The notes under the pieces are model-generated. The model did no database searches and was not told the origin of the DNA. It worked only from the letters and a program-made list of their open reading frames with translations. Below are positions 1 to 64,000 of a DNA stretch of 64,000 nt, piece by piece. This DNA is from Kushneria sinocarnis (GTDB lineage Bacteria; Pseudomonadota; Gammaproteobacteria; Pseudomonadales; Halomonadaceae), in assembly GCF_003633775.1 (NCBI RefSeq), contig NZ_RBIN01000004.1:310001-374000 (forward strand), in the 5' to 3' direction. The translations under genes were made by a program, and so were the position numbers. Position 1 is the stretch's first letter. Each line of letters opens with the position of its first letter.

Positions 1-210
1 CCAGGCCAGCGCCATCGCCGCCAGCATGGAGACCGCAAACAGCGCCTTGTCGCGCGGCTGCTCGCGCCCGGCCAGATTCGACCACTCCCAGGCCGCGCCT
101 ACCACGATCAGCCCGACAAAACCGGCGTACCAGCCGCCGCCGAGCAGAAACAGCAGCAGCAGTGACGCCGGACCGATCACCAGCGCAGTCAGAACCCGTT
201 GTCTAAGCAC
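1..210 (-). CDS. cdsA: Phosphatidate cytidylyltransferase, N-terminal part (cut by window edge)
   Basis: The first 70 codons of CdsA, the inner-membrane enzyme that makes CDP-diacylglycerol from phosphatidic acid and CTP. Reading begins at a GTG (208-210) that overlaps the uppS stop by 8 bases, a sign of translational coupling. The visible residues begin VLRQRVLTALV, followed by a Leu-rich transmembrane segment and then WEWSNLAGREQ, matching the usual CdsA N-terminus with its WEW motif. The uppS-cdsA order is the standard gammaproteobacterial one. The rest of the gene lies outside the window, so the catalytic part cannot be checked. Confidence 0.85.
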   Translation of the reverse strand, partial: MLRQRVLTALVIGPASLLLLFLLGGGWYAGFVGLIVVGAAWEWSNLAGREQPRDKALFAVSMLAAMALAW

Positions 211-961
211 CCTGCTGTACCTCGACCTGTTCGTCCGTCATGCCGAAGCGCCGCTTGCGCCTGGCAAAGGTATCCAGTGCCTCGTCGAAGGCCTCGGCGC
301 CGAAGTCCGGCCAGTACAGTGACGAGAAGTAGAATTCGGCATAGGCCAGCTGCCAGAGCAGGAAGTTGCTGATGCGCTGTTCGCCACTGGTCCGAATGCA
401 GAGATCGACATCGGGGACCCCGTTGCCCCGGATCTCGTCATCGAGCCGCTCCTCGTCGATATCGGCCGCGCTGAGCTCACCGGCTTCCACCCGCTCGGCC
501 AGCCGCCGCGCCGCGCCGGTAATGTCCCAGCGACCGCCGTAGTTGGCGGCCACGATCAGCCGCAGACCGGTGTTGCCGCGGGTCAATCGCTCGGCGCGAT
601 CGATCGCCCGATTGAGCGAATGAGGCAACCGGGAGCGCTCGCCGACAATGGAGATGCGAATATTGTTCTTGTGCAGGCGTGCCACCTCGCGGCGCAGCAC
701 CAGCACGAACAGCTCCATCAGCGCACTGACCTCCTGGGCCGGACGCTTCCAGTTCTCGCTGGAGAAGGCAAACAGGGTAATGGCCTCGAGCTCGCGCTCG
801 ACGGCGCGCTGAATGACCGTGCGCACTGATTCGACGCCGGCATGATGGCCGCGGATACCGGACAATCCATGGGCCCGTGCCCAGCGATTGTTGCCATCCA
901 TGATGATCGCCACATGGCGGAGTCCGGAGTGTGGCGGATTGGGCAGAGACGTATCGGGCAT
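203..961 (-). CDS. uppS: Undecaprenyl diphosphate synthase (cis-prenyltransferase)
   Basis: Condenses eight isopentenyl diphosphates onto farnesyl diphosphate to give the C55 carrier lipid used in peptidoglycan and O-antigen synthesis. The signature RHVAIIMDGNNRWA near the N-terminus contains the catalytic Asp and phosphate-binding residues. FAFSSENWKRP and the C-terminal RTSGEQRISNFLLWQ motif are also present. I chose the ATG at 959-961 (252 aa) because it leaves about 14 residues before the signature, as in relatives. An ATG at 971-973 and a GTG at 989-991 are in frame and none of the three has a strong ribosome site, so the start is uncertain. It lies downstream of frr and overlaps cdsA. 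Confidence 0.93.
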   Translation of the reverse strand: MPDTSLPNPPHSGLRHVAIIMDGNNRWARAHGLSGIRGHHAGVESVRTVIQRAVERELEAITLFAFSSENWKRPAQEVSALMELFVLVLRREVARLHKNNIRISIVGERSRLPHSLNRAIDRAERLTRGNTGLRLIVAANYGGRWDITGAARRLAERVEAGELSAADIDEERLDDEIRGNGVPDVDLCIRTSGEQRISNFLLWQLAYAEFYFSSLYWPDFGAEAFDEALDTFARRKRRFGMTDEQVEVQQGA

Positions 962-1021
962 GAGTACTCGCATCGGTACGCGATCATCCACATCGCGTAC
1001 ATCGGTCGGGATCCGGCAGTG

Positions 1022-1588
1022 TCAGACCTGCATCAGGTCCTTTTCCTTCTGCTCCAGTATCTGATCGATATCCGCAATCGCCTTGTCGGTCAGTTTCTGG
1101 ATGGCATCCTCGGCCTGACGCTCCTCGTCTTCCGATATTTCCTTTTTCTTGAGCAGGGCCTTGGCATCATTGTTGGCGTCGCGACGCACGTTGCGAACCG
1201 CCACACGACCCTGTTCGGCTTCCTGCCGCGCCTGACGGATATAGCCCTTGCGGGTTTCCTCGGTCAGTGGCGGCATGGGCACCCGGATCACCGAGCCGGC
1301 AGTATTGGGATTGAGTCCCAGATCGGCCATCAGGATGGCCTTCTCGATCTTCGGCACCATCGATTTTTCCCACGGTACCACGGTCAGGGTACGGGCATCC
1401 TCGACGTTGACGTTGGCCGCCTGGCTCAGCGGCATCTCGGTGCCATAATAATCGACGCGCACGGCATCGAGCACGCTGGGGTGTGCCCGGCCGGTCCGAA
1501 TCTTGGAAAACGCCGACTGCAGCGCCTCCACACTCTTGCGCATGCGCGCTTCGGCGTCCTGCTGGATATCGTTGATCACGATGTTCAA
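1022..1588 (-). CDS. frr: Ribosome recycling factor
   Basis: RRF splits the post-termination ribosome together with EF-G. The 188-residue protein is close to the usual 185. The conserved core is clear: [20 protein letters not shown], then [24 protein letters not shown], and the C-terminal [19 protein letters not shown] helix. It starts 8 bases after the pyrH stop in the conserved order tsf-pyrH-frr-uppS, so co-transcription and coupled translation are likely. Confidence 0.97.
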
Positions 1589-1596
1589 CCTCTGAC

Positions 1597-2346
1597 TTAT
1601 TGACCTTGATCCCTGGCGACATCGATCAGGGTGCCTTCACGACCGCCCACTACCAGATTCAGCAGCGCGCCAGGGCGCGTCATATCGAAGACGCGGACCG
1701 GCATGTCATGGTCACGCACCAGACAGATGGCGGTCAAATCCATCACTCCCAGCTTCTGCGAGAGTACCTGATCGTAATCCAGATGCTCGTATTTCACCGC
1801 ATCGGGGTGACTGACCGGGTCCTTGTCATACACGCCATCCACCTTGGTGGCCTTGAGCACCACATCGGCATCGATCTCGATACCGCGCAGGCAGGCCGCA
1901 CTGTCGGTGGTAAAGAAGGGATTGCCGGTACCGGCGGAAAAGATCACCACGTCACCCGAGGTCATGTACCGGATCGCGGTGCGGCGATCGTAGTGCTCGA
2001 CCACCCCGCTCATCTGGATCGCCGACATCACCCTTGAGCGGATACTGGAGCGTTCGAGTGCATCACGCATGGCCAGGGCATTCATGACGGTCGCCAGCAT
2101 GCCCATGTGGTCACCGGTCACGCGCTCCATGCCGGCGGCGTGGAGTGCCGCCCCGCGAAAGAGGTTGCCACCGCCGATCACGATGCCGACCTGAACCCCG
2201 ATGCCAACCAGCTGGCCGATCTCGAGCGCCATGCGATCAAGCACCTTGGGATCGATACCGAATTCATGATCACCGGTCAGGGCCTCGCCGGAAAGCTTGA
2301 GCAGAATGCGCTTGTACTTGACGCTACGATCGGTGGCGGGTGGCAT
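1597..2346 (-). CDS. pyrH: Uridylate (UMP) kinase
   Basis: Hexameric bacterial UMP kinase of the amino-acid-kinase fold, making UDP from UMP for pyrimidine synthesis. The 249 residues include [12 protein letters not shown] at the N-terminus, the glycine-rich IGGGNLFRG loop, the [16 protein letters not shown] segment and [15 protein letters not shown] in the nucleotide/effector region. The last of these separates PyrH from related carbamate and acetylglutamate kinases. It sits between tsf and frr. A 148-base gap upstream contains a strong inverted repeat. Confidence 0.97.
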
Positions 2347-2410
2347 GAACTCTCTCTCCTGAACGGGATATGCTGACAGTATTGCAGCCGCGCTGGCGTG
2401 CGGCCCATAT

Positions 2411-2440
2411 GCATTGGCGTGCGCAAGCGCACGCCAATGC
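2411..2440 (-). terminator. Strong hairpin between tsf and pyrH (possible attenuator)
   Basis: A perfect 14-base inverted repeat (GCATTGGCGTGCGC and its complement) with only AA between the arms. It lies 3' of tsf and 5' of pyrH on the transcribed minus strand. No T-run follows, so it may slow polymerase, protect the tsf mRNA 3' end or be a processing site, rather than act as a full intrinsic terminator. Confidence 0.5.
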
Positions 2441-2494
2441 GGGATCGCTCACTTCGCGACGGCATCCATCGTATCGCGAAAGCGAGGCGGCAAC

Positions 2495-3364
2495 TTAACC
2501 GCGTTGCGCCTGTTCCATCACTTCCTTGGCGAAGTCGACCTCTTCCTTCTCGATACCTTCGCCGACCTCGAAGCGCACAAAGCTGGCCACTTCACCGCCG
2601 GACTGCTTGACGAACTCCGCCACGCTGACGTTCTGATCCTTGACGAAGGGCTGGTTGATCAGGCTGTTCTCGGAGAGATACTTGTTGAGACGACCCTGTA
2701 CCATCTTCTCGGCGATCTCGGCAGGCTTGCCGGCCATGTCCGGCTGCGCCATGATGATCGCCTTCTCCTTGTCGAGCTCCTCCTGTGCCATCTTCTCGGG
2801 ATGCGACACGGAAGGATTGATTGCCGCCACGTGCATGGCCACGTCACGAGCCGCCTCGACGGTACCACCGGTCAGCACCACCACGGCACCGATCCGATCG
2901 CCGTGCACATAGGCGCCGACCACGCCACCCTCGGGCGCCTCGACCACTGACGCACGCCGCACGGTGATGTTCTCGCCGATCTTCTGCACCAGCTGAACAC
3001 GCGCCTCTTCCAGCTCGCCATCCATCAGGGTGGCAATATCCTCGCTGCGCGTATCCAGCACCTTGTTGACCACTTCATTGGCAAAGCTGCGGAAATTCTC
3101 GTCACGCGCCACGAAGTCGGTCTCGGAGTTGACCTCGAGCATCACGGCAGTCCGGCCATCCTCGGAGACACGCGTCAGGATGGCGCCTTCGGCGGCCACC
3201 CGGCCGGCCTTCTTGGCGGACTTGAGACCGGCATTCTTGCGCAGGTTCTCGATCGCCTGCTCGATATCACCATCGGCTTCACTGAGCGCCTTCTTGCACT
3301 CCATCATGCCGAGCCCGGTACGCTCACGCAGTTGCTTGACCAGAGATGCGCTGATAGCTGCCAT
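2495..3364 (-). CDS. tsf: Translation elongation factor Ts
   Basis: Nucleotide exchange factor for EF-Tu. The N-terminal TDVRN-type UBA region is read as [20 protein letters not shown] followed by [12 protein letters not shown]. The core contains [14 protein letters not shown], the segment that contacts EF-Tu. The start is the ATG at 3362-3364 (289 aa; E. coli 283), preceded by AGAGG at proper spacing. Twenty-eight extra in-frame residues upstream do not resemble the family. It follows rpsB across a terminator-like hairpin, as in many bacteria where tsf expression is a fraction of rpsB. Confidence 0.97.
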
Positions 3365-3469
3365 GTCATGAACCTCTGTTGGATCGGGTGAAGGCCGGAT
3401 GACCGCTGCCACGGGCACCCGGCTGCATGTCTGTTCTGCCGCCCGCATTCGACGAACGGCATGATGTTC

Positions 3470-3497
3470 AAAAAAGGGGGCCGCAGCCCCCTTTTTT
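3470..3497 (-). terminator. Intrinsic (bidirectional) terminator between rpsB and tsf
   Basis: GGGGGC/GCCCCC stem with a 4-base loop, flanked by A6 on one side and T6 on the other, so it reads as a terminator on either strand. On the minus strand it lies just after rpsB and before tsf. It probably acts as a partial terminator setting the ratio of S2 to EF-Ts. Confidence 0.85.
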
Positions 3498-3541
3498 CAT
3501 CAGGAGGGACCGGGCACGGCGGCCCCGATCCCGCTGACCGC

Positions 3542-4300
3542 TCACTCGGAAGCAGTCTGCTCGGAGGCAGCGGCCTGGGGCGCTTCGCTGCCGTCATCGA
3601 CCTCGACGAACTCATCCGGGTTGCCTTCCTTCGCCTTCGCACAGGCATCGGCCACGGCAGTCACGTAGATCTGGATGGCCCGGATGGAGTCATCGTTACC
3701 CGGAATGATGTAGTCGACGCCGTCCGGATCGGAGTTCGAATCGACCACGCCGATCACCGGAATGCCGAGCTTGTTGGCTTCGTTGATGGCGATCCGCTCG
3801 TGATCCACGTCGATCACGAACAGGGCATCGGGCAGGCCGCCCATGTCCTTGATGCCCCCGATCGAGCGCTCGAGCTTCTCCTGCTCGCGGGTGACCATCA
3901 GGACTTCCTTCTTGGTCAGCTTCTCGAAGGTGCCGTCCTCGTGCATCGCCTCGATGTCACGCAGCCGCTTGATCGACTGACGGATGGTCTTGAAGTTGGT
4001 CAGCATGCCGCCGAGCCAGCGATGGTTGACATACGGCTGGCCGACGCGCCCGGCCTGCTCGCGAACGATCTTGCTGGCGGCGCGCTTGGTGCCAACGAAC
4101 AGGATCTTGTTGTTGTTGGCCGCCATCCGCTCGACCACCTTGAGGGTGTCGTTGAGCGCCGGCAGGGTGTGCTCGAGGTTGATGATGTGAATCTTGTTGC
4201 GAGCACCGAAGATGTACTTGCTCATCTTCGGGTTCCAGTAGCGGGTCTGGTGGCCGAAGTGAGCACCTGCCTTGAGCAGATCACGCATGGTAACGGACAT
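3542..4300 (-). CDS. rpsB: 30S ribosomal protein S2
   Basis: The 252-residue S2 begins [20 protein letters not shown], followed by [19 protein letters not shown]. The middle has [12 protein letters not shown] and [14 protein letters not shown], and later [20 protein letters not shown]. The start at 4298-4300 has AGGAGAG upstream. A 12-residue upstream extension in frame is not part of the family. The C-terminus has an acidic, Gln/Ala-rich tail. It is the first gene of the minus-strand translation block, divergent from map. Confidence 0.98.
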
Positions 4301-4433
4301 GAAAACTCTCCTGAGTCGGGTTAGGCCTCCACGCATCCCATGGGTCCGACCGCTCGCGCGGCACCCGGGACCATGTGTCGATGCGTGTGTGGGGTCACGT
4401 TTTATCGCGCTCCCGCAATGCCATGCGGCGAGA

Positions 4434-4462
4434 TTGCAGGAAATCGCGCGGCTTTATACCAT
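4434..4462 (+). promoter_or_regulatory. Candidate sigma-70 promoter for map
   Basis: TTGCAG, then 17 bases, then TACCAT, about 100 bases upstream of the map start in the divergent rpsB-map gap. The match to consensus is moderate. The rest of the gap shows no other structure I can name. Confidence 0.35.
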
Positions 4463-4562
4463 ATCAGGCCTGCAAGATGAAGCCGCCAGCTGCTCGAACG
4501 CTATCCTGATGGCCCGCCGTCATCCCCGACAGGCTGCCCGTAATCCATGACTATCGAGTGAC

Positions 4563-5360
4563 ATGAACATCCCCATTTATACCGCCGAAGATATCGAGGG
4601 CCTGCGCACTGCCGGTCGCCTGGCTGCCAGCGTGCTGGAGATGATCGAACCGCATGTCGAGCCCGGCATCTCCACCGGTGAGCTCGACCGCATCTGCCAG
4701 GACTACATCGAGCGCGAGCTCGGCTGCACCTCGGCCACCATCGGCTATCACGGCTATCAGCACGCCACCTGCATTTCGCTCAATCACGTGGTCTGCCACG
4801 GGATCCCCGATTTCGACAGGAAACTCAAGAAGGGCGATATCTTCAACATCGATGTCACCCTGATCAGGGACGGCTACTACGGCGACACCAGCCGCATGTT
4901 CGTGGTCGGCAACAACATCAAGGGCGAGCGGCTCTCGCGCATCACCCAGCAGTGCCTCTACGAGGCCATGAAGGTGATGGGCCCGGGCGTCTGGCTCTCC
5001 GAGGTCGGCCGGACCATCCAGCAGCATGCCGAGAGCAACGGCTACAGCGTGGTCCGCGATTTCTGCGGGCACGGCATCGGCACCCAGTTTCATCATGATC
5101 CCCAGGTGCTGCATTATGACGGCTATGATCGCAACAATGACGCCCGCCTGGAGCCCGGCATGTGCCTGACCATCGAGCCCATGATCAATGCCGGCAAGTG
5201 GCAGACCCGGGTACTGCGCGACGGCTGGACCGCCGTGACCCGTGACAAGAGCCTGTCGGCCCAGTGGGAGCACATGATGGTCATCACCGACAGCGGCATC
5301 GAGGTCATGACCCAGCGCCACGACGAGGATCTTTCCTTCCTCGCGGCGACGGCGGACTGA
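4563..5360 (+). CDS. map: Type I methionine aminopeptidase
   Basis: Removes the initiator methionine from new proteins. The 265 residues carry all five metal ligands of the pita-bread fold: Asp97 (FNIDVTL), Asp108 (YYGDTSR), His170 (CGHGIGTQFH), Glu205 (TIEPM) and Glu236 (QWEHM). HATCISLNHVVCHGIP provides the conserved His of the substrate pocket. It is divergent from rpsB, the common arrangement in this class, and is followed 48 bases later by glnD. Confidence 0.97.
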   Translation: MNIPIYTAEDIEGLRTAGRLAASVLEMIEPHVEPGISTGELDRICQDYIERELGCTSATIGYHGYQHATCISLNHVVCHGIPDFDRKLKKGDIFNIDVTLIRDGYYGDTSRMFVVGNNIKGERLSRITQQCLYEAMKVMGPGVWLSEVGRTIQQHAESNGYSVVRDFCGHGIGTQFHHDPQVLHYDGYDRNNDARLEPGMCLTIEPMINAGKWQTRVLRDGWTAVTRDKSLSAQWEHMMVITDSGIEVMTQRHDEDLSFLAATAD

Positions 5361-5408
5361 AGGCCGGCAACACCGACTGCCCACCGTTTCGTCTCACCGG
5401 GAATCGAC

Positions 5409-8129
5409 ATGCTGCTGCATCACTATCGCTTTGCACCCGATGAGTCGCTGCTCGACGTCGCTGCCCTGCGCCGGGAACTGGCTTCGGGGCAGGCCCCCAT
5501 CGAGACCTTGCGCCATGCCCTTGCCGCGATCCGGGAGCGGCTCGATACCCGCTTTCGCAATGGCGCCGACATCCGTGATCTGGTGTTCGGCCGAGCGTGG
5601 TGCATCGATCAGCTGCTGGCGCTGATCTGGGAACGCATCGACTGGCCGGCCGACAACATCGCGCTGCTGGCCGTCGGCGGCTACGGCCGCGGCGAGCTGC
5701 ATCCGCACTCCGACATCGACCTGCTGATCCTGCTGGAAGACAGTGACGATAGCCGCTGGCGGGAGCCGCTCTCCGCCTTCATCACCCTGCTGTGGGATAT
5801 CGGGCTGGAAATCGGCCACAGTGTTCGCACTCTTGACGAGTGCGAACGCGAGGCCCGGGATGACGTCACCGTCATGACCAACCTGCTCGAAACCCGCCTG
5901 CTGGCCGGCTGGTCATACCTGCGCGAACGCATGCAGGCACTGACCGCACCGCAGCAGATGTGGACGGATGTCGAATTCTTCGAAGCCAAGTGTCGCGAGC
6001 AGCTCGGTCGTCACGAGCGGTTCAACAACTCCGAGCATCACCTCGAGCCCAACATCAAGAGCTCGCCGGGCGGGCTGCGCGATATCCAGACCGTCGGCTG
6101 GATCGCCAAGCACCACTTCGGGGCGCGCGCCATCGAGGAGACGGTGGCCCAGGGCTTCATGACCGACAACGAGCTGCGCATCATGAGCCAGGGGCGCGCC
6201 TTCCTGTGGCAGGTGCGCTATGCGCTGCATCTGCTCGCCGGACGTGCCGAGGATCGCCTGCTGTTCGATCAGCAGCGCGCCATTGCCGAACTGCTGGGCT
6301 ATCGCGACACGCCCGAGCGGCTGGCCGTGGAACAGTTCATGCGCCGGTACTACCGTATTGTCACGGCGCTGTCCGAGCTCAATGACATGCTGCTGCAGCA
6401 CTTCGAGGAGGCCATCCTCCAGCGGGGGCATCAGCAGGGCACCGTGCAGGTTCTCAATCGCCGCTTCGAGGTCATCGGCGGCGACATCCGCATCCGCCAT
6501 CCGGCGGTCTTCAAGCGCCGCCCTGCCGCCCTGCTGGAAATCTTTCTGCTGATGGCGCAGCACCCCGGGATCGAGGGCGTGCGGGCCGAAACCATCCGGG
6601 CCATTCGCGATCACCGCCATCTGATCGACGACGCCTTTCGCGGCGACCTGCGCCATCGCAGCCTGTTCATGGAGCTGTTGCGCTCCGGCGGCAATGTGCC
6701 CCGCCAGCTGGGGCTGATGGCGCGCTACGGCGTGCTGGGCAAGTATCTGCCCAGCTTCGGCCGCATCATCGGCCTGATGCAGCACGACCTCTTTCATGTC
6801 TACACCGTCGATGCCCATACCCTGCGCCTGCTCAGCGTGATCCAGCAGTTTCGCAGCACCGATGGCGAGGAGCACTATCCGCTCTGTGCCCAGCTCATCC
6901 ATCAGCTGCCCCGGCTGGAAGTACTGTGGATTGCCGGGCTGCTGCATGACATCGGCAAGGGCCGCGGCGGCGACCACTCGCTGATCGGCGCCGAGGAGGC
7001 ACAACTCTTCTGCGAGCAGCACGGGCTGTCACGCCGCGACACCCATCTGGTGTGCTGGCTGATCGAGCATCATCTGCTGATGTCCACTACCGCACAGAAG
7101 CGCGATATCGCCGATCCCGACGTGATCCGCGAATTCGCCGCCACGATGCATGACGAGCTGCACCTGGACTATCTCTATGTGCTGACCGTGGCCGACATCA
7201 ACGCCACCAACGCCTCGCTCTGGAACGGCTGGCGGGCCGCCCTGCTGCGTCAGCTGCACGGCGAAACCCGACGCATGCTGCGCCGGGGACTGGAAAACCC
7301 GCCCGATCGCGGCATGTGGATCGAGGAGACCCGGGACGAGGCCCGCGCCCTGCTGATCGGCATGGGCAATGACCCGCAGGCGGTCGAGGCCCTGTGGCAG
7401 ACCCTGGGCGACGACTATTTCCTCTACTACAGCGCCAGCGAGATTGCCTGGCACACCCAGGGCATCCTCAGCGCCGGGGACAACATCACGCCGCTGGTGC
7501 TGATCAGCGCGCCCACCGATGACATGACCGACGGCGGCACCAAGGTGTTCATTCATACCCGCTCGGTCAACAACCTGTTTGCCGCCACGGCCGCTGCCAT
7601 GGAGCAGCTCGGGCTGTCGATTCACGACGCCCGCATCGCCACTTCCAGCAACCACTGGACCCTGAACACCTTCATCGTGCTCGACGAGGAAGGCGCACCG
7701 ATTCGCGATCGCGGCCAGCTGGCAGCCATTCATCACCACCTGGTCGAGGAACTCGACGACCCCGATGACTACCCGCGCATCGTCTCGCGGCATACGCCGC
7801 GCCAGCTCAAGCACTTCCGGGTGCCGACCCGGGTCACCATCGAGCAGGACGATACCAACGCCCGTACCATGCTGGAGCTCATCGCGGCCGACCGCGCCGG
7901 CCTGCTGGCCCGCGTCGGCCGGATCTTCATGGAGTGCGGCGTCTCGCTGACCGCCGCCAAGATCGCCACCCTCGGTGAACGGGTCGAGGACGTGTTCTTC
8001 ATTACCGATACCACAGGCCAGCCGCTGACCGATCCGGCGCGACAGCAGCAGCTGCATGTTCGGCTGTGCGAAGTACTCAATGCCCAGGCCGGTGTCACCC
8101 GGCAGTCGAACTCCGGCAGCGGCGTTTGA
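5409..8129 (+). CDS. glnD: Bifunctional uridylyltransferase / uridylyl-removing enzyme for PII
   Basis: GlnD senses glutamine and adds or removes UMP on PII proteins, which control glutamine synthetase and NtrBC. Its 906 residues have the expected order. The nucleotidyltransferase motif GGYGRGELHPHSDIDLLIL is at about 90-108 with metal-binding Asp102 and Asp104. The HD hydrolase domain has LHDIGKGRGGDHS with His513-Asp514. Two C-terminal ACT domains (about 696-780 and 818-895) bind glutamine. No key residue is missing. map-glnD is a conserved gammaproteobacterial pair. Confidence 0.97.
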   Translation: MLLHHYRFAPDESLLDVAALRRELASGQAPIETLRHALAAIRERLDTRFRNGADIRDLVFGRAWCIDQLLALIWERIDWPADNIALLAVGGYGRGELHPHSDIDLLILLEDSDDSRWREPLSAFITLLWDIGLEIGHSVRTLDECEREARDDVTVMTNLLETRLLAGWSYLRERMQALTAPQQMWTDVEFFEAKCREQLGRHERFNNSEHHLEPNIKSSPGGLRDIQTVGWIAKHHFGARAIEETVAQGFMTDNELRIMSQGRAFLWQVRYALHLLAGRAEDRLLFDQQRAIAELLGYRDTPERLAVEQFMRRYYRIVTALSELNDMLLQHFEEAILQRGHQQGTVQVLNRRFEVIGGDIRIRHPAVFKRRPAALLEIFLLMAQHPGIEGVRAETIRAIRDHRHLIDDAFRGDLRHRSLFMELLRSGGNVPRQLGLMARYGVLGKYLPSFGRIIGLMQHDLFHVYTVDAHTLRLLSVIQQFRSTDGEEHYPLCAQLIHQLPRLEVLWIAGLLHDIGKGRGGDHSLIGAEEAQLFCEQHGLSRRDTHLVCWLIEHHLLMSTTAQKRDIADPDVIREFAATMHDELHLDYLYVLTVADINATNASLWNGWRAALLRQLHGETRRMLRRGLENPPDRGMWIEETRDEARALLIGMGNDPQAVEALWQTLGDDYFLYYSASEIAWHTQGILSAGDNITPLVLISAPTDDMTDGGTKVFIHTRSVNNLFAATAAAMEQLGLSIHDARIATSSNHWTLNTFIVLDEEGAPIRDRGQLAAIHHHLVEELDDPDDYPRIVSRHTPRQLKHFRVPTRVTIEQDDTNARTMLELIAADRAGLLARVGRIFMECGVSLTAAKIATLGERVEDVFFITDTTGQPLTDPARQQQLHVRLCEVLNAQAGVTRQSNSGSGV

Positions 8130-8155
8130 GCCGGCCAGCCCAACCCGCCTATAAT
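8126..8155 (+). promoter_or_regulatory. Sigma-70 promoter upstream of the ArsC/Spx-like gene and dapD
   Basis: TTGAGC, an 18-base spacer and a perfect TATAAT. The -35 overlaps the last codons of glnD. The predicted start near 8162 lies about 36 bases before the next ATG, which implies a unit beginning at the ArsC-like gene and probably running into dapD-dapE. Confidence 0.6.
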
Positions 8156-8197
8156 CGCCCCCTTGTCCATTTCAAGCCCATACCACCGGATTGAGCG

Positions 8198-8557
8198 ATG
8201 CTGACACTCTACGGTCTGCACAACTGCGACAGCTGTCGACGAGCGCAGCGCGCGCTGGAAGCGGCCGGTTTCACGATCGATTTCATCGATCTGAAGCAGC
8301 GAAGTACCGAGCACGGCCTCGATGATGCCCTGCTGGATCGCCTGCTGGAAGGCGCCGACTGGCGCACCCTGCTCAATCGTCGCAGCCACACCTGGCGCGA
8401 TCTCGAGGAGGAGGAGCGCAGCGACCTGGATGAAGAGAGTGCCAGGGCGCTGATGAAAAGCCGGCCGACGCTGATCAAGCGCCCGGTGGTGGATGATGGC
8501 ACTACCCTGATCGTCGGCCACGACCCGGATGGCTGGCGCAGCCTGATCGATCAATGA
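8198..8557 (+). CDS. ArsC/Spx-family thioredoxin-fold protein (YffB-like)
   Basis: A 119-residue thioredoxin-fold protein of the arsenate reductase/Spx family. The N-terminal LYGLHNCDSCRRAQRALEA carries a CxxC redox motif. The C-terminal part has RPTLIKRPVVDDG, the conserved Arg-Pro and cis-Pro region of ArsC-like proteins. Length and position beside the dap genes match YffB, which precedes dapE in E. coli. YffB's function is not settled (a glutathione-dependent reductase role has been suggested), so arsenate reduction should not be assumed. Confidence 0.85.
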   Translation: MLTLYGLHNCDSCRRAQRALEAAGFTIDFIDLKQRSTEHGLDDALLDRLLEGADWRTLLNRRSHTWRDLEEEERSDLDEESARALMKSRPTLIKRPVVDDGTTLIVGHDPDGWRSLIDQ

Positions 8558-8613
8558 ACCACCGCTGACATGTCTTCCGCCTCTCCGACCGTATCACTGC
8601 AGGAGCACACCAC

Positions 8614-9639
8614 ATGCTGAGTTTTGCACTGGGCATCGGCCATCAGAACAGCCGCGGCGAGTGGCTGGATGTCCATTATCCGGCCCCCCTTCACCAGCCT
8701 GCCCCCGAGCTGACCGAAGCCGCCCGTCATGCGCTGTCCGCCCCCGAGGGCAATGCCGTGGTCAGCTTCCTGCCCGAGCACTGTACCTCACTGGCCGAGG
8801 CGCTGGACGCCGCCGGTGACGAACACCAGGCCGGGATCGCCCGCGCCATGACCGACAGCCAGCGGCCGCTGGTCGCCGTCTTCCTCGACGAGGACCGCGC
8901 TCCCGAGAGCGTACCCGAGGTCTATCTCAAGCTGCACCTGCTCTCCCATCGGCTGGTCCGGCCCCACGGCATCGAGCTGGGCGGCATGTTCGCGCTGCTG
9001 AAGAACATCGCCTGGACCAGCGAAGGACCGATCGATGTCGAAGAGCTCGACACCCGCCGGCTCAAGGCCCGCCTTGCCGGCCGACCGCTGTCGGTCGACA
9101 GTGTCGACAAGTTCCCGAAGATGACCGACTACGTGCTGCCTTCCGGCGTGCGCATCGCCGATACCGCCCGCGTTCGCCTGGGGGCGTATCTGGGCGAAGG
9201 CACCACGGTGATGCACGAGGGGTTCTGCAACTTCAACGCCGGCACCGAAGGCCCCGGCATGGTCGAAGGCCGCATCTCGGCCGGCGTCATGCTCGGCAGC
9301 GGCTCCGACCTGGGCGGCGGCGCCTCGACCATGGGTACCCTCTCCGGCGGTGGCAACATTGTCATCCGCACCGGCCGCAACTGCCTGATCGGGGCCAATG
9401 CCGGACTGGGAATTCCGCTCGGCGACCGCTGCACCATCGAGGCCGGGCTTTACCTTACCGCCAGCGCAAAGGTAGCCGTGCTGGATGACCAGGGTCAGGA
9501 AGTGCGCACCGTGGCGGCCCGTGAACTGGCCGGTCAGGATGATCTGCTGTTCATCCGCCACTCGGTGACGGGCCGGCTCGAGTGCCGCACCAACCGAAGC
9601 GCCGTCGCGCTCAATGATGCCCTGCACGCCCACAACTGA
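8614..9639 (+). CDS. dapD: 2,3,4,5-tetrahydropyridine-2,6-dicarboxylate N-succinyltransferase
   Basis: Transfers succinyl from succinyl-CoA to tetrahydrodipicolinate in the lysine/diaminopimelate pathway. The 341-residue protein is the long Pseudomonas-type DapD rather than the roughly 274-residue E. coli form. An N-terminal globular domain of about 150 residues precedes hexapeptide-repeat turns (left-handed beta helix). Examples are VRLGAYLGEGTTVMHEGFCN, AGVMLGSGSDLGGGASTMG and IGANAGLGIPLGDRCTIEAG. It sits directly before dapE, the next-but-one enzyme of the pathway. Confidence 0.95.
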   Translation: MLSFALGIGHQNSRGEWLDVHYPAPLHQPAPELTEAARHALSAPEGNAVVSFLPEHCTSLAEALDAAGDEHQAGIARAMTDSQRPLVAVFLDEDRAPESVPEVYLKLHLLSHRLVRPHGIELGGMFALLKNIAWTSEGPIDVEELDTRRLKARLAGRPLSVDSVDKFPKMTDYVLPSGVRIADTARVRLGAYLGEGTTVMHEGFCNFNAGTEGPGMVEGRISAGVMLGSGSDLGGGASTMGTLSGGGNIVIRTGRNCLIGANAGLGIPLGDRCTIEAGLYLTASAKVAVLDDQGQEVRTVAARELAGQDDLLFIRHSVTGRLECRTNRSAVALNDALHAHN

Positions 9640-9706
9640 CCCACGAAACTGACCCGGCGGGTACCGCGCCTTCGTGAACGGTACCCGCCCGACAGGCGGA
9701 TGCTTC

Positions 9707-10849
9707 ATGACCCCAGCCCCTAGTGACACCCTTGCGCTGGCGATCGACCTGCTGTCGCGCCGTTCGCTGACGCCGGCTGATGCCGGCTGCCAGACACTGC
9801 TGGGCGAACGTCTCGAACGGCTTGGCTTCAGGCTCGAAACCCTTCATCAGGGTGAGGTCACCAACCTCTGGGCGACGCGCGGCGAGGGCGACACCCTGGT
9901 GCTGGCCGGCCATACCGATGTGGTCCCCACCGGACCCGAGCAGCAGTGGGAGTTCCCGCCCTTCGAGCCGACCCTCAATGACGCGGGCGAACTCTGCGGA
10001 CGCGGCGCCGCCGACATGAAGGGCAGTCTGGCGGCGATGGTAACCGCGGTGGAACGTTTCGTGACCGCCCACCCGACACATCATGGCCGGCTGGCATTGC
10101 TGATCACCAGTGACGAGGAAGGGCCGGCGGTCGATGGCACCCGCGCCGTGGTCGAACAGCTGCGCCAGCGCGGCGAACGGGCGCAGTGGTGTATCGTCGG
10201 CGAGCCCTCATCGAACGACCTGCCCGGCGATGTCGTCAAGAACGGCCGTCGCGGCTCGCTCGGGGCACGACTGACCGTGCATGGCGTGCAGGGCCACGTG
10301 GCCTACCCGCACACCACGCGCAATCCGATTCACCAGGCCGCGCCGGCGCTGGCCGCGCTGGCTGCCGAGCAGTGGGATGCCGGCAACGATCACTTCCCGG
10401 CCACCAGCTTCCAGATCTCCAACATCCATGCCGGCACCGGTGCCACCAACGTGGTGCCCGGTGAGCTGGAGGTCGTGTTCAACTTCCGCTTTTCCACCGA
10501 AGTCACTGCCGAGACGCTCCAGCAGCGCACCCGGGAGATCCTGGACGCCCGGGGGCTGGAGTACAGCCTCGACTGGACCCTGTTCGGCGAGCCCTTCCTG
10601 ACCCGGGAAGGCCGGCTGCTGGACGCCGTCATCACGTCGCTCGAAGCGGTCACCGGACGGCGGCCGCAGCTCTCCACTGCCGGCGGCACTTCCGACGGAC
10701 GCTTCATCGCCGCCGGTCTGGGTGCCCAGGTGATCGAGCTCGGCCCCTGCAATGCCACCATTCACAAGGTGAACGAGCGGGTACGGGCAGGCGATCTCGA
10801 TACGCTGAGCCAGGCATACGAAGCCATCATGCAACGCCTGCTGGGGTAA
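9707..10849 (+). CDS. dapE: Succinyl-diaminopimelate desuccinylase
   Basis: Zinc M20-family hydrolase that releases succinate from N-succinyl-LL-diaminopimelate. Metal and catalytic motifs are [12 protein letters not shown] (His, Asp), [15 protein letters not shown] (bridging Asp) and [13 protein letters not shown] (Glu-Glu). The dimerisation region has [18 protein letters not shown] and the C-terminus [13 protein letters not shown] start at the ATG at 9707 (380 aa). An upstream GTG at 9674 would add 11 residues with no family match. Confidence 0.95.
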
Positions 10850-10851
10850 TC

Positions 10852-11241
10852 ATGGAGCGCTATCCGGACATCGAAATCTATCTGCAGTGCCATGATGTCG
10901 GCACCATTGCCGGCTGGCTGAGCGAGGCCCTCGACGGCCCGGCCGAGTTCCGCCCGGCGGGCCGCAACCGCTGGCGCTGCCATGTGGCCGGCAACGGCGC
11001 GACGATCCCGGTACTGCTGATCGAGAACGCCACCGAAGACTTTTCCAGCCTGTGGTTCGACAGCGACGCCACGCCCTGGCCCCGGGACGTCGACTGCGCC
11101 CGTCAGGCCAGTCAGGCCCTGAACTGCGAGGTACGCTGCTCGCTGGGCAGCTGGCAGCCGGGTGACGATCCCGATCGCTTCCTGCAGATCAGTGCCGACG
11201 GCGAGGAGCAGGTGATCGACTGGCCCGACTCCGGTCAGTAA
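10852..11241 (+). CDS. Conserved hypothetical protein downstream of dapE
   Basis: A 129-residue soluble protein that starts 2 bases after the dapE stop, so it is almost certainly co-translated with dapE. I do not recognise the family. It is acidic and Trp-rich, with FSSLWFDSDATPWPRDVDCA in the middle and SLGSWQPGDDPDRFLQIS near the end. There is no signal peptide, membrane span or recognisable catalytic motif. Its position suggests a small accessory role, but nothing in the sequence fixes it. Confidence 0.8.
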   Translation: MERYPDIEIYLQCHDVGTIAGWLSEALDGPAEFRPAGRNRWRCHVAGNGATIPVLLIENATEDFSSLWFDSDATPWPRDVDCARQASQALNCEVRCSLGSWQPGDDPDRFLQISADGEEQVIDWPDSGQ

Positions 11242-11262
11242 CCGGCGGCCGTCATGCAGGCG

Positions 11263-11280
11263 CCCCGCACAATGGCGGGG
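11263..11280. terminator. Hairpin in the convergent gap after the dapE operon
   Basis: CCCCGC/GCGGGG stem with a 6-base loop between two convergent genes. It lacks a T-run on either side, so terminator function is only plausible. Confidence 0.3.
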
Positions 11281-11312
11281 TGCGAGGGGGGAAGGGGGTG
11301 GCCGGTGGCGCG

Positions 11313-11777
11313 TCAGGTAATGACGGTCACGTCCTCGGCCTGCAGCCCGCGCTCGTTCTGCACTGCGTGGTAACGCACGCGCTGCCCTTCCGCCAGGGTG
11401 CGGTGCCCCTTGCCGCGGATGGCCCGGAAATGGACGAAGACATCCTCGCCCCCATCCCGCGTGATGAAACCGTACCCCTTGTTGACATTGAACCACTTGA
11501 CCACGCCGATCTCGCGGTCATCGTTCTCCACCTCGGCAATATTGGCCAGCTTCGGGGTCAGCACATGCACCGCCAGGGTAGCAATCTCCAGCATGATGAA
11601 CGCCGCCAGCGCCGCCAGGATATAGGCCATGACATAACCACCAGCGGCCACGGTATCGCCGAACACGCCGGCAAAGCGATCGCCGCTGAGCATGATGAGG
11701 AAAGCCGTCAGCAGCGGTGTCGGCAGCGCAAGCAACAGACTGATCAGTGTACAGCGCAACAGTGTTTTGGCACTCAT
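11313..11777 (-). CDS. Membrane-anchored cold-shock-domain protein
   Basis: A 154-residue protein with two hydrophobic spans (about 8-31 and 46-72) followed by a cytosolic cold-shock domain (about 88-154). The domain has [20 protein letters not shown], with RNP1-like GYGFI and RNP2-like VFVHF, and ends [20 protein letters not shown]. Single cold-shock domains bind single-stranded nucleic acid. Here the tether would hold it at the inner membrane. Standard CspA proteins are about 70 residues and have no membrane part. The ribosome site is weak. Its RNA targets and function are unknown. Confidence 0.85.
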
Positions 11778-11910
11778 GGATAGCAGACTCTGACTCTTAT
11801 CGGATTATTGAAGTATCCAGACCCCGAGCGGGGTCGATGATGTCCCGGCGCTACCCGCTCCCTCGAACCGGAGCGAACGGGACGCAACAGACTGCACGGA
11901 GGAACCGTCG

Positions 11911-12195
11911 ATGAATACGCCCCCGCAACCGGATGATTCTAACATGCACGCCGAGGGGTCGCTTGAAGCGACCCTGACACGTCTGGAGGATCTGGAAAGC
12001 CGACTGGCCTGGCAGGAGGACTGGCTGGAGCGCCTCGACGAGACGCTCAATCGTCAGGCCGCCACGCTCGATCGGGTCGAGCGCCTGTGCAACCTGATGC
12101 AGACCCGACTGCGCGAGCAGCGCAGTGCACTGGACGAGCTGCAGCACGATCAGGGCGGCGCCCCGGAGCACGACGAGCGCCCGCCCCACTACTGA
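11911..12195 (+). CDS. slyX: SlyX family protein
   Basis: A 94-residue predicted coiled coil: LEDLESRLAWQEDWLERLDE and further heptad-like Leu spacing, ending in the family's hallmark PPHY C-terminus. GGAGGAA lies 8 bases before the ATG. The role of SlyX is unknown. The first 15 or so residues are a polar extension, and an internal Met at 11944 could also serve as start. Confidence 0.85.
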   Translation: MNTPPQPDDSNMHAEGSLEATLTRLEDLESRLAWQEDWLERLDETLNRQAATLDRVERLCNLMQTRLREQRSALDELQHDQGGAPEHDERPPHY

Positions 12196-12268
12196 GCCCG
12201 TCCGGACGCCACGGCGATGGCGGCGCGTTCGAAACGCCCCGCCATCATCACTGCTGTCGACCCGGTTT

Positions 12269-13375
<1,107 letters not shown>

Positions 13376-13404
13376 TCAATGGCGTTGATGTAGCGGCAAC
13401 CGGG

Positions 13405-13584
13405 CTATTCATCGCTGCCATCCTCGCGCGAGAGCCTGACCTCGGGTGTTCCGTCGATCTCGGAGAGCACGACATTGACAACAATCGGGGCGCAGCACCA
13501 GTAACAGTCATGCACGCTTTCATGACTCCCCTCGCCCGGATCGATCATCATTTCGAAATCGGCACCGCACCACGGGCAGTTCAC
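13405..13584 (-). CDS. CPXCG-motif cysteine-rich small protein (about 59 aa)
   Basis: A short reading frame on the minus strand, decoded directly. It begins (GTG) MNCPWCGADFEMMIDPGEG, continues SHESVHDCYWCCAPIVVNV, and ends LSREDGSDE before TAG at 13405-13407. The CPxC plus CxxCC pair matches the cysteine-rich CPXCG family, a probable zinc-binding small protein of unknown function. The GTG at 13582-13584 is chosen because the frame closes at a TAG only seven codons upstream. An ATT at 13594-13596, preceded by AGGAA, is the alternative start. It lies upstream of trxB on the same strand, 158 bases away. Confidence 0.75.
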   Translation of the reverse strand: MNCPWCGADFEMMIDPGEGSHESVHDCYWCCAPIVVNVVLSEIDGTPEVRLSREDGSDE

Positions 13585-13942
13585 CTCGCGTGGAATCAGT
13601 TCCTACATGACCACTCTCCCCGACCTTCGTCGCAATACACGAAATACACCTGTTATTCGAATGAGGTCATCGCATTATGCTTTCAACCTGATACCATTTG
13701 CGCTGTCGATGCGAGCCGATTTCGTGTCGACAATCCGGCAGGCGATGCAGGCACGCTCCGGCCGTGAGCGGCCGTGTCGTTCATGGCCCGACGCAGCGGT
13801 CATGCAAGCGCGCTCCCAGAGCGTTGCGACTGCAGCAGCCGGCGTCGTTTCATGACCCGTGGACCCATGACTGGCGGGCAGCGATCCGGAGTGACGGCGT
13901 GCACTCCGATGATCGCAGCCCCATGAAGAGAGGAGCAGGTGC
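13585..13942. other. Gap between the CPXCG gene and acnA
   Basis: About 360 bases, divergent to both sides, so it should hold promoters for the minus-strand CPXCG gene and for acnA. I see a weak -10-like TATGCT near 13676 and a good acnA ribosome site (GAGAGGAGC, 13926-13939). I see no clear -35, operator or RNA gene. Short reading frames here have no coding character. Confidence 0.4.
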
Positions 13943-16678
<2,736 letters not shown>

Positions 16679-16711
16679 GCCGCGTTCGCGGTTGCGGTGC
16701 ACAGCACAGCG

Positions 16712-16739
16712 AAAGGGCGCCCCGTGGGGCGCCCTTTTT
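16712..16739 (+). terminator. Intrinsic terminator of acnA
   Basis: A 9-bp GC-only stem (GGGCGCCCC/GGGGCGCCC) with A3 before it and T5 after, 33 bases past the acnA stop. Confidence 0.9.
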
Positions 16740-16773
16740 CATGCCATCACTCACCTGGTACCACTGCGTCGCT

Positions 16774-17427
16774 TCAGTGCCGGCCCATGCGCTTGAAGCG
16801 CCGGCGTGCCAGCAGCCAGAGTTCGACACAGGCCGCGAACATCAGCGCGTAGCCCAGCAGCTCCAGGGTCTCCTCGACCCCACTCTTGATACGATACTGA
16901 TACGCCTCGCCCAGTACGGCCTCCCACAGCGCACTGCGTCCCATCAGGCGGGAGAAGACATAGGTGGCCATGAAGCCCCCCATGAACAGTCCGAAACCGG
17001 ACCAGGCGAAAAAGCTGCGACACTCCTCGGCGATCTGCTCGCGCTGACGCCAGAGATGACGCACGGTAGCGATCGCCACCACGGCTACCAGCCACTGCCA
17101 CAGGCCATCGAAGAGACGATCAAGCTGGAAGTCCTGTTCACGGATCAGGGAAGCCAGCAGCCAGCCGAACATCAGCGCCGTACCGGCAGGCCATGTGCCC
17201 AGTTGTCGGGTACGCCAGAGCAGGATCAGACTGACGAGCAACAGGCCACTCTGGGCCAGCTCCACGAAGGAGAGTTCGGAAAAGCGGGTGCCGGGATTCG
17301 CCAGAACACTCCAGTACTGCATCTGGCACAGCAGTGCCAGAGCGCACAGATAGACGAAATAGCGGCCGAGGATGGCAAGCGGTGCCGAGCGGAGATCGGT
17401 ATCCGTTACGGAAGAAGGGTGATTCAT
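16774..17427 (-). CDS. Unknown polytopic membrane protein
   Basis: A 217-residue protein with about six hydrophobic segments (roughly 20-40, 52-70, 80-95, 108-122, 140-160, 187-208). Basic residues follow the last span (ARRRFKRMGRH), which puts the C-terminus in the cytoplasm. The polar loop LIREQDFQLDRLFDGLWQW separates spans three and four. I do not recognise the family. It is convergent with acnA and follows the YeeE/YedE transporter gene on the same strand, but a terminator lies between them, so they are probably separate units. Confidence 0.8.
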   Translation of the reverse strand: MNHPSSVTDTDLRSAPLAILGRYFVYLCALALLCQMQYWSVLANPGTRFSELSFVELAQSGLLLVSLILLWRTRQLGTWPAGTALMFGWLLASLIREQDFQLDRLFDGLWQWLVAVVAIATVRHLWRQREQIAEECRSFFAWSGFGLFMGGFMATYVFSRLMGRSALWEAVLGEAYQYRIKSGVEETLELLGYALMFAACVELWLLARRRFKRMGRH

Positions 17428-17512
17428 GGTCTGACCTGATAGTGAGTCTGCTAACCATGCAGTCTACCCCAAGAAGGTTATCAACGCCTGTTCGAAAACT
17501 GATGGAGGCATG

Positions 17513-17538
17513 AAAAAAGCCTGCCCGGGCGGGCAGGC
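17513..17538 (-). terminator. Intrinsic terminator of the YeeE/YedE-type gene
   Basis: On the minus strand GCCTGCCC and GGGCAGGC form an 8-bp stem with a 4-base loop, followed directly by T6, 28 bases after the stop codon. Confidence 0.9.
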
Positions 17539-17565
17539 CTGTGCATCCGTTTGCCTGCTGGCGCT

Positions 17566-18798
17566 TCAGACCCCGCTGACCACGGGCCTTTTCGGCTGCC
17601 GGAAGAAGAACGGTCGCAGCTTCACCCCCAGCATGTTGCCGGCAAAGGCACACACCAGCCACAGCCAGCCGTGCAGGCTGCCGGAGGCGATACCACCGAA
17701 GTAGGCGCCGATGTTGCAGCCGAAGGCGATACGCGCGCCGTAGCCGAGCAGAATGCCGCCGATGGCCGCCGCCACCAGCGAACGCAGCGGGATGTCGAAC
17801 CTGGGCGCAAAGCGCCCGGCCAGTGCCGCGGCCAGCATGGCACCGGCGATGACACCGACATCCATCACCGTGGTGACGTCATGCCAGATGCTTTCCGAGA
17901 GCGCCCGGGCATTGCCCGGCTGCTGCCAGTACGCCCACTGCCCGGGGTCGATGCCGAACAGCTGGGTGAGCTTCGCACCCCACAGCGCAAAGGCCGAGGT
18001 GATGCCCCACGGGCGCCCGGCAATTGCCAGCGTGACGAAGTTCAGCACCGCCAGCGCGACCGCCCCGAACAGCAGCGGCCAGGGGCCGCGCAGCCAGCGC
18101 GAACCGTGCTGCTGACGCGGTGCTGCAGCCCGTTCGAGCGTGCCGTGACGCCGCTTCTCGAACCAGACGGTGACTGCCGCGATGGCGCCGAACAGCAGCA
18201 GGCTGAGCATGATGCCGCCGCTGGACCCCAGGCGGGTCGCCAGCGAGACCGGCTGAAGGGCCGGCAGCGAGGTCCACCAGTCGAAGTGGATCGTGGCGAG
18301 CAGCGAGCCGATGATGAAAAAGACCAGCGTGATCATCATGCGGGCGTTGCCGCCACCGGCGGTGAACAGCGTGCCCGAGGCACAGCCGCCTCCCAGTTGC
18401 ATGCCCAGGCCGAACATGAAGGCACCGGCCACGACCGACAGCCCGATCGGCGACACGAAACCGTGTACCGGGTGGCCGAACAGGGTGCCGGTCGCCAGCG
18501 GGGGAAAGAACAGCACCACGGCCACCGCCAGCAGCACCATCTGCGCCCGCAGACCGCGTCCGCGACGATCGATGATGAACACCCGCCAGGCCGAGGTGAA
18601 ACCGAAGGCAGCGTGATAGAGCACCGCACCCAGTGCGCCCCCGACGAGCAGCAACGCCCCCTGGGCCGGCGAAATGGTACCGGCGAGCACCAGCGTGCCG
18701 AGCACCAGCACGGCGGCCGCCACGATGCCGGCAATCAGCGAGCTGCGCGGCAGCGCCTGGTCATCGCGCCTGGATGATACCAGTGTGGGTCCTGCCAT
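17566..18798 (-). CDS. YeeE/YedE family thiosulfate/sulfur-compound transporter
   Basis: A 410-residue inner-membrane protein with about ten hydrophobic segments in two related halves. Each half carries the family's conserved Cys: GMQLGGGCASGTLF in the first and ARIAFGCNIGAYFGGIASG in the second. These cysteines line the transport path in thiosulfate transporter TsuA (YeeE). The ATG at 18796-18798 is chosen because GGGAGG lies 7 bases upstream. Ten in-frame residues further upstream are not needed. No YeeD/TusA-like partner gene is adjacent, unlike many family members, so the physiological substrate remains inferred. Confidence 0.85.
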   Translation of the reverse strand: MAGPTLVSSRRDDQALPRSSLIAGIVAAAVLVLGTLVLAGTISPAQGALLLVGGALGAVLYHAAFGFTSAWRVFIIDRRGRGLRAQMVLLAVAVVLFFPPLATGTLFGHPVHGFVSPIGLSVVAGAFMFGLGMQLGGGCASGTLFTAGGGNARMMITLVFFIIGSLLATIHFDWWTSLPALQPVSLATRLGSSGGIMLSLLLFGAIAAVTVWFEKRRHGTLERAAAPRQQHGSRWLRGPWPLLFGAVALAVLNFVTLAIAGRPWGITSAFALWGAKLTQLFGIDPGQWAYWQQPGNARALSESIWHDVTTVMDVGVIAGAMLAAALAGRFAPRFDIPLRSLVAAAIGGILLGYGARIAFGCNIGAYFGGIASGSLHGWLWLVCAFAGNMLGVKLRPFFFRQPKRPVVSGV

Positions 18799-18804
18799 CA
18801 GAAC

Positions 18805-18822
18805 CTCCCGATTCAAGAAATG
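18805..18822 (-). repeat. Left arm of inverted repeat shared by two divergent leaders
   Basis: Read on the minus strand, CATTTCTTGAATCGGGAG precedes the YeeE/YedE-type gene. It matches 16 of 18 bases of the plus-strand leader at 18958-18975 in front of the S9 peptidase gene. Each arm contains that gene's ribosome site. Confidence 0.6.
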
Positions 18823-18957
18823 GGCCAAGTATTACCCCTGATTCTAGACCGGCAGCTTCTCCCGGCCCAAATCAAGCCTTTCAACGCCAGTGATTGAAGC
18901 AGCCTACGGCGCTTGCGATTCCTGCCGGCCGCCCACACATTGACCACAGCAATCGTT

Positions 18958-18975
18958 CATTTTCTGAATCGGGAG
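18958..18975 (+). repeat. Right arm of inverted repeat shared by two divergent leaders
   Basis: CATTTTCTGAATCGGGAG, ending in the GGGAG ribosome site of the S9 peptidase gene. It is the partner of the arm at 18805-18822. The arms are 135 bases apart. Confidence 0.6.
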
Positions 18976-18984
18976 TGGCATGTC

Positions 18985-21009
18985 ATGCGTCGGATGATTC
19001 ACCCGGTCGGTCCTGTCATGAGCGCCGACACTGCGGCAGGTGGTGCGGCTGCGGGCAGCGGTGAAGCAGTACCGCTGATCGAGCGCGAGCGGCTGTTCGG
19101 CAACCCCCGTCGCGCCCAGGGTCGGCTCAGCCCCGATGGCCGCTGGCTGGCCTGGATAGCCCCCAGGGACGAAGTGCTCAATCTCTGGGTCGCCCCCATC
19201 GATGCCCCCGATCAGGGCCGTGCGCTGACGGCCGAGCAGGTGCGCCCGATCCGCAGCTACTTCTGGAGTCCCGACAGCCGGGCACTGCTCTACGTCAACG
19301 ACAGCGGCGGTGACGAGAATTTCAGACTGTTCAGCGTGGATATCGAAAGCGGCGAGCAGCGCACCCTGACCCCCTTCGAGGACACCCGGGTACAGATCAT
19401 CGGCGTCAGCCGGGAGATACGCGATCGCATCCTGGTCGGCATCAATCATCGTGATCCGCGCTGGCATGATGTCTACAGTCTCGAGCTGGCCAGCGGCGAG
19501 CTCACCCTGATACTGGAAAACGAGGGCTACGCCGGCTTTCTCGCCGATGAACATCTCGAACTGCGGCTGGCCGCCCAGCCCCTCGAGGACGGCGGCGAGG
19601 CGTTCTTCCGGATTACCGAGCAGGGCATCGAGCGCGAACCCTTCGCCACCATCGGCTTCGAGGACAGCGCCAATACCGGTCCGGTCGGTTTCACCCGGGA
19701 TGGCAGCACCGTCTACTGGATCGACAGCCGTGGGCGCGATACCGCGGCGCTGACCGCCCAGGACTGGGCCAGCGGGGAGCTGCGTCTGCTCGGCCATTCG
19801 CCGAAGGCCGATATTACCGATATCCTGCTCGACCCGCGCAGCGACGAGGTACAGGCCTGGGCGGTGGACTACCTGCGCACCGAATGGACCGCACTCGACG
19901 ACACCCTGGCTGCCGATCTTGCATTCCTCGATGAGCAGCTCAAGGGGGATATCGCCATCACCTCACGTACCGATGACGATCGTCGCTGGACGGTGGTCAA
20001 CGACCCGGTGACCGCGCCTGCCGAAACCTGGCTCTACGATCGCGAGCAGCGCACCCTGAGCTCGCTCTACGTCAGCCGCCCCGAACTCGCGGATGCGCCG
20101 CTGGCCGGCATGACGCCGCTGGAGCTCAGTGCCCGGGACGGCCGCACGCTGGTCTCCTACCTCACCCTTCCCCACGGCAGCGACGCCGATGGCTTTCACC
20201 GTCCGGCAGCACCGCTGCCGATGGTACTGCTGGTCCACGGCGGCCCCTGGGCGCGCGACAGCTATGGCAGCAACGGCTACCACCAGTGGCTGGCCAACCG
20301 CGGCTACGCCGTGCTGTCGGTGAATTACCGCGGCTCCACCGGCTTCAGCAAGGCCTTCACCGGCGCCGGCGACGGCGAATGGGCGGGGGCCATGCATGAT
20401 GATCTGCTCGATGCCGTCGACTGGGCCATCAGCGCCGGCGTGGCCGACTCCGATCGGGTGGCCATCATGGGCGGCTCCTACGGCGGTTATGCCACCCTGG
20501 TCGGCCTGACCTTTACCCCGGAGCGCTTTGCCTGCGGGGTGGATATCGTCGGCCCCTCCAATCTGGAGACCCTGCTCTCCACCATTCCGCCCTACTGGGA
20601 GGCCGGCAAGCGGCAGATGTACCGGCGCATGGCCGACCCGAACACTCAGGCCGGCGCGGCCTGGCTGAAGGAGCGCTCGCCCCTGACCCATGCCGACCGG
20701 ATCACCAGGCCGCTACTGATCGGCCAGGGTGCCAACGACCCCCGGGTCAGGCAGGCGGAGAGCGACCAGATCGTCGAGGCCATGAAGCACAACGGCATCC
20801 CGGTGACCTATGTGCTCTTCCCCGACGAGGGGCACGGCTTTGCCCGGCCGGTCAACAACATCGCCTTCAACGCCGTCACCGAGGCCTTTCTGGCCGAGGC
20901 GCTGAGCGGCCGCTTCGAGCCGATCGGCGAGGCCCTGCAGCCCTCCTCCATTACCGTGCCGCACGGCGCCGAATATGCGCCCGGCGTGCGTGACGCCCTG
21001 CACGGCTGA
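18985..21009 (+). CDS. S9 family prolyl-oligopeptidase-type serine peptidase
   Basis: A 674-residue protein with an N-terminal beta-propeller made of WD/TolB-like repeats (AQGRLSPDGRWLAWIAP, FWSPDSRALLYVND) and a C-terminal alpha/beta-hydrolase domain. The catalytic triad can be read as Ser498 in GGSYGGYATL, Asp585 in GQGANDPRV and His617 in PDEGHGFARP. GGPWARDSYG supplies the oxyanion region. This is the acylaminoacyl-peptidase/dipeptidyl-peptidase type, acting on short peptides. I start at 18985 (GGGAG 9 bases upstream). No signal peptide is seen, so it is probably cytoplasmic. A start at 19018 is also possible. Confidence 0.9.
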   Translation: MRRMIHPVGPVMSADTAAGGAAAGSGEAVPLIERERLFGNPRRAQGRLSPDGRWLAWIAPRDEVLNLWVAPIDAPDQGRALTAEQVRPIRSYFWSPDSRALLYVNDSGGDENFRLFSVDIESGEQRTLTPFEDTRVQIIGVSREIRDRILVGINHRDPRWHDVYSLELASGELTLILENEGYAGFLADEHLELRLAAQPLEDGGEAFFRITEQGIEREPFATIGFEDSANTGPVGFTRDGSTVYWIDSRGRDTAALTAQDWASGELRLLGHSPKADITDILLDPRSDEVQAWAVDYLRTEWTALDDTLAADLAFLDEQLKGDIAITSRTDDDRRWTVVNDPVTAPAETWLYDREQRTLSSLYVSRPELADAPLAGMTPLELSARDGRTLVSYLTLPHGSDADGFHRPAAPLPMVLLVHGGPWARDSYGSNGYHQWLANRGYAVLSVNYRGSTGFSKAFTGAGDGEWAGAMHDDLLDAVDWAISAGVADSDRVAIMGGSYGGYATLVGLTFTPERFACGVDIVGPSNLETLLSTIPPYWEAGKRQMYRRMADPNTQAGAAWLKERSPLTHADRITRPLLIGQGANDPRVRQAESDQIVEAMKHNGIPVTYVLFPDEGHGFARPVNNIAFNAVTEAFLAEALSGRFEPIGEALQPSSITVPHGAEYAPGVRDALHG

Positions 21010-21040
21010 GCACCGGCGGGCAGCTCGCCCTCCCACGGCA

Positions 21041-21062
21041 CAGGGCGCCCACGGGCGCCCTG
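21041..21062. terminator. Inverted repeat between the convergent S9 peptidase and bactofilin genes
   Basis: CAGGGCGCCC and GGGCGCCCTG separated by two bases form a very stable hairpin in the convergent gap. There is no T-run, so this is terminator-like only. Confidence 0.4.
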
Positions 21063-21099
21063 AATCACGTCCGATGGCAAGGCCGGCGACGGGGCAGGC

Positions 21100-21684
21100 T
21101 CACGGAGGCGTGGCAGAGGACCCGCTGTCGTCGCCGGTATCCTGCTCGTCGTCCAGCGGCGTCACCGGCTGCAATTGCCGGACCGAGGCGGTCGCTCGGC
21201 TACCGGTGGCGTCACCGGCCACGGACAGCGTGTCGAAGAACGTCTTCAGCAGGGGATTGGCCGGATTCATGTCGACCGTCCCCTGAAATTCCGCCCCCTC
21301 CTCGATGACCAGCCCGGGCGAGTGCAGCTCACCGTTGACGCGTGCGCCGGCGACCACCCGGATGCTTTCGGAGGCTATCAGCCGCCCCTCGACACGGCCG
21401 GCCACCGTCAGCGACTGCGCCACGACATCCCCCTCGATCACGCCGCTGACCCCGACACCGACGGCATGCCGGCTGAACGTGACACTGCCGGTAATCTCGC
21501 CTTCGACGTGCAGGTCCTCTTCCCCGGCGACATCTCCGGTGATCCGGGTCGCCGAGCCGATCAGCGAACGCTTGCCGATGCGGGCCGTGGACGAGGAGGT
21601 GCCAGCCGCGACCTCCGTCTCCGCGCTATCCGCCGCGGCAGGGTGCTCACCCGTCTCATCACTGCTTCTTGTCCTGTGAAACAT
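21100..21684 (-). CDS. Bactofilin (cytosolic)
   Basis: Bactofilins are polymer-forming beta-helix cytoskeletal proteins. In this 194-residue protein a polar N-terminus is followed by the repeats ITGDVAGEEDLHVEGEITGS, VSGVIEGDVVAQSLTVAGRV and EGRLIASESIRVVAGARVNG, with glycine and valine at regular spacing. It ends in an acidic disordered tail. There is no membrane segment. The gene is divergent from a second bactofilin that does have one, and a palindrome lies between them. Confidence 0.88.
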   Translation of the reverse strand: MFHRTRSSDETGEHPAAADSAETEVAAGTSSSTARIGKRSLIGSATRITGDVAGEEDLHVEGEITGSVTFSRHAVGVGVSGVIEGDVVAQSLTVAGRVEGRLIASESIRVVAGARVNGELHSPGLVIEEGAEFQGTVDMNPANPLLKTFFDTLSVAGDATGSRATASVRQLQPVTPLDDEQDTGDDSGSSATPP

Positions 21685-21758
21685 GTCGATCTCCGCTGCC
21701 TCGAAACCCTTTTATACGCCATGAAGCGCACTTTAGTACGAACGGTTTCTGCTCAATT

Positions 21759-21780
21759 GGAATGAGGTTAACCTCATCCC
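21759..21780. promoter_or_regulatory. Palindromic operator candidate between the two bactofilin genes
   Basis: ATGAGGTTAACCTCAT is a perfect 16-base palindrome (21762-21777). With flanking GG/CC it extends to 22 bases with one mismatched pair. It lies 75 bases from one divergent start and about 130 from the other, a typical position for a dimeric regulator controlling both. The cognate regulator is not in the window. Confidence 0.55.
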
Positions 21781-21908
21781 CTGATCGGCACGATAACGAA
21801 CTTCTTCAGTCAGGGCGATCAAGACGGGGTGCCTCCGGTCGATAACACGTCGCGACCCTTTCCCCGGTCCCGGACCACCGATTCACGATTCACAGCACGG
21901 GTAATGTC

Positions 21909-22493
21909 ATGGACACACTGCAATGGCTGCTGCTGCCGGGCATCCTGGCCATACTGCTGATCCTGCTCGATGGCTACCGTCGTACCCGGCGGGCACCGCC
22001 CGAGGATGACGCACGGCCGGAACCGGCCGCATCTGCCGATGACGCAGCGCCACTGGATGCACCTCTCGCAGCATCACGGGCCGCGGCGCCACCCCGGCCC
22101 GCGAAGCACAGCGCGCCGCTGCCGGCTTCAGCCGAGGCGTGCAGGCGCGAACCGGCCACCACGATCGCGGACACCGGCCATGCCGGCAGCTACATCGGGC
22201 CCGGTGTTCGTATCCATGGCTGTATTCATGCAGAGCAGCCCCTGACCGTGGCCGGCCGGGTCGAGGGAGAGATCCGGCTACCCCGCCACGGCGTGGCCGT
22301 GCTGGCGCCCGGGGAGGCCGGTCCGCTGATCACGGCCCACCGTCTGGTGGCCGATGGTCGGTTGAACGGCGAGATACACATCGGCGAGAGTGCCGTCTTC
22401 CACGAGCATGCCCGTTTCACCGGCCGGCTCGTCGCCGCCCGTCTGCGCTGTGTGAAGGGCGCCACCCTCTCGGGGCAGTTCAGTATCGGCTGA
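21909..22493 (+). CDS. Bactofilin with N-terminal membrane anchor
   Basis: A 194-residue protein. Residues about 5-20 (WLLLPGILAILLILL) form one membrane span followed by a basic stop (YRRTRR). A long Ala/Pro-rich linker to about residue 90 leads into a bactofilin domain with IGPGVRIHGCIHAEQPLTVA, GRVEGEIRLPRHG and ADGRLNGEIHIGESAVF. The architecture suggests an anchor that recruits the cytosolic bactofilin encoded divergently. That pairing is inference. Confidence 0.82.
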   Translation: MDTLQWLLLPGILAILLILLDGYRRTRRAPPEDDARPEPAASADDAAPLDAPLAASRAAAPPRPAKHSAPLPASAEACRREPATTIADTGHAGSYIGPGVRIHGCIHAEQPLTVAGRVEGEIRLPRHGVAVLAPGEAGPLITAHRLVADGRLNGEIHIGESAVFHEHARFTGRLVAARLRCVKGATLSGQFSIG

Positions 22494-22573
22494 TGCCGGC
22501 CGGGCCATGCCGCCGCTGCCCCTGGCCCCGGCTGACGGGTCCCGGGGTCGGACGCAAGCGGTGGCGGGCCGTC

Positions 22574-23587
22574 TCAGACAAACCGCCCCAGGCCAACGGC
22601 ACTGCGCAGTCGATCCAGCATCACGGTCGTCTCTTCGCGGGCGCGCTCGGCCCCCTGCTGCAGTACCCGCTCGATGTGTCCCGGGTCCTCGAGCAGTGCC
22701 TGATAACGCTCGCGCGGTTCGGCGAGCTGGGCATTGAGATACTCGAACAGCTCGTTCTTGGCTTCGCCCCAGCCGATGCCCTCGGCATAGCGCCGGCGCA
22801 TGTCGCTGCTTTCCTGCTCCGTGGCAAACGCCGAATAGATCTGAAAGAGCGTGCAGCTGTCCGGGTCCTTGGGCTCGCCGGGCTCCAGCGAATTGGTCCG
22901 GATCTTGCGGATCAGCTTGAGCAGCTTCTTCTCGGAGACGAACAGCGGAATGGTGTTGTCGTAGCTCTTCGACATCTTGCGACCGTCGAGCCCGTTGAGC
23001 ACCTGCACCCGCTCATCCACCACCGCTTCGGGCAGGGTAAAGTACTCGCCCCGGTAGACATGATTGAAGCGCCCGGCCATGTCACGGGCCATCTCGATGT
23101 GCTGGACCTGATCGCGCCCCACCGGCACCCGGTTGGCGTTGAACATCAGGATGTCGGCAGCCATCAGTACCGGATAGCCGTAGAGCCCCATGGTGATGCC
23201 GCGATCGGGATCGGGCACGCCGCCCTCCTCGTTTTCCGCGACGGCCGCCTTGTAGGCATGGGCCCGGTTCATCAGTCCCTTGGCGCAGACGCAGGAGAGC
23301 AGCCAGGCCAGCTCGGGAATCTCCGGAATGTCGGACTGGCGGTAGAAAACGGCGTTGTCGGTATCCAGCCCCAGCGCCAGCCAGGTCGCAGCGATCTCCC
23401 GTCGCGACTGCTGCATCCGGGCGGGATCGCTGGACTTGATCAGGGCGTGCAGGTCGGCCAGAAAATAGTACGACTGGACGTTCGGGTCCTGACTGGCGGC
23501 AATGGCGGGGCGAATGGCACCGACATAATTGCCCAGGTGAGGCGTGCCGGTGGTGGTGATGCCGGTTAGTACTCGAGTGCTGGTCAT
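22574..23587 (-). CDS. trpS: Tryptophan-tRNA ligase
   Basis: Class I aminoacyl-tRNA synthetase charging tRNA-Trp (337 aa). The HIGH-type motif is [16 protein letters not shown] and the KMSKS motif is [33 protein letters not shown] lies in the tryptophan/ATP pocket. I start at 23585-23587 (TSTRVLTGI). Twenty-two residues encoded in frame upstream are not part of the family. The next minus-strand gene upstream is ald. Confidence 0.97.
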
Positions 23588-23696
23588 GAACGCAATGCTT
23601 GCTCCGGGGAAACGGGACGCCAGCGCCCGGGAAGCCGGGCGCTGCGAGTGCATTCATCTTAACGCGTGCGCCGTGCGCGGGCGACCGCCAATCCGC

Positions 23697-24815
23697 TCAG
23701 CCCCCGAGCATGCGGGCAACCGGTTCGAACGGCAGCCCGAACGCCTCGGCCACTGCCGGATGGGTCAGCTGCCCTCTTGCCGTGTTGAGACCGTGCTGGA
23801 AGTGGCCGTCGTTCTTCAGCGCCTCGCGCCAGCCCTGATCGGCCAGTTTCAGCACATACGGCAGCGTGGCGCTGGTCAGTGCCTGGGTCGAGGTCGGTGC
23901 CACGGCGCCGGGCATGTTGGCCACGCAGTAGTGCACGATGCCATCCACGGTGTAGATCGGCTCGGCATGGGTGGTAGGCCGACTGGTTTCGAAACAGCCG
24001 CCCTGATCGATCGCCACATCCACCAGCACGCTGCCGGGCTTCATGGTCGCCAGCATCTGCCGGGTAATCAGCTTCGGCGCGGCAGCCCCGAGGATCAGTA
24101 CCGCACCGATCACCAGATCGGAGCTGCGTATCGCCGCTTCCACCGCATCGACCGTGGAGTAGACGGTACGCAGGCGCCCCTGATAGCGATGATCGAGGGC
24201 TTCCAGCCGCGTCAGCGAGCGATCGAGCACGGTGACATCGGCGCCCAGACCGAGCGCCATGCGCGCGGCGTTTTCGCCCACCACACCGCCGCCGATTACC
24301 GTCACTGCCGCCGGCGGAACACCCGGCACCCCCGGCAGCAGCACGCCCGAGCCGCCCTGGGCCTTTTCCAGCGCGTGCGCGCCTGCCTGCACCGCCATCC
24401 GCCCGGCCACGCTGCTCATCGGCGCCAGCAGCGGCAGGCCACCCCGCTCATCGGTGATGGTCTCGTAGGCGATGGAGGTGGCCCCGGTCTCCATGAGCGA
24501 GCGGGTCAGCCGTTCATCCGCGGCCAGATGCAGATAGGTGAACAGGGTATGTTCGGGCGTCAGCCGGGCGATCTCCTCCGGCTGCGGCTCCTTGACCTTG
24601 ACGATCAGCTCGGCGCCGGCCCAGAGCGTTTCGACATCGCCTTCGAGCCGGGCGCCCACGGCTTCATAGGCGGCATCCTCGTAACCGGAACCGATACCGG
24701 CCCCGCACTGCACGATGACGTCATGGCCGTGTTCGATCAGTTCGCGGACACCGGCAGGCGTCAGGGCAACGCGATATTCGTGGTTCTTGATCTCGGCGGG
24801 GACAGCAATGCGCAT
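23697..24815 (-). CDS. ald: Alanine dehydrogenase
   Basis: NAD-dependent enzyme interconverting L-alanine and pyruvate plus ammonia (372 aa, usual length 371). Motifs: [19 protein letters not shown] at the N-terminus, the catalytic Lys in LIVKVKEPQ, the catalytic His in [10 protein letters not shown], the NAD-binding [20 protein letters not shown], and the C-terminal [25 protein letters not shown] precedes the ATG at 24813-24815. The upstream gap carries short repeats that may be regulator sites. Confidence 0.96.
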
Positions 24816-25007
24816 GGGTCGGCTCCTGAAATGCGACTTCCTGTTGGCTTCGCAGGCATTACAGCACAGCTGTCCCGATAACAAACGGGGGTGATCAAAA
24901 TAACGATTCTGTCTGGAAAAAGCCCGACAAGGCAGAACCAAATACCAGAAAACCCCTGATCACCAGAAAATAACCCTACCCTTCACGCAATCTCTGCCGG
25001 TGCGACG

Positions 25008-26252
25008 CTAGCCCATGCCGAGCAGTTCATTGCCCATCAGCACCGCGAATAGCACCAGACTCAGGGTCAGTACCAGGTTGGAGCGCCAGCTGCTGCGCAA
25101 CGGCGCCTCGATGCGGTCGGAATTGAGCAGCACCATCAGCACAATGGCCAGGAAGGGCATGAAAATCGCCCCCAGCGCTCCATAGACGATGACCAGCAGC
25201 ACCGGTTTGCCCAGCAGATGCAGCAGCATCGGTGGAAAGGTCAGCCACAGCACGTAGAAGCGGTAGGCGCCGGTGGTGTTGAGCACTTCCCGGGTCACAT
25301 CGCGCTGGCGCATCAGACGGATGAAATCGGCCCACAGCCAGGAGACGCCGTTCCAGACCCCCAGCACCGAGGTAAAGGAAGCCGCCCAGAAACCGATCAG
25401 AAACAGCAGACGGACCACGGGATGAAGCTGGTTGCCGAGGGCACCGGCAAAGGTGACCACGCCCTGCTGGCCGCTGACGGTCATGTCGGTGCCGTAGAGG
25501 ATGGCGGCCCCCATGACCAGCATCGCCAGACAGAAGATGCCGGTGATGACATAGGCGGAGAGGCAGTCCAGCCGCATGATGCGAATGTGGCTGTCGCTCT
25601 TCCAGCCCTTGGCCACCAGCCAGTAGCCGTAGGAGGCCATGGTGATCGAGCCGCCGACACCGCCGATCAGCCCCAGCGCATAGAGCAGCGAGCCGTCCGG
25701 CAGCGTCGGCAGGCCGGTTGCCATGATATCTCCGAGCCGAGGCAGCACCAGCAGCGCCGAGCCGACCACGGTGATGAACATCAGCCCCACCAGCGCGGTC
25801 ACCAGCCGCTCGAAGCGCTGATAGGTATTGGTCAGCACCAGCACACAGCCGGCCAGACCGTGCAGTACCGCCCACCCCCAGAACGGTATGGCGGGGATCA
25901 GGGCGCTCATCGCCAGGGCACAGGAGGAGGTCGCCGCGGCACCGTAGCTGAAGCCCCAGATCAGCGTATAGACGCCGAAATAACCGCTGGCCCAGCGCCC
26001 CAGCGAATGGATGCCTTCCAGGATGGTACGCCCGGTTCCCAGGGTATAGCGTCCCACCCCCTCGTTGAGCGCGAACTTGAGCACCACACCGAGAGCGATC
26101 GCCCAGATGAAGGTCAGGCCGTAGCGCTGACCGGCGACCAGCGCCGCCAGCAGGTCACCCGCGCCGACCCCGGTAGCCGCCACCACCAGCCCCGGTCCGA
26201 CAATCGACCAGCGTGTGGGGGCCTGCGCCTCACTTCCCGAAACCTGACTCAT
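25008..26252 (-). CDS. Nramp-fold membrane transporter with altered metal site
   Basis: A 414-residue membrane protein with about 11 spans and the overall pattern of the Nramp (SLC11) family. The first span reads VGPGLVVAATGVGAGDLLAA, where canonical metal transporters have DPGN. The sixth has GGSITMASYGYWL where they have a MPH(N) motif. The two main metal ligands are therefore not the usual ones, so Mn/Fe transport cannot be assumed. It may be an Nramp-related transporter for another cation or solute. GGAGAG lies upstream of the ATG at 26250-26252. It is on the same strand as ald but about 190 bases away. Confidence 0.82.
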   Translation of the reverse strand: MSQVSGSEAQAPTRWSIVGPGLVVAATGVGAGDLLAALVAGQRYGLTFIWAIALGVVLKFALNEGVGRYTLGTGRTILEGIHSLGRWASGYFGVYTLIWGFSYGAAATSSCALAMSALIPAIPFWGWAVLHGLAGCVLVLTNTYQRFERLVTALVGLMFITVVGSALLVLPRLGDIMATGLPTLPDGSLLYALGLIGGVGGSITMASYGYWLVAKGWKSDSHIRIMRLDCLSAYVITGIFCLAMLVMGAAILYGTDMTVSGQQGVVTFAGALGNQLHPVVRLLFLIGFWAASFTSVLGVWNGVSWLWADFIRLMRQRDVTREVLNTTGAYRFYVLWLTFPPMLLHLLGKPVLLVIVYGALGAIFMPFLAIVLMVLLNSDRIEAPLRSSWRSNLVLTLSLVLFAVLMGNELLGMG

Positions 26253-26361
26253 CGCCACTCTCCGTGCCTGAAGGAAACTTCATGCACGGTAGATGGCCAG
26301 GCGGCTGCGCCATAATGCGACCTTGGTCGCATGGGCGCCGCCATGCGGCGCCCGGCCGGAG

Positions 26362-26694
26362 TCACTCCCGCTCGGGACGACTGCCACCGCACTGCCAGCA
26401 GCGATCGAAGACGCCCTCATGCGCCTCGCCGCATACCGGGCACTGCCAGTCCGGGAGCCCCTCGGCGAGCGCATCGCCGCGACGCCACTGCGCGATGACG
26501 GCCTCGGCGCGCTCGGCATTGTGCGGCGCCACCCACAGCTCGGGTTCGCAGTCGATGGGCGCAAGATCGCCCATGCCGCCGGCCAGCATCCAGTTGCGGA
26601 GTTCACACGGGATGCCGGCCCGCTCGATCAGATTGCGCACATGCCCGACCAGCAGGCTGTCGGGGTGCTGGAAGATCCGGACCCGCTCGGCCAT
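26362..26694 (-). CDS. DUF2007-type protein with C-terminal zinc ribbon
   Basis: A 110-residue protein. The N-terminal part (RVRIFQHPDSLLVGHVRNLI, then ERAGIPCELRN and ELWVAPHNAERA) matches the DUF2007 'putative signal transducing' domain, a small ferredoxin-like fold. The C-terminus has CPVCGEAHEGVFDRCWQCGG, two CxxC knuckles that should bind zinc. It sits 9 bases downstream of rlmI and is probably co-transcribed with it. Function unknown. Confidence 0.82.
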   Translation of the reverse strand: MAERVRIFQHPDSLLVGHVRNLIERAGIPCELRNWMLAGGMGDLAPIDCEPELWVAPHNAERAEAVIAQWRRGDALAEGLPDWQCPVCGEAHEGVFDRCWQCGGSRPERE

Positions 26695-26703
26695 GGTGCT
26701 GCC

Positions 26704-27894
26704 TCAGTCGCGAAAGATGCGCACACCCAGGGTCTTGAGGTAGGCCGTTTCGGGAATCGCCGGATGAATCGGATGGTCCGGCCCCTGATGACCGTTGAAG
26801 ATCAGCTGGGCATGACGGTCCTGATGGCGGGCGGCGCCGCGCACGATATCCACCAGCCGATCGTTGGCCAGATGCATCGAGCAGGAGGCCGACACCAGCA
26901 GTCCGTCGCGTCCCAGCAGCCGGATCGCCTCGCGGTTGAGCCGGGCATAGGCCCGTTCGCCGTTGGGAATATCCTTGCGCTTGCGGATGAAGGCCGGCGG
27001 ATCCACCACCACTACATCGAACTGCTCCCCCTCTGCCTTGAGGGCCGCGAGCTGCTCGAAGGCATCGCCTTCGCGGGTGGTGACCCGGTCACCGACCCCG
27101 TTGAGCGCGGCATTCTCGCTGACCGCTTCCAGCGCCGGCGCCGAGCTGTCGATGCAGGTCACCGAGGAGGCACCGTGCGCTGCCGCCTGCACGCCCCAGC
27201 CACCGAGATAGCTGAACACATCGAGTACGCGCCGGCCCTCGACCAGCGGATTGAGCCAGGCGCGATTAACCCGGTGATCGAAGAACCAGCCGGTCTTCTG
27301 CCCCTCCAGCACCGGCGCGAGAAAGTGCACGCCGTTCTCCTCGAGTGCCACAGGCCCGTCGAGCGTGCCCTGCACCACCTCGACGTCGGCAGCCAGCTGC
27401 TCCAGCCGGCGCCCGGCGCTATCGCCCCGCAGCACGATGGCCCGCGGCTCGATCACCTTGTTGAGGGCATCAATGACCTCACCGCGCATGCGGTCCATGC
27501 CCAGGGTGTTGAGCTGCACCACCAGCACGTCACCGAACCGATCGACCACCAGCCCCGGCAGCAGGTCGCCCTCGCCATGCACCAGCCGATAGAAGGGCTT
27601 CCGGAACAGCCGCTGGCGCAGCCCCAGCGCCTGGTTGAGGCGATGGACCAGCAGCGAGCGATCCAGCCGGATATCGGGATCGCGGGAGACGATGCGGGCA
27701 CAGATCAGCGAGTGCGGGTTGACGTAGGCTGCCCCCATCGGCTTGCCGTTGGCGGCTTCGACAATGGCCTGGGCACCCGGCTCGAAGCCCCTGAGCGGGG
27801 TGGCATCGGTATCGATCTCGTTGGAGTAGAGCCAGAGATGGCCGGCCTTGAGCCGACGATCGGCATTCTTCTTGAGGCGCAGACGTAGGGTCAC
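26704..27894 (-). CDS. rlmI: 23S rRNA (cytosine-C5) methyltransferase RlmI
   Basis: SAM-dependent methyltransferase (396 aa) expected to make m5C1962 in 23S rRNA. An N-terminal PUA domain (LKAGHLWLYSNEID, then ICARIVSRDP) is followed by the EEI-like domain and a Rossmann methyltransferase domain. The latter has RVLDVFSYLGGWGVQAAAHG (SAM site), FDVVVVDPPAFIRKRKD, and the catalytic Cys region LLVSASCSMHL. The length agrees with E. coli RlmI (396). Confidence 0.92.
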   Translation of the reverse strand: MTLRLRLKKNADRRLKAGHLWLYSNEIDTDATPLRGFEPGAQAIVEAANGKPMGAAYVNPHSLICARIVSRDPDIRLDRSLLVHRLNQALGLRQRLFRKPFYRLVHGEGDLLPGLVVDRFGDVLVVQLNTLGMDRMRGEVIDALNKVIEPRAIVLRGDSAGRRLEQLAADVEVVQGTLDGPVALEENGVHFLAPVLEGQKTGWFFDHRVNRAWLNPLVEGRRVLDVFSYLGGWGVQAAAHGASSVTCIDSSAPALEAVSENAALNGVGDRVTTREGDAFEQLAALKAEGEQFDVVVVDPPAFIRKRKDIPNGERAYARLNREAIRLLGRDGLLVSASCSMHLANDRLVDIVRGAARHQDRHAQLIFNGHQGPDHPIHPAIPETAYLKTLGVRIFRD

Positions 27895-27986
27895 GATAAA
27901 ATCCGCAAGCTGTCAGTGAATCGGTCCATGATACCAGCGTACACCGGCCGGGCCGATGGTCTGGCGGGAGATCGCTGCGCGCTCCG

Positions 27987-28802
27987 TCAGCTCTGACAGA
28001 CCGGACAGTAGACGCTCGCCCGCTGACCCAGCGTCAGCGAACGCAGTTCGGCACCGCAGGCGCGACAGGGGAGCCCGCCACGGCCATAGACATTGAGCTG
28101 CTGGGCAAAGTAGCCGGGGCTGCCACTGCCGCTGACGAAATCGCGCAGCGTGGTGCCGCCCTGGCTGATCGCTGCAGTCAGCACCTGCTTGATCGCTTCG
28201 CCGAGCCGACCGTAGCGCTTGCGGCTGATGCCGCCGGCCTCGCGGCGTGGATCAATGCCGGCCAGAAACAGCGACTCGGCGGCATAGATGTTGCCCACCC
28301 CGACGACCACGGCGTTGTCCATGATCAGCGACTTGACCGCCACCCGACGTCGGCGTGAGGCACGGAACAGATGCGCACCATCGAATGCCGTCGACAGCGG
28401 TTCCGGCCCCAGCCGGACCAGCCGGCGATCCCGGCATGGATCGCCGGAAATGAAATCGAGCACACCGAAGCGGCGCGGATCATGGTAGCGCAGCAGATAG
28501 CCGGAGCTCATCGCAAGGTCGACATGATCGTGCTTTTCCGGCGGGGTGCCGATGGCGGCCAGACGCAGGCTGCCCGACATGCCCAGGTGCCAGAGCAGAT
28601 GCCCCCCGGCCACCGGCAGCAGCAGGTATTTCGCCCGGCGCTCGATGCCCCCGATCCGCTCGCCGACCAGCCGTTCGGCCAGGTCATCGGGAATCCGGGT
28701 ACGCAGCTGCGGCTGACGCACGATGACTTCATTGACCACCTGGTGCTCGACCGCCGGGGCAATCCCCTGACGGGTGGTCTCCACTTCGGGCAGTTCGGGC
28801 AT
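27987..28802 (-). CDS. mutM: Formamidopyrimidine-DNA glycosylase
   Basis: Base-excision repair enzyme removing 8-oxoguanine and Fapy lesions. After Met1 come the catalytic Pro2-Glu3 in [13 protein letters not shown]. The helix-two-turn-helix region has [20 protein letters not shown]. The C-terminal zinc finger is [16 protein letters not shown] followed by YCPVCQS. The start at 28800-28802 (271 aa) is fixed by the need for an exposed Pro2. A 27-residue upstream extension in frame is rejected. It follows rpmG, the common rpmB-rpmG-mutM order. Confidence 0.97.
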
Positions 28803-28850
28803 GAGTGGCCTACCGTTGGCCGCGCCGGCGGCGCGAAGTGCTTCAGACGC

Positions 28851-28878
28851 AGGAAACCCGGCAATTGCCGGGTTTCCT
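28851..28878 (-). terminator. Perfect palindrome between rpmG and mutM
   Basis: A 28-base perfect palindrome (14-bp arms beginning AGGAAACCCGGCAA) 26 bases past the rpmG stop on the transcribed strand. No T-run follows. It could end or stabilise the rpmB-rpmG message and so separate it from mutM. Confidence 0.55.
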
Positions 28879-28904
28879 GACACGCATCACCCGAAGTGAC
28901 GGTG

Positions 28905-29060
28905 TTACTTGATCTTGGCTTCGCGATAGACGACGTGCTTGCGAACCACCGGATCGTATTTCTTGAATTCGAGCTTGTCGGGCGTATTACGCTTGTTCTT
29001 CTTGGTGGTATAGAAGTGACCGGTACCGGCACTGGATACCATCTTGATCTTGTCACGCAT
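28905..29060 (-). CDS. rpmG: 50S ribosomal protein L33
   Basis: Reading the minus strand from 29060 gives a 51-residue protein, [20 protein letters not shown], then [18 protein letters not shown] and [13 protein letters not shown]. This is the cysteine-free L33 typical of gammaproteobacteria (no zinc-binding CxxC pairs). It lies 65 bases after rpmB. Confidence 0.97.
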
Positions 29061-29125
29061 GGGTATGCTCTCCCGTGGACAGTATGCCTGCGCATCTCAT
29101 GGCGCAGGCCGTGAACGTGGCGGCG

Positions 29126-29362
29126 TCAGACCTGGATGTTGCGCTTCTTGAGGTCGGCAAGAACGGCTTCGATACCCTTCTTGTCGATGATGCGCAGCCC
29201 CTTGGTGGAGACCTGCAGACGCACGAAGCGCTTCTCGGATTCGACCCAGAAGCGATGCGTGTGCAGGTTGGGCTCGAAACGACGCCGCGTTCTGCGCTGG
29301 GAGTGGGAAACGTTGTTACCGGTCATCGGACGCTTGCCGGTAACCTGACAGACCTGTGACAT
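29126..29362 (-). CDS. rpmB: 50S ribosomal protein L28
   Basis: A 78-residue protein beginning [20 protein letters not shown] and containing [30 protein letters not shown] and the basic end DLKKRNIQV, all diagnostic of bacterial L28. It is transcribed with rpmG. radC lies upstream on the same strand, about 200 bases away, so the ribosomal pair probably has its own promoter in that gap. Confidence 0.97.
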
Positions 29363-29563
29363 GGAAGCCTCCAGCCGTGAGCCCCGGATGCCGGGACGCA
29401 GTAGTAAAGTGTCGGGATGATCTCGGGCAAACCGGTGAGCGTGGCAGGCGTCCGCCTAGCTGCCCCTGTTCATGGCCCGCGGGAACTCAAAGGCCGTACT
29501 TTATACCAGAGTCCCCCTTTTCGGGCAAGCACCGAAGCGTCTTCGCACACGGTGGCCGCCACG

Positions 29564-30238
29564 CTACAGCCAGCCCCGCTCGGCCATCGAGACGATCTCG
29601 CCATCCCCGATCACGAAATGATCCAGCACCCGGATCTCGAAAAGCCCCAGCGCCTCACGCAGGCGATCGGTAATACGCCGGTCGGCGTCGCTCGGCTCGG
29701 CCATCCCCGAAGGGTGATTGTGGGCAAAGATGACCGCCCCGGCATTCAGCGTCAGCGCCCGCCGGGCGACTTCACGCGGATAGACCGAAGCCGCATCGAG
29801 CGTGCCGCTGAACAGCCGCTCGAAGCGCAGCACCCGGTGGCGGGTATCGAGAAACAGCGCGGCAAACACCTCGTGGTCGAGATCGCGCAGGTGGGCAGAG
29901 AGAAAGCGGCGCACCACGACCGGCGAAGTGAGCGCTTCGCCGCGCTCGAGCAGGGTCTCCAGGTGGCGGCGCGACAGTTCCAGCGCGGCCTGCAGCTGGA
30001 CATACTTGGCCTGACCCAGCCCGTGTGCCTGACAGAAGCGCGCCTGATCGGCGCTCAGCAGCTGACGCAGGCCGCCGAATTCACCCAGCAGATCGCGGGC
30101 CAGATCCACCGCCGAGCGACCGCGGACCCCGACCCGCAGGAAGATGGCCAGCAGTTCGGCATCGGAGAGCGCCTGCGGCCCGAGACCCAACAGCTTCTCG
30201 CGCGGCCGCTCTCCCTCGGGCCAGTGATTGATCCCCAT
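29564..30238 (-). CDS. radC: RadC/YicR family JAB-domain protein
   Basis: A 224-residue protein. An N-terminal helix-hairpin-helix region ([20 protein letters not shown]) is followed by a JAB1/MPN-type metalloprotease-like domain with metal ligands in [18 protein letters not shown]. The historical link to DNA repair is doubtful and the molecular function of RadC is not established. It neighbours rpmB-rpmG-mutM as in many proteobacteria. coaBC, its usual divergent neighbour, lies 2 kb away across two unrelated genes. Confidence 0.93.
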
Positions 30239-30390
30239 CCTCCTCCCCTCGGCAACATCGGTATATGCTTTACAAGATAACGACGATTATTGCCGCAGCT
30301 TGAATTCGCGCATCCCTCCCGCTGCATCAGCTACGCTGTAAGTCATCAGTCAGGCGGCCTGTGGGCCGCCAGTCGAAAACGGAGCGAGTC

Positions 30391-31404
30391 ATGAAGCGTT
30401 ATATCCTGCCGAAAACCGGTGCCATCAGCGATCTGACCCCTGATGAATGCGCCACTCCGCAGCCGGGGCGCGGTCAGGTGCTGGTCAGAATGAAGGCGGC
30501 GTCGCTGAACTATCGCGACCTGATGATCGTCCAGGGGCGCTACGCCCGCGGCGGCGTTGCGGCCAATCGGGTACCGCTCTCCGACGGGGCCGGCGAAGTG
30601 GTCGAAATCGGTGACGAGGTCAGCGAGTGGCAGGTCGGCGACCGGGTCGCCGGCCTGTTCATGCAGGACTGGCTGGGCGGCGAGGTCGATGCCCGCTACG
30701 GCGCCTCGGCGATGGGCGGTGCCATCGACGGCGCCCTGACCGAATACCGGGTGTTTGACGCCCACGGCCTGGTGCGGCTGCCCGAGCACTTCTCGTTCGA
30801 ACAGGGCGCCACCCTGCCCTGCGCCGCGGTCACCGCCTGGAACGCCCTCTACGCCGGTCAGCACCCGCTGAAAAGCGGCGACAGCGTACTGCTGCTGGGC
30901 ACCGGCGGGGTGTCGATCTTCGCCCTGCAGCTGGCCCGGGCCGCCGGGGCGCGCATCATCCAGACCTCCTCGAGTGACGACAAGCTCGAGCGCGCCCGCG
31001 AACTGGGCGCCGATGACACCATCAACTACCGCCAGCATCCCGAATGGCAGGAGGAGGTCCAGCGGCTGACCGGTGGCCGCGGCGTCGATCATGTAGTGGA
31101 AGTCGGGGGCGCCGGCACCCTGCCCCGCTCGCTGGCCTCGAGCCGGGTCGGCGGTGCGGTCAACCTGATCGGCGTGCTGACCGGTGGCGAGATCGACCCC
31201 AGCCTGATCATGCGCAGGAGCGTCATCCTGCGCGGCATCTATGTCGGCTCGAGGGAGATGTTCGAGGCCATGAACCGGACCCTCGAACTGCATCGCATCG
31301 AGCCGGTCATCGATCGCACCTTCGCCTTCGACGAGGCCCGGGCTGCCTTCGAGCATCTCGAAAGCCAGCGCCATCTGGGCAAGGTGGTCATCCGGATCGA
31401 CTGA
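30391..31404 (+). CDS. Zinc-independent MDR-family quinone/alcohol oxidoreductase
   Basis: A 337-residue medium-chain dehydrogenase. The GroES-like N-terminal half has [19 protein letters not shown]. The Rossmann half has [20 protein letters not shown] and [20 protein letters not shown]. The zinc-binding cysteines of true alcohol dehydrogenases are missing, which places it with NADPH:quinone reductase-like enzymes. The substrate cannot be told. The ATG at 30391 follows GGAGCGAG. It starts the plus-strand run and lies 55 bases before gpmA. Confidence 0.87.
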
Positions 31405-31459
31405 CGAACCCCGCCGCCCGGCCACGGGCGGCTTGCACCCATCCCCGCAGGAGGAACTC

Positions 31460-32152
31460 ATGTCTCATCTGGTCATGGTGCGACACGGTCAGAGCGAGTG
31501 GAACGCAAAGAACCTGTTTACCGGCTGGGTCGACGTGCCGCTCTCCGAACAGGGCATCGAGGAAGCACGCAGCGCCGGGCGCCATCTGCAGCGCGCCGGT
31601 TATCGCTTCGACGTGGCCTATACCTCGGTGCTCAAGCGCGCCATTCATACCCTGCACCATACGCTGGGCGAACTCGATCAGGACTGGGTCGACGAGATCA
31701 AGTCATGGCGGCTCAACGAGCGCCACTATGGTGCGCTGCAGGGGCTCGACAAGAAGGCCACGGCGGAGAAGTACGGTGAGGACCAGGTCCACCGCTGGCG
31801 GCGCAGCTACGACGTGCTGCCGCCGCTGCTTGATGAAAGCGATGAGCAGCACCCGCGCTTCGATCCGCGTTATCGCGAACTCGACCCCCGGATCCTGCCG
31901 GCCGGCGAGAATCTCAAGCTGACCCTCGAGCGCGTGATGCCGTTCTGGCACGATCACATTGCGCCCGATCTGCGGGCCGGCCGCACCGTACTCATCGCCG
32001 CGCATGGCAACAGCCTGCGCGCCCTGATCAAGTACCTCGACGGCATCAGTGACGAGGGCATTCCGGGGCTGGAGCTGCCAACCGGCGTGCCGCTGGTCTA
32101 TGAACTGGATGAGCAGCTTGCCGTCGAGCGCCACTATCGGCTGGAGGAGTGA
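31460..32152 (+). CDS. gpmA: 2,3-bisphosphoglycerate-dependent phosphoglycerate mutase
   Basis: Interconverts 3- and 2-phosphoglycerate in glycolysis. The 230 residues include the catalytic His9 in [34 protein letters not shown], the active-site Glu in [20 protein letters not shown], and the second His in [20 protein letters not shown] strong CAGGAGGAA ribosome site precedes the ATG at 31460. Confidence 0.96.
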
Positions 32153-32239
32153 CGCGTGCCGGCGCCGCCCGCCGCGGCGCTACGCAACCCCGTCAGCCGA
32201 ATGGTAAGCTGACCCCGCTGACCACTGCCGGAGCCTTCC

Positions 32240-33571
32240 ATGACGCGACTGGCCGGGCGGCGCATCCTGCTGGGCATCACTGCCGGCATTGCCGCCTACA
32301 AATCCGCCGTGCTCGCCCGCCTGCTGAAAAAGGCCGGCGCCGAGGTACGCGTGGTAATGACCGAAGGTGCGCAGGCCTTCATTACCCCCCTGACCCTGCA
32401 GGCCCTGACCGGCGAGGCGGTGCGCACCTCGCTGCTCGACCCGGCCGCCGAGGCCGGCATGGGACATATCGAGCTGGCAAAGTGGGCCGAGCATATCCTG
32501 ATTGCGCCGGCCACGGCCGACATCATGGCGCGCCTGGCGCACGGCCACGCCGATGATCTGTTGACCACCCTGTGTCTGGCCACCGAAGCCCGCTGCCACT
32601 ATGCCCCGGCGATGAACCAGGCGATGTGGCATCATCCGGCGACCCGCGCCAACAGTCAGCGGCTGGCCTCCCTCGGCTGGCATGCCATCGGCCCCGACAG
32701 CGGCGATCAGGCCTGTGGCGATGTCGGCAGCGGCCGCATGCTCGAACCCGAGCGGATCGTGGCCGAGCTGGAACAGGCCCTCGATGCCTCCCCCGACCTG
32801 CCGGGGGCACTCCCGGTGGATGCTCCGCCGGCACACGACGACACTGCGCCGGCGCCCGATCCGCAGGCCGCCCCGGGCACCTCGGCGCTGCTCTCCGGCC
32901 TGCATGTCGCCATTACCGCCGGCCCGACCCGGGAGGCCATCGACCCGGTACGCTATCTCTCCAACCACAGCTCCGGGCGGATGGGCTTTGCCCTGGCCGA
33001 AGCCGCCGTGGCGCTGGGGGCAAGGGTGACCCTGATCAGCGGTCCGGTCTCGCTGGCAACACCGGTGGGGGTGGAGCGCATCGACGTGATCAGTGCACTG
33101 GACATGCTGGCGGCGGCCGAGCGTGTGGCCCCGCACTGCGACTGGTTCATCGGCTGTGCTGCCGTGGCGGACTACCGGCTGGCCCGGATCAGTGACCACA
33201 AGCTCAAGAAACAGTCGGATCATGGCGAACTGACGCTGAACCTGATCGAAAATCCCGATATCATCGCCACCGTCGCCGCCCGCCGGTCGCCGCCATGGAC
33301 CCTCGGCTTTGCCGCGGAGACCCGGGAACTGGCGCAGTATGCCGGCGACAAGCTGCGCCGCAAGGGACTGGACATGATCGCCGCCAATGACGTGACCGCC
33401 CCGGGGGTGGGCTTCGGCGCCGAGGACAACGCCCTGACGCTCTATCACCGCAGTGATGCAGACCCGGAGCAACTGGCCAGTCACGTGCTGCCCACCCGCC
33501 ACAAGCGGGCACTCGCCGAAGCCCTGCTGCGCTACGCCCACGACCGCTATCGCGCACGTCAGCCGCGCTAG
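32240..33571 (+). CDS. coaBC: Bifunctional phosphopantothenoylcysteine synthetase/decarboxylase
   Basis: Two successive steps of coenzyme A synthesis in one 443-residue protein. The N-terminal FMN-dependent CoaC domain (to about 190) has [40 protein letters not shown] with the active-site His, and [18 protein letters not shown]. After an Ala/Pro-rich linker, the CoaB domain has [33 protein letters not shown] and the Lys motif DHKLKKQSD. The coaBC-dut order is the standard one. Confidence 0.96.
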
Positions 33572-33617
33572 CCCAGCAGTCAGACCATTCAGGAAATTCT
33601 CGAATACTGGAGCAGGC

Positions 33618-34091
33618 ATGACCGGTCCACGACTGGAAGTGAAAATCCTTGATGAGCGAGTGCGCGAGTACCCGCTGCCGCACTATGCCACTGCCGGCAG
33701 TGCCGGCATGGACCTGCGCGCCCTGCTCGATGAGCCGCTGCATCTTGCCCCCGGCGACTGCGAGCTGGTGCGCACCGGGCTGGCGGTACACATCCGCGAC
33801 CGTGCCTACGCCGGGCTGATCCTGCCCCGCTCCGGGCTGGGTCACAAGCACGGCATCGTGCTGGGCAATCTGGTCGGGCTGATTGATGCCGACTACCAGG
33901 GCGAACTGATGATCTCGGTCTGGAATCGTGGCCGCGAACCGGTCACGCTCGAGCCGTACGAGCGTATCGCCCAGTATGTACTGGTGCCGGTGATGCAGGC
34001 CGAACTGGCGATCGTGGAAGACTTCACCGGCCATGATGAAGTCTCCCAGCAGCGCGGCAGCGGCGGCTTCGGTCACTCCGGGCGCCACTGA
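33618..34091 (+). CDS. dut: Deoxyuridine 5'-triphosphate nucleotidohydrolase (dUTPase)
   Basis: Hydrolyses dUTP to dUMP, preventing uracil incorporation into DNA and feeding thymidylate synthesis. The 157-residue trimeric-type dUTPase shows motif 1 [10 protein letters not shown], motif 2 [17 protein letters not shown], motif 3 [11 protein letters not shown], motif 4 [10 protein letters not shown] and motif 5 [10 protein letters not shown]. The ATG at 33618 has GGAG 5 bases upstream. A longer frame overlapping coaBC is not the real start. Confidence 0.97.
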
Positions 34092-34133
34092 ACCACCGCA
34101 GGCCATCCATTTCATCACCACGGGGTGATCATC

Positions 34134-36589
<2,456 letters not shown>

Positions 36590-36691
36590 ACCAGAGCCGG
36601 ATGAGTGCATCCCCGATGCCCGGCTGCAGCAGTATCCCGACAATAAACGGCTGGGCTTCGCTCAACGCCAACCGGAGAAGAATGCCCCATC

Positions 36692-37312
36692 ATGACCCAG
36701 GCCAATCCACGTCCGACGCGCCGCGACCAGATTCTGCAGGCGCTGGCACACATGCTCGAGGAGGACCGCGGCCGCCGGATCACCACGGCAGCACTGGCCC
36801 GTCAGGTCGGTGTGTCGGAGGCTGCGCTCTATCGGCACTTTCCCAGCAAGGCCAAGATGTTCGAGGCCCTGATCGAGTTCATCGAGCAGTCGCTGTTCGA
36901 ACGGGTCCAGCGGGTCATGGAGGAGGAGCAGGAGCCGGAAAGCCGCTGCCGGCTGGTGCTCGTGCTGCTGCTGGGATTTGCCGAAAAGAACCCCGGCCTG
37001 TGCCGACTGATGACCGGCGACGCCCTGACCGGTGAAAATGCCCGGCTGCGCGCGCGTGTCGCCCAGCTGTTCGACCGGCTGGAGACTCAGCTCAAGCAGG
37101 TGCTGCGTGAAGGCCAGGCGCGCGAAAAATTTCAGCCGGTGATAACCATCACCGCCACCGCCAATCTGATGATGGCCACGGCTGAAGGGCGGATTACCCA
37201 GTATGTCCGCAGCGACTACCAGCGCCGGCCCACCGAGCACTGGCAGGACCAGTGGCAGCTGCTGGCACGCAACCTGCTATCGGACTGCTCCGCCTCGCCC
37301 TCCGCCGAATGA
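36692..37312 (+). CDS. slmA: Nucleoid occlusion factor SlmA
   Basis: TetR-fold DNA-binding protein that blocks FtsZ ring assembly over the nucleoid. The 206 residues show the helix-turn-helix ITTAALARQVGVSEAALYRH, then FPSKAKMFEALIEFIEQSLF and an all-helical C-terminal domain. Length and position beside dut/argB match SlmA (E. coli 198 aa, next to dut). SlmA binding sites elsewhere in the genome would test this. Confidence 0.93.
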   Translation: MTQANPRPTRRDQILQALAHMLEEDRGRRITTAALARQVGVSEAALYRHFPSKAKMFEALIEFIEQSLFERVQRVMEEEQEPESRCRLVLVLLLGFAEKNPGLCRLMTGDALTGENARLRARVAQLFDRLETQLKQVLREGQAREKFQPVITITATANLMMATAEGRITQYVRSDYQRRPTEHWQDQWQLLARNLLSDCSASPSAE

Positions 37313-37336
37313 TTCGGGGTCTCGTGCCGTAACGCA

Positions 37337-37368
37337 ACAGGGCCCGCTCCTTCTGGAGCGGGCCCTGT
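37337..37368. terminator. Strong hairpin between convergent slmA and rpoH
   Basis: A perfect 14-bp stem (ACAGGGCCCGCTCC and complement) with a TTCT loop, 24 bases after slmA and 34 after rpoH on the opposite strand. There is no T-run, but position and stability suggest a bidirectional terminator. Confidence 0.6.
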
Positions 37369-37402
37369 CACTGGCAGAAGCCGCCGGCAGTCGATGGCTG
37401 CC

Positions 37403-38281
37403 TCAGGCGAAGTCGTGCATTTCCTCGCCCATGGCCTGCTTGAGCTTCTTCATGGCGTTCTTTTCCAGCTGCCGGATGCGCTCGGCGGAGACACCGTAGA
37501 CATCGGCAAGCTCATGCAGCGTCGACTTGTTTTCCGACAGCCAGCGCCGCTGCAGAATATCACGCGAGCGCTCGTCCAGCTGCATCAGGCCCTCCTGCAG
37601 ACGCCGCATCGAATCGGCTTCCCAGTCGCTGTCCTCGAGCGAACGGGCGGGATCGAAGCGCGAATCCTCGAGATACTGCGACGGCGACTGATAGCTCTGC
37701 TCGTCGTCATCGCCGGGCGTGGCATCGAAACCGGCATCATAGGCCGACAGCCGGCTCTCCATCTCACGCACTACCGACGGCTTGACGTCGAGATCGGAAG
37801 CGATGGCCTCCACCTCGTCGTTGTTGAGCCACGACAGCCGCTTCTTGGCACTGCGCAGGTTGAAGAACAGCTTGCGCTGTGCCTTGGTGGTCGCCACCTT
37901 GACGATCCGCCAGTTGCGCAGCACGAATTCGTGAATCTCGGCCTTGATCCAGTGCACGGCGAACGATACCAGACGCACGTTCTGTGCCGGATCGAAGCGC
38001 TTGACCGCCTTCATCAGGCCGACGTTGCCTTCCTGGATCAGATCGGCCTGCTGCAGACCGTAGCCGGAGTAGCTGCGCGCGATGTGCACCACGAAGCGCA
38101 GGTGCGACATGACCAGCTGTCGTGCTGCCTCGAGATCGCCGTGATCATGCAGTTTCACGGCCAGTTCGTGCTCCTCCTCGGCGGAGAGCACGGGGATGCC
38201 ATTGATCGCCTGGATATAGCCGTTGAGGTCATGCCCCGGCGAAAGCTGACCAATAGGCTGAAGGTTGGTACTGGTAGTCAT
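37403..38281 (-). CDS. rpoH: RNA polymerase heat-shock sigma factor (sigma-32)
   Basis: A 292-residue group 3-type sigma factor directing heat-shock transcription. Region 2 has [20 protein letters not shown] and [19 protein letters not shown]. The RpoH box, unique to this sigma, is [17 protein letters not shown]. Region 4 ends [20 protein letters not shown]. The start at 38279-38281 ([10 protein letters not shown]) follows AGGG. It lies downstream of ftsX, as in E. coli. Confidence 0.97.
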
Positions 38282-38422
38282 GGATACCCTGTGTTGTCTC
38301 CCTTGACCCGACCCTGAAAACGCTACCTGATTACTTCCTTGGACCACCGCCGCCCTGCCCGGTTCCGCGGCAGCGGTCACCACATGATACTGACAAGACG
38401 GGTCGAGTACTGATTAATCGGA

Positions 38423-39388
38423 TCAGCGGGGCCGGATCCCCGCCAGATGGCGATCTACTGCCAACCATGCACCCATCAAGCCTAGCAGTGTGCCACAGCA
38501 TAGTAAAAATGCCGACCCCCCGAGGCCCAGCGCCGGCAGGGTATAGTGGGTGCCGAAGCTCCGGGCCAGCGCATCGATCGGCGCCGACAGCCACTGGCGG
38601 CCGGCAAACAGCAGCACCAGCGCCATGAGCCCCCCGCCCAGGCCATACCAGGCGCCGCTGTAGAGGAAGGGACGACGGACGAAGGCATGCGTGGCCCCCA
38701 CCAGGGTCACCACCTCGATTTCCCGGCGCCGGCTCTCCACGGCCAGGCGCACCGTGTTGCCCACCACCAGCAGCACTCCGCAGGCAAACAGCACCCCCAG
38801 CGCGATGACCAGCCGCTGACCCAGTTCGGCCAGCTGCCGCAGCCGTTCGAGCCACGCCATGTCCAGCCGTGCACGCTCAACGCCCTCGAGTCCGTCGAGC
38901 TGCTCGGCGAGTGCCTGCACCTGTTCCGGATTGCGGGAGCTCGGCTGCACCACGACAGTAGCCGGCAGCGGATTGTCATCCAGCAGCGCCAGCGTATCGC
39001 CGGTGCCCAGGCGCTGCTGAAACTCCTGCAGGCCGGCTGCGGCGGTAATCAGGCGAGTGGCATCAACGCCCGCCATCCCCCCTACCCGATCGGCAATCTC
39101 CATGGCCCGGGATTCGGAGAGCTGCGGCGAGAGATAGAGGGTCATCTGCGCGCTGTCGTCGAGATTGCGATCAAGCAGTGAAGCGCTGCTCAAAACCAGC
39201 CACAGGATGGCCGGCAGCATCAGCGCCACCGCAATCGCCAGCATGGTCATCAGACTGGCCAGCGGCCGCTCACGCAGCCGACGGGCGCTGTCGACCGCCA
39301 TCCGGAGATGATGGCGACGCCAGGCACGCGCACGGCTCTCGACACCCAGCTGATGACGGCGGGCCCCCCGGCGCGATGGCAGATTCAT
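38423..39388 (-). CDS. ftsX: Cell division protein FtsX
   Basis: Inner-membrane partner of the FtsE ATPase, which activates septal peptidoglycan hydrolases (through EnvC in E. coli). The 321 residues have a basic N-terminal tail, a first span about 44-68, a large periplasmic loop, and three spans in the second half (about 193-215, 238-262, 290-310). REIEVVTLVGATHAFVRRPF is the conserved cytoplasmic segment. The start overlaps the ftsE stop by 4 bases (ATGA), so the two are translationally coupled. Confidence 0.94.
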   Translation of the reverse strand: MNLPSRRGARRHQLGVESRARAWRRHHLRMAVDSARRLRERPLASLMTMLAIAVALMLPAILWLVLSSASLLDRNLDDSAQMTLYLSPQLSESRAMEIADRVGGMAGVDATRLITAAAGLQEFQQRLGTGDTLALLDDNPLPATVVVQPSSRNPEQVQALAEQLDGLEGVERARLDMAWLERLRQLAELGQRLVIALGVLFACGVLLVVGNTVRLAVESRRREIEVVTLVGATHAFVRRPFLYSGAWYGLGGGLMALVLLFAGRQWLSAPIDALARSFGTHYTLPALGLGGSAFLLCCGTLLGLMGAWLAVDRHLAGIRPR

Positions 39389-40059
39389 GCCGCCTCCTCA
39401 TCGCCGATCAGCCGCCCCTCGCGCAGCCGCAGCACACGATGACGCAGGCGCGCGATCAGGGCCAGGTCGTGGCTGGCAATCAGCACCGTGGTGCCGATGC
39501 GGTTGAAGTCCTCGAACAGTCGCATGATATCCGCGGAGAGCTGGGGATCGAGATTGCCGGTGGGCTCATCGGCCATCAGCAGGGCCGGCTTGTTGACCAC
39601 TGCCCGGGCAATGCCCACCCGCTGCTGTTCACCGCCGGAGAGCTCGATCGGCAGCGCGTTCTCGCGATGCAGCAGACCGATCTTGTCGAGTGCGGCCCGT
39701 ACCCGGCGCCGCGCATCCTCGGGCATCACGCCCCGAATGGTCAGAGGCAGGGCAACATTGTCGAAGACACTGCGATCGAACAGCAGCTGATGGTCCTGGT
39801 AGACCACGCCGATCTGGCGCCGGTAGTAGGGAATCTGCGATACCGGCAGACGCCCCAGATCGTGGCCACCGACCGACAGTTTGCCGCGGGTGGGCCGTTC
39901 CAGACAGGTCAGCAGACGCAGCACCGAACTCTTGCCGGCACCGGAGTGCCCGGTCAGAAAGACCATCTCGCCACGCTCGATGGTGAAGTTGAGATCGGCC
40001 AGCGCCTCGAAACGCCCGCCATACCGCTTGCCCACGTGCTCGAAGGCAATCATGGCCAT
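39385..40059 (-). CDS. ftsE: Cell division ATP-binding protein FtsE
   Basis: ABC-type ATPase of the FtsEX divisome complex (224 aa; E. coli 222). Walker A is TGHSGAGKSS (about 36-45), the Q-loop is VVYQDHQLL, the signature is LSGGEQQRVGIARA (about 140), Walker B is LLMADEPTGNLD, and the H-loop is ASHD. The ATG at 40057-40059 has GGAG 6 bases upstream. A GTG four codons earlier and an ATG two codons later are alternatives. Confidence 0.96.
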   Translation of the reverse strand: MAMIAFEHVGKRYGGRFEALADLNFTIERGEMVFLTGHSGAGKSSVLRLLTCLERPTRGKLSVGGHDLGRLPVSQIPYYRRQIGVVYQDHQLLFDRSVFDNVALPLTIRGVMPEDARRRVRAALDKIGLLHRENALPIELSGGEQQRVGIARAVVNKPALLMADEPTGNLDPQLSADIMRLFEDFNRIGTTVLIASHDLALIARLRHRVLRLREGRLIGDEEAA

Positions 40060-40117
40060 GTTGTGCTCCACCCTCTCACCGCGTCACCGAATCCGCCCTG
40101 CTGCACGTGCGATCGCG

Positions 40118-41617
40118 CTACTCGCGCTCGCGGGAAAACAGTGCGCCGACGAAATCCCGGGCCTCGAACGGGCGCAGATCGTCCAGCGTTTCGCCCACGC
40201 CGATATAGCGAATGGGAATGCCCAGCTGCTTGGCCACGGCAAAGATGATGCCGCCCTTGGCGGTACCATCCAGCTTGGTGAGGGTAATGCCGCTGATCGG
40301 CACCGCTTCGTGGAAGGTCTGGGCCTGGCTGATGGCGTTTTGCCCGGTGCCGGCATCGAGCACCAGCATCACCTCGTGCGGCGCCTGCTCATCGAGCCGG
40401 GACATCACCCGCTGTACCTTCTTGAGCTCCTCCATCAGCGGCCCCTTGTTCTGCAGCCGCCCGGCGGTGTCGGCAATCAGTACATCAATGCCCCGCGCCT
40501 TCGCCGAGGAGAGCGCATCGTAGATCACCGAGGCGCTGTCGGCACCGGTATGCTGGGCCACCACCGGCACCTCGTTGCGCTCGCCCCAGACCTTGAGCTG
40601 CTCGACCGCAGCCGCACGGAAGGTATCGCCGGCCGCCAGCATCACGCTGCGACCCTGACGCTGGAAACGCTGGGTGAGCTTGCCGATGGTGGTGGTCTTG
40701 CCCACGCCGTTGACGCCGACCATCAGGATCACGAACGGCCCTTCACCCTTCGGCGGCAGCTTCAGGGTCTTCGCCACCGGCTCGAGCATGTTCGACAGCT
40801 CTTCCTGCAGCGCCTCATAGAGGGCTTCGACATTCTTCAGCTCGCGCCGCGAGATGCGCGCCTCGAGGTTGGTCATGATCTCGGTGGTGGCCTCGACGCC
40901 GACATCGGCCAGCAACAGCTGGGTCTCGAGCTCCTCGAGCAGATCGTCATCGATCTCCTTGTGGCCCAGCAGCAGCGTCGAGAGATTGTCGGTCAGATTG
41001 GCGCGGGTCTTGCCCAGCCCCTGACGCATGCGCCTGAGCCAGCCCTGCTTGCGTGGCGCCTCCTGCGACTCATCGGCCGTCTCGGGGCCGACCTCGATCT
41101 CATTGCTCGACGGTTTGCCGGGACGGCGCTCACCCGGGCGCAGCGCCGGCTCGGCCGTCGAGGACGGCGCATCGGCGGTACTGGCCACGCCGACATCCTC
41201 CGAGGCCGCCATGTCCTCGGGCGCGGGGGCCAGCCCCGGGGCCGGCTCGGGCGCGGCCTCCCGCGGCTCGGGGGTGGCAGCATGCTGCTCCCGGGCCTCG
41301 GTGGACAACGCCTGCTCGTCCGGGGGCTGCTTTTGCCCGTCATTCACCTGCCGCGGTGACTCTTGCTCCTGCGGCTCTTGTTCCCGGGACTCTTTCTCCC
41401 GGGATTCTTCCGCCTGTTCGGGCTCGGCCACGGGCGCGTTTTCAACCGTGTCTGCCGCTGCGGTCTGCTGCTGTTCCGGGGGCGTTTCCTGTCGCTCCGC
41501 GGCAGGCTCGCCCGGCGCTTCACGCTGCTCGGGCTGTTCGGAAGCCGGCTTTTGCGACTCCCGCTCCTCTTGCTCGGATGGCTGGTTGTGCTTCCTGCGT
41601 TTCAGAAAACCGAACAT
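40118..41617 (-). CDS. ftsY: Signal recognition particle receptor FtsY
   Basis: Membrane-associated SRP receptor GTPase (499 aa). A short basic N-terminus (FGFLKRRKH) leads into an unusually Glu/Gln/Pro-rich acidic domain to about residue 190. The NG domain follows, with MVGVNGVGKTTTIGKLTQRF (G1), AAGDTFRAAAVEQLKVW, LIADTAGRLQNK (G3) and TLTKLDGTAKGG (G4). The ATG at 41615-41617 is chosen over a longer frame. ftsY-ftsE-ftsX-rpoH is the conserved order and rsmD is divergent, as in E. coli. Confidence 0.96.
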   Translation of the reverse strand: MFGFLKRRKHNQPSEQEERESQKPASEQPEQREAPGEPAAERQETPPEQQQTAAADTVENAPVAEPEQAEESREKESREQEPQEQESPRQVNDGQKQPPDEQALSTEAREQHAATPEPREAAPEPAPGLAPAPEDMAASEDVGVASTADAPSSTAEPALRPGERRPGKPSSNEIEVGPETADESQEAPRKQGWLRRMRQGLGKTRANLTDNLSTLLLGHKEIDDDLLEELETQLLLADVGVEATTEIMTNLEARISRRELKNVEALYEALQEELSNMLEPVAKTLKLPPKGEGPFVILMVGVNGVGKTTTIGKLTQRFQRQGRSVMLAAGDTFRAAAVEQLKVWGERNEVPVVAQHTGADSASVIYDALSSAKARGIDVLIADTAGRLQNKGPLMEELKKVQRVMSRLDEQAPHEVMLVLDAGTGQNAISQAQTFHEAVPISGITLTKLDGTAKGGIIFAVAKQLGIPIRYIGVGETLDDLRPFEARDFVGALFSRERE

Positions 41618-41788
41618 GAACGCTCTACCGTAAGAATGAAATCGAAAAAGGGAGGATAGCGTCACCACCCGCTGCACAGGCCGCTCGGGCAGTGCCGGGA
41701 CAACGCCGATAACCGGGTCCTCATCCTACCACTACCGTCGGGGTGCGGGTACAATCGTGCCGCCCTCAGCACGATTCCGGAGCCCCGC

Positions 41789-42415
41789 ATGGCACGCAGA
41801 ACTTCACGTCGGCCGGCATCACACGGCGTAGCCCGCAAACGCGGCACGCTGCGTCTGATCGGTGGCGACTTTCGCCGCCGTCGCCTGCCGATTCCCGATC
41901 GTCCGGGACTGCGTCCGACCCCCGACCGGGTCAGGGAGACCCTGTTCAACTGGCTGACTCCACTGCCCGGCACCACCCGGGTCCTCGATCTCTATGCCGG
42001 TACCGGGGCACTCGGGCTGGAAGCGCTCTCGCGTGGCGCGGGGGCAGCCTGCTTCGTCGAGCACGACCGGGCTGCCGTCATTCAGCTGCGGGACAATCTC
42101 GCCACCCTGTTTGCCGCCCCCCTGCCCGATCAACGTCCGCTGCCCGATCACCGCGTGGCCGAAGAACCGGTGACCACCTTTCTGGCGCGGCCACCCGAAG
42201 CGCCATTCGATCTGGTCATGCTCGATCCCCCCTTCCGGCAGGCACTGGTCGAGGCGGACTGCGCCCGGCTCGAGGCCGGCGGCTGGCTGACCCCGGGCGC
42301 GCGGATCTATATCGAGACCGAGGCCGGTACCGACCCCGTGCTGCCCGGCAACTGGCAGCTGCATCGTCAGACCAAAGCCGGCGACAGCCTGGCGCGCCTC
42401 TATCAGCGCTGCTGA
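41789..42415 (+). CDS. rsmD: 16S rRNA (guanine-966-N2)-methyltransferase
   Basis: SAM-dependent methyltransferase for G966 of 16S rRNA (208 aa). RLIGGDFRRRRLPIPD and LRPTPDRVRETLFNWL open the family domain. TRVLDLYAGTGALGLEALSR is the SAM site and LVMLDPPFRQ the catalytic DPPF motif. It is divergent from ftsY. A TACAAT -10-like element sits at 41750-41755, without a good -35. Confidence 0.94.
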   Translation: MARRTSRRPASHGVARKRGTLRLIGGDFRRRRLPIPDRPGLRPTPDRVRETLFNWLTPLPGTTRVLDLYAGTGALGLEALSRGAGAACFVEHDRAAVIQLRDNLATLFAAPLPDQRPLPDHRVAEEPVTTFLARPPEAPFDLVMLDPPFRQALVEADCARLEAGGWLTPGARIYIETEAGTDPVLPGNWQLHRQTKAGDSLARLYQRC

Positions 42416-42553
42416 CAACGCCCGGCCCGCGGGGTGCCGAGGCCGCCACTGCGGGCTTGCCCGCGCCGCACTGGGCGCGTAGGCTGGCTCCGGAGCGCCG
42501 CGCAGGCGGCCGACCTTACAAAACGATCAGGGCGTATCAGGAGACGGATCAGC

Positions 42554-42748
42554 ATGAGTACCGAACTTTTCGATCAGCTTGAGCAGCGGGTCCACAATGC
42601 TCTGGAAACGATCGAAATGCAGCGCATGGAGCTCGACGAGCTGCGCCAGGAAAACGAGCAGCTCAAGCAGCAGCAGCAGCAGTGGGAAGGCCGCGTCAAC
42701 AGCATCCTGTCCCGTTTCCGCGAACTGGACGATCAGAGCAGCGAGTAG
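42554..42748 (+). CDS. Small ZapB-like coiled-coil protein
   Basis: A 64-residue, almost wholly helical protein (ELFDQLEQRVHNALETIEMQ, then ELDELRQENEQLKQQQQQ) with heptads of Leu/Val and no hydrophobic core otherwise. This matches the size and style of ZapB/DUF904-type cell-division coiled coils, but such short coiled coils are hard to assign. The ATG at 42554 is chosen from a longer frame. Its 3' end overlaps the convergent rimI by 16 bases. Confidence 0.7.
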   Translation: MSTELFDQLEQRVHNALETIEMQRMELDELRQENEQLKQQQQQWEGRVNSILSRFRELDDQSSE

Positions 42749-43206
42749 GACGCCGCGAGGGTCAGCGACATCAGCAGTGCATCCTCGCGCCTGCCGCCGG
42801 GTACGGATGGCTCGTAATAGGCCCGGCGGCATCCATCCACCCGAAAGCCATGCCGTTCATACAGCATACGCGCCGTTCGATTGTTGCTGCGCACCTCGAG
42901 CAGCAGCCGCTCGCGCCGGCTTTGCTGCAACCGCTGCCGCGCCAGCGTCAGCAGTTGACCGCCCAGCCCGCGCCCCTGCCACTCGGTCGCCACGCCGATC
43001 AGCTCCAGCTCGGCATCCCAGGGGCCGAAGGCCAGCACCATCATGGCGACCAGTTCGCCACTCTCGTGCTCCATTCCCCAGAGCTCGGTTTGCGGCCGTG
43101 ACGCCAGGGTCTGATAGACCGTCGCCGACCAGGCATCCTCGCGTATCCGCCGATCCAGCGCCGCCATCGTCGCGGCCTGCGCCGGACCGAGCGCCACCGG
43201 CATCAT
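42733..43206 (-). CDS. rimI: Ribosomal-protein-alanine N-acetyltransferase RimI
   Basis: GNAT acetyltransferase (157 aa) that in E. coli acetylates the N-terminus of S18. It shows ELELIGVATEWQGRGLGGQL (acetyl-CoA pyrophosphate loop, Q/RxxGxG) and EVRSNNRTARMLYERHGFRV, the standard RimI C-terminal motif. It overlaps the upstream HolD-like gene by 4 bases, the same partner as in E. coli (holD-rimI). Confidence 0.9.
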   Translation of the reverse strand: MMPVALGPAQAATMAALDRRIREDAWSATVYQTLASRPQTELWGMEHESGELVAMMVLAFGPWDAELELIGVATEWQGRGLGGQLLTLARQRLQQSRRERLLLEVRSNNRTARMLYERHGFRVDGCRRAYYEPSVPGGRREDALLMSLTLAASYSLL

Positions 43207-44111
43207 GTCCCGCTCTCCGGGGCAGTCCCGGACGCTGTCTCACCGCCCTCCTGCCACCACCGTGACCAGGGCTGCATCTGCTGCCAGAGGGCACGACGCA
43301 CCCGGGCATCCTCCAGCGACGCCGGATCGGGCCCCTGCCAGTAGGGGACGTCCAGCAGTGCCGCCTGCTCATCGCCCAGCTGCAGTGCCCGGGATAGCGC
43401 CGGCGGCGTGCCAAACAGCAATACCCGCTCGATGAGCCAGCCCCGGCTGCGACGACCGGCGATGAAGGCGCGCAGCCCTTCGCGCGCCTCGGTCAGCGGA
43501 TCCTCGACCGGCAGACCCTCCATCATCGGCCACTGGAACAGCTGAAAGTCAAGGGGATGTTCGGGGCGTACCCCGGCCGCATGAAAGATATTGCCCAGCA
43601 GCCGGCACTGATCCGACGAGGGCGCCTCGGTCTGGGAAAGCATGATCAGCCAGCGGCCATCGAGCGCGGCCACCTGCAGGGTAAAGCGCAACGGCTCGGC
43701 GTCGGCTGACGCCGATGTGGCCTCCCCGACCGCAGCCGGCTCTGCCGGCGCCGGACGCTCGTCTTCGGCGACCGGCGTTGCGGGCTCACTCGGCACCGGC
43801 GTTGCGGCATCGGCCGATGGTGCTGCCGGGCTCTCTTCCAGCAGCGCCCGCGCCGAGCGCGGTGCGCCGGTGGCCCGGGGCGGCGGGCTGGCCGCCTCGG
43901 TCCCGGCGGTGTCACGGGCATCGTCGATCAGGGCGTGCAGGCGGGTGCCGTGATCCGCTTCCGCCTCTTCGGCAGGCGCTTCTTCCGGCCAGTCGCAGGC
44001 CGGGGTGGGTGCGGCATTGGGCAGCCGGAAACGGGCCACGTGCGGGGTGATCCCCATGGCCTCGAGATACTGCAGACGTTCGCGCTCGGACACCTGTGCC
44101 GGCTGACCCAT
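43203..44111 (-). CDS. HolD-like protein (putative DNA polymerase III psi subunit) with long insert
   Basis: A 302-residue protein just upstream of rimI. The N-terminus has LQYLEAMGITPHVARFRLP, resembling the chi-binding peptide of E. coli psi (LQQLGIT...R). The C-terminus has RALWQQMQPW, matching psi's ARAALWQQI segment, and the middle RFTLQVAALDGRWLIMLSQT fits psi's mixed fold. Between them lies an Ala/Pro/Glu-rich low-complexity insert (about 40-140), so it is twice the length of E. coli HolD (137 aa). If right, it links the clamp loader to chi and SSB. The assignment rests on motif resemblance and gene order. Confidence 0.6.
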   Translation of the reverse strand: MGQPAQVSERERLQYLEAMGITPHVARFRLPNAAPTPACDWPEEAPAEEAEADHGTRLHALIDDARDTAGTEAASPPPRATGAPRSARALLEESPAAPSADAATPVPSEPATPVAEDERPAPAEPAAVGEATSASADAEPLRFTLQVAALDGRWLIMLSQTEAPSSDQCRLLGNIFHAAGVRPEHPLDFQLFQWPMMEGLPVEDPLTEAREGLRAFIAGRRSRGWLIERVLLFGTPPALSRALQLGDEQAALLDVPYWQGPDPASLEDARVRRALWQQMQPWSRWWQEGGETASGTAPESGT

Positions 44112-44134
44112 GATGGCGACTCCGGGCGACGCGT

Positions 44135-44449
44135 TCAGCGTCCGCCGCCGCCGCGGCAGTCGGGCGAATCCGGCCGGGTATTGCCGCGCGCTTCCCACTG
44201 GGCCGGGGTATAGAGGTGCAGCGCCAGGGCGTGGACCGGTCCCGCCATCTCATCGGCCAGTTCACAGTAGATCTGCTGATGGCGCTTGACCGGCATCAGC
44301 CCCTCGAACTTCTCGCTGACCATGGTGACCTTGAAGTGGGTCTCGGCATCCGGGGGCACATTATGCATGTAACTCTCGTTCTCGACGCTGAGCCACCGGG
44401 GTGCAAAGGCCTGCTGCAGCTTCTCTTCGATTCGGGTCTGCATACTCAT
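44135..44449 (-). CDS. bolA: BolA family protein
   Basis: A 104-residue BolA/IbaG-fold protein. It has RIEEKLQQAFAPRWLSVENE, the FKVTMVSEKFEGLMPVKRHQ core with the conserved loop, and ELADEMAGPVHALALHLYTP, the helix with the invariant HAL motif. BolA proteins partner with monothiol glutaredoxins in iron-sulfur handling and affect morphology. AGGAGG is 6 bases before the ATG at 44447-44449. The final Gly-rich tail (CRGGGGR) is unusual. Confidence 0.93.
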   Translation of the reverse strand: MSMQTRIEEKLQQAFAPRWLSVENESYMHNVPPDAETHFKVTMVSEKFEGLMPVKRHQQIYCELADEMAGPVHALALHLYTPAQWEARGNTRPDSPDCRGGGGR

Positions 44450-44528
44450 TGTTCACCTCCTGTGCAGGACATGGGCCTGGAGCAGAGAGGCAGACGAGAG
44501 AGCACACGCCCTCGGCTGCATCCTGACA

Positions 44529-45941
44529 TCAGTCGAATACGGCTTGCGTTCGCCGGTAGTGGAGTGTGCGCAGCACACACAGTCCGCAGGCCATGGCTCC
44601 GGCCAAGGCGCCGCCCCAGAGGGCCAGGCCGACCGGCATCGCATCGGCCGGTTCTGCGAACATTATTCCAGAAAGCACCAGTGCGACCAAGGCAGCCCCC
44701 AGCGACTGACCGAAGGTGCGCACGCTGGCCATGACCCCGGCGGCACTGCCACTGCGCTCACGCGGCAGGCTGCCCATGAGCTCGCGATTGTTGGGGGCCT
44801 GATAGAAACCGAAGCCGATGCCGCATACACCGCTGCGCCAGAGGATGTCGAACACGGCGGCCTCCCCGTCGAGCAGCGCCAGCAGCATCATGCCGACGAT
44901 CAGCACCCCCATGCCACAGGCCGCGATCAGCGGAGGCGAACAGCGGTCCGCCAGCCGCCCGCCCAGCGGCGCGCCGAGCATGGTGCCCAGCGGCCAGGGC
45001 GTGAACAGCAGCGCCGAGGCCAGCGGGGTATATCCCTGCACGTTCTGAAACAGGAACGGCAGGCTGATGAAGGCCATGCTCTGGGCGATGAAGGCCAACA
45101 GCGACGTCAGGGCCGCCGCGGAAAACCGGGGTTCGGTAAAGATCGTCAGCGGCAGCAGCGGATGGGCCACGCGACGCTGACGCACCACGAAGGCGACCGC
45201 CGCCGCCAGACTCAAGCTCAGCAGCGCCAGCGTTTGCCCGGCTGCCGGGCCGCGCGAGAAGCCGTCCACCATGATCACGAAGCTTCCCAGCGCCACGGCC
45301 GACAGGACCGCGCCGAGCACATCGAAGGGAAAGCGCCTGCCCTGCTCGAAGGGCAGTGCCCGCACCGCCAGGCAGAGCGCGAACGCCCCCATCGGCAGAT
45401 TGATCCAGAACAGCCAGGGCCAGTCGGCCACCGCCAGAATCGCCCCCCCCAGCGCCGGCCCACCGGCCACGCCGATCGAGACCGTCATCGCGGTCAGCCC
45501 CATCGCCTGCCCCAGCAGCCGGGAGGGAAAGATGACCCGATAGAGCGAAGGACCGATGCTCATCATGGCGGCGGCGCCGAGCCCCTGGATCACCCGGAAG
45601 CCGACCAGCACCGGCAGGCTGGGCGCCAGCGCGCAGCCGATCGAACTCAGCGTGAATACCGCCATGCCGGCGATATAGAGCCGGTAGCGGCCGATCCGAT
45701 AGCCCAGCGCGGCGAAGGTCAGGATCGCCGCTGCCGCCATCAGCTGGTAGACATTGATGATCCAGACCGAGACCGAGGACGGCACGCCGAGATCGCGGGC
45801 CATGGTCGGCAGGGCAATGTTGATCAGGTTGATGTTGAGCACCGCCATCAGCGAGCCCGACATCAGCACCGCCATCGCCAGGATGCGCTGCCTCGGCGGC
45901 AGGCCGTCATCCCCCTCGCGCCATGACAGCAGTGCCTTCAA
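44529..45941 (-). CDS. MFS drug-efflux-type transporter (DHA2, 14-span)
   Basis: A 470-residue major facilitator. The N-terminal NINLINIALPTMARDLGVPS with the following WIINVYQLMAAA is the DHA2 motif D1 region. GYRIGRYRLYIAGM corresponds to motif A, RVIQGLGAAAMMSIGP to motif B, and GGPALGGAI to motif C of exporters. About 14 hydrophobic spans are visible. Such proteins expel drugs, dyes or organic solutes by proton antiport. The substrate is not predictable. No regulator gene is adjacent. Confidence 0.88.
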   Translation of the reverse strand: MKALLSWREGDDGLPPRQRILAMAVLMSGSLMAVLNINLINIALPTMARDLGVPSSVSVWIINVYQLMAAAAILTFAALGYRIGRYRLYIAGMAVFTLSSIGCALAPSLPVLVGFRVIQGLGAAAMMSIGPSLYRVIFPSRLLGQAMGLTAMTVSIGVAGGPALGGAILAVADWPWLFWINLPMGAFALCLAVRALPFEQGRRFPFDVLGAVLSAVALGSFVIMVDGFSRGPAAGQTLALLSLSLAAAVAFVVRQRRVAHPLLPLTIFTEPRFSAAALTSLLAFIAQSMAFISLPFLFQNVQGYTPLASALLFTPWPLGTMLGAPLGGRLADRCSPPLIAACGMGVLIVGMMLLALLDGEAAVFDILWRSGVCGIGFGFYQAPNNRELMGSLPRERSGSAAGVMASVRTFGQSLGAALVALVLSGIMFAEPADAMPVGLALWGGALAGAMACGLCVLRTLHYRRTQAVFD

Positions 45942-45976
45942 GAAAATGCTCCCGGCTGATGAAATGGCAGGCCCGT

Positions 45977-46363
45977 TCAGGCCTCGTCGTTGTCCAGCAG
46001 CAGATCGTCATCGAGCTCGACGCTGTCCAGCGCGTCATCGTCGCCCAGATCCAGCGTCATGTAGCTGTACTCGATGCTCAGAAAGCGCTCGAACATGGCT
46101 TCGTCGAGCGGCTCCGGCCAGTAGCGACGGTCCTCTTCCCAAGCCTGCAGCTCGTTTTCGAGAATATCGAGATAGCGCTCCCGTACATAGGCCTGCAGTG
46201 CCTCGAGCGAATCCATCTCGGGAATCAGATAGACCGTGCTCTCCTGCTCCACATCGGCCAGCGTCAGATCATCGTCGCCTTCGGTAGCCTCCAGCGAATT
46301 GATCCAGTCGACAAAGGCCCGGGTGGGGCGCACGCTGAGCGCCGAACGGTTGACCAGTTGCAT
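45977..46363 (-). CDS. Acidic conserved hypothetical protein
   Basis: A 128-residue soluble protein I cannot assign. It begins MQLVNRSALSVRPTRAFVDW and has a helical middle (LEALQAYVRERYLDILENEL, then WEEDRRYWPEPLDEAMFERF). Its last 25 residues are mostly Asp/Leu. The high acidity fits a halophile cytosol. I start at the ATG at 46361-46363 with GAGGAG upstream; a GTG one codon earlier is possible. It lies 97 bases past the lysS stop on the same strand. Confidence 0.8.
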   Translation of the reverse strand: MQLVNRSALSVRPTRAFVDWINSLEATEGDDDLTLADVEQESTVYLIPEMDSLEALQAYVRERYLDILENELQAWEEDRRYWPEPLDEAMFERFLSIEYSYMTLDLGDDDALDSVELDDDLLLDNDEA

Positions 46364-46459
46364 CACGTGACTCCTCGAGCGGGAAGGTAACCGCCAACAG
46401 CGGGACAGACGGCCGACAGTATGGGCGCTTCCCGCCGTCGCGGCCAGCCCCGCATCCTG

Positions 46460-47974
46460 CTAGCCGGCCTGCGGCCGCATCGCGGGGAACAGCAGCACAT
46501 CGCGGATCGAGGGCGCATTGGTGAGCAGCATGACCAGCCGGTCGATGCCGATCCCCTCCCCGGCGGTCGGCGGCAGGCCGTACTCCAGGGCGCGGATATA
46601 GTCCGCATCGTAGTACATTGCCTCGAGATCGCCGGCCTCCTTCTCCGCCACCTGGGCGGCAAAGCGTTCGGCCTGGTCCTCGGGGTCGTTGAGCTCGGAG
46701 AAGCCGTTGGCGATCTCGCGCCCGTTGATGAAGAACTCGAAGCGATCGGTCACGAACGGATCGGTATCGTTGCGCCGTGCCAGCGGACTGACCTCGGCCG
46801 GATATTCGGTGATGAAGGTCGGCGCATCGAGCCGATGCTCGGCAACCGTCTCGAAGATCTCGGTCTGCAGCTTGCCGAGCCCCCAGCCGGTGCCGACCTC
46901 GAGCCCCAGCCGCTCGGCGACCCCGCAGGCGGCCTCGAAGCTGTCGAGTTCGGCAGCCTCGATGCCCTCGCCATGGCGCAGGATGGCTTCCCGCATGGTC
47001 AGGCGCTCGAACGGCCGGGAGAGATCATAGTCCGCGCCCTGATAGTGCACCGTGGTGGTCCCCAGCGCCTGCTCGGCGACAAAGCGCACCAGCGCCTCGG
47101 TCAGATCGATCAGGTCATGGTAATCCGCATAGGCCCAGTAGAACTCGAGCATGGTGAACTCGGGGTTGTGACGCGTCGACAGCCCCTCGTTGCGAAAGTT
47201 GCGGTTGATCTCGAAGACCCGCTCGAAACCGCCCACCACCAGCCGCTTGAGATAGAGCTCGGGGGCAATGCGCAGGTACATGTCCATATCCAGCGCATTG
47301 TGATGCGTCACGAACGGGCGCGCCGTGGCCCCGCCGGGAATCGGCTGCAGCATCGGCGTCTCGACTTCCATGAAGTCATGCTCGGTGAAGTAGCGGCGAA
47401 TGGCGCTGATCACCGCAGCCCGGATGCGGAAGGTTTCGCGCACCTCCGGATTCATGATCAGATCGACATAGCGCTGGCGATAGCGCGCCTCCTGATCGGT
47501 CAGGCCGTGAAACTTGTCGGGCAGCGGCCGCAGGCTCTTGGTCAGCAGCCGCGCCTCTTTCATCATGACGTAGAGATCGCCCTTGCCGGACTTGTGCACC
47601 GGCCCCCGGCCGAAGACGATATCGCCGATGTCCCAGCTGCCGATCTCCTCGAGCAGCTCCGCCGGCAGCCCCTTCTTGTCGACATAGAGCTGGATCTGGC
47701 CGGAACCATCCTGGATGACGATGAAGGGGCCACGCTTGCGCATGATGCGCCCGGCCACCGCCGCATGGCGATCGAGCTGCTCGAGGGTCGGCTTGTCATG
47801 CTCGCCCAGCTCGGCCTGCAGCGTGGCAGCCAGGCTGTCGCGGCGCTGGTCGTTGGGGAAGGCACTCGCGCCGCCGGCGGCCGCCCGCTCCCGATGCGCC
47901 GCCAGCTTGGTCCGGCGCTCACTGATCAGCTGATTGTCGTCGCGTGAAGTGTCCTGCTGATCCTGATTCGCCAT
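46460..47974 (-). CDS. lysS: Lysine-tRNA ligase, class II
   Basis: Charges tRNA-Lys (504 aa). An N-terminal OB-fold anticodon-binding domain ([20 protein letters not shown]) precedes the class II core. Motif 1 is [20 protein letters not shown], motif 2 is [20 protein letters not shown] and motif 3 is [20 protein letters not shown]. It lies downstream of prfB on the same strand, as in E. coli, but with a roughly 200-base gap. Confidence 0.97.
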
Positions 47975-48172
47975 TGCTTTGCCTATCGGAATATGATCGA
48001 TCGAAGGCAGGCGTCGCGGCCTGCACGATTGCGGTAAAAGGGGCGCCTGCCGCCGGGGTGCGTCACGCGCGATGGCGGGACCGGGCGCGACGCCGCCCCG
48101 GCACGGGGAGCCGGGGCAGCGAAAGGCTGACGAACATGCGGCACCGTCACCCTGCCCCGCTGCGCAGGATGC

Positions 48173-49271
48173 TCAGAGTCCCTGCTTGAGGCTCGCCTCG
48201 ATGAACGCATCCAGCTCGCCGTCCAGCACCTTCTCGCAGCTGCTGCTCTGGACGCCGGTGCGCAGATCCTTGATGCGCTGGTCATCGAGCACGTAGGAGC
48301 GGATCTGGCTGCCCCAGCCGATGTCCGACTTGGCATCCTCGGCCTTCTGTTTCTCGGCATTGCGCTTTTGCATCTCGATTTCCCAGAGCTTGGCACGCAG
48401 CTGCTTCATGGCGAAATCGCGGTTGGCATGCTGGCTGCGCTGGCTCTGGCACGACACCACCACGCCGGTCGGCTCGTGGGTGATGCGCACTGCCGAATCG
48501 GTGGTGTTGACGTGCTGACCACCGGCCCCGCTGGAGCGATAGGTGTCGACGCGCAGGTCCGAGGAGTTGATCTCGACCTCGAAGCTGTCGTCGATCTCCG
48601 GCGAGAGGAACACTGACGCAAAGGAGGTGTGCCGCCGGCCACCGGAGTCGAACGGGCTCTTGCGTACCAGCCGGTGCACGCCGGTCTCGGTGCGCAGCCA
48701 GCCGAAGGCGTACTCGCCCTGCACATGCACGGTGGCGGACTTGATGCCGGCCACATCACCGGCACTGACTTCCAGCAGGTCGGCGGTAAAGCCGTGATGC
48801 TCGATCCAGCGCAGATACATGCGCAGCAGCATGTTGGCCCAGTCCTGGGCCTCGGTGCCGCCGGAGCCGGCCTGGATATCGAGATAGGCGTTGTTGGCGT
48901 CCATTTCGCCGGAGAACATCCGCCGGAACTCGAGTCTGGAAAGCTCGCTCTCGTAGCGCGCGAGATCGCTGCGGATCATGTCGACGGTGTCGTCATCCTG
49001 CTCGCTGACCGCCAGCTCCAGCAGATCGGCGTTGTCGGAGACCCCGCTGGAGAGACGATCGAGGGTCGTGACGAGCTCCTCGAGCTGGGCGCGCTCGCGA
49101 CCGAGCTTCTGGGCGTGATCCGGGTCGTTCCAGATCTCGGGGTTTTCCAGTTCGCGGGTTACCTCTTCCAGCCGATCCTTCTTCTCGGCATAGTCAAAGA
49201 TACCCCCTCAGGACTTCTGTCCGTTCGGACAGGTCCTTGATCTGCTGATTGATCGGTGTAATTTCCTGCAT
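48173..49271 (-). CDS. prfB: Peptide chain release factor 2 (needs programmed +1 frameshift)
   Basis: RF2 recognises UAA and UGA and releases the peptide. Translation starts at the ATG at 49269-49271. Twenty-five codons ([12 protein letters not shown]..., ending LRGYL) lead to an in-frame UGA at 49194-49196. A +1 shift continues as [20 protein letters not shown] to 48173, giving 365 aa, exactly the E. coli length. The SPF anticodon-like tripeptide is in [12 protein letters not shown] and the GGQ catalytic motif in [15 protein letters not shown]. Annotated as a simple frame, the gene would lose about 95 residues or look broken. Confidence 0.97.
49193..49208 (-). promoter_or_regulatory. prfB programmed +1 frameshift site
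   Basis: On the minus strand the bases are AGG GGG TAT CTT TGA C. A Shine-Dalgarno-like AGGGGG lies just before CTT TGA, identical to the E. coli autoregulatory site. When RF2 is scarce the ribosome slips one base at CUU and reads GAC instead of stopping. Confidence 0.97.
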
Positions 49272-49338
49272 GCTGGACTCGCTCTTGCGGGGCCGGTACG
49301 ACCCGCCCCGCCGGATTCATGGGTCAAAAGGGGCACTT

Positions 49339-49368
49339 ATTGTAGCCAACCGGTGGCATGGCCGTCAT
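49339..49368 (-). promoter_or_regulatory. Candidate promoter of prfB
   Basis: On the minus strand ATGACG, an 18-base spacer and TACAAT, about 60 bases before the prfB ATG. A moderate match to the sigma-70 consensus. Confidence 0.4.
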
Positions 49369-49411
49369 CCACCGGCGTCACCGAACGCCAGACAGCGCAA
49401 GGAAGACAACA

Positions 49412-51007
49412 ATGACACGACTGTATCCGATGATGGCAACCGCAGCCCTGCTGGGCGCCCTGAGTCTCGCCCCCGTGGCCATCGAGGCCGCCGCGGCAGC
49501 CACTCTCAAGGTCGGCATCAGCAGCGATCCGGCCTCGCTCGATCCGGGTCGGATCACCGGCGGTGTCTGGGAAGAAGATGTGCTGCGTGACATCTACGAG
49601 GGACTGATCAGTATCGATGCCGGTGGCCGGATCATTCCCGGCGTCGCCGAAAGCTGGCAGCTTGCCGATGACGGCACCACCTGGACCTTTGAACTGCGCG
49701 ACGATGCGCAGTGGTCGGATGGCGAGCCGGTCACCGCCGAGGATTTCGTCCGGGCGCTGCGCTATCACGCCAATCCGCAGACGGCCTCGAACTACGCCCA
49801 TCGGCTCTATCCCATCGTCAATGCAGAAGCGATCACCCGCGGCGACAAACCGGTTGACTCGCTGGGGGTGGAGAGCCGCAACGATGGTCATACGCTGGTC
49901 ATTCACCTGAACGAACCCACGGCCTATTTCCTGAAGACGCTGGTGCTGCCCTTCGGCTACCCGTTGCCGAAACACGTGATGGCGCAGTACGGCAAGGCCT
50001 GGAGCGATATCGATCATATCGTCACCAATGGCCCCTTCAAGCCGGTGAAGTGGGTCTCCAACACCGAGCTGGAGACGGTGAAAAACCCGCGGTTTCATGC
50101 CGCCGAGCAGGTCAGTCTCGATGGCGTCGACTTCTATCCGCTGGAAGACAAGAGCGCTGCCATTACCCGCTTTCGCGCTGGCGAAGTGGATGTGGTGCGC
50201 GACTTTCCGGCGGCCCGCTATCAGTGGCTGAAGGACAATCTGCCCGAGGCCGTACACGTCGCGCCCTCGCTGGGCAGCTACTACTACGTGTTCAATACCC
50301 GAAAAGGCACCCCGACCGCCGATCGCCGGGTACGCCGGGCACTGAGCCTGGCCATCAATCGCGAGGTGATTGCCGACAAGCTGCTCGATGGTGCGGTCGA
50401 GCCCTCCCGGGCGCTGGTCCCCGGCGGCGTCAGTCACTATACGCCGCAGCCCCAGCCGGGGCTGGATGAGCCGATGCCGGCGCGCATGCAGAAGGCACGG
50501 CAACTGCTGCAGCAGGCCGGCTACGGACCGGAGCACCCGCTTGAACTGACCCTGCGCTACAACGCCGGCACCGAGCATCAGCGCATCGCCGTGGCCGTGG
50601 CGGCCATGTGGAAGCCACTGGGGGTCGAGATTACCCAGCGCTCCTCCGAGGCCAACGTGCACTACGCCGACCTGATGCAGGGCGATTTCCAGGTTGCCCG
50701 CGCCGCCTGGATCTCCAGCTACGACGATGCCCAGAACTTCCTGCAGCTGCTGTCGGCGGAGACCAACAACTACGGCGCCTGGCACAGTGACGAGTACAGC
50801 CGGCTGATGGCGCGCTCCGATCGCGAACAGGATCGCGAACAGCGCCGGGCACTGCTCGAACAGGCCGAGCGCGTGGGGCTGGCGGACTATCCGCTGGCGC
50901 CGATCTACATCTACGCCTCGCGCAATCTGGTCAACCCGGCAATCGAGGGCTGGCAGGACAACGCGCTGGACATGCACCCCTCGCGCTGGCTGTCACTGCC
51001 GCAATGA
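49412..51007 (+). CDS. Oligopeptide ABC transporter, periplasmic binding protein 1
   Basis: A 531-residue OppA/DppA-type (SBP family 5) receptor. A Sec signal peptide (about 1-29, ending in an Ala run, no lipobox Cys) precedes KVGISSDPASLDPGRITGGV. The family signature reads PGVAESWQLADDGTTWTFEL, followed by RDDAQWSDGEPVTAEDFV. The C-terminal half has AAMWKPLGVEITQRSSEANV and ends NPAIEGWQDNALDMHPSRW. It is the first of four tandem paralogues before a single permease. AAGGAAG precedes the ATG at 49412. Ligand specificity cannot be read. Confidence 0.92.
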   Translation: MTRLYPMMATAALLGALSLAPVAIEAAAAATLKVGISSDPASLDPGRITGGVWEEDVLRDIYEGLISIDAGGRIIPGVAESWQLADDGTTWTFELRDDAQWSDGEPVTAEDFVRALRYHANPQTASNYAHRLYPIVNAEAITRGDKPVDSLGVESRNDGHTLVIHLNEPTAYFLKTLVLPFGYPLPKHVMAQYGKAWSDIDHIVTNGPFKPVKWVSNTELETVKNPRFHAAEQVSLDGVDFYPLEDKSAAITRFRAGEVDVVRDFPAARYQWLKDNLPEAVHVAPSLGSYYYVFNTRKGTPTADRRVRRALSLAINREVIADKLLDGAVEPSRALVPGGVSHYTPQPQPGLDEPMPARMQKARQLLQQAGYGPEHPLELTLRYNAGTEHQRIAVAVAAMWKPLGVEITQRSSEANVHYADLMQGDFQVARAAWISSYDDAQNFLQLLSAETNNYGAWHSDEYSRLMARSDREQDREQRRALLEQAERVGLADYPLAPIYIYASRNLVNPAIEGWQDNALDMHPSRWLSLPQ

Positions 51008-51148
51008 GCACCGCAGACCCGCGGCCCCGGGCGATTATCGTGGACAGCGTCTTCAAGCAGGGATAAGGTCGGTGGCAACGGTATGATCTGCCGACCCGAC
51101 AATGCGCCGCCACGAGCGGCAATAACAACACAGAGATCAGGATTCACC

Positions 51149-52750
51149 ATGCATCATCCCCGCCTTCTCTCCGGCGCCGTCGCGCTGACCCTGGCCGTAC
51201 TGCTGACCCCGTGGCAGGCCTGCGCCGCCGAGCCTTCCCGCACCCTGAACATCGGCATCACCGGTGAACCCGCCTCGCTCGATCCGGCCAGGGCCTCGGG
51301 GGGCGTATGGGAGTCCGATGTCTTCATGGACCTCTATGCCGGGCTGATCGTCGAAGACGCCGCGGGCGAGCACATCCCGGGGATCGCGAAGAGCTGGGAA
51401 GTCTCGGATGACGGCCTGACCTGGACCTTCCATCTGCGCGATGACGCCCAATGGTCGGACGGCCACCCGGTCACCGCCGAGGATTTCGTGTTCGGCTGGA
51501 AACATCAGCTCGACCCGAAGAGTGCTTCCAAGTACGCCTACATGCTCTATCCGGTGAAGAATGCCAGGGCGGTCAATACCGGCGAAAAGCCGCTGGATGC
51601 GCTGGGCGTCGAATCCCTGGATGACGGCCACACCTTCCGGGTCACGCTGGCCCGGCCGACCCCCTACTTCATCAAGATCCTGACGCATTACACATCGCTG
51701 CCGATCCCCGAGCACGTGGTCGAAAAGTACGGCGACCAATGGACACGGATGGAGCACATCGTCACCGATGGCGCCTTCAAGCCGACCAGCTGGGTCTCCC
51801 ACGATCACATCTCGGCGGTGAAGAACCCCCGGTTTCATGATGCGAAGAATGTCGCGCTGGACAGGATCAACTACTACCCCACCGAAGACGCCAATGCCGG
51901 TATCCAGCGTTTTCGTGCCGGCGAGCTCGACATCCTGCGCAACTACACCTCCGATCGCTACGAGTGGCTGAAGCAGCATCTGCCCGATGCCACGCACATG
52001 GATACCTATCTGGGCTCGTACTACTACGTGCTCAACAGCCGCGAGGGCCGCCCCACCGCCGACCCGCGGGTGCGCGAGGCACTCAATCTGGCGATCCGGC
52101 GCAACGTGCTCTCCGAACAGATCATGCAGGACACCTTTCAGCCCGCCTATGCACTGGTGCCACCGGGCGTTTCCCACTACACCGCCCAGCCCATGGTCCT
52201 GAAGGACATGACCATGGAAGAGCGCATGACCCGGGCCAGACAGCTGATGCAGGACGCCGGTTACGGCCCGGATCATCCGCTCAGGCTGACCCTGCGCTAC
52301 AACACCAGCGACGAGCACAAGAAGATTGCCATCGCCGTGGCGGCGATGTGGCGGCCACTCGGGGTGCAGGTCGAGATGACCAACGCCGAGGTCACGGTGC
52401 ACTACCAGGCCCTGCAGGAAGGAGACTTCGACGTCGCCCGGGCCGGCTGGATCGCCGACTACAACGATGCCGAGAACTTCCTGACCCTGCTGCATACCGG
52501 GGTAGGCAACAACTACGGTGCCTGGCACAACGAGCAGTTCGATCAGCTGCTGGACGAGGCCAACGTCACCCTGGACAGCGACAAGCGTGAACAGCTCATG
52601 GAACAGGCCGAAGGCGTGGCCATGAACGATCATGCGCTGATTCCGCTGCTCTATTACGTGTCACGCAACCTGGTCAATCCGCAGCTCGAGGGCTGGCAGG
52701 ACAACATCGAGGACAACCACCCCTCCCGCTGGGTGAAGTTCTCGCCGTAA
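51149..52750 (+). CDS. Oligopeptide ABC transporter, periplasmic binding protein 2
   Basis: A 533-residue SBP family 5 receptor, paralogous to its three neighbours. The signal peptide has a Leu/Val-rich core (LLSGAVALTLAVLLTPW) and a cleavage region ACAAEPS, with no canonical lipobox. The mature protein opens LNIGITGEPASLDPARASGG. The signature is SWEVSDDGLTWTFHLRDDAQ and the last domain ends NPQLEGWQDNIEDNHPSRWV. The ATG at 51149 follows AGGA. The 141-base gap to the previous gene is long enough for a separate promoter, with a -10-like TATGAT at 51082 but no good -35. Confidence 0.92.
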   Translation: MHHPRLLSGAVALTLAVLLTPWQACAAEPSRTLNIGITGEPASLDPARASGGVWESDVFMDLYAGLIVEDAAGEHIPGIAKSWEVSDDGLTWTFHLRDDAQWSDGHPVTAEDFVFGWKHQLDPKSASKYAYMLYPVKNARAVNTGEKPLDALGVESLDDGHTFRVTLARPTPYFIKILTHYTSLPIPEHVVEKYGDQWTRMEHIVTDGAFKPTSWVSHDHISAVKNPRFHDAKNVALDRINYYPTEDANAGIQRFRAGELDILRNYTSDRYEWLKQHLPDATHMDTYLGSYYYVLNSREGRPTADPRVREALNLAIRRNVLSEQIMQDTFQPAYALVPPGVSHYTAQPMVLKDMTMEERMTRARQLMQDAGYGPDHPLRLTLRYNTSDEHKKIAIAVAAMWRPLGVQVEMTNAEVTVHYQALQEGDFDVARAGWIADYNDAENFLTLLHTGVGNNYGAWHNEQFDQLLDEANVTLDSDKREQLMEQAEGVAMNDHALIPLLYYVSRNLVNPQLEGWQDNIEDNHPSRWVKFSP

Positions 52751-52759
52751 CCTTCCCCG

Positions 52760-52779
52760 TGACCCACCCCGGTGGGTCA
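52760..52779. terminator. Hairpin between binding-protein genes 2 and 3
   Basis: TGACCCACC/GGTGGGTCA, a 9-bp stem with a 2-base loop, just after the stop of the second receptor gene. There is no T-run. It may stabilise or attenuate the message so that the receptor genes are expressed at different levels. Confidence 0.4.
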
Positions 52780-52875
52780 TTCACACGGACTCTCCCGCTA
52801 CCGGCGACGCCTGTACCGGACGGATGAGAGCATGGCGCCAGTGGCTTCACGGCAGACCAGGGGAAGAGGAACATC

Positions 52876-54480
52876 ATGGTGAAACATCGACTGGCGGCAA
52901 TCGCCACCACCGCCGCATGGCTGACTGTCACCAGTCTGACCGGGCAGGCGGCGACGCTGGACATCGGCACCCAGGGCGAGCCGGCCTCGCTCGACCCGGC
53001 CCGGGTCAACGGTACGGTCTTCGAGAACACCGTGCTCGGCGATCTCTACGAGGGCCTGATCACGCTGGGCCCGGGCGGTGATTACCTGCCGGGGGTGGCG
53101 ACCCGCTGGGAGACTTCCCCGGACGGGCGTCGCTGGACCTTTCAGCTGCGCGACGATGCCCGCTGGTCCGATGGCGCGCCGGTCACGGCGCGGGATTTCG
53201 TGGTGGCCTTTCGCCGCGTGCTCGACCCGGCGACCGCCTCGGTCTATGCCAGCCTGCTCTACCCGCTGCACAACGCCGAAGCCATCAGCCGCGGCGAGGC
53301 GCCGGTCGACTCGCTGGGGGTCACCGCACCCGATCCGCATACGCTGGTCATCGAGCTCGACGACAACACCCCCTGGCTGCCCTCGCTGCTCGCCCACATC
53401 GTCACCTCGCCGGTGCCGGCCCATCTGATTGACCGATACGGCAGCCACTGGAACCGGATCGATCACATCGCCACCAACGGAGCCTTCACTCCCGAAAGCT
53501 GGCGCTCGCACGATCATATCGCCGCGGTGCGCAACCCGCACTTTCACGATGCCGACAGTGTCGCCCTCGACGGGGTCAACTACTACCCCGCCGAGGATCT
53601 GCAGGCCGGGCTGTCGCGCTTTCGTGCCGGCGAGCTCGATATCATGCGCGACTTCGATCCGCAGCGTTACCAGTGGCTGCAGGAGCATCTGGGCGATGCC
53701 GTGCATCTGCGCAACCAGCTGGCGACCTACTATTACGCGCTGAATTCACGCCAGGGGCACCCCACCGCGGATCCCCGGGTGCGCGAAGCCCTCAATCTCG
53801 CCCTGCGCCGCCGGGTGATCACCGGGCAGATTCTCGAGGGCGCGGTCGAGCCCACCACCTCACTGGTCCCCGAAGGCATCAGTCACTACCGGCCCGAAGC
53901 GATGCCCGGGCTCGATCAGCCGATGGCGCAGCGCCTGGCCCGGGCACGCGAGCTGCTCGACGAGGCCGGCTACGGCCCCGACCATCCCCTCGAGCTGCGC
54001 CTGCGCTACAACTCGCGCGATGATCATCGCCGCATTGCGGTGGCCGCCGCAGCCATGTGGCGCCCGCTCGGCATCAATGTCGAGCTGATCAACGCCGAAT
54101 CCAGCGTGCACTACTCGAGCCTTGCCCAGGGGGATTTCGATGTCGGCCGGGCCAGCTGGGTGGCCGACTTCGACGATGCCAGCAACTTTCTCGGCATCCT
54201 GCAAAGCGGCAATCCGAAGAATTACGGGGGGTATCACAACCCACGCTTCGACCGGCTGATGCAGCAGGCCGCCGAAGAAACCTCGACCGAGCGACGCCAG
54301 ACCCTGCTGGCGCAGGCCGAACAGGTGGCCATGAGCGACTACGCCATGGCCCCGATCTACTCCGACGCGTCGCGCAACCTGGTCAACCCGCAGCTCGAAG
54401 GCTGGCAGGACAACGCCATCAACCGTCATCTGGCACGCTGGTTGCGTTTCCGGGAAGACGCGGACGCCGGACAGCCCTAA
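52876..54480 (+). CDS. Oligopeptide ABC transporter, periplasmic binding protein 3
   Basis: A 534-residue SBP family 5 receptor. The signal peptide is short (KHRLAAIATTAAWLTVTSLT, cleavage near GQAA). The mature part starts LDIGTQGEPASLDPARVNGT. The signature reads RWETSPDGRRWTFQLRDDAR. The end, NPQLEGWQDNAINRHLARWL, departs from the HPSRW ending of the other three. A strong ribosome site (GGGGAAGAGGAA) precedes the ATG. It lies 125 bases after receptor 2 and 49 before receptor 4. Confidence 0.92.
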   Translation: MVKHRLAAIATTAAWLTVTSLTGQAATLDIGTQGEPASLDPARVNGTVFENTVLGDLYEGLITLGPGGDYLPGVATRWETSPDGRRWTFQLRDDARWSDGAPVTARDFVVAFRRVLDPATASVYASLLYPLHNAEAISRGEAPVDSLGVTAPDPHTLVIELDDNTPWLPSLLAHIVTSPVPAHLIDRYGSHWNRIDHIATNGAFTPESWRSHDHIAAVRNPHFHDADSVALDGVNYYPAEDLQAGLSRFRAGELDIMRDFDPQRYQWLQEHLGDAVHLRNQLATYYYALNSRQGHPTADPRVREALNLALRRRVITGQILEGAVEPTTSLVPEGISHYRPEAMPGLDQPMAQRLARARELLDEAGYGPDHPLELRLRYNSRDDHRRIAVAAAAMWRPLGINVELINAESSVHYSSLAQGDFDVGRASWVADFDDASNFLGILQSGNPKNYGGYHNPRFDRLMQQAAEETSTERRQTLLAQAEQVAMSDYAMAPIYSDASRNLVNPQLEGWQDNAINRHLARWLRFREDADAGQP

Positions 54481-54529
54481 CAACAATCATGGCCCGGCCT
54501 CAGGCCAGGAGCCATCACGGGACAATGAC

Positions 54530-56140
54530 ATGAGACTGACAACGCTGATGGGGGTGGGCGCCCTGTGCGCCCTGCTCGCCACGGGGCCGCTCCCGGCCGG
54601 TGCTGGCGAACCCGATGAAGCCGCCGTGCTGCATCGGGCCAACGGGGCGGAGCCCTCGTCTCTGGACCCGCAGCTCGGCACCGGGAGCTGGGAATCCAAC
54701 ATCACCGGTGATCTGTTCGAGGGACTGCTGGCACGCGATGCCGCCGGAGAGCTCATCCCGGGCGTGGCGCAGCGCTGGGACGTCTCGGCTGACGGGCTGA
54801 CCTATACCTTCCATCTGCGGGAGAATGCCCGCTGGTCGGATGGCACGCCGGTCACGGCCGGAGATTTCGTCTACGCCTGGCGGCGCCTGCTCTCCCCCGA
54901 ACTGGGCGCCGCCTACGCCTACCTGCTGTTCCCGGTCGCCAACGCACGCGCCATCAATCACGGCGAGCAGGCGGCGGAGACGCTCGGCGTGCAGGCCGTC
55001 GACGAGCACACGCTGACGGTCACTCTGACGCGACCGACCGGCTACTTTCCCGAGCTGCTGGCGCATCCCTCGACCTTCCCGGTACCCGAGCAGGCCATTC
55101 GTGCCCATGGCAGCCGCTGGACCCAGCCGGGCAACATGGTCTCCAACGGCGCCTTCGAGCTCACCGAGTGGGTCTCGCACGGCCACATCACGGCCCGGCG
55201 CAATGCCGATTTCCATGATGCCGCCGGCGTCTCCCTGCAGGCAGTGACGTACTATCCGATCGACGACGCCCGGGCCGCGCTCAACCGCTTTCGCACCGGC
55301 GAGATGGACATGATCGACTCCGTGCCCACCGACCGGCTCGACTGGGCAAGACGGAGCATGCCCCGGGCGCTGCATGTCAGCCCGATGCTCGGCACCTTCT
55401 ACTTCGCCTTCAATCAACGCGAGGGCAGCGTGCTCACCGACCGCCGCATCCGCGAAGCGCTCAATCTGGCCACCCGGCGGCGCATCATCACCGAAAGGAT
55501 CACCCGGCTCGATCAACCCCCCGCCTGGTCGCTCGTCCCGGACGCCATCGATCATTACGACGGCCCCCGCTTCGACTTTGCCGACAGCCCCCTGGAAGAG
55601 CGGATGGCCCGCGCCCGGCAGCTGATGCAGGACGCCGGCTACAGCCCGGCGCATCCCCTGAAGCTGACCATCGACTACATCACCAACCCGGAAACCCGGC
55701 GCATTCCGGTGGCACTGGCCGCCATGTGGCAACCGCTCGGGGTGGACGTCACGCTCATCAACAGCGATGCCGCGGTCTACTACGCCAAACTGCGTCAGGG
55801 AGACTTCCAGATCGGCATGGCGCCCTGGGTTGCCGACTACAACGATGCCAGCAACTTCCTCGATCTGTTCCGAAGCGGCGTGCCCAACAACCATTCCGGC
55901 TATCACCATCCGGCCTATGACCGGCTGATGGCCGAGGCCGGCGAAACGCTCGATCCCGGCAAGCGGGCCCGGCTCATGGCCGATGCCGAGCAGCGGCTGC
56001 TCGATGACGCGGCCCTGCTGCCACTGTATTTTTATGTCAGGGCCGTCATGGTATCGCCCCGCCTGACCGGCTGGCAGGAGAACCCGCTGGATATCCATCC
56101 GAGCCGCTGGATCCGCTTCCGATCCGGCACCGGCCAGTGA
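54530..56140 (+). CDS. Oligopeptide ABC transporter, periplasmic binding protein 4
   Basis: A 536-residue receptor, the most divergent of the four and closest to classical E. coli OppA in its motifs: LHRANGAEPSSLDPQLGTGS, RWDVSADGLTYTFHLRENAR, WSDGTPVTAGDFVYAWRRLL. The signal peptide core is LMGVGALCALLATGPLPAGA. The C-terminus is RLTGWQENPLDIHPSRWIRF. It directly precedes oppB (51 bases) and may be the primary partner of the permease, with the upstream three as added specificities (inference). Confidence 0.93.
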   Translation: MRLTTLMGVGALCALLATGPLPAGAGEPDEAAVLHRANGAEPSSLDPQLGTGSWESNITGDLFEGLLARDAAGELIPGVAQRWDVSADGLTYTFHLRENARWSDGTPVTAGDFVYAWRRLLSPELGAAYAYLLFPVANARAINHGEQAAETLGVQAVDEHTLTVTLTRPTGYFPELLAHPSTFPVPEQAIRAHGSRWTQPGNMVSNGAFELTEWVSHGHITARRNADFHDAAGVSLQAVTYYPIDDARAALNRFRTGEMDMIDSVPTDRLDWARRSMPRALHVSPMLGTFYFAFNQREGSVLTDRRIREALNLATRRRIITERITRLDQPPAWSLVPDAIDHYDGPRFDFADSPLEERMARARQLMQDAGYSPAHPLKLTIDYITNPETRRIPVALAAMWQPLGVDVTLINSDAAVYYAKLRQGDFQIGMAPWVADYNDASNFLDLFRSGVPNNHSGYHHPAYDRLMAEAGETLDPGKRARLMADAEQRLLDDAALLPLYFYVRAVMVSPRLTGWQENPLDIHPSRWIRFRSGTGQ

Positions 56141-56191
56141 GCCCGCCTCCATGACCCCGACTGCTGCACCATCGCAAAGAGAGCACCACGC

Positions 56192-57118
56192 ATGCTGACC
56201 TATACCGCCAAACGGCTGGCCATGGCGATCCCGACCCTGCTGATCGTCATCACCGTATCGTTCTTCCTGATGCGCGTGGCCCCCGGCGGGCCTTTCGACG
56301 GCGAACGCCAGCTGCCGCCCGAGATCGAAAACAACCTGCGTGCGGCCTACCACCTCGATGAACCGCTGCCGATGCAGTATCTGCGCTACATGGGCAATCT
56401 GCTGCAGGGCGATTTCGGTCCGTCGTTCAAGTACAAGGATTTCTCGGTCACCCAGCTGATCCTGCAGGGGTTTCCGGTCAGCCTCGAACTCGGCGGGCTG
56501 GCCATCGGGCTGGCGCTGATCATCGGCCTGCCGCTGGGGGTGATCGCCGCACTCCGGCGCAACTCCACCGTCGACTACATGGTGATGGGCATCGCGCTGG
56601 GCGGCATTGCCGTTCCCAACTTCGTGATCGCGCCGATTCTGGCACTGGTTTTCGGCGTACTGCTCGCCTGGCTGCCGGCAGGCGGCTGGAATGGCGGCGC
56701 ACTGCCCAACCTGGTGCTGCCGGTGATCGCGCTGGCGATCCAGCAGATTGCCTATATCGCGCGCATGATGCGGGCCTCGATGATCGAGACCCTCGGCAGC
56801 CACTTCATTCGTACCGCCCGTGCCAAGGGGCTCTCCGAGCGCCAGGTGATCTGGCGTCACGCCCTGCGCCCGTCGATGCTGCCGGTCATCTCCTATCTCG
56901 GCCCGGCGATCGCCGGCATCATCACCGGCTCGGTGGTGATCGAACAGATCTTCGGGCTGCCCGGCATCGGCCGCTACTTCGTGCAGGGCGCGCTCAATCG
57001 CGACTACACCCTGGTGATGGGCACGGTCGTGTTCTATGGCGTGCTGATCGTGCTGATGAATCTGGTGGTCGACCTGCTCTACTCCGCGCTCGACCCGCAA
57101 ATCCGCTATGACGACTGA
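56192..57118 (+). CDS. oppB: Oligopeptide ABC transporter permease OppB
   Basis: Inner-membrane permease (308 aa; E. coli OppB 306) with six spans. The N-terminus LTYTAKRLAMAIPTLLIVIT is typical. The binding-protein-dependent transport motif (EAA loop, contacting the ATPase) reads TARAKGLSERQVIWRHALRP. IEQIFGLPGIGRYFVQGALN is the conserved late motif. It forms a heterodimer with OppC, 18 bases downstream. Confidence 0.95.
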   Translation: MLTYTAKRLAMAIPTLLIVITVSFFLMRVAPGGPFDGERQLPPEIENNLRAAYHLDEPLPMQYLRYMGNLLQGDFGPSFKYKDFSVTQLILQGFPVSLELGGLAIGLALIIGLPLGVIAALRRNSTVDYMVMGIALGGIAVPNFVIAPILALVFGVLLAWLPAGGWNGGALPNLVLPVIALAIQQIAYIARMMRASMIETLGSHFIRTARAKGLSERQVIWRHALRPSMLPVISYLGPAIAGIITGSVVIEQIFGLPGIGRYFVQGALNRDYTLVMGTVVFYGVLIVLMNLVVDLLYSALDPQIRYDD

Positions 57119-57136
57119 CCTTCGGACCCTCTGCTC

Positions 57137-58078
57137 ATGACCAGTCACACTTCTACCCATGACGGTTTCGAAGACCGCCACGACCGGCCGGCCGGCAATC
57201 CCAACCCGCCCCCGGAACCCGATCCGGGGCCCGGCGAGAGCCTGGGTCGCGAAGCCTGGCGCCGGCTGAGGCAGAACCACGCGGCCATGTTCAGCCTCGG
57301 GCTGCTGGTCGTGATCACCATCGCCTGCGTGGCCGGCCCCTGGCTCTCCCCGTGGGGGCTGGCTGACGTCGACTGGAATGCCTTCGGCGTGCCACCGACG
57401 CTGGAAGGCATGCACCTGCTCGGCACCGATGCCAACGGCCGCGATCTGCTCACCCGTACGCTCTATGGCGGCCGCGTATCGCTGTCGGTGGCACTGGTCG
57501 CGACCGTGGTCAGCCTGGTGATCGGCGTGCTCTATGGCGCCATCTCAGGGTATGTCGGCGGGCGCACCGACAATCTGATGATGCGGTTTGTCGACATCAT
57601 GTACTCGCTGCCATTCATGTTCCTGGTGATCCTGCTGATGGTGGTATTCGGTCGCAATATCTTCCTGATCTATGCCGCCATCGGGGCCGTGGAGTGGCTC
57701 GACATGGCGCGCATCGTGCGCGGCCAGACGCTGGCGCTCAAGCGGCGCGAGTTCATCGAGGCCGCCCACGCGCTGGGCGTGAAGGACAGCCGCATCATCA
57801 CCCGCCACCTGATTCCCAACACCCTCGGCCCGGTGATCATCTACGTCACGCTGACCGTGCCCAAGGTGATCCTGCTGGAGAGTTTCCTCTCCTTCCTCGG
57901 TCTCGGCGTGCAGGAACCGCTGACCAGCTGGGGCGTGCTGATCAGCGAAGGCACCGATCAGATGCAGAGTGCGCCCTGGATGCTGCTGGTGCCGGCGGTA
58001 TGCCTCGCCCTCACCCTCTTCTGTCTCAACTTCCTCGGCGATGGGCTGCGTGACGCCCTCGATCCGCGGACGCGCTAG
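57137..58078 (+). CDS. oppC: Oligopeptide ABC transporter permease OppC
   Basis: Second permease subunit (313 aa). A hydrophilic, Pro-rich N-terminal tail of about 45 residues precedes the first span. LLGTDANGRDLLTRTLYGGR is the OppC/DppC hallmark. The EAA loop is EAAHALGVKDSRIITRHLIP and FLSFLGLGVQEPLTSWG follows. The stop lies 10 bases before the fused ATPase gene, so oppB-oppC-oppDF are surely one message. Confidence 0.95.
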   Translation: MTSHTSTHDGFEDRHDRPAGNPNPPPEPDPGPGESLGREAWRRLRQNHAAMFSLGLLVVITIACVAGPWLSPWGLADVDWNAFGVPPTLEGMHLLGTDANGRDLLTRTLYGGRVSLSVALVATVVSLVIGVLYGAISGYVGGRTDNLMMRFVDIMYSLPFMFLVILLMVVFGRNIFLIYAAIGAVEWLDMARIVRGQTLALKRREFIEAAHALGVKDSRIITRHLIPNTLGPVIIYVTLTVPKVILLESFLSFLGLGVQEPLTSWGVLISEGTDQMQSAPWMLLVPAVCLALTLFCLNFLGDGLRDALDPRTR

Positions 58079-58088
58079 GAGCACGACC

Positions 58089-59693
58089 ATGTCGACACCG
58101 CTACTTGAAATCGACAACCTGCAGGTCGACTTCCGGCTGCCCACCGGCACCGTCAGCGCCGTTCGGGGCGTCAGCTTCTCGATCCACGAGGGCGAGACCA
58201 TGGCGCTGGTGGGTGAATCCGGCTCCGGCAAGTCGGTGACCTCGACCGCGCTGATGCGGCTGCTGCCGGAAATGACCCATATCAGCGGCAGCGCCCGGCT
58301 GGGCGAGCAGGAGCTGCTGAAGATCTCCCCGCGCCAGATGCGCCGGGTGCGCGGCGACGAGATGTCGATGATCTTCCAGGAGCCGATGACCTCGCTCAAC
58401 CCCCTGCACCGCATCGGCCGGCAGATTGCCGAGGTGCTCGAACGCCATCGCGGCATGACCGGGCAGAAGGCGCAGCAGCGGGTGCTGGAGCTGCTGCGCC
58501 AGGTGGGCATTCCCGAGCCCGAGCGACGCGTGCGCAGCTATCCCCATGAACTCTCCGGCGGCCAGCGCCAGCGCGTGATGATCGCCATCGCGCTGGCGTG
58601 CGAGCCGAAGCTCTTGATCGCCGACGAGCCCACCACGGCGCTCGATGTCACCGTCCAGGCGCAGATTCTGGCGCTGCTGAAGGATCTGCAGCAGCGCTAC
58701 GGCATGGCGATCCTGTTCATCACCCATGACCTGACCCTGGTGCGCCACTTCGCCGAGCGCGTGTGCGTGATGCGCCATGGCGAAATCGTCGAGTCGGGCG
58801 ACACCGCCACCGTCTTTGAACGGCCGCAGCACGACTACACCCGCATGCTGCTCGATGCCGAGCCCAGCGGCACCAAGGCCGCCGTCGACACGCAGGCGCC
58901 GATGCTGCTTGAAGCCAGCGATATCCGGGTCCGCTTTCCGATCAGAAAGCGTCTGTTCGGCAGGAGCGAGTATTTCGAAGCGGTACGCGGTATCACGCTG
59001 AACATTCGGCGCGGCCAGACGGTCGGCATCGTCGGCGAATCCGGTTCCGGCAAGTCCACCCTGGGCCGGGCGCTGCTGCGGCTGCTCGAAAGCCAGGGCT
59101 CGATCACCTTCGACAACACCGATATCACCCACCTCGACAAGTCCGCCATGCGACCGCTGCGCTCGCGCATGCAGGTCGTCTTCCAGGACCCGTTCGGCTC
59201 GCTCTCGCCACGCCAGACGGTCGGCGAGATCATCAGCGAGGGGCTGCGGGTGCACTATCCGGAGCTCGGTCGCCGCGAGCGCGAAGCCCGCATCATCGAA
59301 GCGCTGCAGGAAGTCTCGCTCGATCCGGCCATGCGCCGGCGCTACCCGCACGAGTTCTCCGGTGGCCAGCGCCAGCGGATTGCCATCGCCCGGGCGCTGG
59401 TGCTCAAGCCCCGCTTTCTGCTGCTCGACGAGCCCACCTCCGCACTTGATCGCTCGGTGCAGATGACGGTCATCAGGCTGCTGCGCGAAATTCAGCGCCG
59501 CCATGACCTGACCTATCTGTTCATCAGCCACGACCTGGCGGTGGTGCGCGCGCTCTCCGATACCGTGCTGGTGATGAAGGAGGGCCAGGTCGTCGAGCAC
59601 GGTACTTCCGAAACCATTTTCACCCGGCCGCGCGAGACGTACACGAAGACACTGCTGAAAGCCGCGTTCATGAGCAGCGAGCACGCTGCCTGA
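58089..59693 (+). CDS. Fused double ATPase of the oligopeptide ABC transporter (OppD-OppF)
   Basis: Two ABC ATPase domains in one 534-residue chain, in place of separate OppD and OppF. Domain 1: Walker [14 protein letters not shown], signature [17 protein letters not shown], Walker [13 protein letters not shown]. Domain 2: Walker [15 protein letters not shown], signature [17 protein letters not shown], Walker [12 protein letters not shown]. Each has its own Q-loop ([12 protein letters not shown] and [12 protein letters not shown]) and H-loop. The fused layout resembles YejF of the microcin C/peptide uptake system, although the permeases here are of Opp length. The ATG at 58089 is chosen; the longer frame overlaps oppC. 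Confidence 0.94.
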
Positions 59694-59739
59694 CCAACAC
59701 CGGATACCAACCGCACAACAACAAGAGGTCTACCTTGCG

Positions 59740-61605
59740 ATGCATTACAGAACAGCTCGTCTCCTGCCGACCACCACCCTGCTGCTGGCGCTGCTGCCGG
59801 GAGTGACCAGCCCGGTCATGGCCGCGCAGGCGAGTCGCGGTACTTCGAACGACGGCGCTTCTGCCGGAACATGGCAGCTTGAGGATCTCTACGCCTCGCC
59901 CGCCGCCTGGCAGCAGTCCTACGAACAGGTTTCGCAGGCCATCGACGGGCTGGATCGCTTCCGGGGGCACCTGACCGACAGTCCGCAGGCCCTGGCCGAA
60001 GCGCTGGACGCCGTGCGGCTGAACGCCTATGCCAGCCTCCGGGCGGACGAGGATCTGCGCAACAGTACCGCCCAGGAGCGCAACAACCGGGCCACGCGCC
60101 TGATGGCGCACTACGGCGAAGTGACCGGCTATATTCGTCCCGAACTGACCGGCATGGACCAGTCGACACTGGCCGAGTGGGCGGCCCGGCCGGTGCTGAA
60201 GGTCCACCGCCGGTTTCTGGAAAACGTGATGCGCGAGGCCCCGCATACCCTGGCGCGCCCCACGGAGTCGGCACTGGCGGCGCTTGCACCGGTCACGACC
60301 ACGGGCAACACCTATTCGCTGCTGACCAATTCCGACATCGCCTGGCCGAGCCTTGCCATCGACGGCAAGTCGCGCACCCTGGATCAGGCCGGCTATTCCC
60401 GCTGGCGGGAGTCGGAAGATCGCGATGTGCGCCGCCGGGTGTTCGAAACCTTCTGGCCGGTCTGGCAGCAGTACGAAACCACCTTCGGCGCCCTGCTGGG
60501 CAATCAGGTGCTCGAGCATGTCATCGAGGCACGCCTGCGCCACTACGACAGCGCCCTGGCGGCCGCCGTCAGCAGTAACGACATCCCGGCGGCGGTCTAT
60601 CACCAGCTGATCCGCTCCGCCAATCAACACCTGCCGACCCTGCATCGCTACCTGAAGCTGCGTCAGCGCATGCTCGGCGTTGAACAGCTGCACTACTACG
60701 ACATCTATCCGCCACTGGTCACGAGTGAACGCCGGTTTACCATCGACGATGCCCGCCGCCTGACCCGGGCGGCAACCCGCCCGCTGGGGGCGCACTACTC
60801 GAAACTGCTCGAACGGGCGACCGACTCGCCCTGGACCAGCGTCTACCCGCAACGCGGCAAGCGCTCCGGCGCCTACATGAATGGTTCGGCCTACGATGTC
60901 CATCCCTATGTACTGATGAACTTCAATGGCGCCTACGGGGATGTCTCCACCTACGCCCACGAATGGGGCCATGGCATTCACTCCATGCTGGCCGATGAGT
61001 CGCAGCCCTACGCAACCTCGGATTACCCCATCTTCACCGCGGAAGTGGCCTCCACCACCAATGAAGAGCTGCTGATCGATGACATGATCCGTCAGGCCGA
61101 CAATGACCGGGAGAAACTCTTCTATATCGGCCAGGCGCTGGAATCACTGCGCGGCACCTTCTTCCGTCAGACCCAGTTTGCCGAATTCGAGCTGGCCATC
61201 CATGAAGCCGCCGAACAGGGTACCCCGCTCTCCGGCAAGCGCATGACGCAGATGTATGGCGACATCCTGAAGAAATACTACGGTGTCGAGCAGGGCGTTA
61301 CCGCGATCAACCCGGACTTCTTCATCGAGTGGGCCTACATTCCGCATTTCTATTACAACTTTTACGTCTACCAGTACGCTACCTCGATCACGGCAGCCCA
61401 CCACTTTGCCAGTGCCCTGAAACGGGATCCCGAAAAGGTACGCGCTACCTATCTGAACGTATTGTCGAGCGGCGGCAGTGACAGCGGCTACCGGTTGCTG
61501 AAACAGGCAGGTGTCGATCTGGCCACTCCTCAGCCCTATGACGCGCTGATGGACTACATGAACGAGCTGATGGATCAGGCCGAAACCCTGCTCGAGCGTT
61601 CCTGA
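59740..61605 (+). CDS. Exported M3-family oligoendopeptidase (PepF-like)
   Basis: A 621-residue zinc metallopeptidase. It has a Sec signal peptide (LLPTTTLLLALLPGVTSPVM then AAQA, cleavage about residue 29), an N-terminal helical domain and the M3 catalytic core. The HEXXH site is HEWGH at 407-411 (in STYAHEWGHGIHSM), with the third ligand Glu435 in FTAEVASTTNEELL. FFIEWAYIPHFYYNFYVYQY contributes the His/Tyr near the active site. PepF enzymes cut short peptides (about 7-17 residues) and are usually cytoplasmic, so this one would trim peptides in the periplasm. It follows the Opp ATPase by 46 bases. Confidence 0.92.
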   Translation: MHYRTARLLPTTTLLLALLPGVTSPVMAAQASRGTSNDGASAGTWQLEDLYASPAAWQQSYEQVSQAIDGLDRFRGHLTDSPQALAEALDAVRLNAYASLRADEDLRNSTAQERNNRATRLMAHYGEVTGYIRPELTGMDQSTLAEWAARPVLKVHRRFLENVMREAPHTLARPTESALAALAPVTTTGNTYSLLTNSDIAWPSLAIDGKSRTLDQAGYSRWRESEDRDVRRRVFETFWPVWQQYETTFGALLGNQVLEHVIEARLRHYDSALAAAVSSNDIPAAVYHQLIRSANQHLPTLHRYLKLRQRMLGVEQLHYYDIYPPLVTSERRFTIDDARRLTRAATRPLGAHYSKLLERATDSPWTSVYPQRGKRSGAYMNGSAYDVHPYVLMNFNGAYGDVSTYAHEWGHGIHSMLADESQPYATSDYPIFTAEVASTTNEELLIDDMIRQADNDREKLFYIGQALESLRGTFFRQTQFAEFELAIHEAAEQGTPLSGKRMTQMYGDILKKYYGVEQGVTAINPDFFIEWAYIPHFYYNFYVYQYATSITAAHHFASALKRDPEKVRATYLNVLSSGGSDSGYRLLKQAGVDLATPQPYDALMDYMNELMDQAETLLERS

Positions 61606-61630
61606 GCGACGACTGTCCCCCTCCCTGCAG

Positions 61631-61658
61631 GAGCCGCCGGCAATCTGGCGGCTCTTTT
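61631..61658 (+). terminator. Intrinsic terminator after the oligoendopeptidase gene
   Basis: GAGCCGCC/GGCGGCTC 8-bp stem with an 8-base loop and TTTT, 25 bases past the stop. It ends the peptide-uptake operon. A weaker 5-bp GGCGC/GCGCC stem followed by T7 (61678-61717) may be a back-up. Confidence 0.85.
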
Positions 61659-62065
61659 GTTCGACACGCCCCTCAATGGCGCCAAAACAGTGCAGCCCTC
61701 CAAAAGCGCCTTTTTTTGGTTCATTTCCTGATAAAGGCCTCGTCATGAGGCATTCCTGCAAATATCAATCTTTAATTAAATTCGTCCTTTTCCTGCTTCA
61801 GACGCTCCCATCAATGCCTTCAACCCTGCCCTCCTGCCAGGTCATCATTAGAAATTTTCATTATTGAATATTCAGCTGATCAAACGCCGCACCCTCTCTC
61901 CCACTCATGGCGTAATGCCACCTTTTCCGAATCTTATCCGCACGATTGGGCCTCTCCCGGCTGCCGGAACAAGGCAGATTCCGACGCTTCATCACGACGG
62001 CATCGCCCGCCCACAACCTGATTTTAATTCAGCATCAGTGGCCCGGGCCGAGAGTGGCATTTCAA
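61659..62065. other. AT-richer intergenic region upstream of tonB
   Basis: About 400 bases without a convincing reading frame and visibly lower in GC than its flanks, especially 61720-61870. Near 61763-61775, TATCAATCTTTAA is one mismatch from the IHF consensus, but it lies some 300 bases from the promoter. I find no Fur-type palindrome of the GATAATGATAATCATTATC kind. Enhancer sites for a sigma-54 activator would be expected here, but I cannot identify them. Confidence 0.4.
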
Positions 62066-62081
62066 TGGCACACTAATTGCT
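62066..62081 (+). promoter_or_regulatory. Sigma-54 (-24/-12) promoter of tonB-exbB-exbD
   Basis: TGGCAC, five bases (actaa), TTGCT. The GG and GC pairs are exactly 10 bases apart, as required for RpoN holoenzyme. Only the G after CAC and the leading pyrimidine deviate from consensus. Transcription should start near 62092, about 86 bases before the tonB ATG. Confidence 0.65.
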
Positions 62082-62177
62082 TACCTGAATAAATATCGCC
62101 CGCTGAGCGGGGATCAGTCACGCCCCGGCTGACCATCCGGGGGTCGCTCGCAATGACCTGCCAATAAAAGAGACAAC

Positions 62178-62948
62178 ATGAGTGACAGTGTCAGGGGAAC
62201 GGTCGATCAGGGAATCGGCACACAATCGCAACGACGCTCCATTGCCAAGGCGGAAATCATTACGCTGCTGCTGGTATCGGCCGCCGTCCACGGGCTGCTC
62301 TGGTGGGCACTGAACCGTCAGCCGGATGTACTGGCCGAAGCCATGCCGACCCAGGCCTCCCGGGCATCGGAGGTGACGGTGTCGCTGACCAGCGCACCTC
62401 CGCCTACTCCCGAACCACCTCCTCCTCCACCTCAACCACAGGTGGAAGAGGCGCCGGTGGTCGATGAAAACGCGGTCATGCCGGCAGAAGAAGAGGTGGC
62501 AGAGCAACCCGAGCCCGAACCCGAGCCCGAACCACAGCCGGAACCCGAACCCGAACCCGAACCCGAACCCGAGCCTCGCCCGGCACAGCAGTCGAGTCAG
62601 CCGACACGGACCTCGAATCCATCGGCGCAGCGCGCCTCGAGCAGCAACAGCAGCGCCAACCAGGTGACCCCGGCAGTGTCGGGCATGCAGAGCCTGGGCA
62701 ATCCGCCGCCCCGTTATCCTTCGCTGGCCCTGCGTCGCGGTTACGAAGGCAACGTCAGGCTGAAGATCCTGGTGCTGCCCGACGGGACCGCCGGTCAGGT
62801 GGAGGTCATCTCCTCCAGCGGTCATCGCGAACTGGACGAGGCCGCCGTGGAAACCGTGAAAGGCTGGAAGTTCAAGCCGGCCCGACGAGGCGACACCCCC
62901 ATCAGGGGCTGGGCGATCCAGACGATTGCCTTCAATCTGCCGCGCTGA
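62178..62948 (+). CDS. tonB: Energy transducer TonB
   Basis: Couples the inner-membrane proton gradient to outer-membrane receptors (256 aa). A single N-terminal span (about 26-46, IITLLLVSAAVHGLLWWAL, with the conserved SxxxH pattern as SAAVH) is followed by a periplasm-spanning stretch of Pro-Pro and Glu-Pro repeats (about 75-133). After a Ser-rich linker comes the C-terminal TonB domain with PPRYPSLALRRGYEGNVRLK, VLPDGTAGQVEV and AVETVKGWKFKPARRG. It heads a tonB-exbB-exbD operon 47 bases before exbB. Confidence 0.95.
   Translation: MSDSVRGTVDQGIGTQSQRRSIAKAEIITLLLVSAAVHGLLWWALNRQPDVLAEAMPTQASRASEVTVSLTSAPPPTPEPPPPPPQPQVEEAPVVDENAVMPAEEEVAEQPEPEPEPEPQPEPEPEPEPEPEPRPAQQSSQPTRTSNPSAQRASSSNSSANQVTPAVSGMQSLGNPPPRYPSLALRRGYEGNVRLKILVLPDGTAGQVEVISSSGHRELDEAAVETVKGWKFKPARRGDTPIRGWAIQTIAFNLPR
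62511..62575 (+). repeat. Tandem hexanucleotide repeat encoding Glu-Pro in tonB
   Basis: About ten near-identical GA(A/G)CCC units, interrupted once by a Gln-Pro, encode the Glu-Pro spacer of TonB. The longest uninterrupted run of identical GAACCC units is five. Multiples of six keep the frame, so unit number could vary without inactivating the gene. Confidence 0.85.
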
Positions 62949-62995
62949 TGTAAATCACAACCACAAGACAGGACCCTGCAAGGAGCCATGACATC

Positions 62996-63724
62996 ATGAT
63001 GAACAGCAGTATTACGCCAATGATCGTGCCCGCGGTGCTCTGGACCCTGATCGCCTTTTCGGTGGTGACCTGGGCGGTGCTGCTGATCAAGGGGCTGCAG
63101 TTTGCCCGCAACCGTACCGAGAACAAGCGGTTTCGCAAGGCCTTCTGGGAAGCCCGCAGCCTGGAGGAAGGCGAGTCCGTGGCCGAGCAGCGCCCCGGCA
63201 CCATGGCCTCGATTGCACGCGCCGGGTTTGCGGTCATTACCGGCAGCGACATCTCGCCCGACAACCGGGAACTGGCTCAGCGAATCAACCGTTCCGACCG
63301 TCTGGAACGCAGCCTGCGTCAGCAGATTCAGCGGGAACGACGTTCGCTGGAAGGCGGCCTGGCCATTCTGGCCAGTATCGGCAGCACCTCGCCCTTCATC
63401 GGCCTGTTCGGCACCGTCTGGGGCATCATGGAAGCACTGGTCACCATCGGCGAGACCGGTGAAGCCGGGCTGGACACCGTGGCCGGCCCCATCGGCCACG
63501 CCCTGATTGCCACCGGCGTCGGTATTGCCGTCGCCGTGCCCGCCGTGCTGGTTTACAACTACTTCACCCGTCGCCTCAAGCTCAACGTATCGCTGATGGA
63601 TGATTTTGCGCACGACTTTTACAGCCTGGCGCAACAGAACGAGTTTCATGTTCGCTCTTCGGTCGATACCGGCCATGCAGCACATGGCAACCCCGCTCCC
63701 CGGCATCAGCCGATGGGTGCCTGA
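62996..63724 (+). CDS. exbB: TonB-system motor protein ExbB
   Basis: MotA/TolQ/ExbB-family proton channel subunit (242 aa). The first span (PAVLWTLIAFSVVTWAVLLI) is followed by a cytoplasmic region. LAILASIGSTSPFIGLFGTV then GIMEAL carries the second span and conserved Gly/Thr. LIATGVGIAVAVPAVLVYNY forms the third. AGGAG is 10 bases before the first ATG; a second ATG follows immediately. It sits between tonB and exbD. Confidence 0.95.
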   Translation: MMNSSITPMIVPAVLWTLIAFSVVTWAVLLIKGLQFARNRTENKRFRKAFWEARSLEEGESVAEQRPGTMASIARAGFAVITGSDISPDNRELAQRINRSDRLERSLRQQIQRERRSLEGGLAILASIGSTSPFIGLFGTVWGIMEALVTIGETGEAGLDTVAGPIGHALIATGVGIAVAVPAVLVYNYFTRRLKLNVSLMDDFAHDFYSLAQQNEFHVRSSVDTGHAAHGNPAPRHQPMGA

Positions 63725-63765
63725 ATCCGCCCCCTGCCACCCTTCAGATTCCGGGAGACATGACC

Positions 63766-64000
63766 ATGGCCTTTTCCAATCAGGACGATGATGAAGTACT
63801 CAGCGAAATGAATGTCACACCGCTGGTGGATGTCATGCTGGTGCTGCTGGTGGTCTTCATTGTAACAGCCCCGCTGATGACCAATGCCGTGCACGTCAAT
63901 CTGCCCAGGACCGGCGCAGTAGCGCCGCCCGAATCCAGTGAACCGATGGTAGTGAGCGTGGATGCCGAGGGGCACTATTTCATTGGCAAGCAGGAGTACG
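63766..64000 (+). CDS. exbD: TonB-system protein ExbD (3' end outside window)
   Basis: The first 78 residues of an ExbD/TolR protein, read directly. AFSNQDDDEVLSEMNVTPLV is followed by DVMLVLLVVFIVTAPLM, the single span with the essential membrane Asp (VDVML) that carries protons. VHVNLPRTGAVAPPE then enters the periplasm. The ATG at 63766 has GGGAG 8 bases upstream; an in-frame ATG at 63760 is too close to it. The remainder of the gene is missing. Confidence 0.93.
   Translation, partial: MAFSNQDDDEVLSEMNVTPLVDVMLVLLVVFIVTAPLMTNAVHVNLPRTGAVAPPESSEPMVVSVDAEGHYFIGKQEY

Follow-up and report, generated by a model that had tools for sequence, protein, structure and literature searches.

What would a cell do with four oligopeptide receptors encoded in tandem, one permease to serve them and a peptidase gene directly behind? 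Such a run of eight plus-strand genes lies at 49412–61605 of the 64,000-nt stretch of DNA that was analysed (the window), from Kushneria sinocarnis, a relative of the halophile Salinicola, and an earlier note had read it as a complete module for capturing, cutting and importing peptides. All eight frames were found open and in the order that it gave, with the probable starts of the receptor genes at the positions it proposed (49412, 51149, 52876 and 54530). The grouping recurs in other genomes, but it is part of something larger, to which TonB/ExbBD, a TonB-dependent receptor (TBDT) and an M13 peptidase have to be added. We think it reasonably likely that the whole represents a peptide-utilisation island made up of two transcription units, perhaps serving nitrogen supply.

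Receptor, permease and PepF genes

The proposed first unit comprises the four receptors, OppB, OppC, the double ATPase and PepF (gene starts are probable starts):

49412..51007, plus strand: receptor S1, a substrate-binding protein resembling OppA, with Ser where OppA has Asp419
51149..52750, plus strand: receptor S2, OppA-like; pocket residues checked (Y109, N366, H371, R413, W416, D419) as in OppA
52876..54480, plus strand: receptor S3, OppA-like; the same six pocket residues identical to OppA
54530..56140, plus strand: receptor S4a; Asp419 kept, with Ile, Thr and Met at N366, H371 and R413
56192..57118, plus strand: OppB permease; NCBIfam OppB 437.8 bits, above the cut-off of 388
57137..58078, plus strand: OppC permease; best NCBIfam match OppC, 372.1 bits against a cut-off of 433; Pfam BPD_transp_1 and OppC_N
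58089..59693, plus strand: fused double ATPase of OppD-OppF type; best NCBIfam match YejF, 697 bits, below the cut-off of 834
59740..61605, plus strand: PepF-type M3 oligoendopeptidase; TIGR00181 499.1 bits (cut-off 490.55), HEWGH motif, signal-like N terminus
61631..61654, plus strand: 8-bp hairpin rich in G+C with TTTTG behind it, possibly the terminator of unit 1, read by eye and folded with its surroundings

The spacers between these genes measure, in order, 141, 125, 49, 51, 18, 10 and 46 nt, and PepF is separated from the next gene by 572 nt. The hairpin behind PepF was not listed by the consensus scan, and the matches of a sigma70 and terminator scan of the window were no more than in shuffles.

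All four receptors belong to Pfam SBP_bac_5 (264–284 bits), which has six genes in the genome, four of them in the island, and are 42–55% identical to each other. They scored 358–430 bits against the OppA model and 79–108 bits against the DppA model, all below the curated cut-offs; since the cut-off of OppA, their best family, is 947 bits, we regard them as OppA-like and not as OppA equivalogs. The frame of the fused ATPase is open from 57969, within OppC, and its family match begins at residue 41, with a probable start at 58089. Its two Walker A, two signature and two Walker B motifs are intact, as had been claimed, and so is the HEWGH of PepF, one of two M3 peptidases in the genome.

The TBDT and M13 genes and their putative promoter

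The run of genes continues past 61605 with tonB, exbB and exbD, followed outside the window by the TBDT and M13 genes:

62066..62081, plus strand: sigma54-type promoter motif TGGCACACTAATTGCT, 96 nt upstream of the tonB start; sole exact match in the window
62178..62948, plus strand: TonB-type protein; TonB_C 80.1 bits
62996..63724, plus strand: ExbB/TolQ-type protein; TolQ 170.7 and ExbB 141.4 bits, both below cut-off
63760..64000, plus strand: ExbD-type protein, truncated at the window end; its name is based on place and size (135 aa when whole, in locus L046)
L046:8265-11141, beyond the window: TBDT
L046:11235-13316, beyond the window: M13 peptidase

The name ExbB was chosen because the gene sits between tonB and exbD. 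This TonB is additional to the other TonB genes. The M13 peptidase has both Pfam domains (386.8 and 232.6 bits) with HEMSH and ENIGDL, so that HExxH is kept in both peptidases of the island.

The best family and structure matches of the TBDT are heme, siderophore, colicin I and B12 receptors. It could accordingly import a siderophore, heme, B12 or another small molecule, the adjacency to opp being incidental and M13 degrading the peptide part of that molecule or something else; we consider this quite unlikely. Those matches lie mostly in the plug and all fall below curated cut-offs, TBDT and M13 share one set of 11 genomes, each of which also has PepF and opp, and the motif upstream of tonB is of sigma54 type. 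In the tonB upstream stretches of all 11, no Fur-box match was rarer than 23 in 200 shuffles, and on this ground iron control of unit 2 was rejected. Against the SusC/RagA signature the TBDT scored 22.5 bits (cut-off 46.2); none of the 20 solved chains that it matched is named FusA, which the structure set may not include. A predicted model of the Salinicola orthologue, from four sequences, had a mean pLDDT of 26 and was not used.

The single exact match of the promoter motif in the 64-kb window compares with 0.09 expected, at least one being found in 9 of 100 shuffles. Upstream of tonB the -24/-12 motif is exact in 11 of 11 island genomes; it appeared in 1 of 2200 letter-shuffled stretches, and in only two of eight other TBDT places from the class search, within the stretch examined. 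A palindrome that we take to be of NtrC type is exact in 8 of the 11, Salinicola only, and has one mismatch in the window. Among the few neighbouring genes inspected, no gene for a sigma54 activator was seen. Unit 2 is perhaps under nitrogen control.

Distribution of the island and probable export of PepF

A family census of 275 genomes identified S1 in 37, PepF in 15, M13 in 12 and the TBDT in 11. Three of these sets are nested, with all TBDT genomes within the PepF genomes and all PepF genomes within those with S1. At 70% identity or more, M13 was found in 11 of its 12 genomes, the same 11 as have the TBDT; the two occur together in 11 of the 15 PepF genomes and in no other family genome, and each time (11/11) the stretch from PepF to TBDT contains TonB and ExbB. 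The peptidase is the variable part, PepF being present in 15/37 S1 genomes. As these counts come from related genomes, p-values calculated from them overstate. The earlier note had proposed looking for co-occurrence of an exported M3 peptidase with multi-receptor opp operons, and a recurring grouping was found within the family, where PepF is on the S1 contig, 10.4–21.4 kb away, in 15 of 15 genomes; outside it, receptor, OppB and OppC genes adjoin PepF in 2 of 76 loci, many on short contigs.

An alignment of six PepF sequences, that of the window and those of five relatives, shows a signal-like N terminus, in keeping with the signal peptide claimed before, and PepF is probably exported, as judged by eye and from a crude hydropathy scan. 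As a correction to the view that PepF-type enzymes are mostly cytoplasmic, a signal-like start was common among PepF relatives, with 67 of 76 loci outside the family by a crude scan, in a set biased by being chosen as nearest to the query. In a tree covering 14 of the 15 PepF genomes, family PepF is monophyletic (support 1.0), so its linkage may go back to a small number of events. Between the window and its sister genome G002, identity is only 71% for PepF, compared with 98% for OppB. Separate transfer was considered and dropped because the two PepF group as sisters (0.915) and family PepF is monophyletic. In PHROGs, PepF matched one unnamed family and M13 none.

That monophyly, and the 74 of 76 outside loci without adjoining opp, would also suit genes that lie side by side but do not work together: PepF, TBDT and M13 would have arrived jointly and act in the turnover of envelope proteins or on remnants of signal peptides, not on food. 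We hold this to be very improbable, as among the 17 Salinicola genomes with S1 the pattern is all or none (nine with PepF, TBDT and M13, eight with none of the three) and similar groupings exist in other lineages. The class search gave a TBDT match at 1e-80 in 7 of 369 genomes and one other close TBDT only. In G572, a related or similar TBDT is found beside an M3 peptidase whose start is signal-like, together with a POT transporter, TonB-ExbB and a sigma54 motif, and L072 has an M2 peptidase, POT, receptor-OppB-OppC-ATPase-PepF and a TBDT at 25% identity. A porin-like gene takes the TBDT slot in 15 of 25 relatives without the TBDT, and in 0 of 11 with it.

Receptor pockets

The four receptors had been thought to widen peptide specificity. 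Their pockets do differ, but from the aligned residues they look specialised rather than simply broader in range. In S1, the Asp to which a peptide's N terminus docks is missing in 36 of 36 cases, and it is also missing in S4b, the receptor found in place of S4a in 3 of the 11 island genomes. S2 and S3 keep the docking Asp; S4a keeps it too, with the C-terminal-side contacts lost, and occurs only in genomes with TBDT and M13 (8/11 vs 0/26 others).

The best solved-structure match of S1 is MppA (344.9 bits), followed by OppA (308.3 bits), and 18 of 36 relatives have, between S2 and S3, an NlpC/P60 gene that shows YkfC-type SH3 domain matches and lacks a signal-like start (identified by Pfam in 3 of the 18, by BLAST in the remainder). 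Together with the Asp-less S1 and S4b, this could mean that receptors and permease mainly recover murein peptides, with PepF, TBDT and M13 a later, loosely related addition. Such a role is unlikely: the NlpC/P60 gene is missing there in 10/10 genomes of the window's genus, MppA itself has the Asp, S2 and S3 retain the OppA docking residue, and M13, M3 and the TBDT are left unexplained.

Comparison with known systems

The comparisons in this section rely on excerpts of the cited papers. Contrary to the idea that Opp systems normally have a single receptor, precedents exist in dppA1-A4 of Pseudomonas aeruginosa, which share dppBCDF, and in oppA1-3 of Borrelia (PMC4206461; PMC5736914). The dppA1-A4/opdP/mdpA/dppBCDF locus resembles the island in having multiple receptors for one peptide permease, an outer-membrane channel gene and a peptidase, but its receptors are of DppA type for di- and tripeptides, its channel is a porin and its metallo-dipeptidase is, in the excerpts, not described as exported; they do not mention TonB, TBDT, M13 or PepF (PMC4206461). 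Those relatives of the window that lack the TBDT come closer to this locus. Borrelia burgdorferi likewise has tandem oppA paralogues with differing pockets in one Opp system; unlike those of the island, its receptors are lipoproteins, with two more on plasmids, the docking Asp is kept in every receptor discussed, and the excerpts name no TBDT or peptidase (PMC5736914). E. coli and Salmonella OppABCDF with MppA share the OppB/OppC type of permease, common to OppA and MppA, but have one clustered receptor, separate OppD and OppF and no known linked peptidase (in part PMC5736914).

On the outer-membrane side, Fus systems also cluster a TBDT with a TonB-type protein and a protease that is exported, and some include an ABC transporter, but they differ in the FusA-type TBDT, the M16 protease FusC and iron-linked expression; other proteases occur in some Fus-like clusters, M13 and M3 not being named in the excerpts (PMC6793856). 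The proteases of the island are M13 and M3. PqqU is the same protein as YddB. A linked protease can mislead about the substrate of a TBDT, since YddB/PqqL was interpreted as protein import (PMC6793856) and E. coli PqqU is now regarded as a PQQ importer (PMC12124388). In RagAB of Porphyromonas gingivalis, TonB-dependent uptake is linked to protein or peptide food as proposed here, but with a lid lipoprotein (PMC11817032).

As to the earlier suggestion of an undescribed system, peptide transporters with several receptors were already known from Pseudomonas (Dpp) and Borrelia (Opp), and clusters of a TBDT with a protease from Fus; it is the combination that is new, none of the open-licence literature searched having been found to describe it.

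A proposed route for peptides

In the peptide-utilisation island that we favour, a sigma54 activator would turn on unit 2 (tonB, exbB, exbD, TBDT and M13, starting at the sigma54 promoter), perhaps at nitrogen shortage. Its own TonB/ExbBD would power the TBDT, which, as we guess from the neighbouring genes, may draw peptides above porin size across the outer membrane. The M13 and M3 endopeptidases would cleave these in the periplasm, and receptors with different pockets would hand the pieces to one Opp permease, their cargo perhaps including murein or N-blocked peptides. A more far-reaching version, possible but tentative, is that the locus is a nitrogen-triggered peptide counterpart of a polysaccharide utilisation locus, in which S4a would hold long fragments by its N-terminal anchor with the C-terminal-side contacts dropped, the Asp-less receptors would take N-blocked or murein peptides, and the outer-membrane gate, porin or TBDT, would be swapped as a unit.

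This conserved cluster joins one type of TBDT with a peptide permease, a pair of peptidases and a sigma54 promoter, and so offers for that type a concrete hypothesis of peptide uptake, with cultured Salinicola and relatives as hosts in which it can be tested. If the hypothesis holds, a single genetic programme would cover the outer-membrane gate, the cutting and the inner-membrane import, and the swapped receptors and gates would show the stepwise rebuilding of such a pathway.

Gene content and extent of the island

An earlier note had described a peptide-scavenging island of four receptors, one permease, a fused ATPase and an exported M3 peptidase (PepF), and all eight frames were found to be open and in the order described. 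Its extent was understated, as tonB, exbB, exbD and genes for a TonB-dependent receptor (TBDT) and an M13 peptidase continue past PepF. The window represents C4:310001-374000 of a 3.51 Mb genome (G000) and contains the following features:

46460-47974, lysS, adjoining prfB
48173-49240, - strand, prfB (release factor 2), apparent site of programmed frameshifting (- strand: AGGGGG TAT CTT TGA C)
from 49412, + strand, receptors S1, S2, S3 and S4a, then OppB, OppC and the fused double ATPase
54515-57415, - strand, 966-aa open frame opposite receptor 4 and OppB, attributed to high G+C
59740-61605, + strand, PepF
62066, sigma54-type motif
62178-62948, TonB, with a long Glu-Pro repeat run in its periplasm-spanning part

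The opp island begins divergently beside prfB, and prfB or lysS also lies beside S1 in many relatives. The window's PepF is without about 8 residues near position 90 that are present in all five aligned relatives. Directly 3' of PepF is a G+C-rich hairpin with TTTTG, which is absent from the list of the terminator scan, and a 572-nt gap separates PepF from tonB, exbB and exbD. The TBDT frame (958 aa) and then the M13 peptidase, the N-terminus of which is signal-like, lie beyond the window end. M13 is followed by a MerR regulator gene and then by a gene for a heavy-metal P-type ATPase; several relatives that lack the extra genes have a similar ATPase a few kb 3' of their opp genes. Export of both endopeptidases is probable.

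Distribution of the island

Among 275 family genomes from 24 genera, Salinicola included, S1 was detected in 37 (1e-200), PepF in 15 (E-value 1e-60 or better), TBDT in 11 (1e-100) and M13 in 12 (1e-100). All 15 PepF genomes were among the 37 with S1, and in each of them the contig with S1 also carried PepF, at a distance of 10.4-21.4 kb. The grouping of a probably exported M3 peptidase with multi-receptor opp genes, for which the earlier note had proposed a genome search, thus recurs. The TBDT genomes were all among these 15 (PepF without TBDT: G002, G016, G167 and G168) and were exactly those with the 11 M13 matches of at least 70% identity (hereafter island genomes); the twelfth match (41%) was in G025. 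Fisher values for this co-occurrence ignore kinship of the genomes. In the window's own genus, S1 was present in all 10 genomes seen, PepF in two and TBDT in one, and the 17 Salinicola genomes with S1 divided into nine with PepF, TBDT and M13 and eight with none of the three. Family PepF was monophyletic against 76 outside sequences in a tree including 14 of the 15 PepF genomes (G168 left out).

More than 541 PepF loci were confirmed, and the best 80 of them were taken, four of which were from Salinicola. Receptor, OppB, OppC and ATPase genes adjoined PepF in two of the other 76, namely L076 from Porticoccus and L072, a gammaproteobacterial MAG that also contains a 25% TBDT together with an M2 peptidase and a POT transporter. 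The TBDT was found in seven of 369 genomes of a class-wide sample (1e-80); besides the own genome, only G572 was close (46%), the others being 32-33% identical. At the G572 locus (L155), a cluster of separate lineage, TonB-ExbB-TBDT has as neighbours a POT transporter and an M3 peptidase whose N-terminus is signal-like; a porin O/P gene and the sigma54 motif are also included. The differing peptide transporters and peptidases next to such TBDTs argue, by association only, for peptides as the TBDT substrate. G000 encodes four TBDTs overall. TonB_C matches numbered 3, 3, 3 and 5 (one of the five under cut-off) in four island genomes tested and two each, one of these weaker and partial, in seven others; the island therefore seems to bring its own TonB.

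Putative regulation of the tonB unit

The 64 kb contain a single copy of TGGCAY-N5-TTGCW (chance mean 0.09; at least one in 9 of 100 shuffles). The motif was present 5' of tonB in all 11 island genomes, ten of them read from tonB upstream stretches and G200 separately, where an overlong tonB frame had masked it. Letter shuffles of the same stretches contained it in 1 of 2200 cases. It also lies 5' of tonB in the G572 island and of distant TBDTs in L156 (G308) and L082, the latter match spanning 158 of 872 residues only. As a counterpoint, only two of the eight other TBDT places of the class-wide sample show it within the stretch examined. No sigma54 site with up to one mismatch was found in the 450 nt 5' of S1 (30 loci), and no Fur boxes stood out upstream of tonB. 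An NtrC-type palindrome was exact in eight of the 11 island genomes, all Salinicola (15 of 2200 shuffles), had one mismatch in G000 and G018 and was absent from the trimmed G200 stretch; the window had no exact copy (2.5 expected). On these results sigma54 control of the tonB unit is strongly indicated by sequence, and nitrogen control is put forward as a proposal.

Receptor types and pocket residues

Receptors formed clades for S1 (36 leaves, 0.896), S2 (34, 1.0), S3 (32, 1.0) and S4a (8, 1.0). For 37 genomes, pocket residues were assigned from an alignment with Salmonella OppA. Asp419 docks the peptide N-terminus in Gram-negative OppA proteins (PMC5736914), and in a simulation the final residue of a tripeptide made contact with Arg413 and His371 (PMC6305025). 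The Asp419 position was Ser in all 36 first receptors (S1 being missing from the G199 stretch used), Asp in all 36 second receptors and Thr in all 25 fourth receptors of the other type, S4b; MppA keeps Asp. The window's S4a retains Asp419, with Ile, Thr and Met at N366, H371 and R413. These residues suggest that the receptor types take different ligand classes. S4a was found in eight genomes, all island genomes, and the other three carry S4b. Of the 26 non-island genomes, 22 had S4b and four had no fourth receptor seen, receptor counts being minimum values because overlong frames that overlapped were discarded (for example S3 of G012, though present by separate search).

Variable genes within the locus

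Of 25 non-island genomes with a readable stretch (G212 unreadable), 15 carry a porin-like gene 444-854 nt 3' of the ATPase gene and in the same orientation; none of the 11 island genomes has one within the stretches examined. The porin-like gene had no Pfam match and an NCBIfam OmpC match under cut-off (24.7 bits), and its position parallels that of opdP beside dpp in P. aeruginosa (PMC4206461). Half of the relatives (18 of 36, namely 16 of 17 Salinicola, G018 and G016) have an NlpC/P60 gene between S2 and S3, with YkfC-type SH3 matches and without a signal-like start. It is absent from this position in all 10 members of the window's genus. Murein peptides may be recovered by part of the system. 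Other genes inserted in relatives were:

L161:3923-5116, L064:4416-5753 and L168:2914-4653, genes of cyclic-di-GMP type (GGDEF or HD/PilZ) separating receptor 1 from receptor 2
L056:515-1960 (Pfam) and L169:5213-6583 (grouped with L056), glutamine-synthetase-family gene between the ATPase gene and PepF in genus g8

Peptide permeases served by several receptors are already known, as are TBDTs accompanied by proteases; their combination in one island was not met in the literature searched. The island is a conserved, exchangeable, sigma54-marked combination of both known arrangements, with two probable exported endopeptidases.
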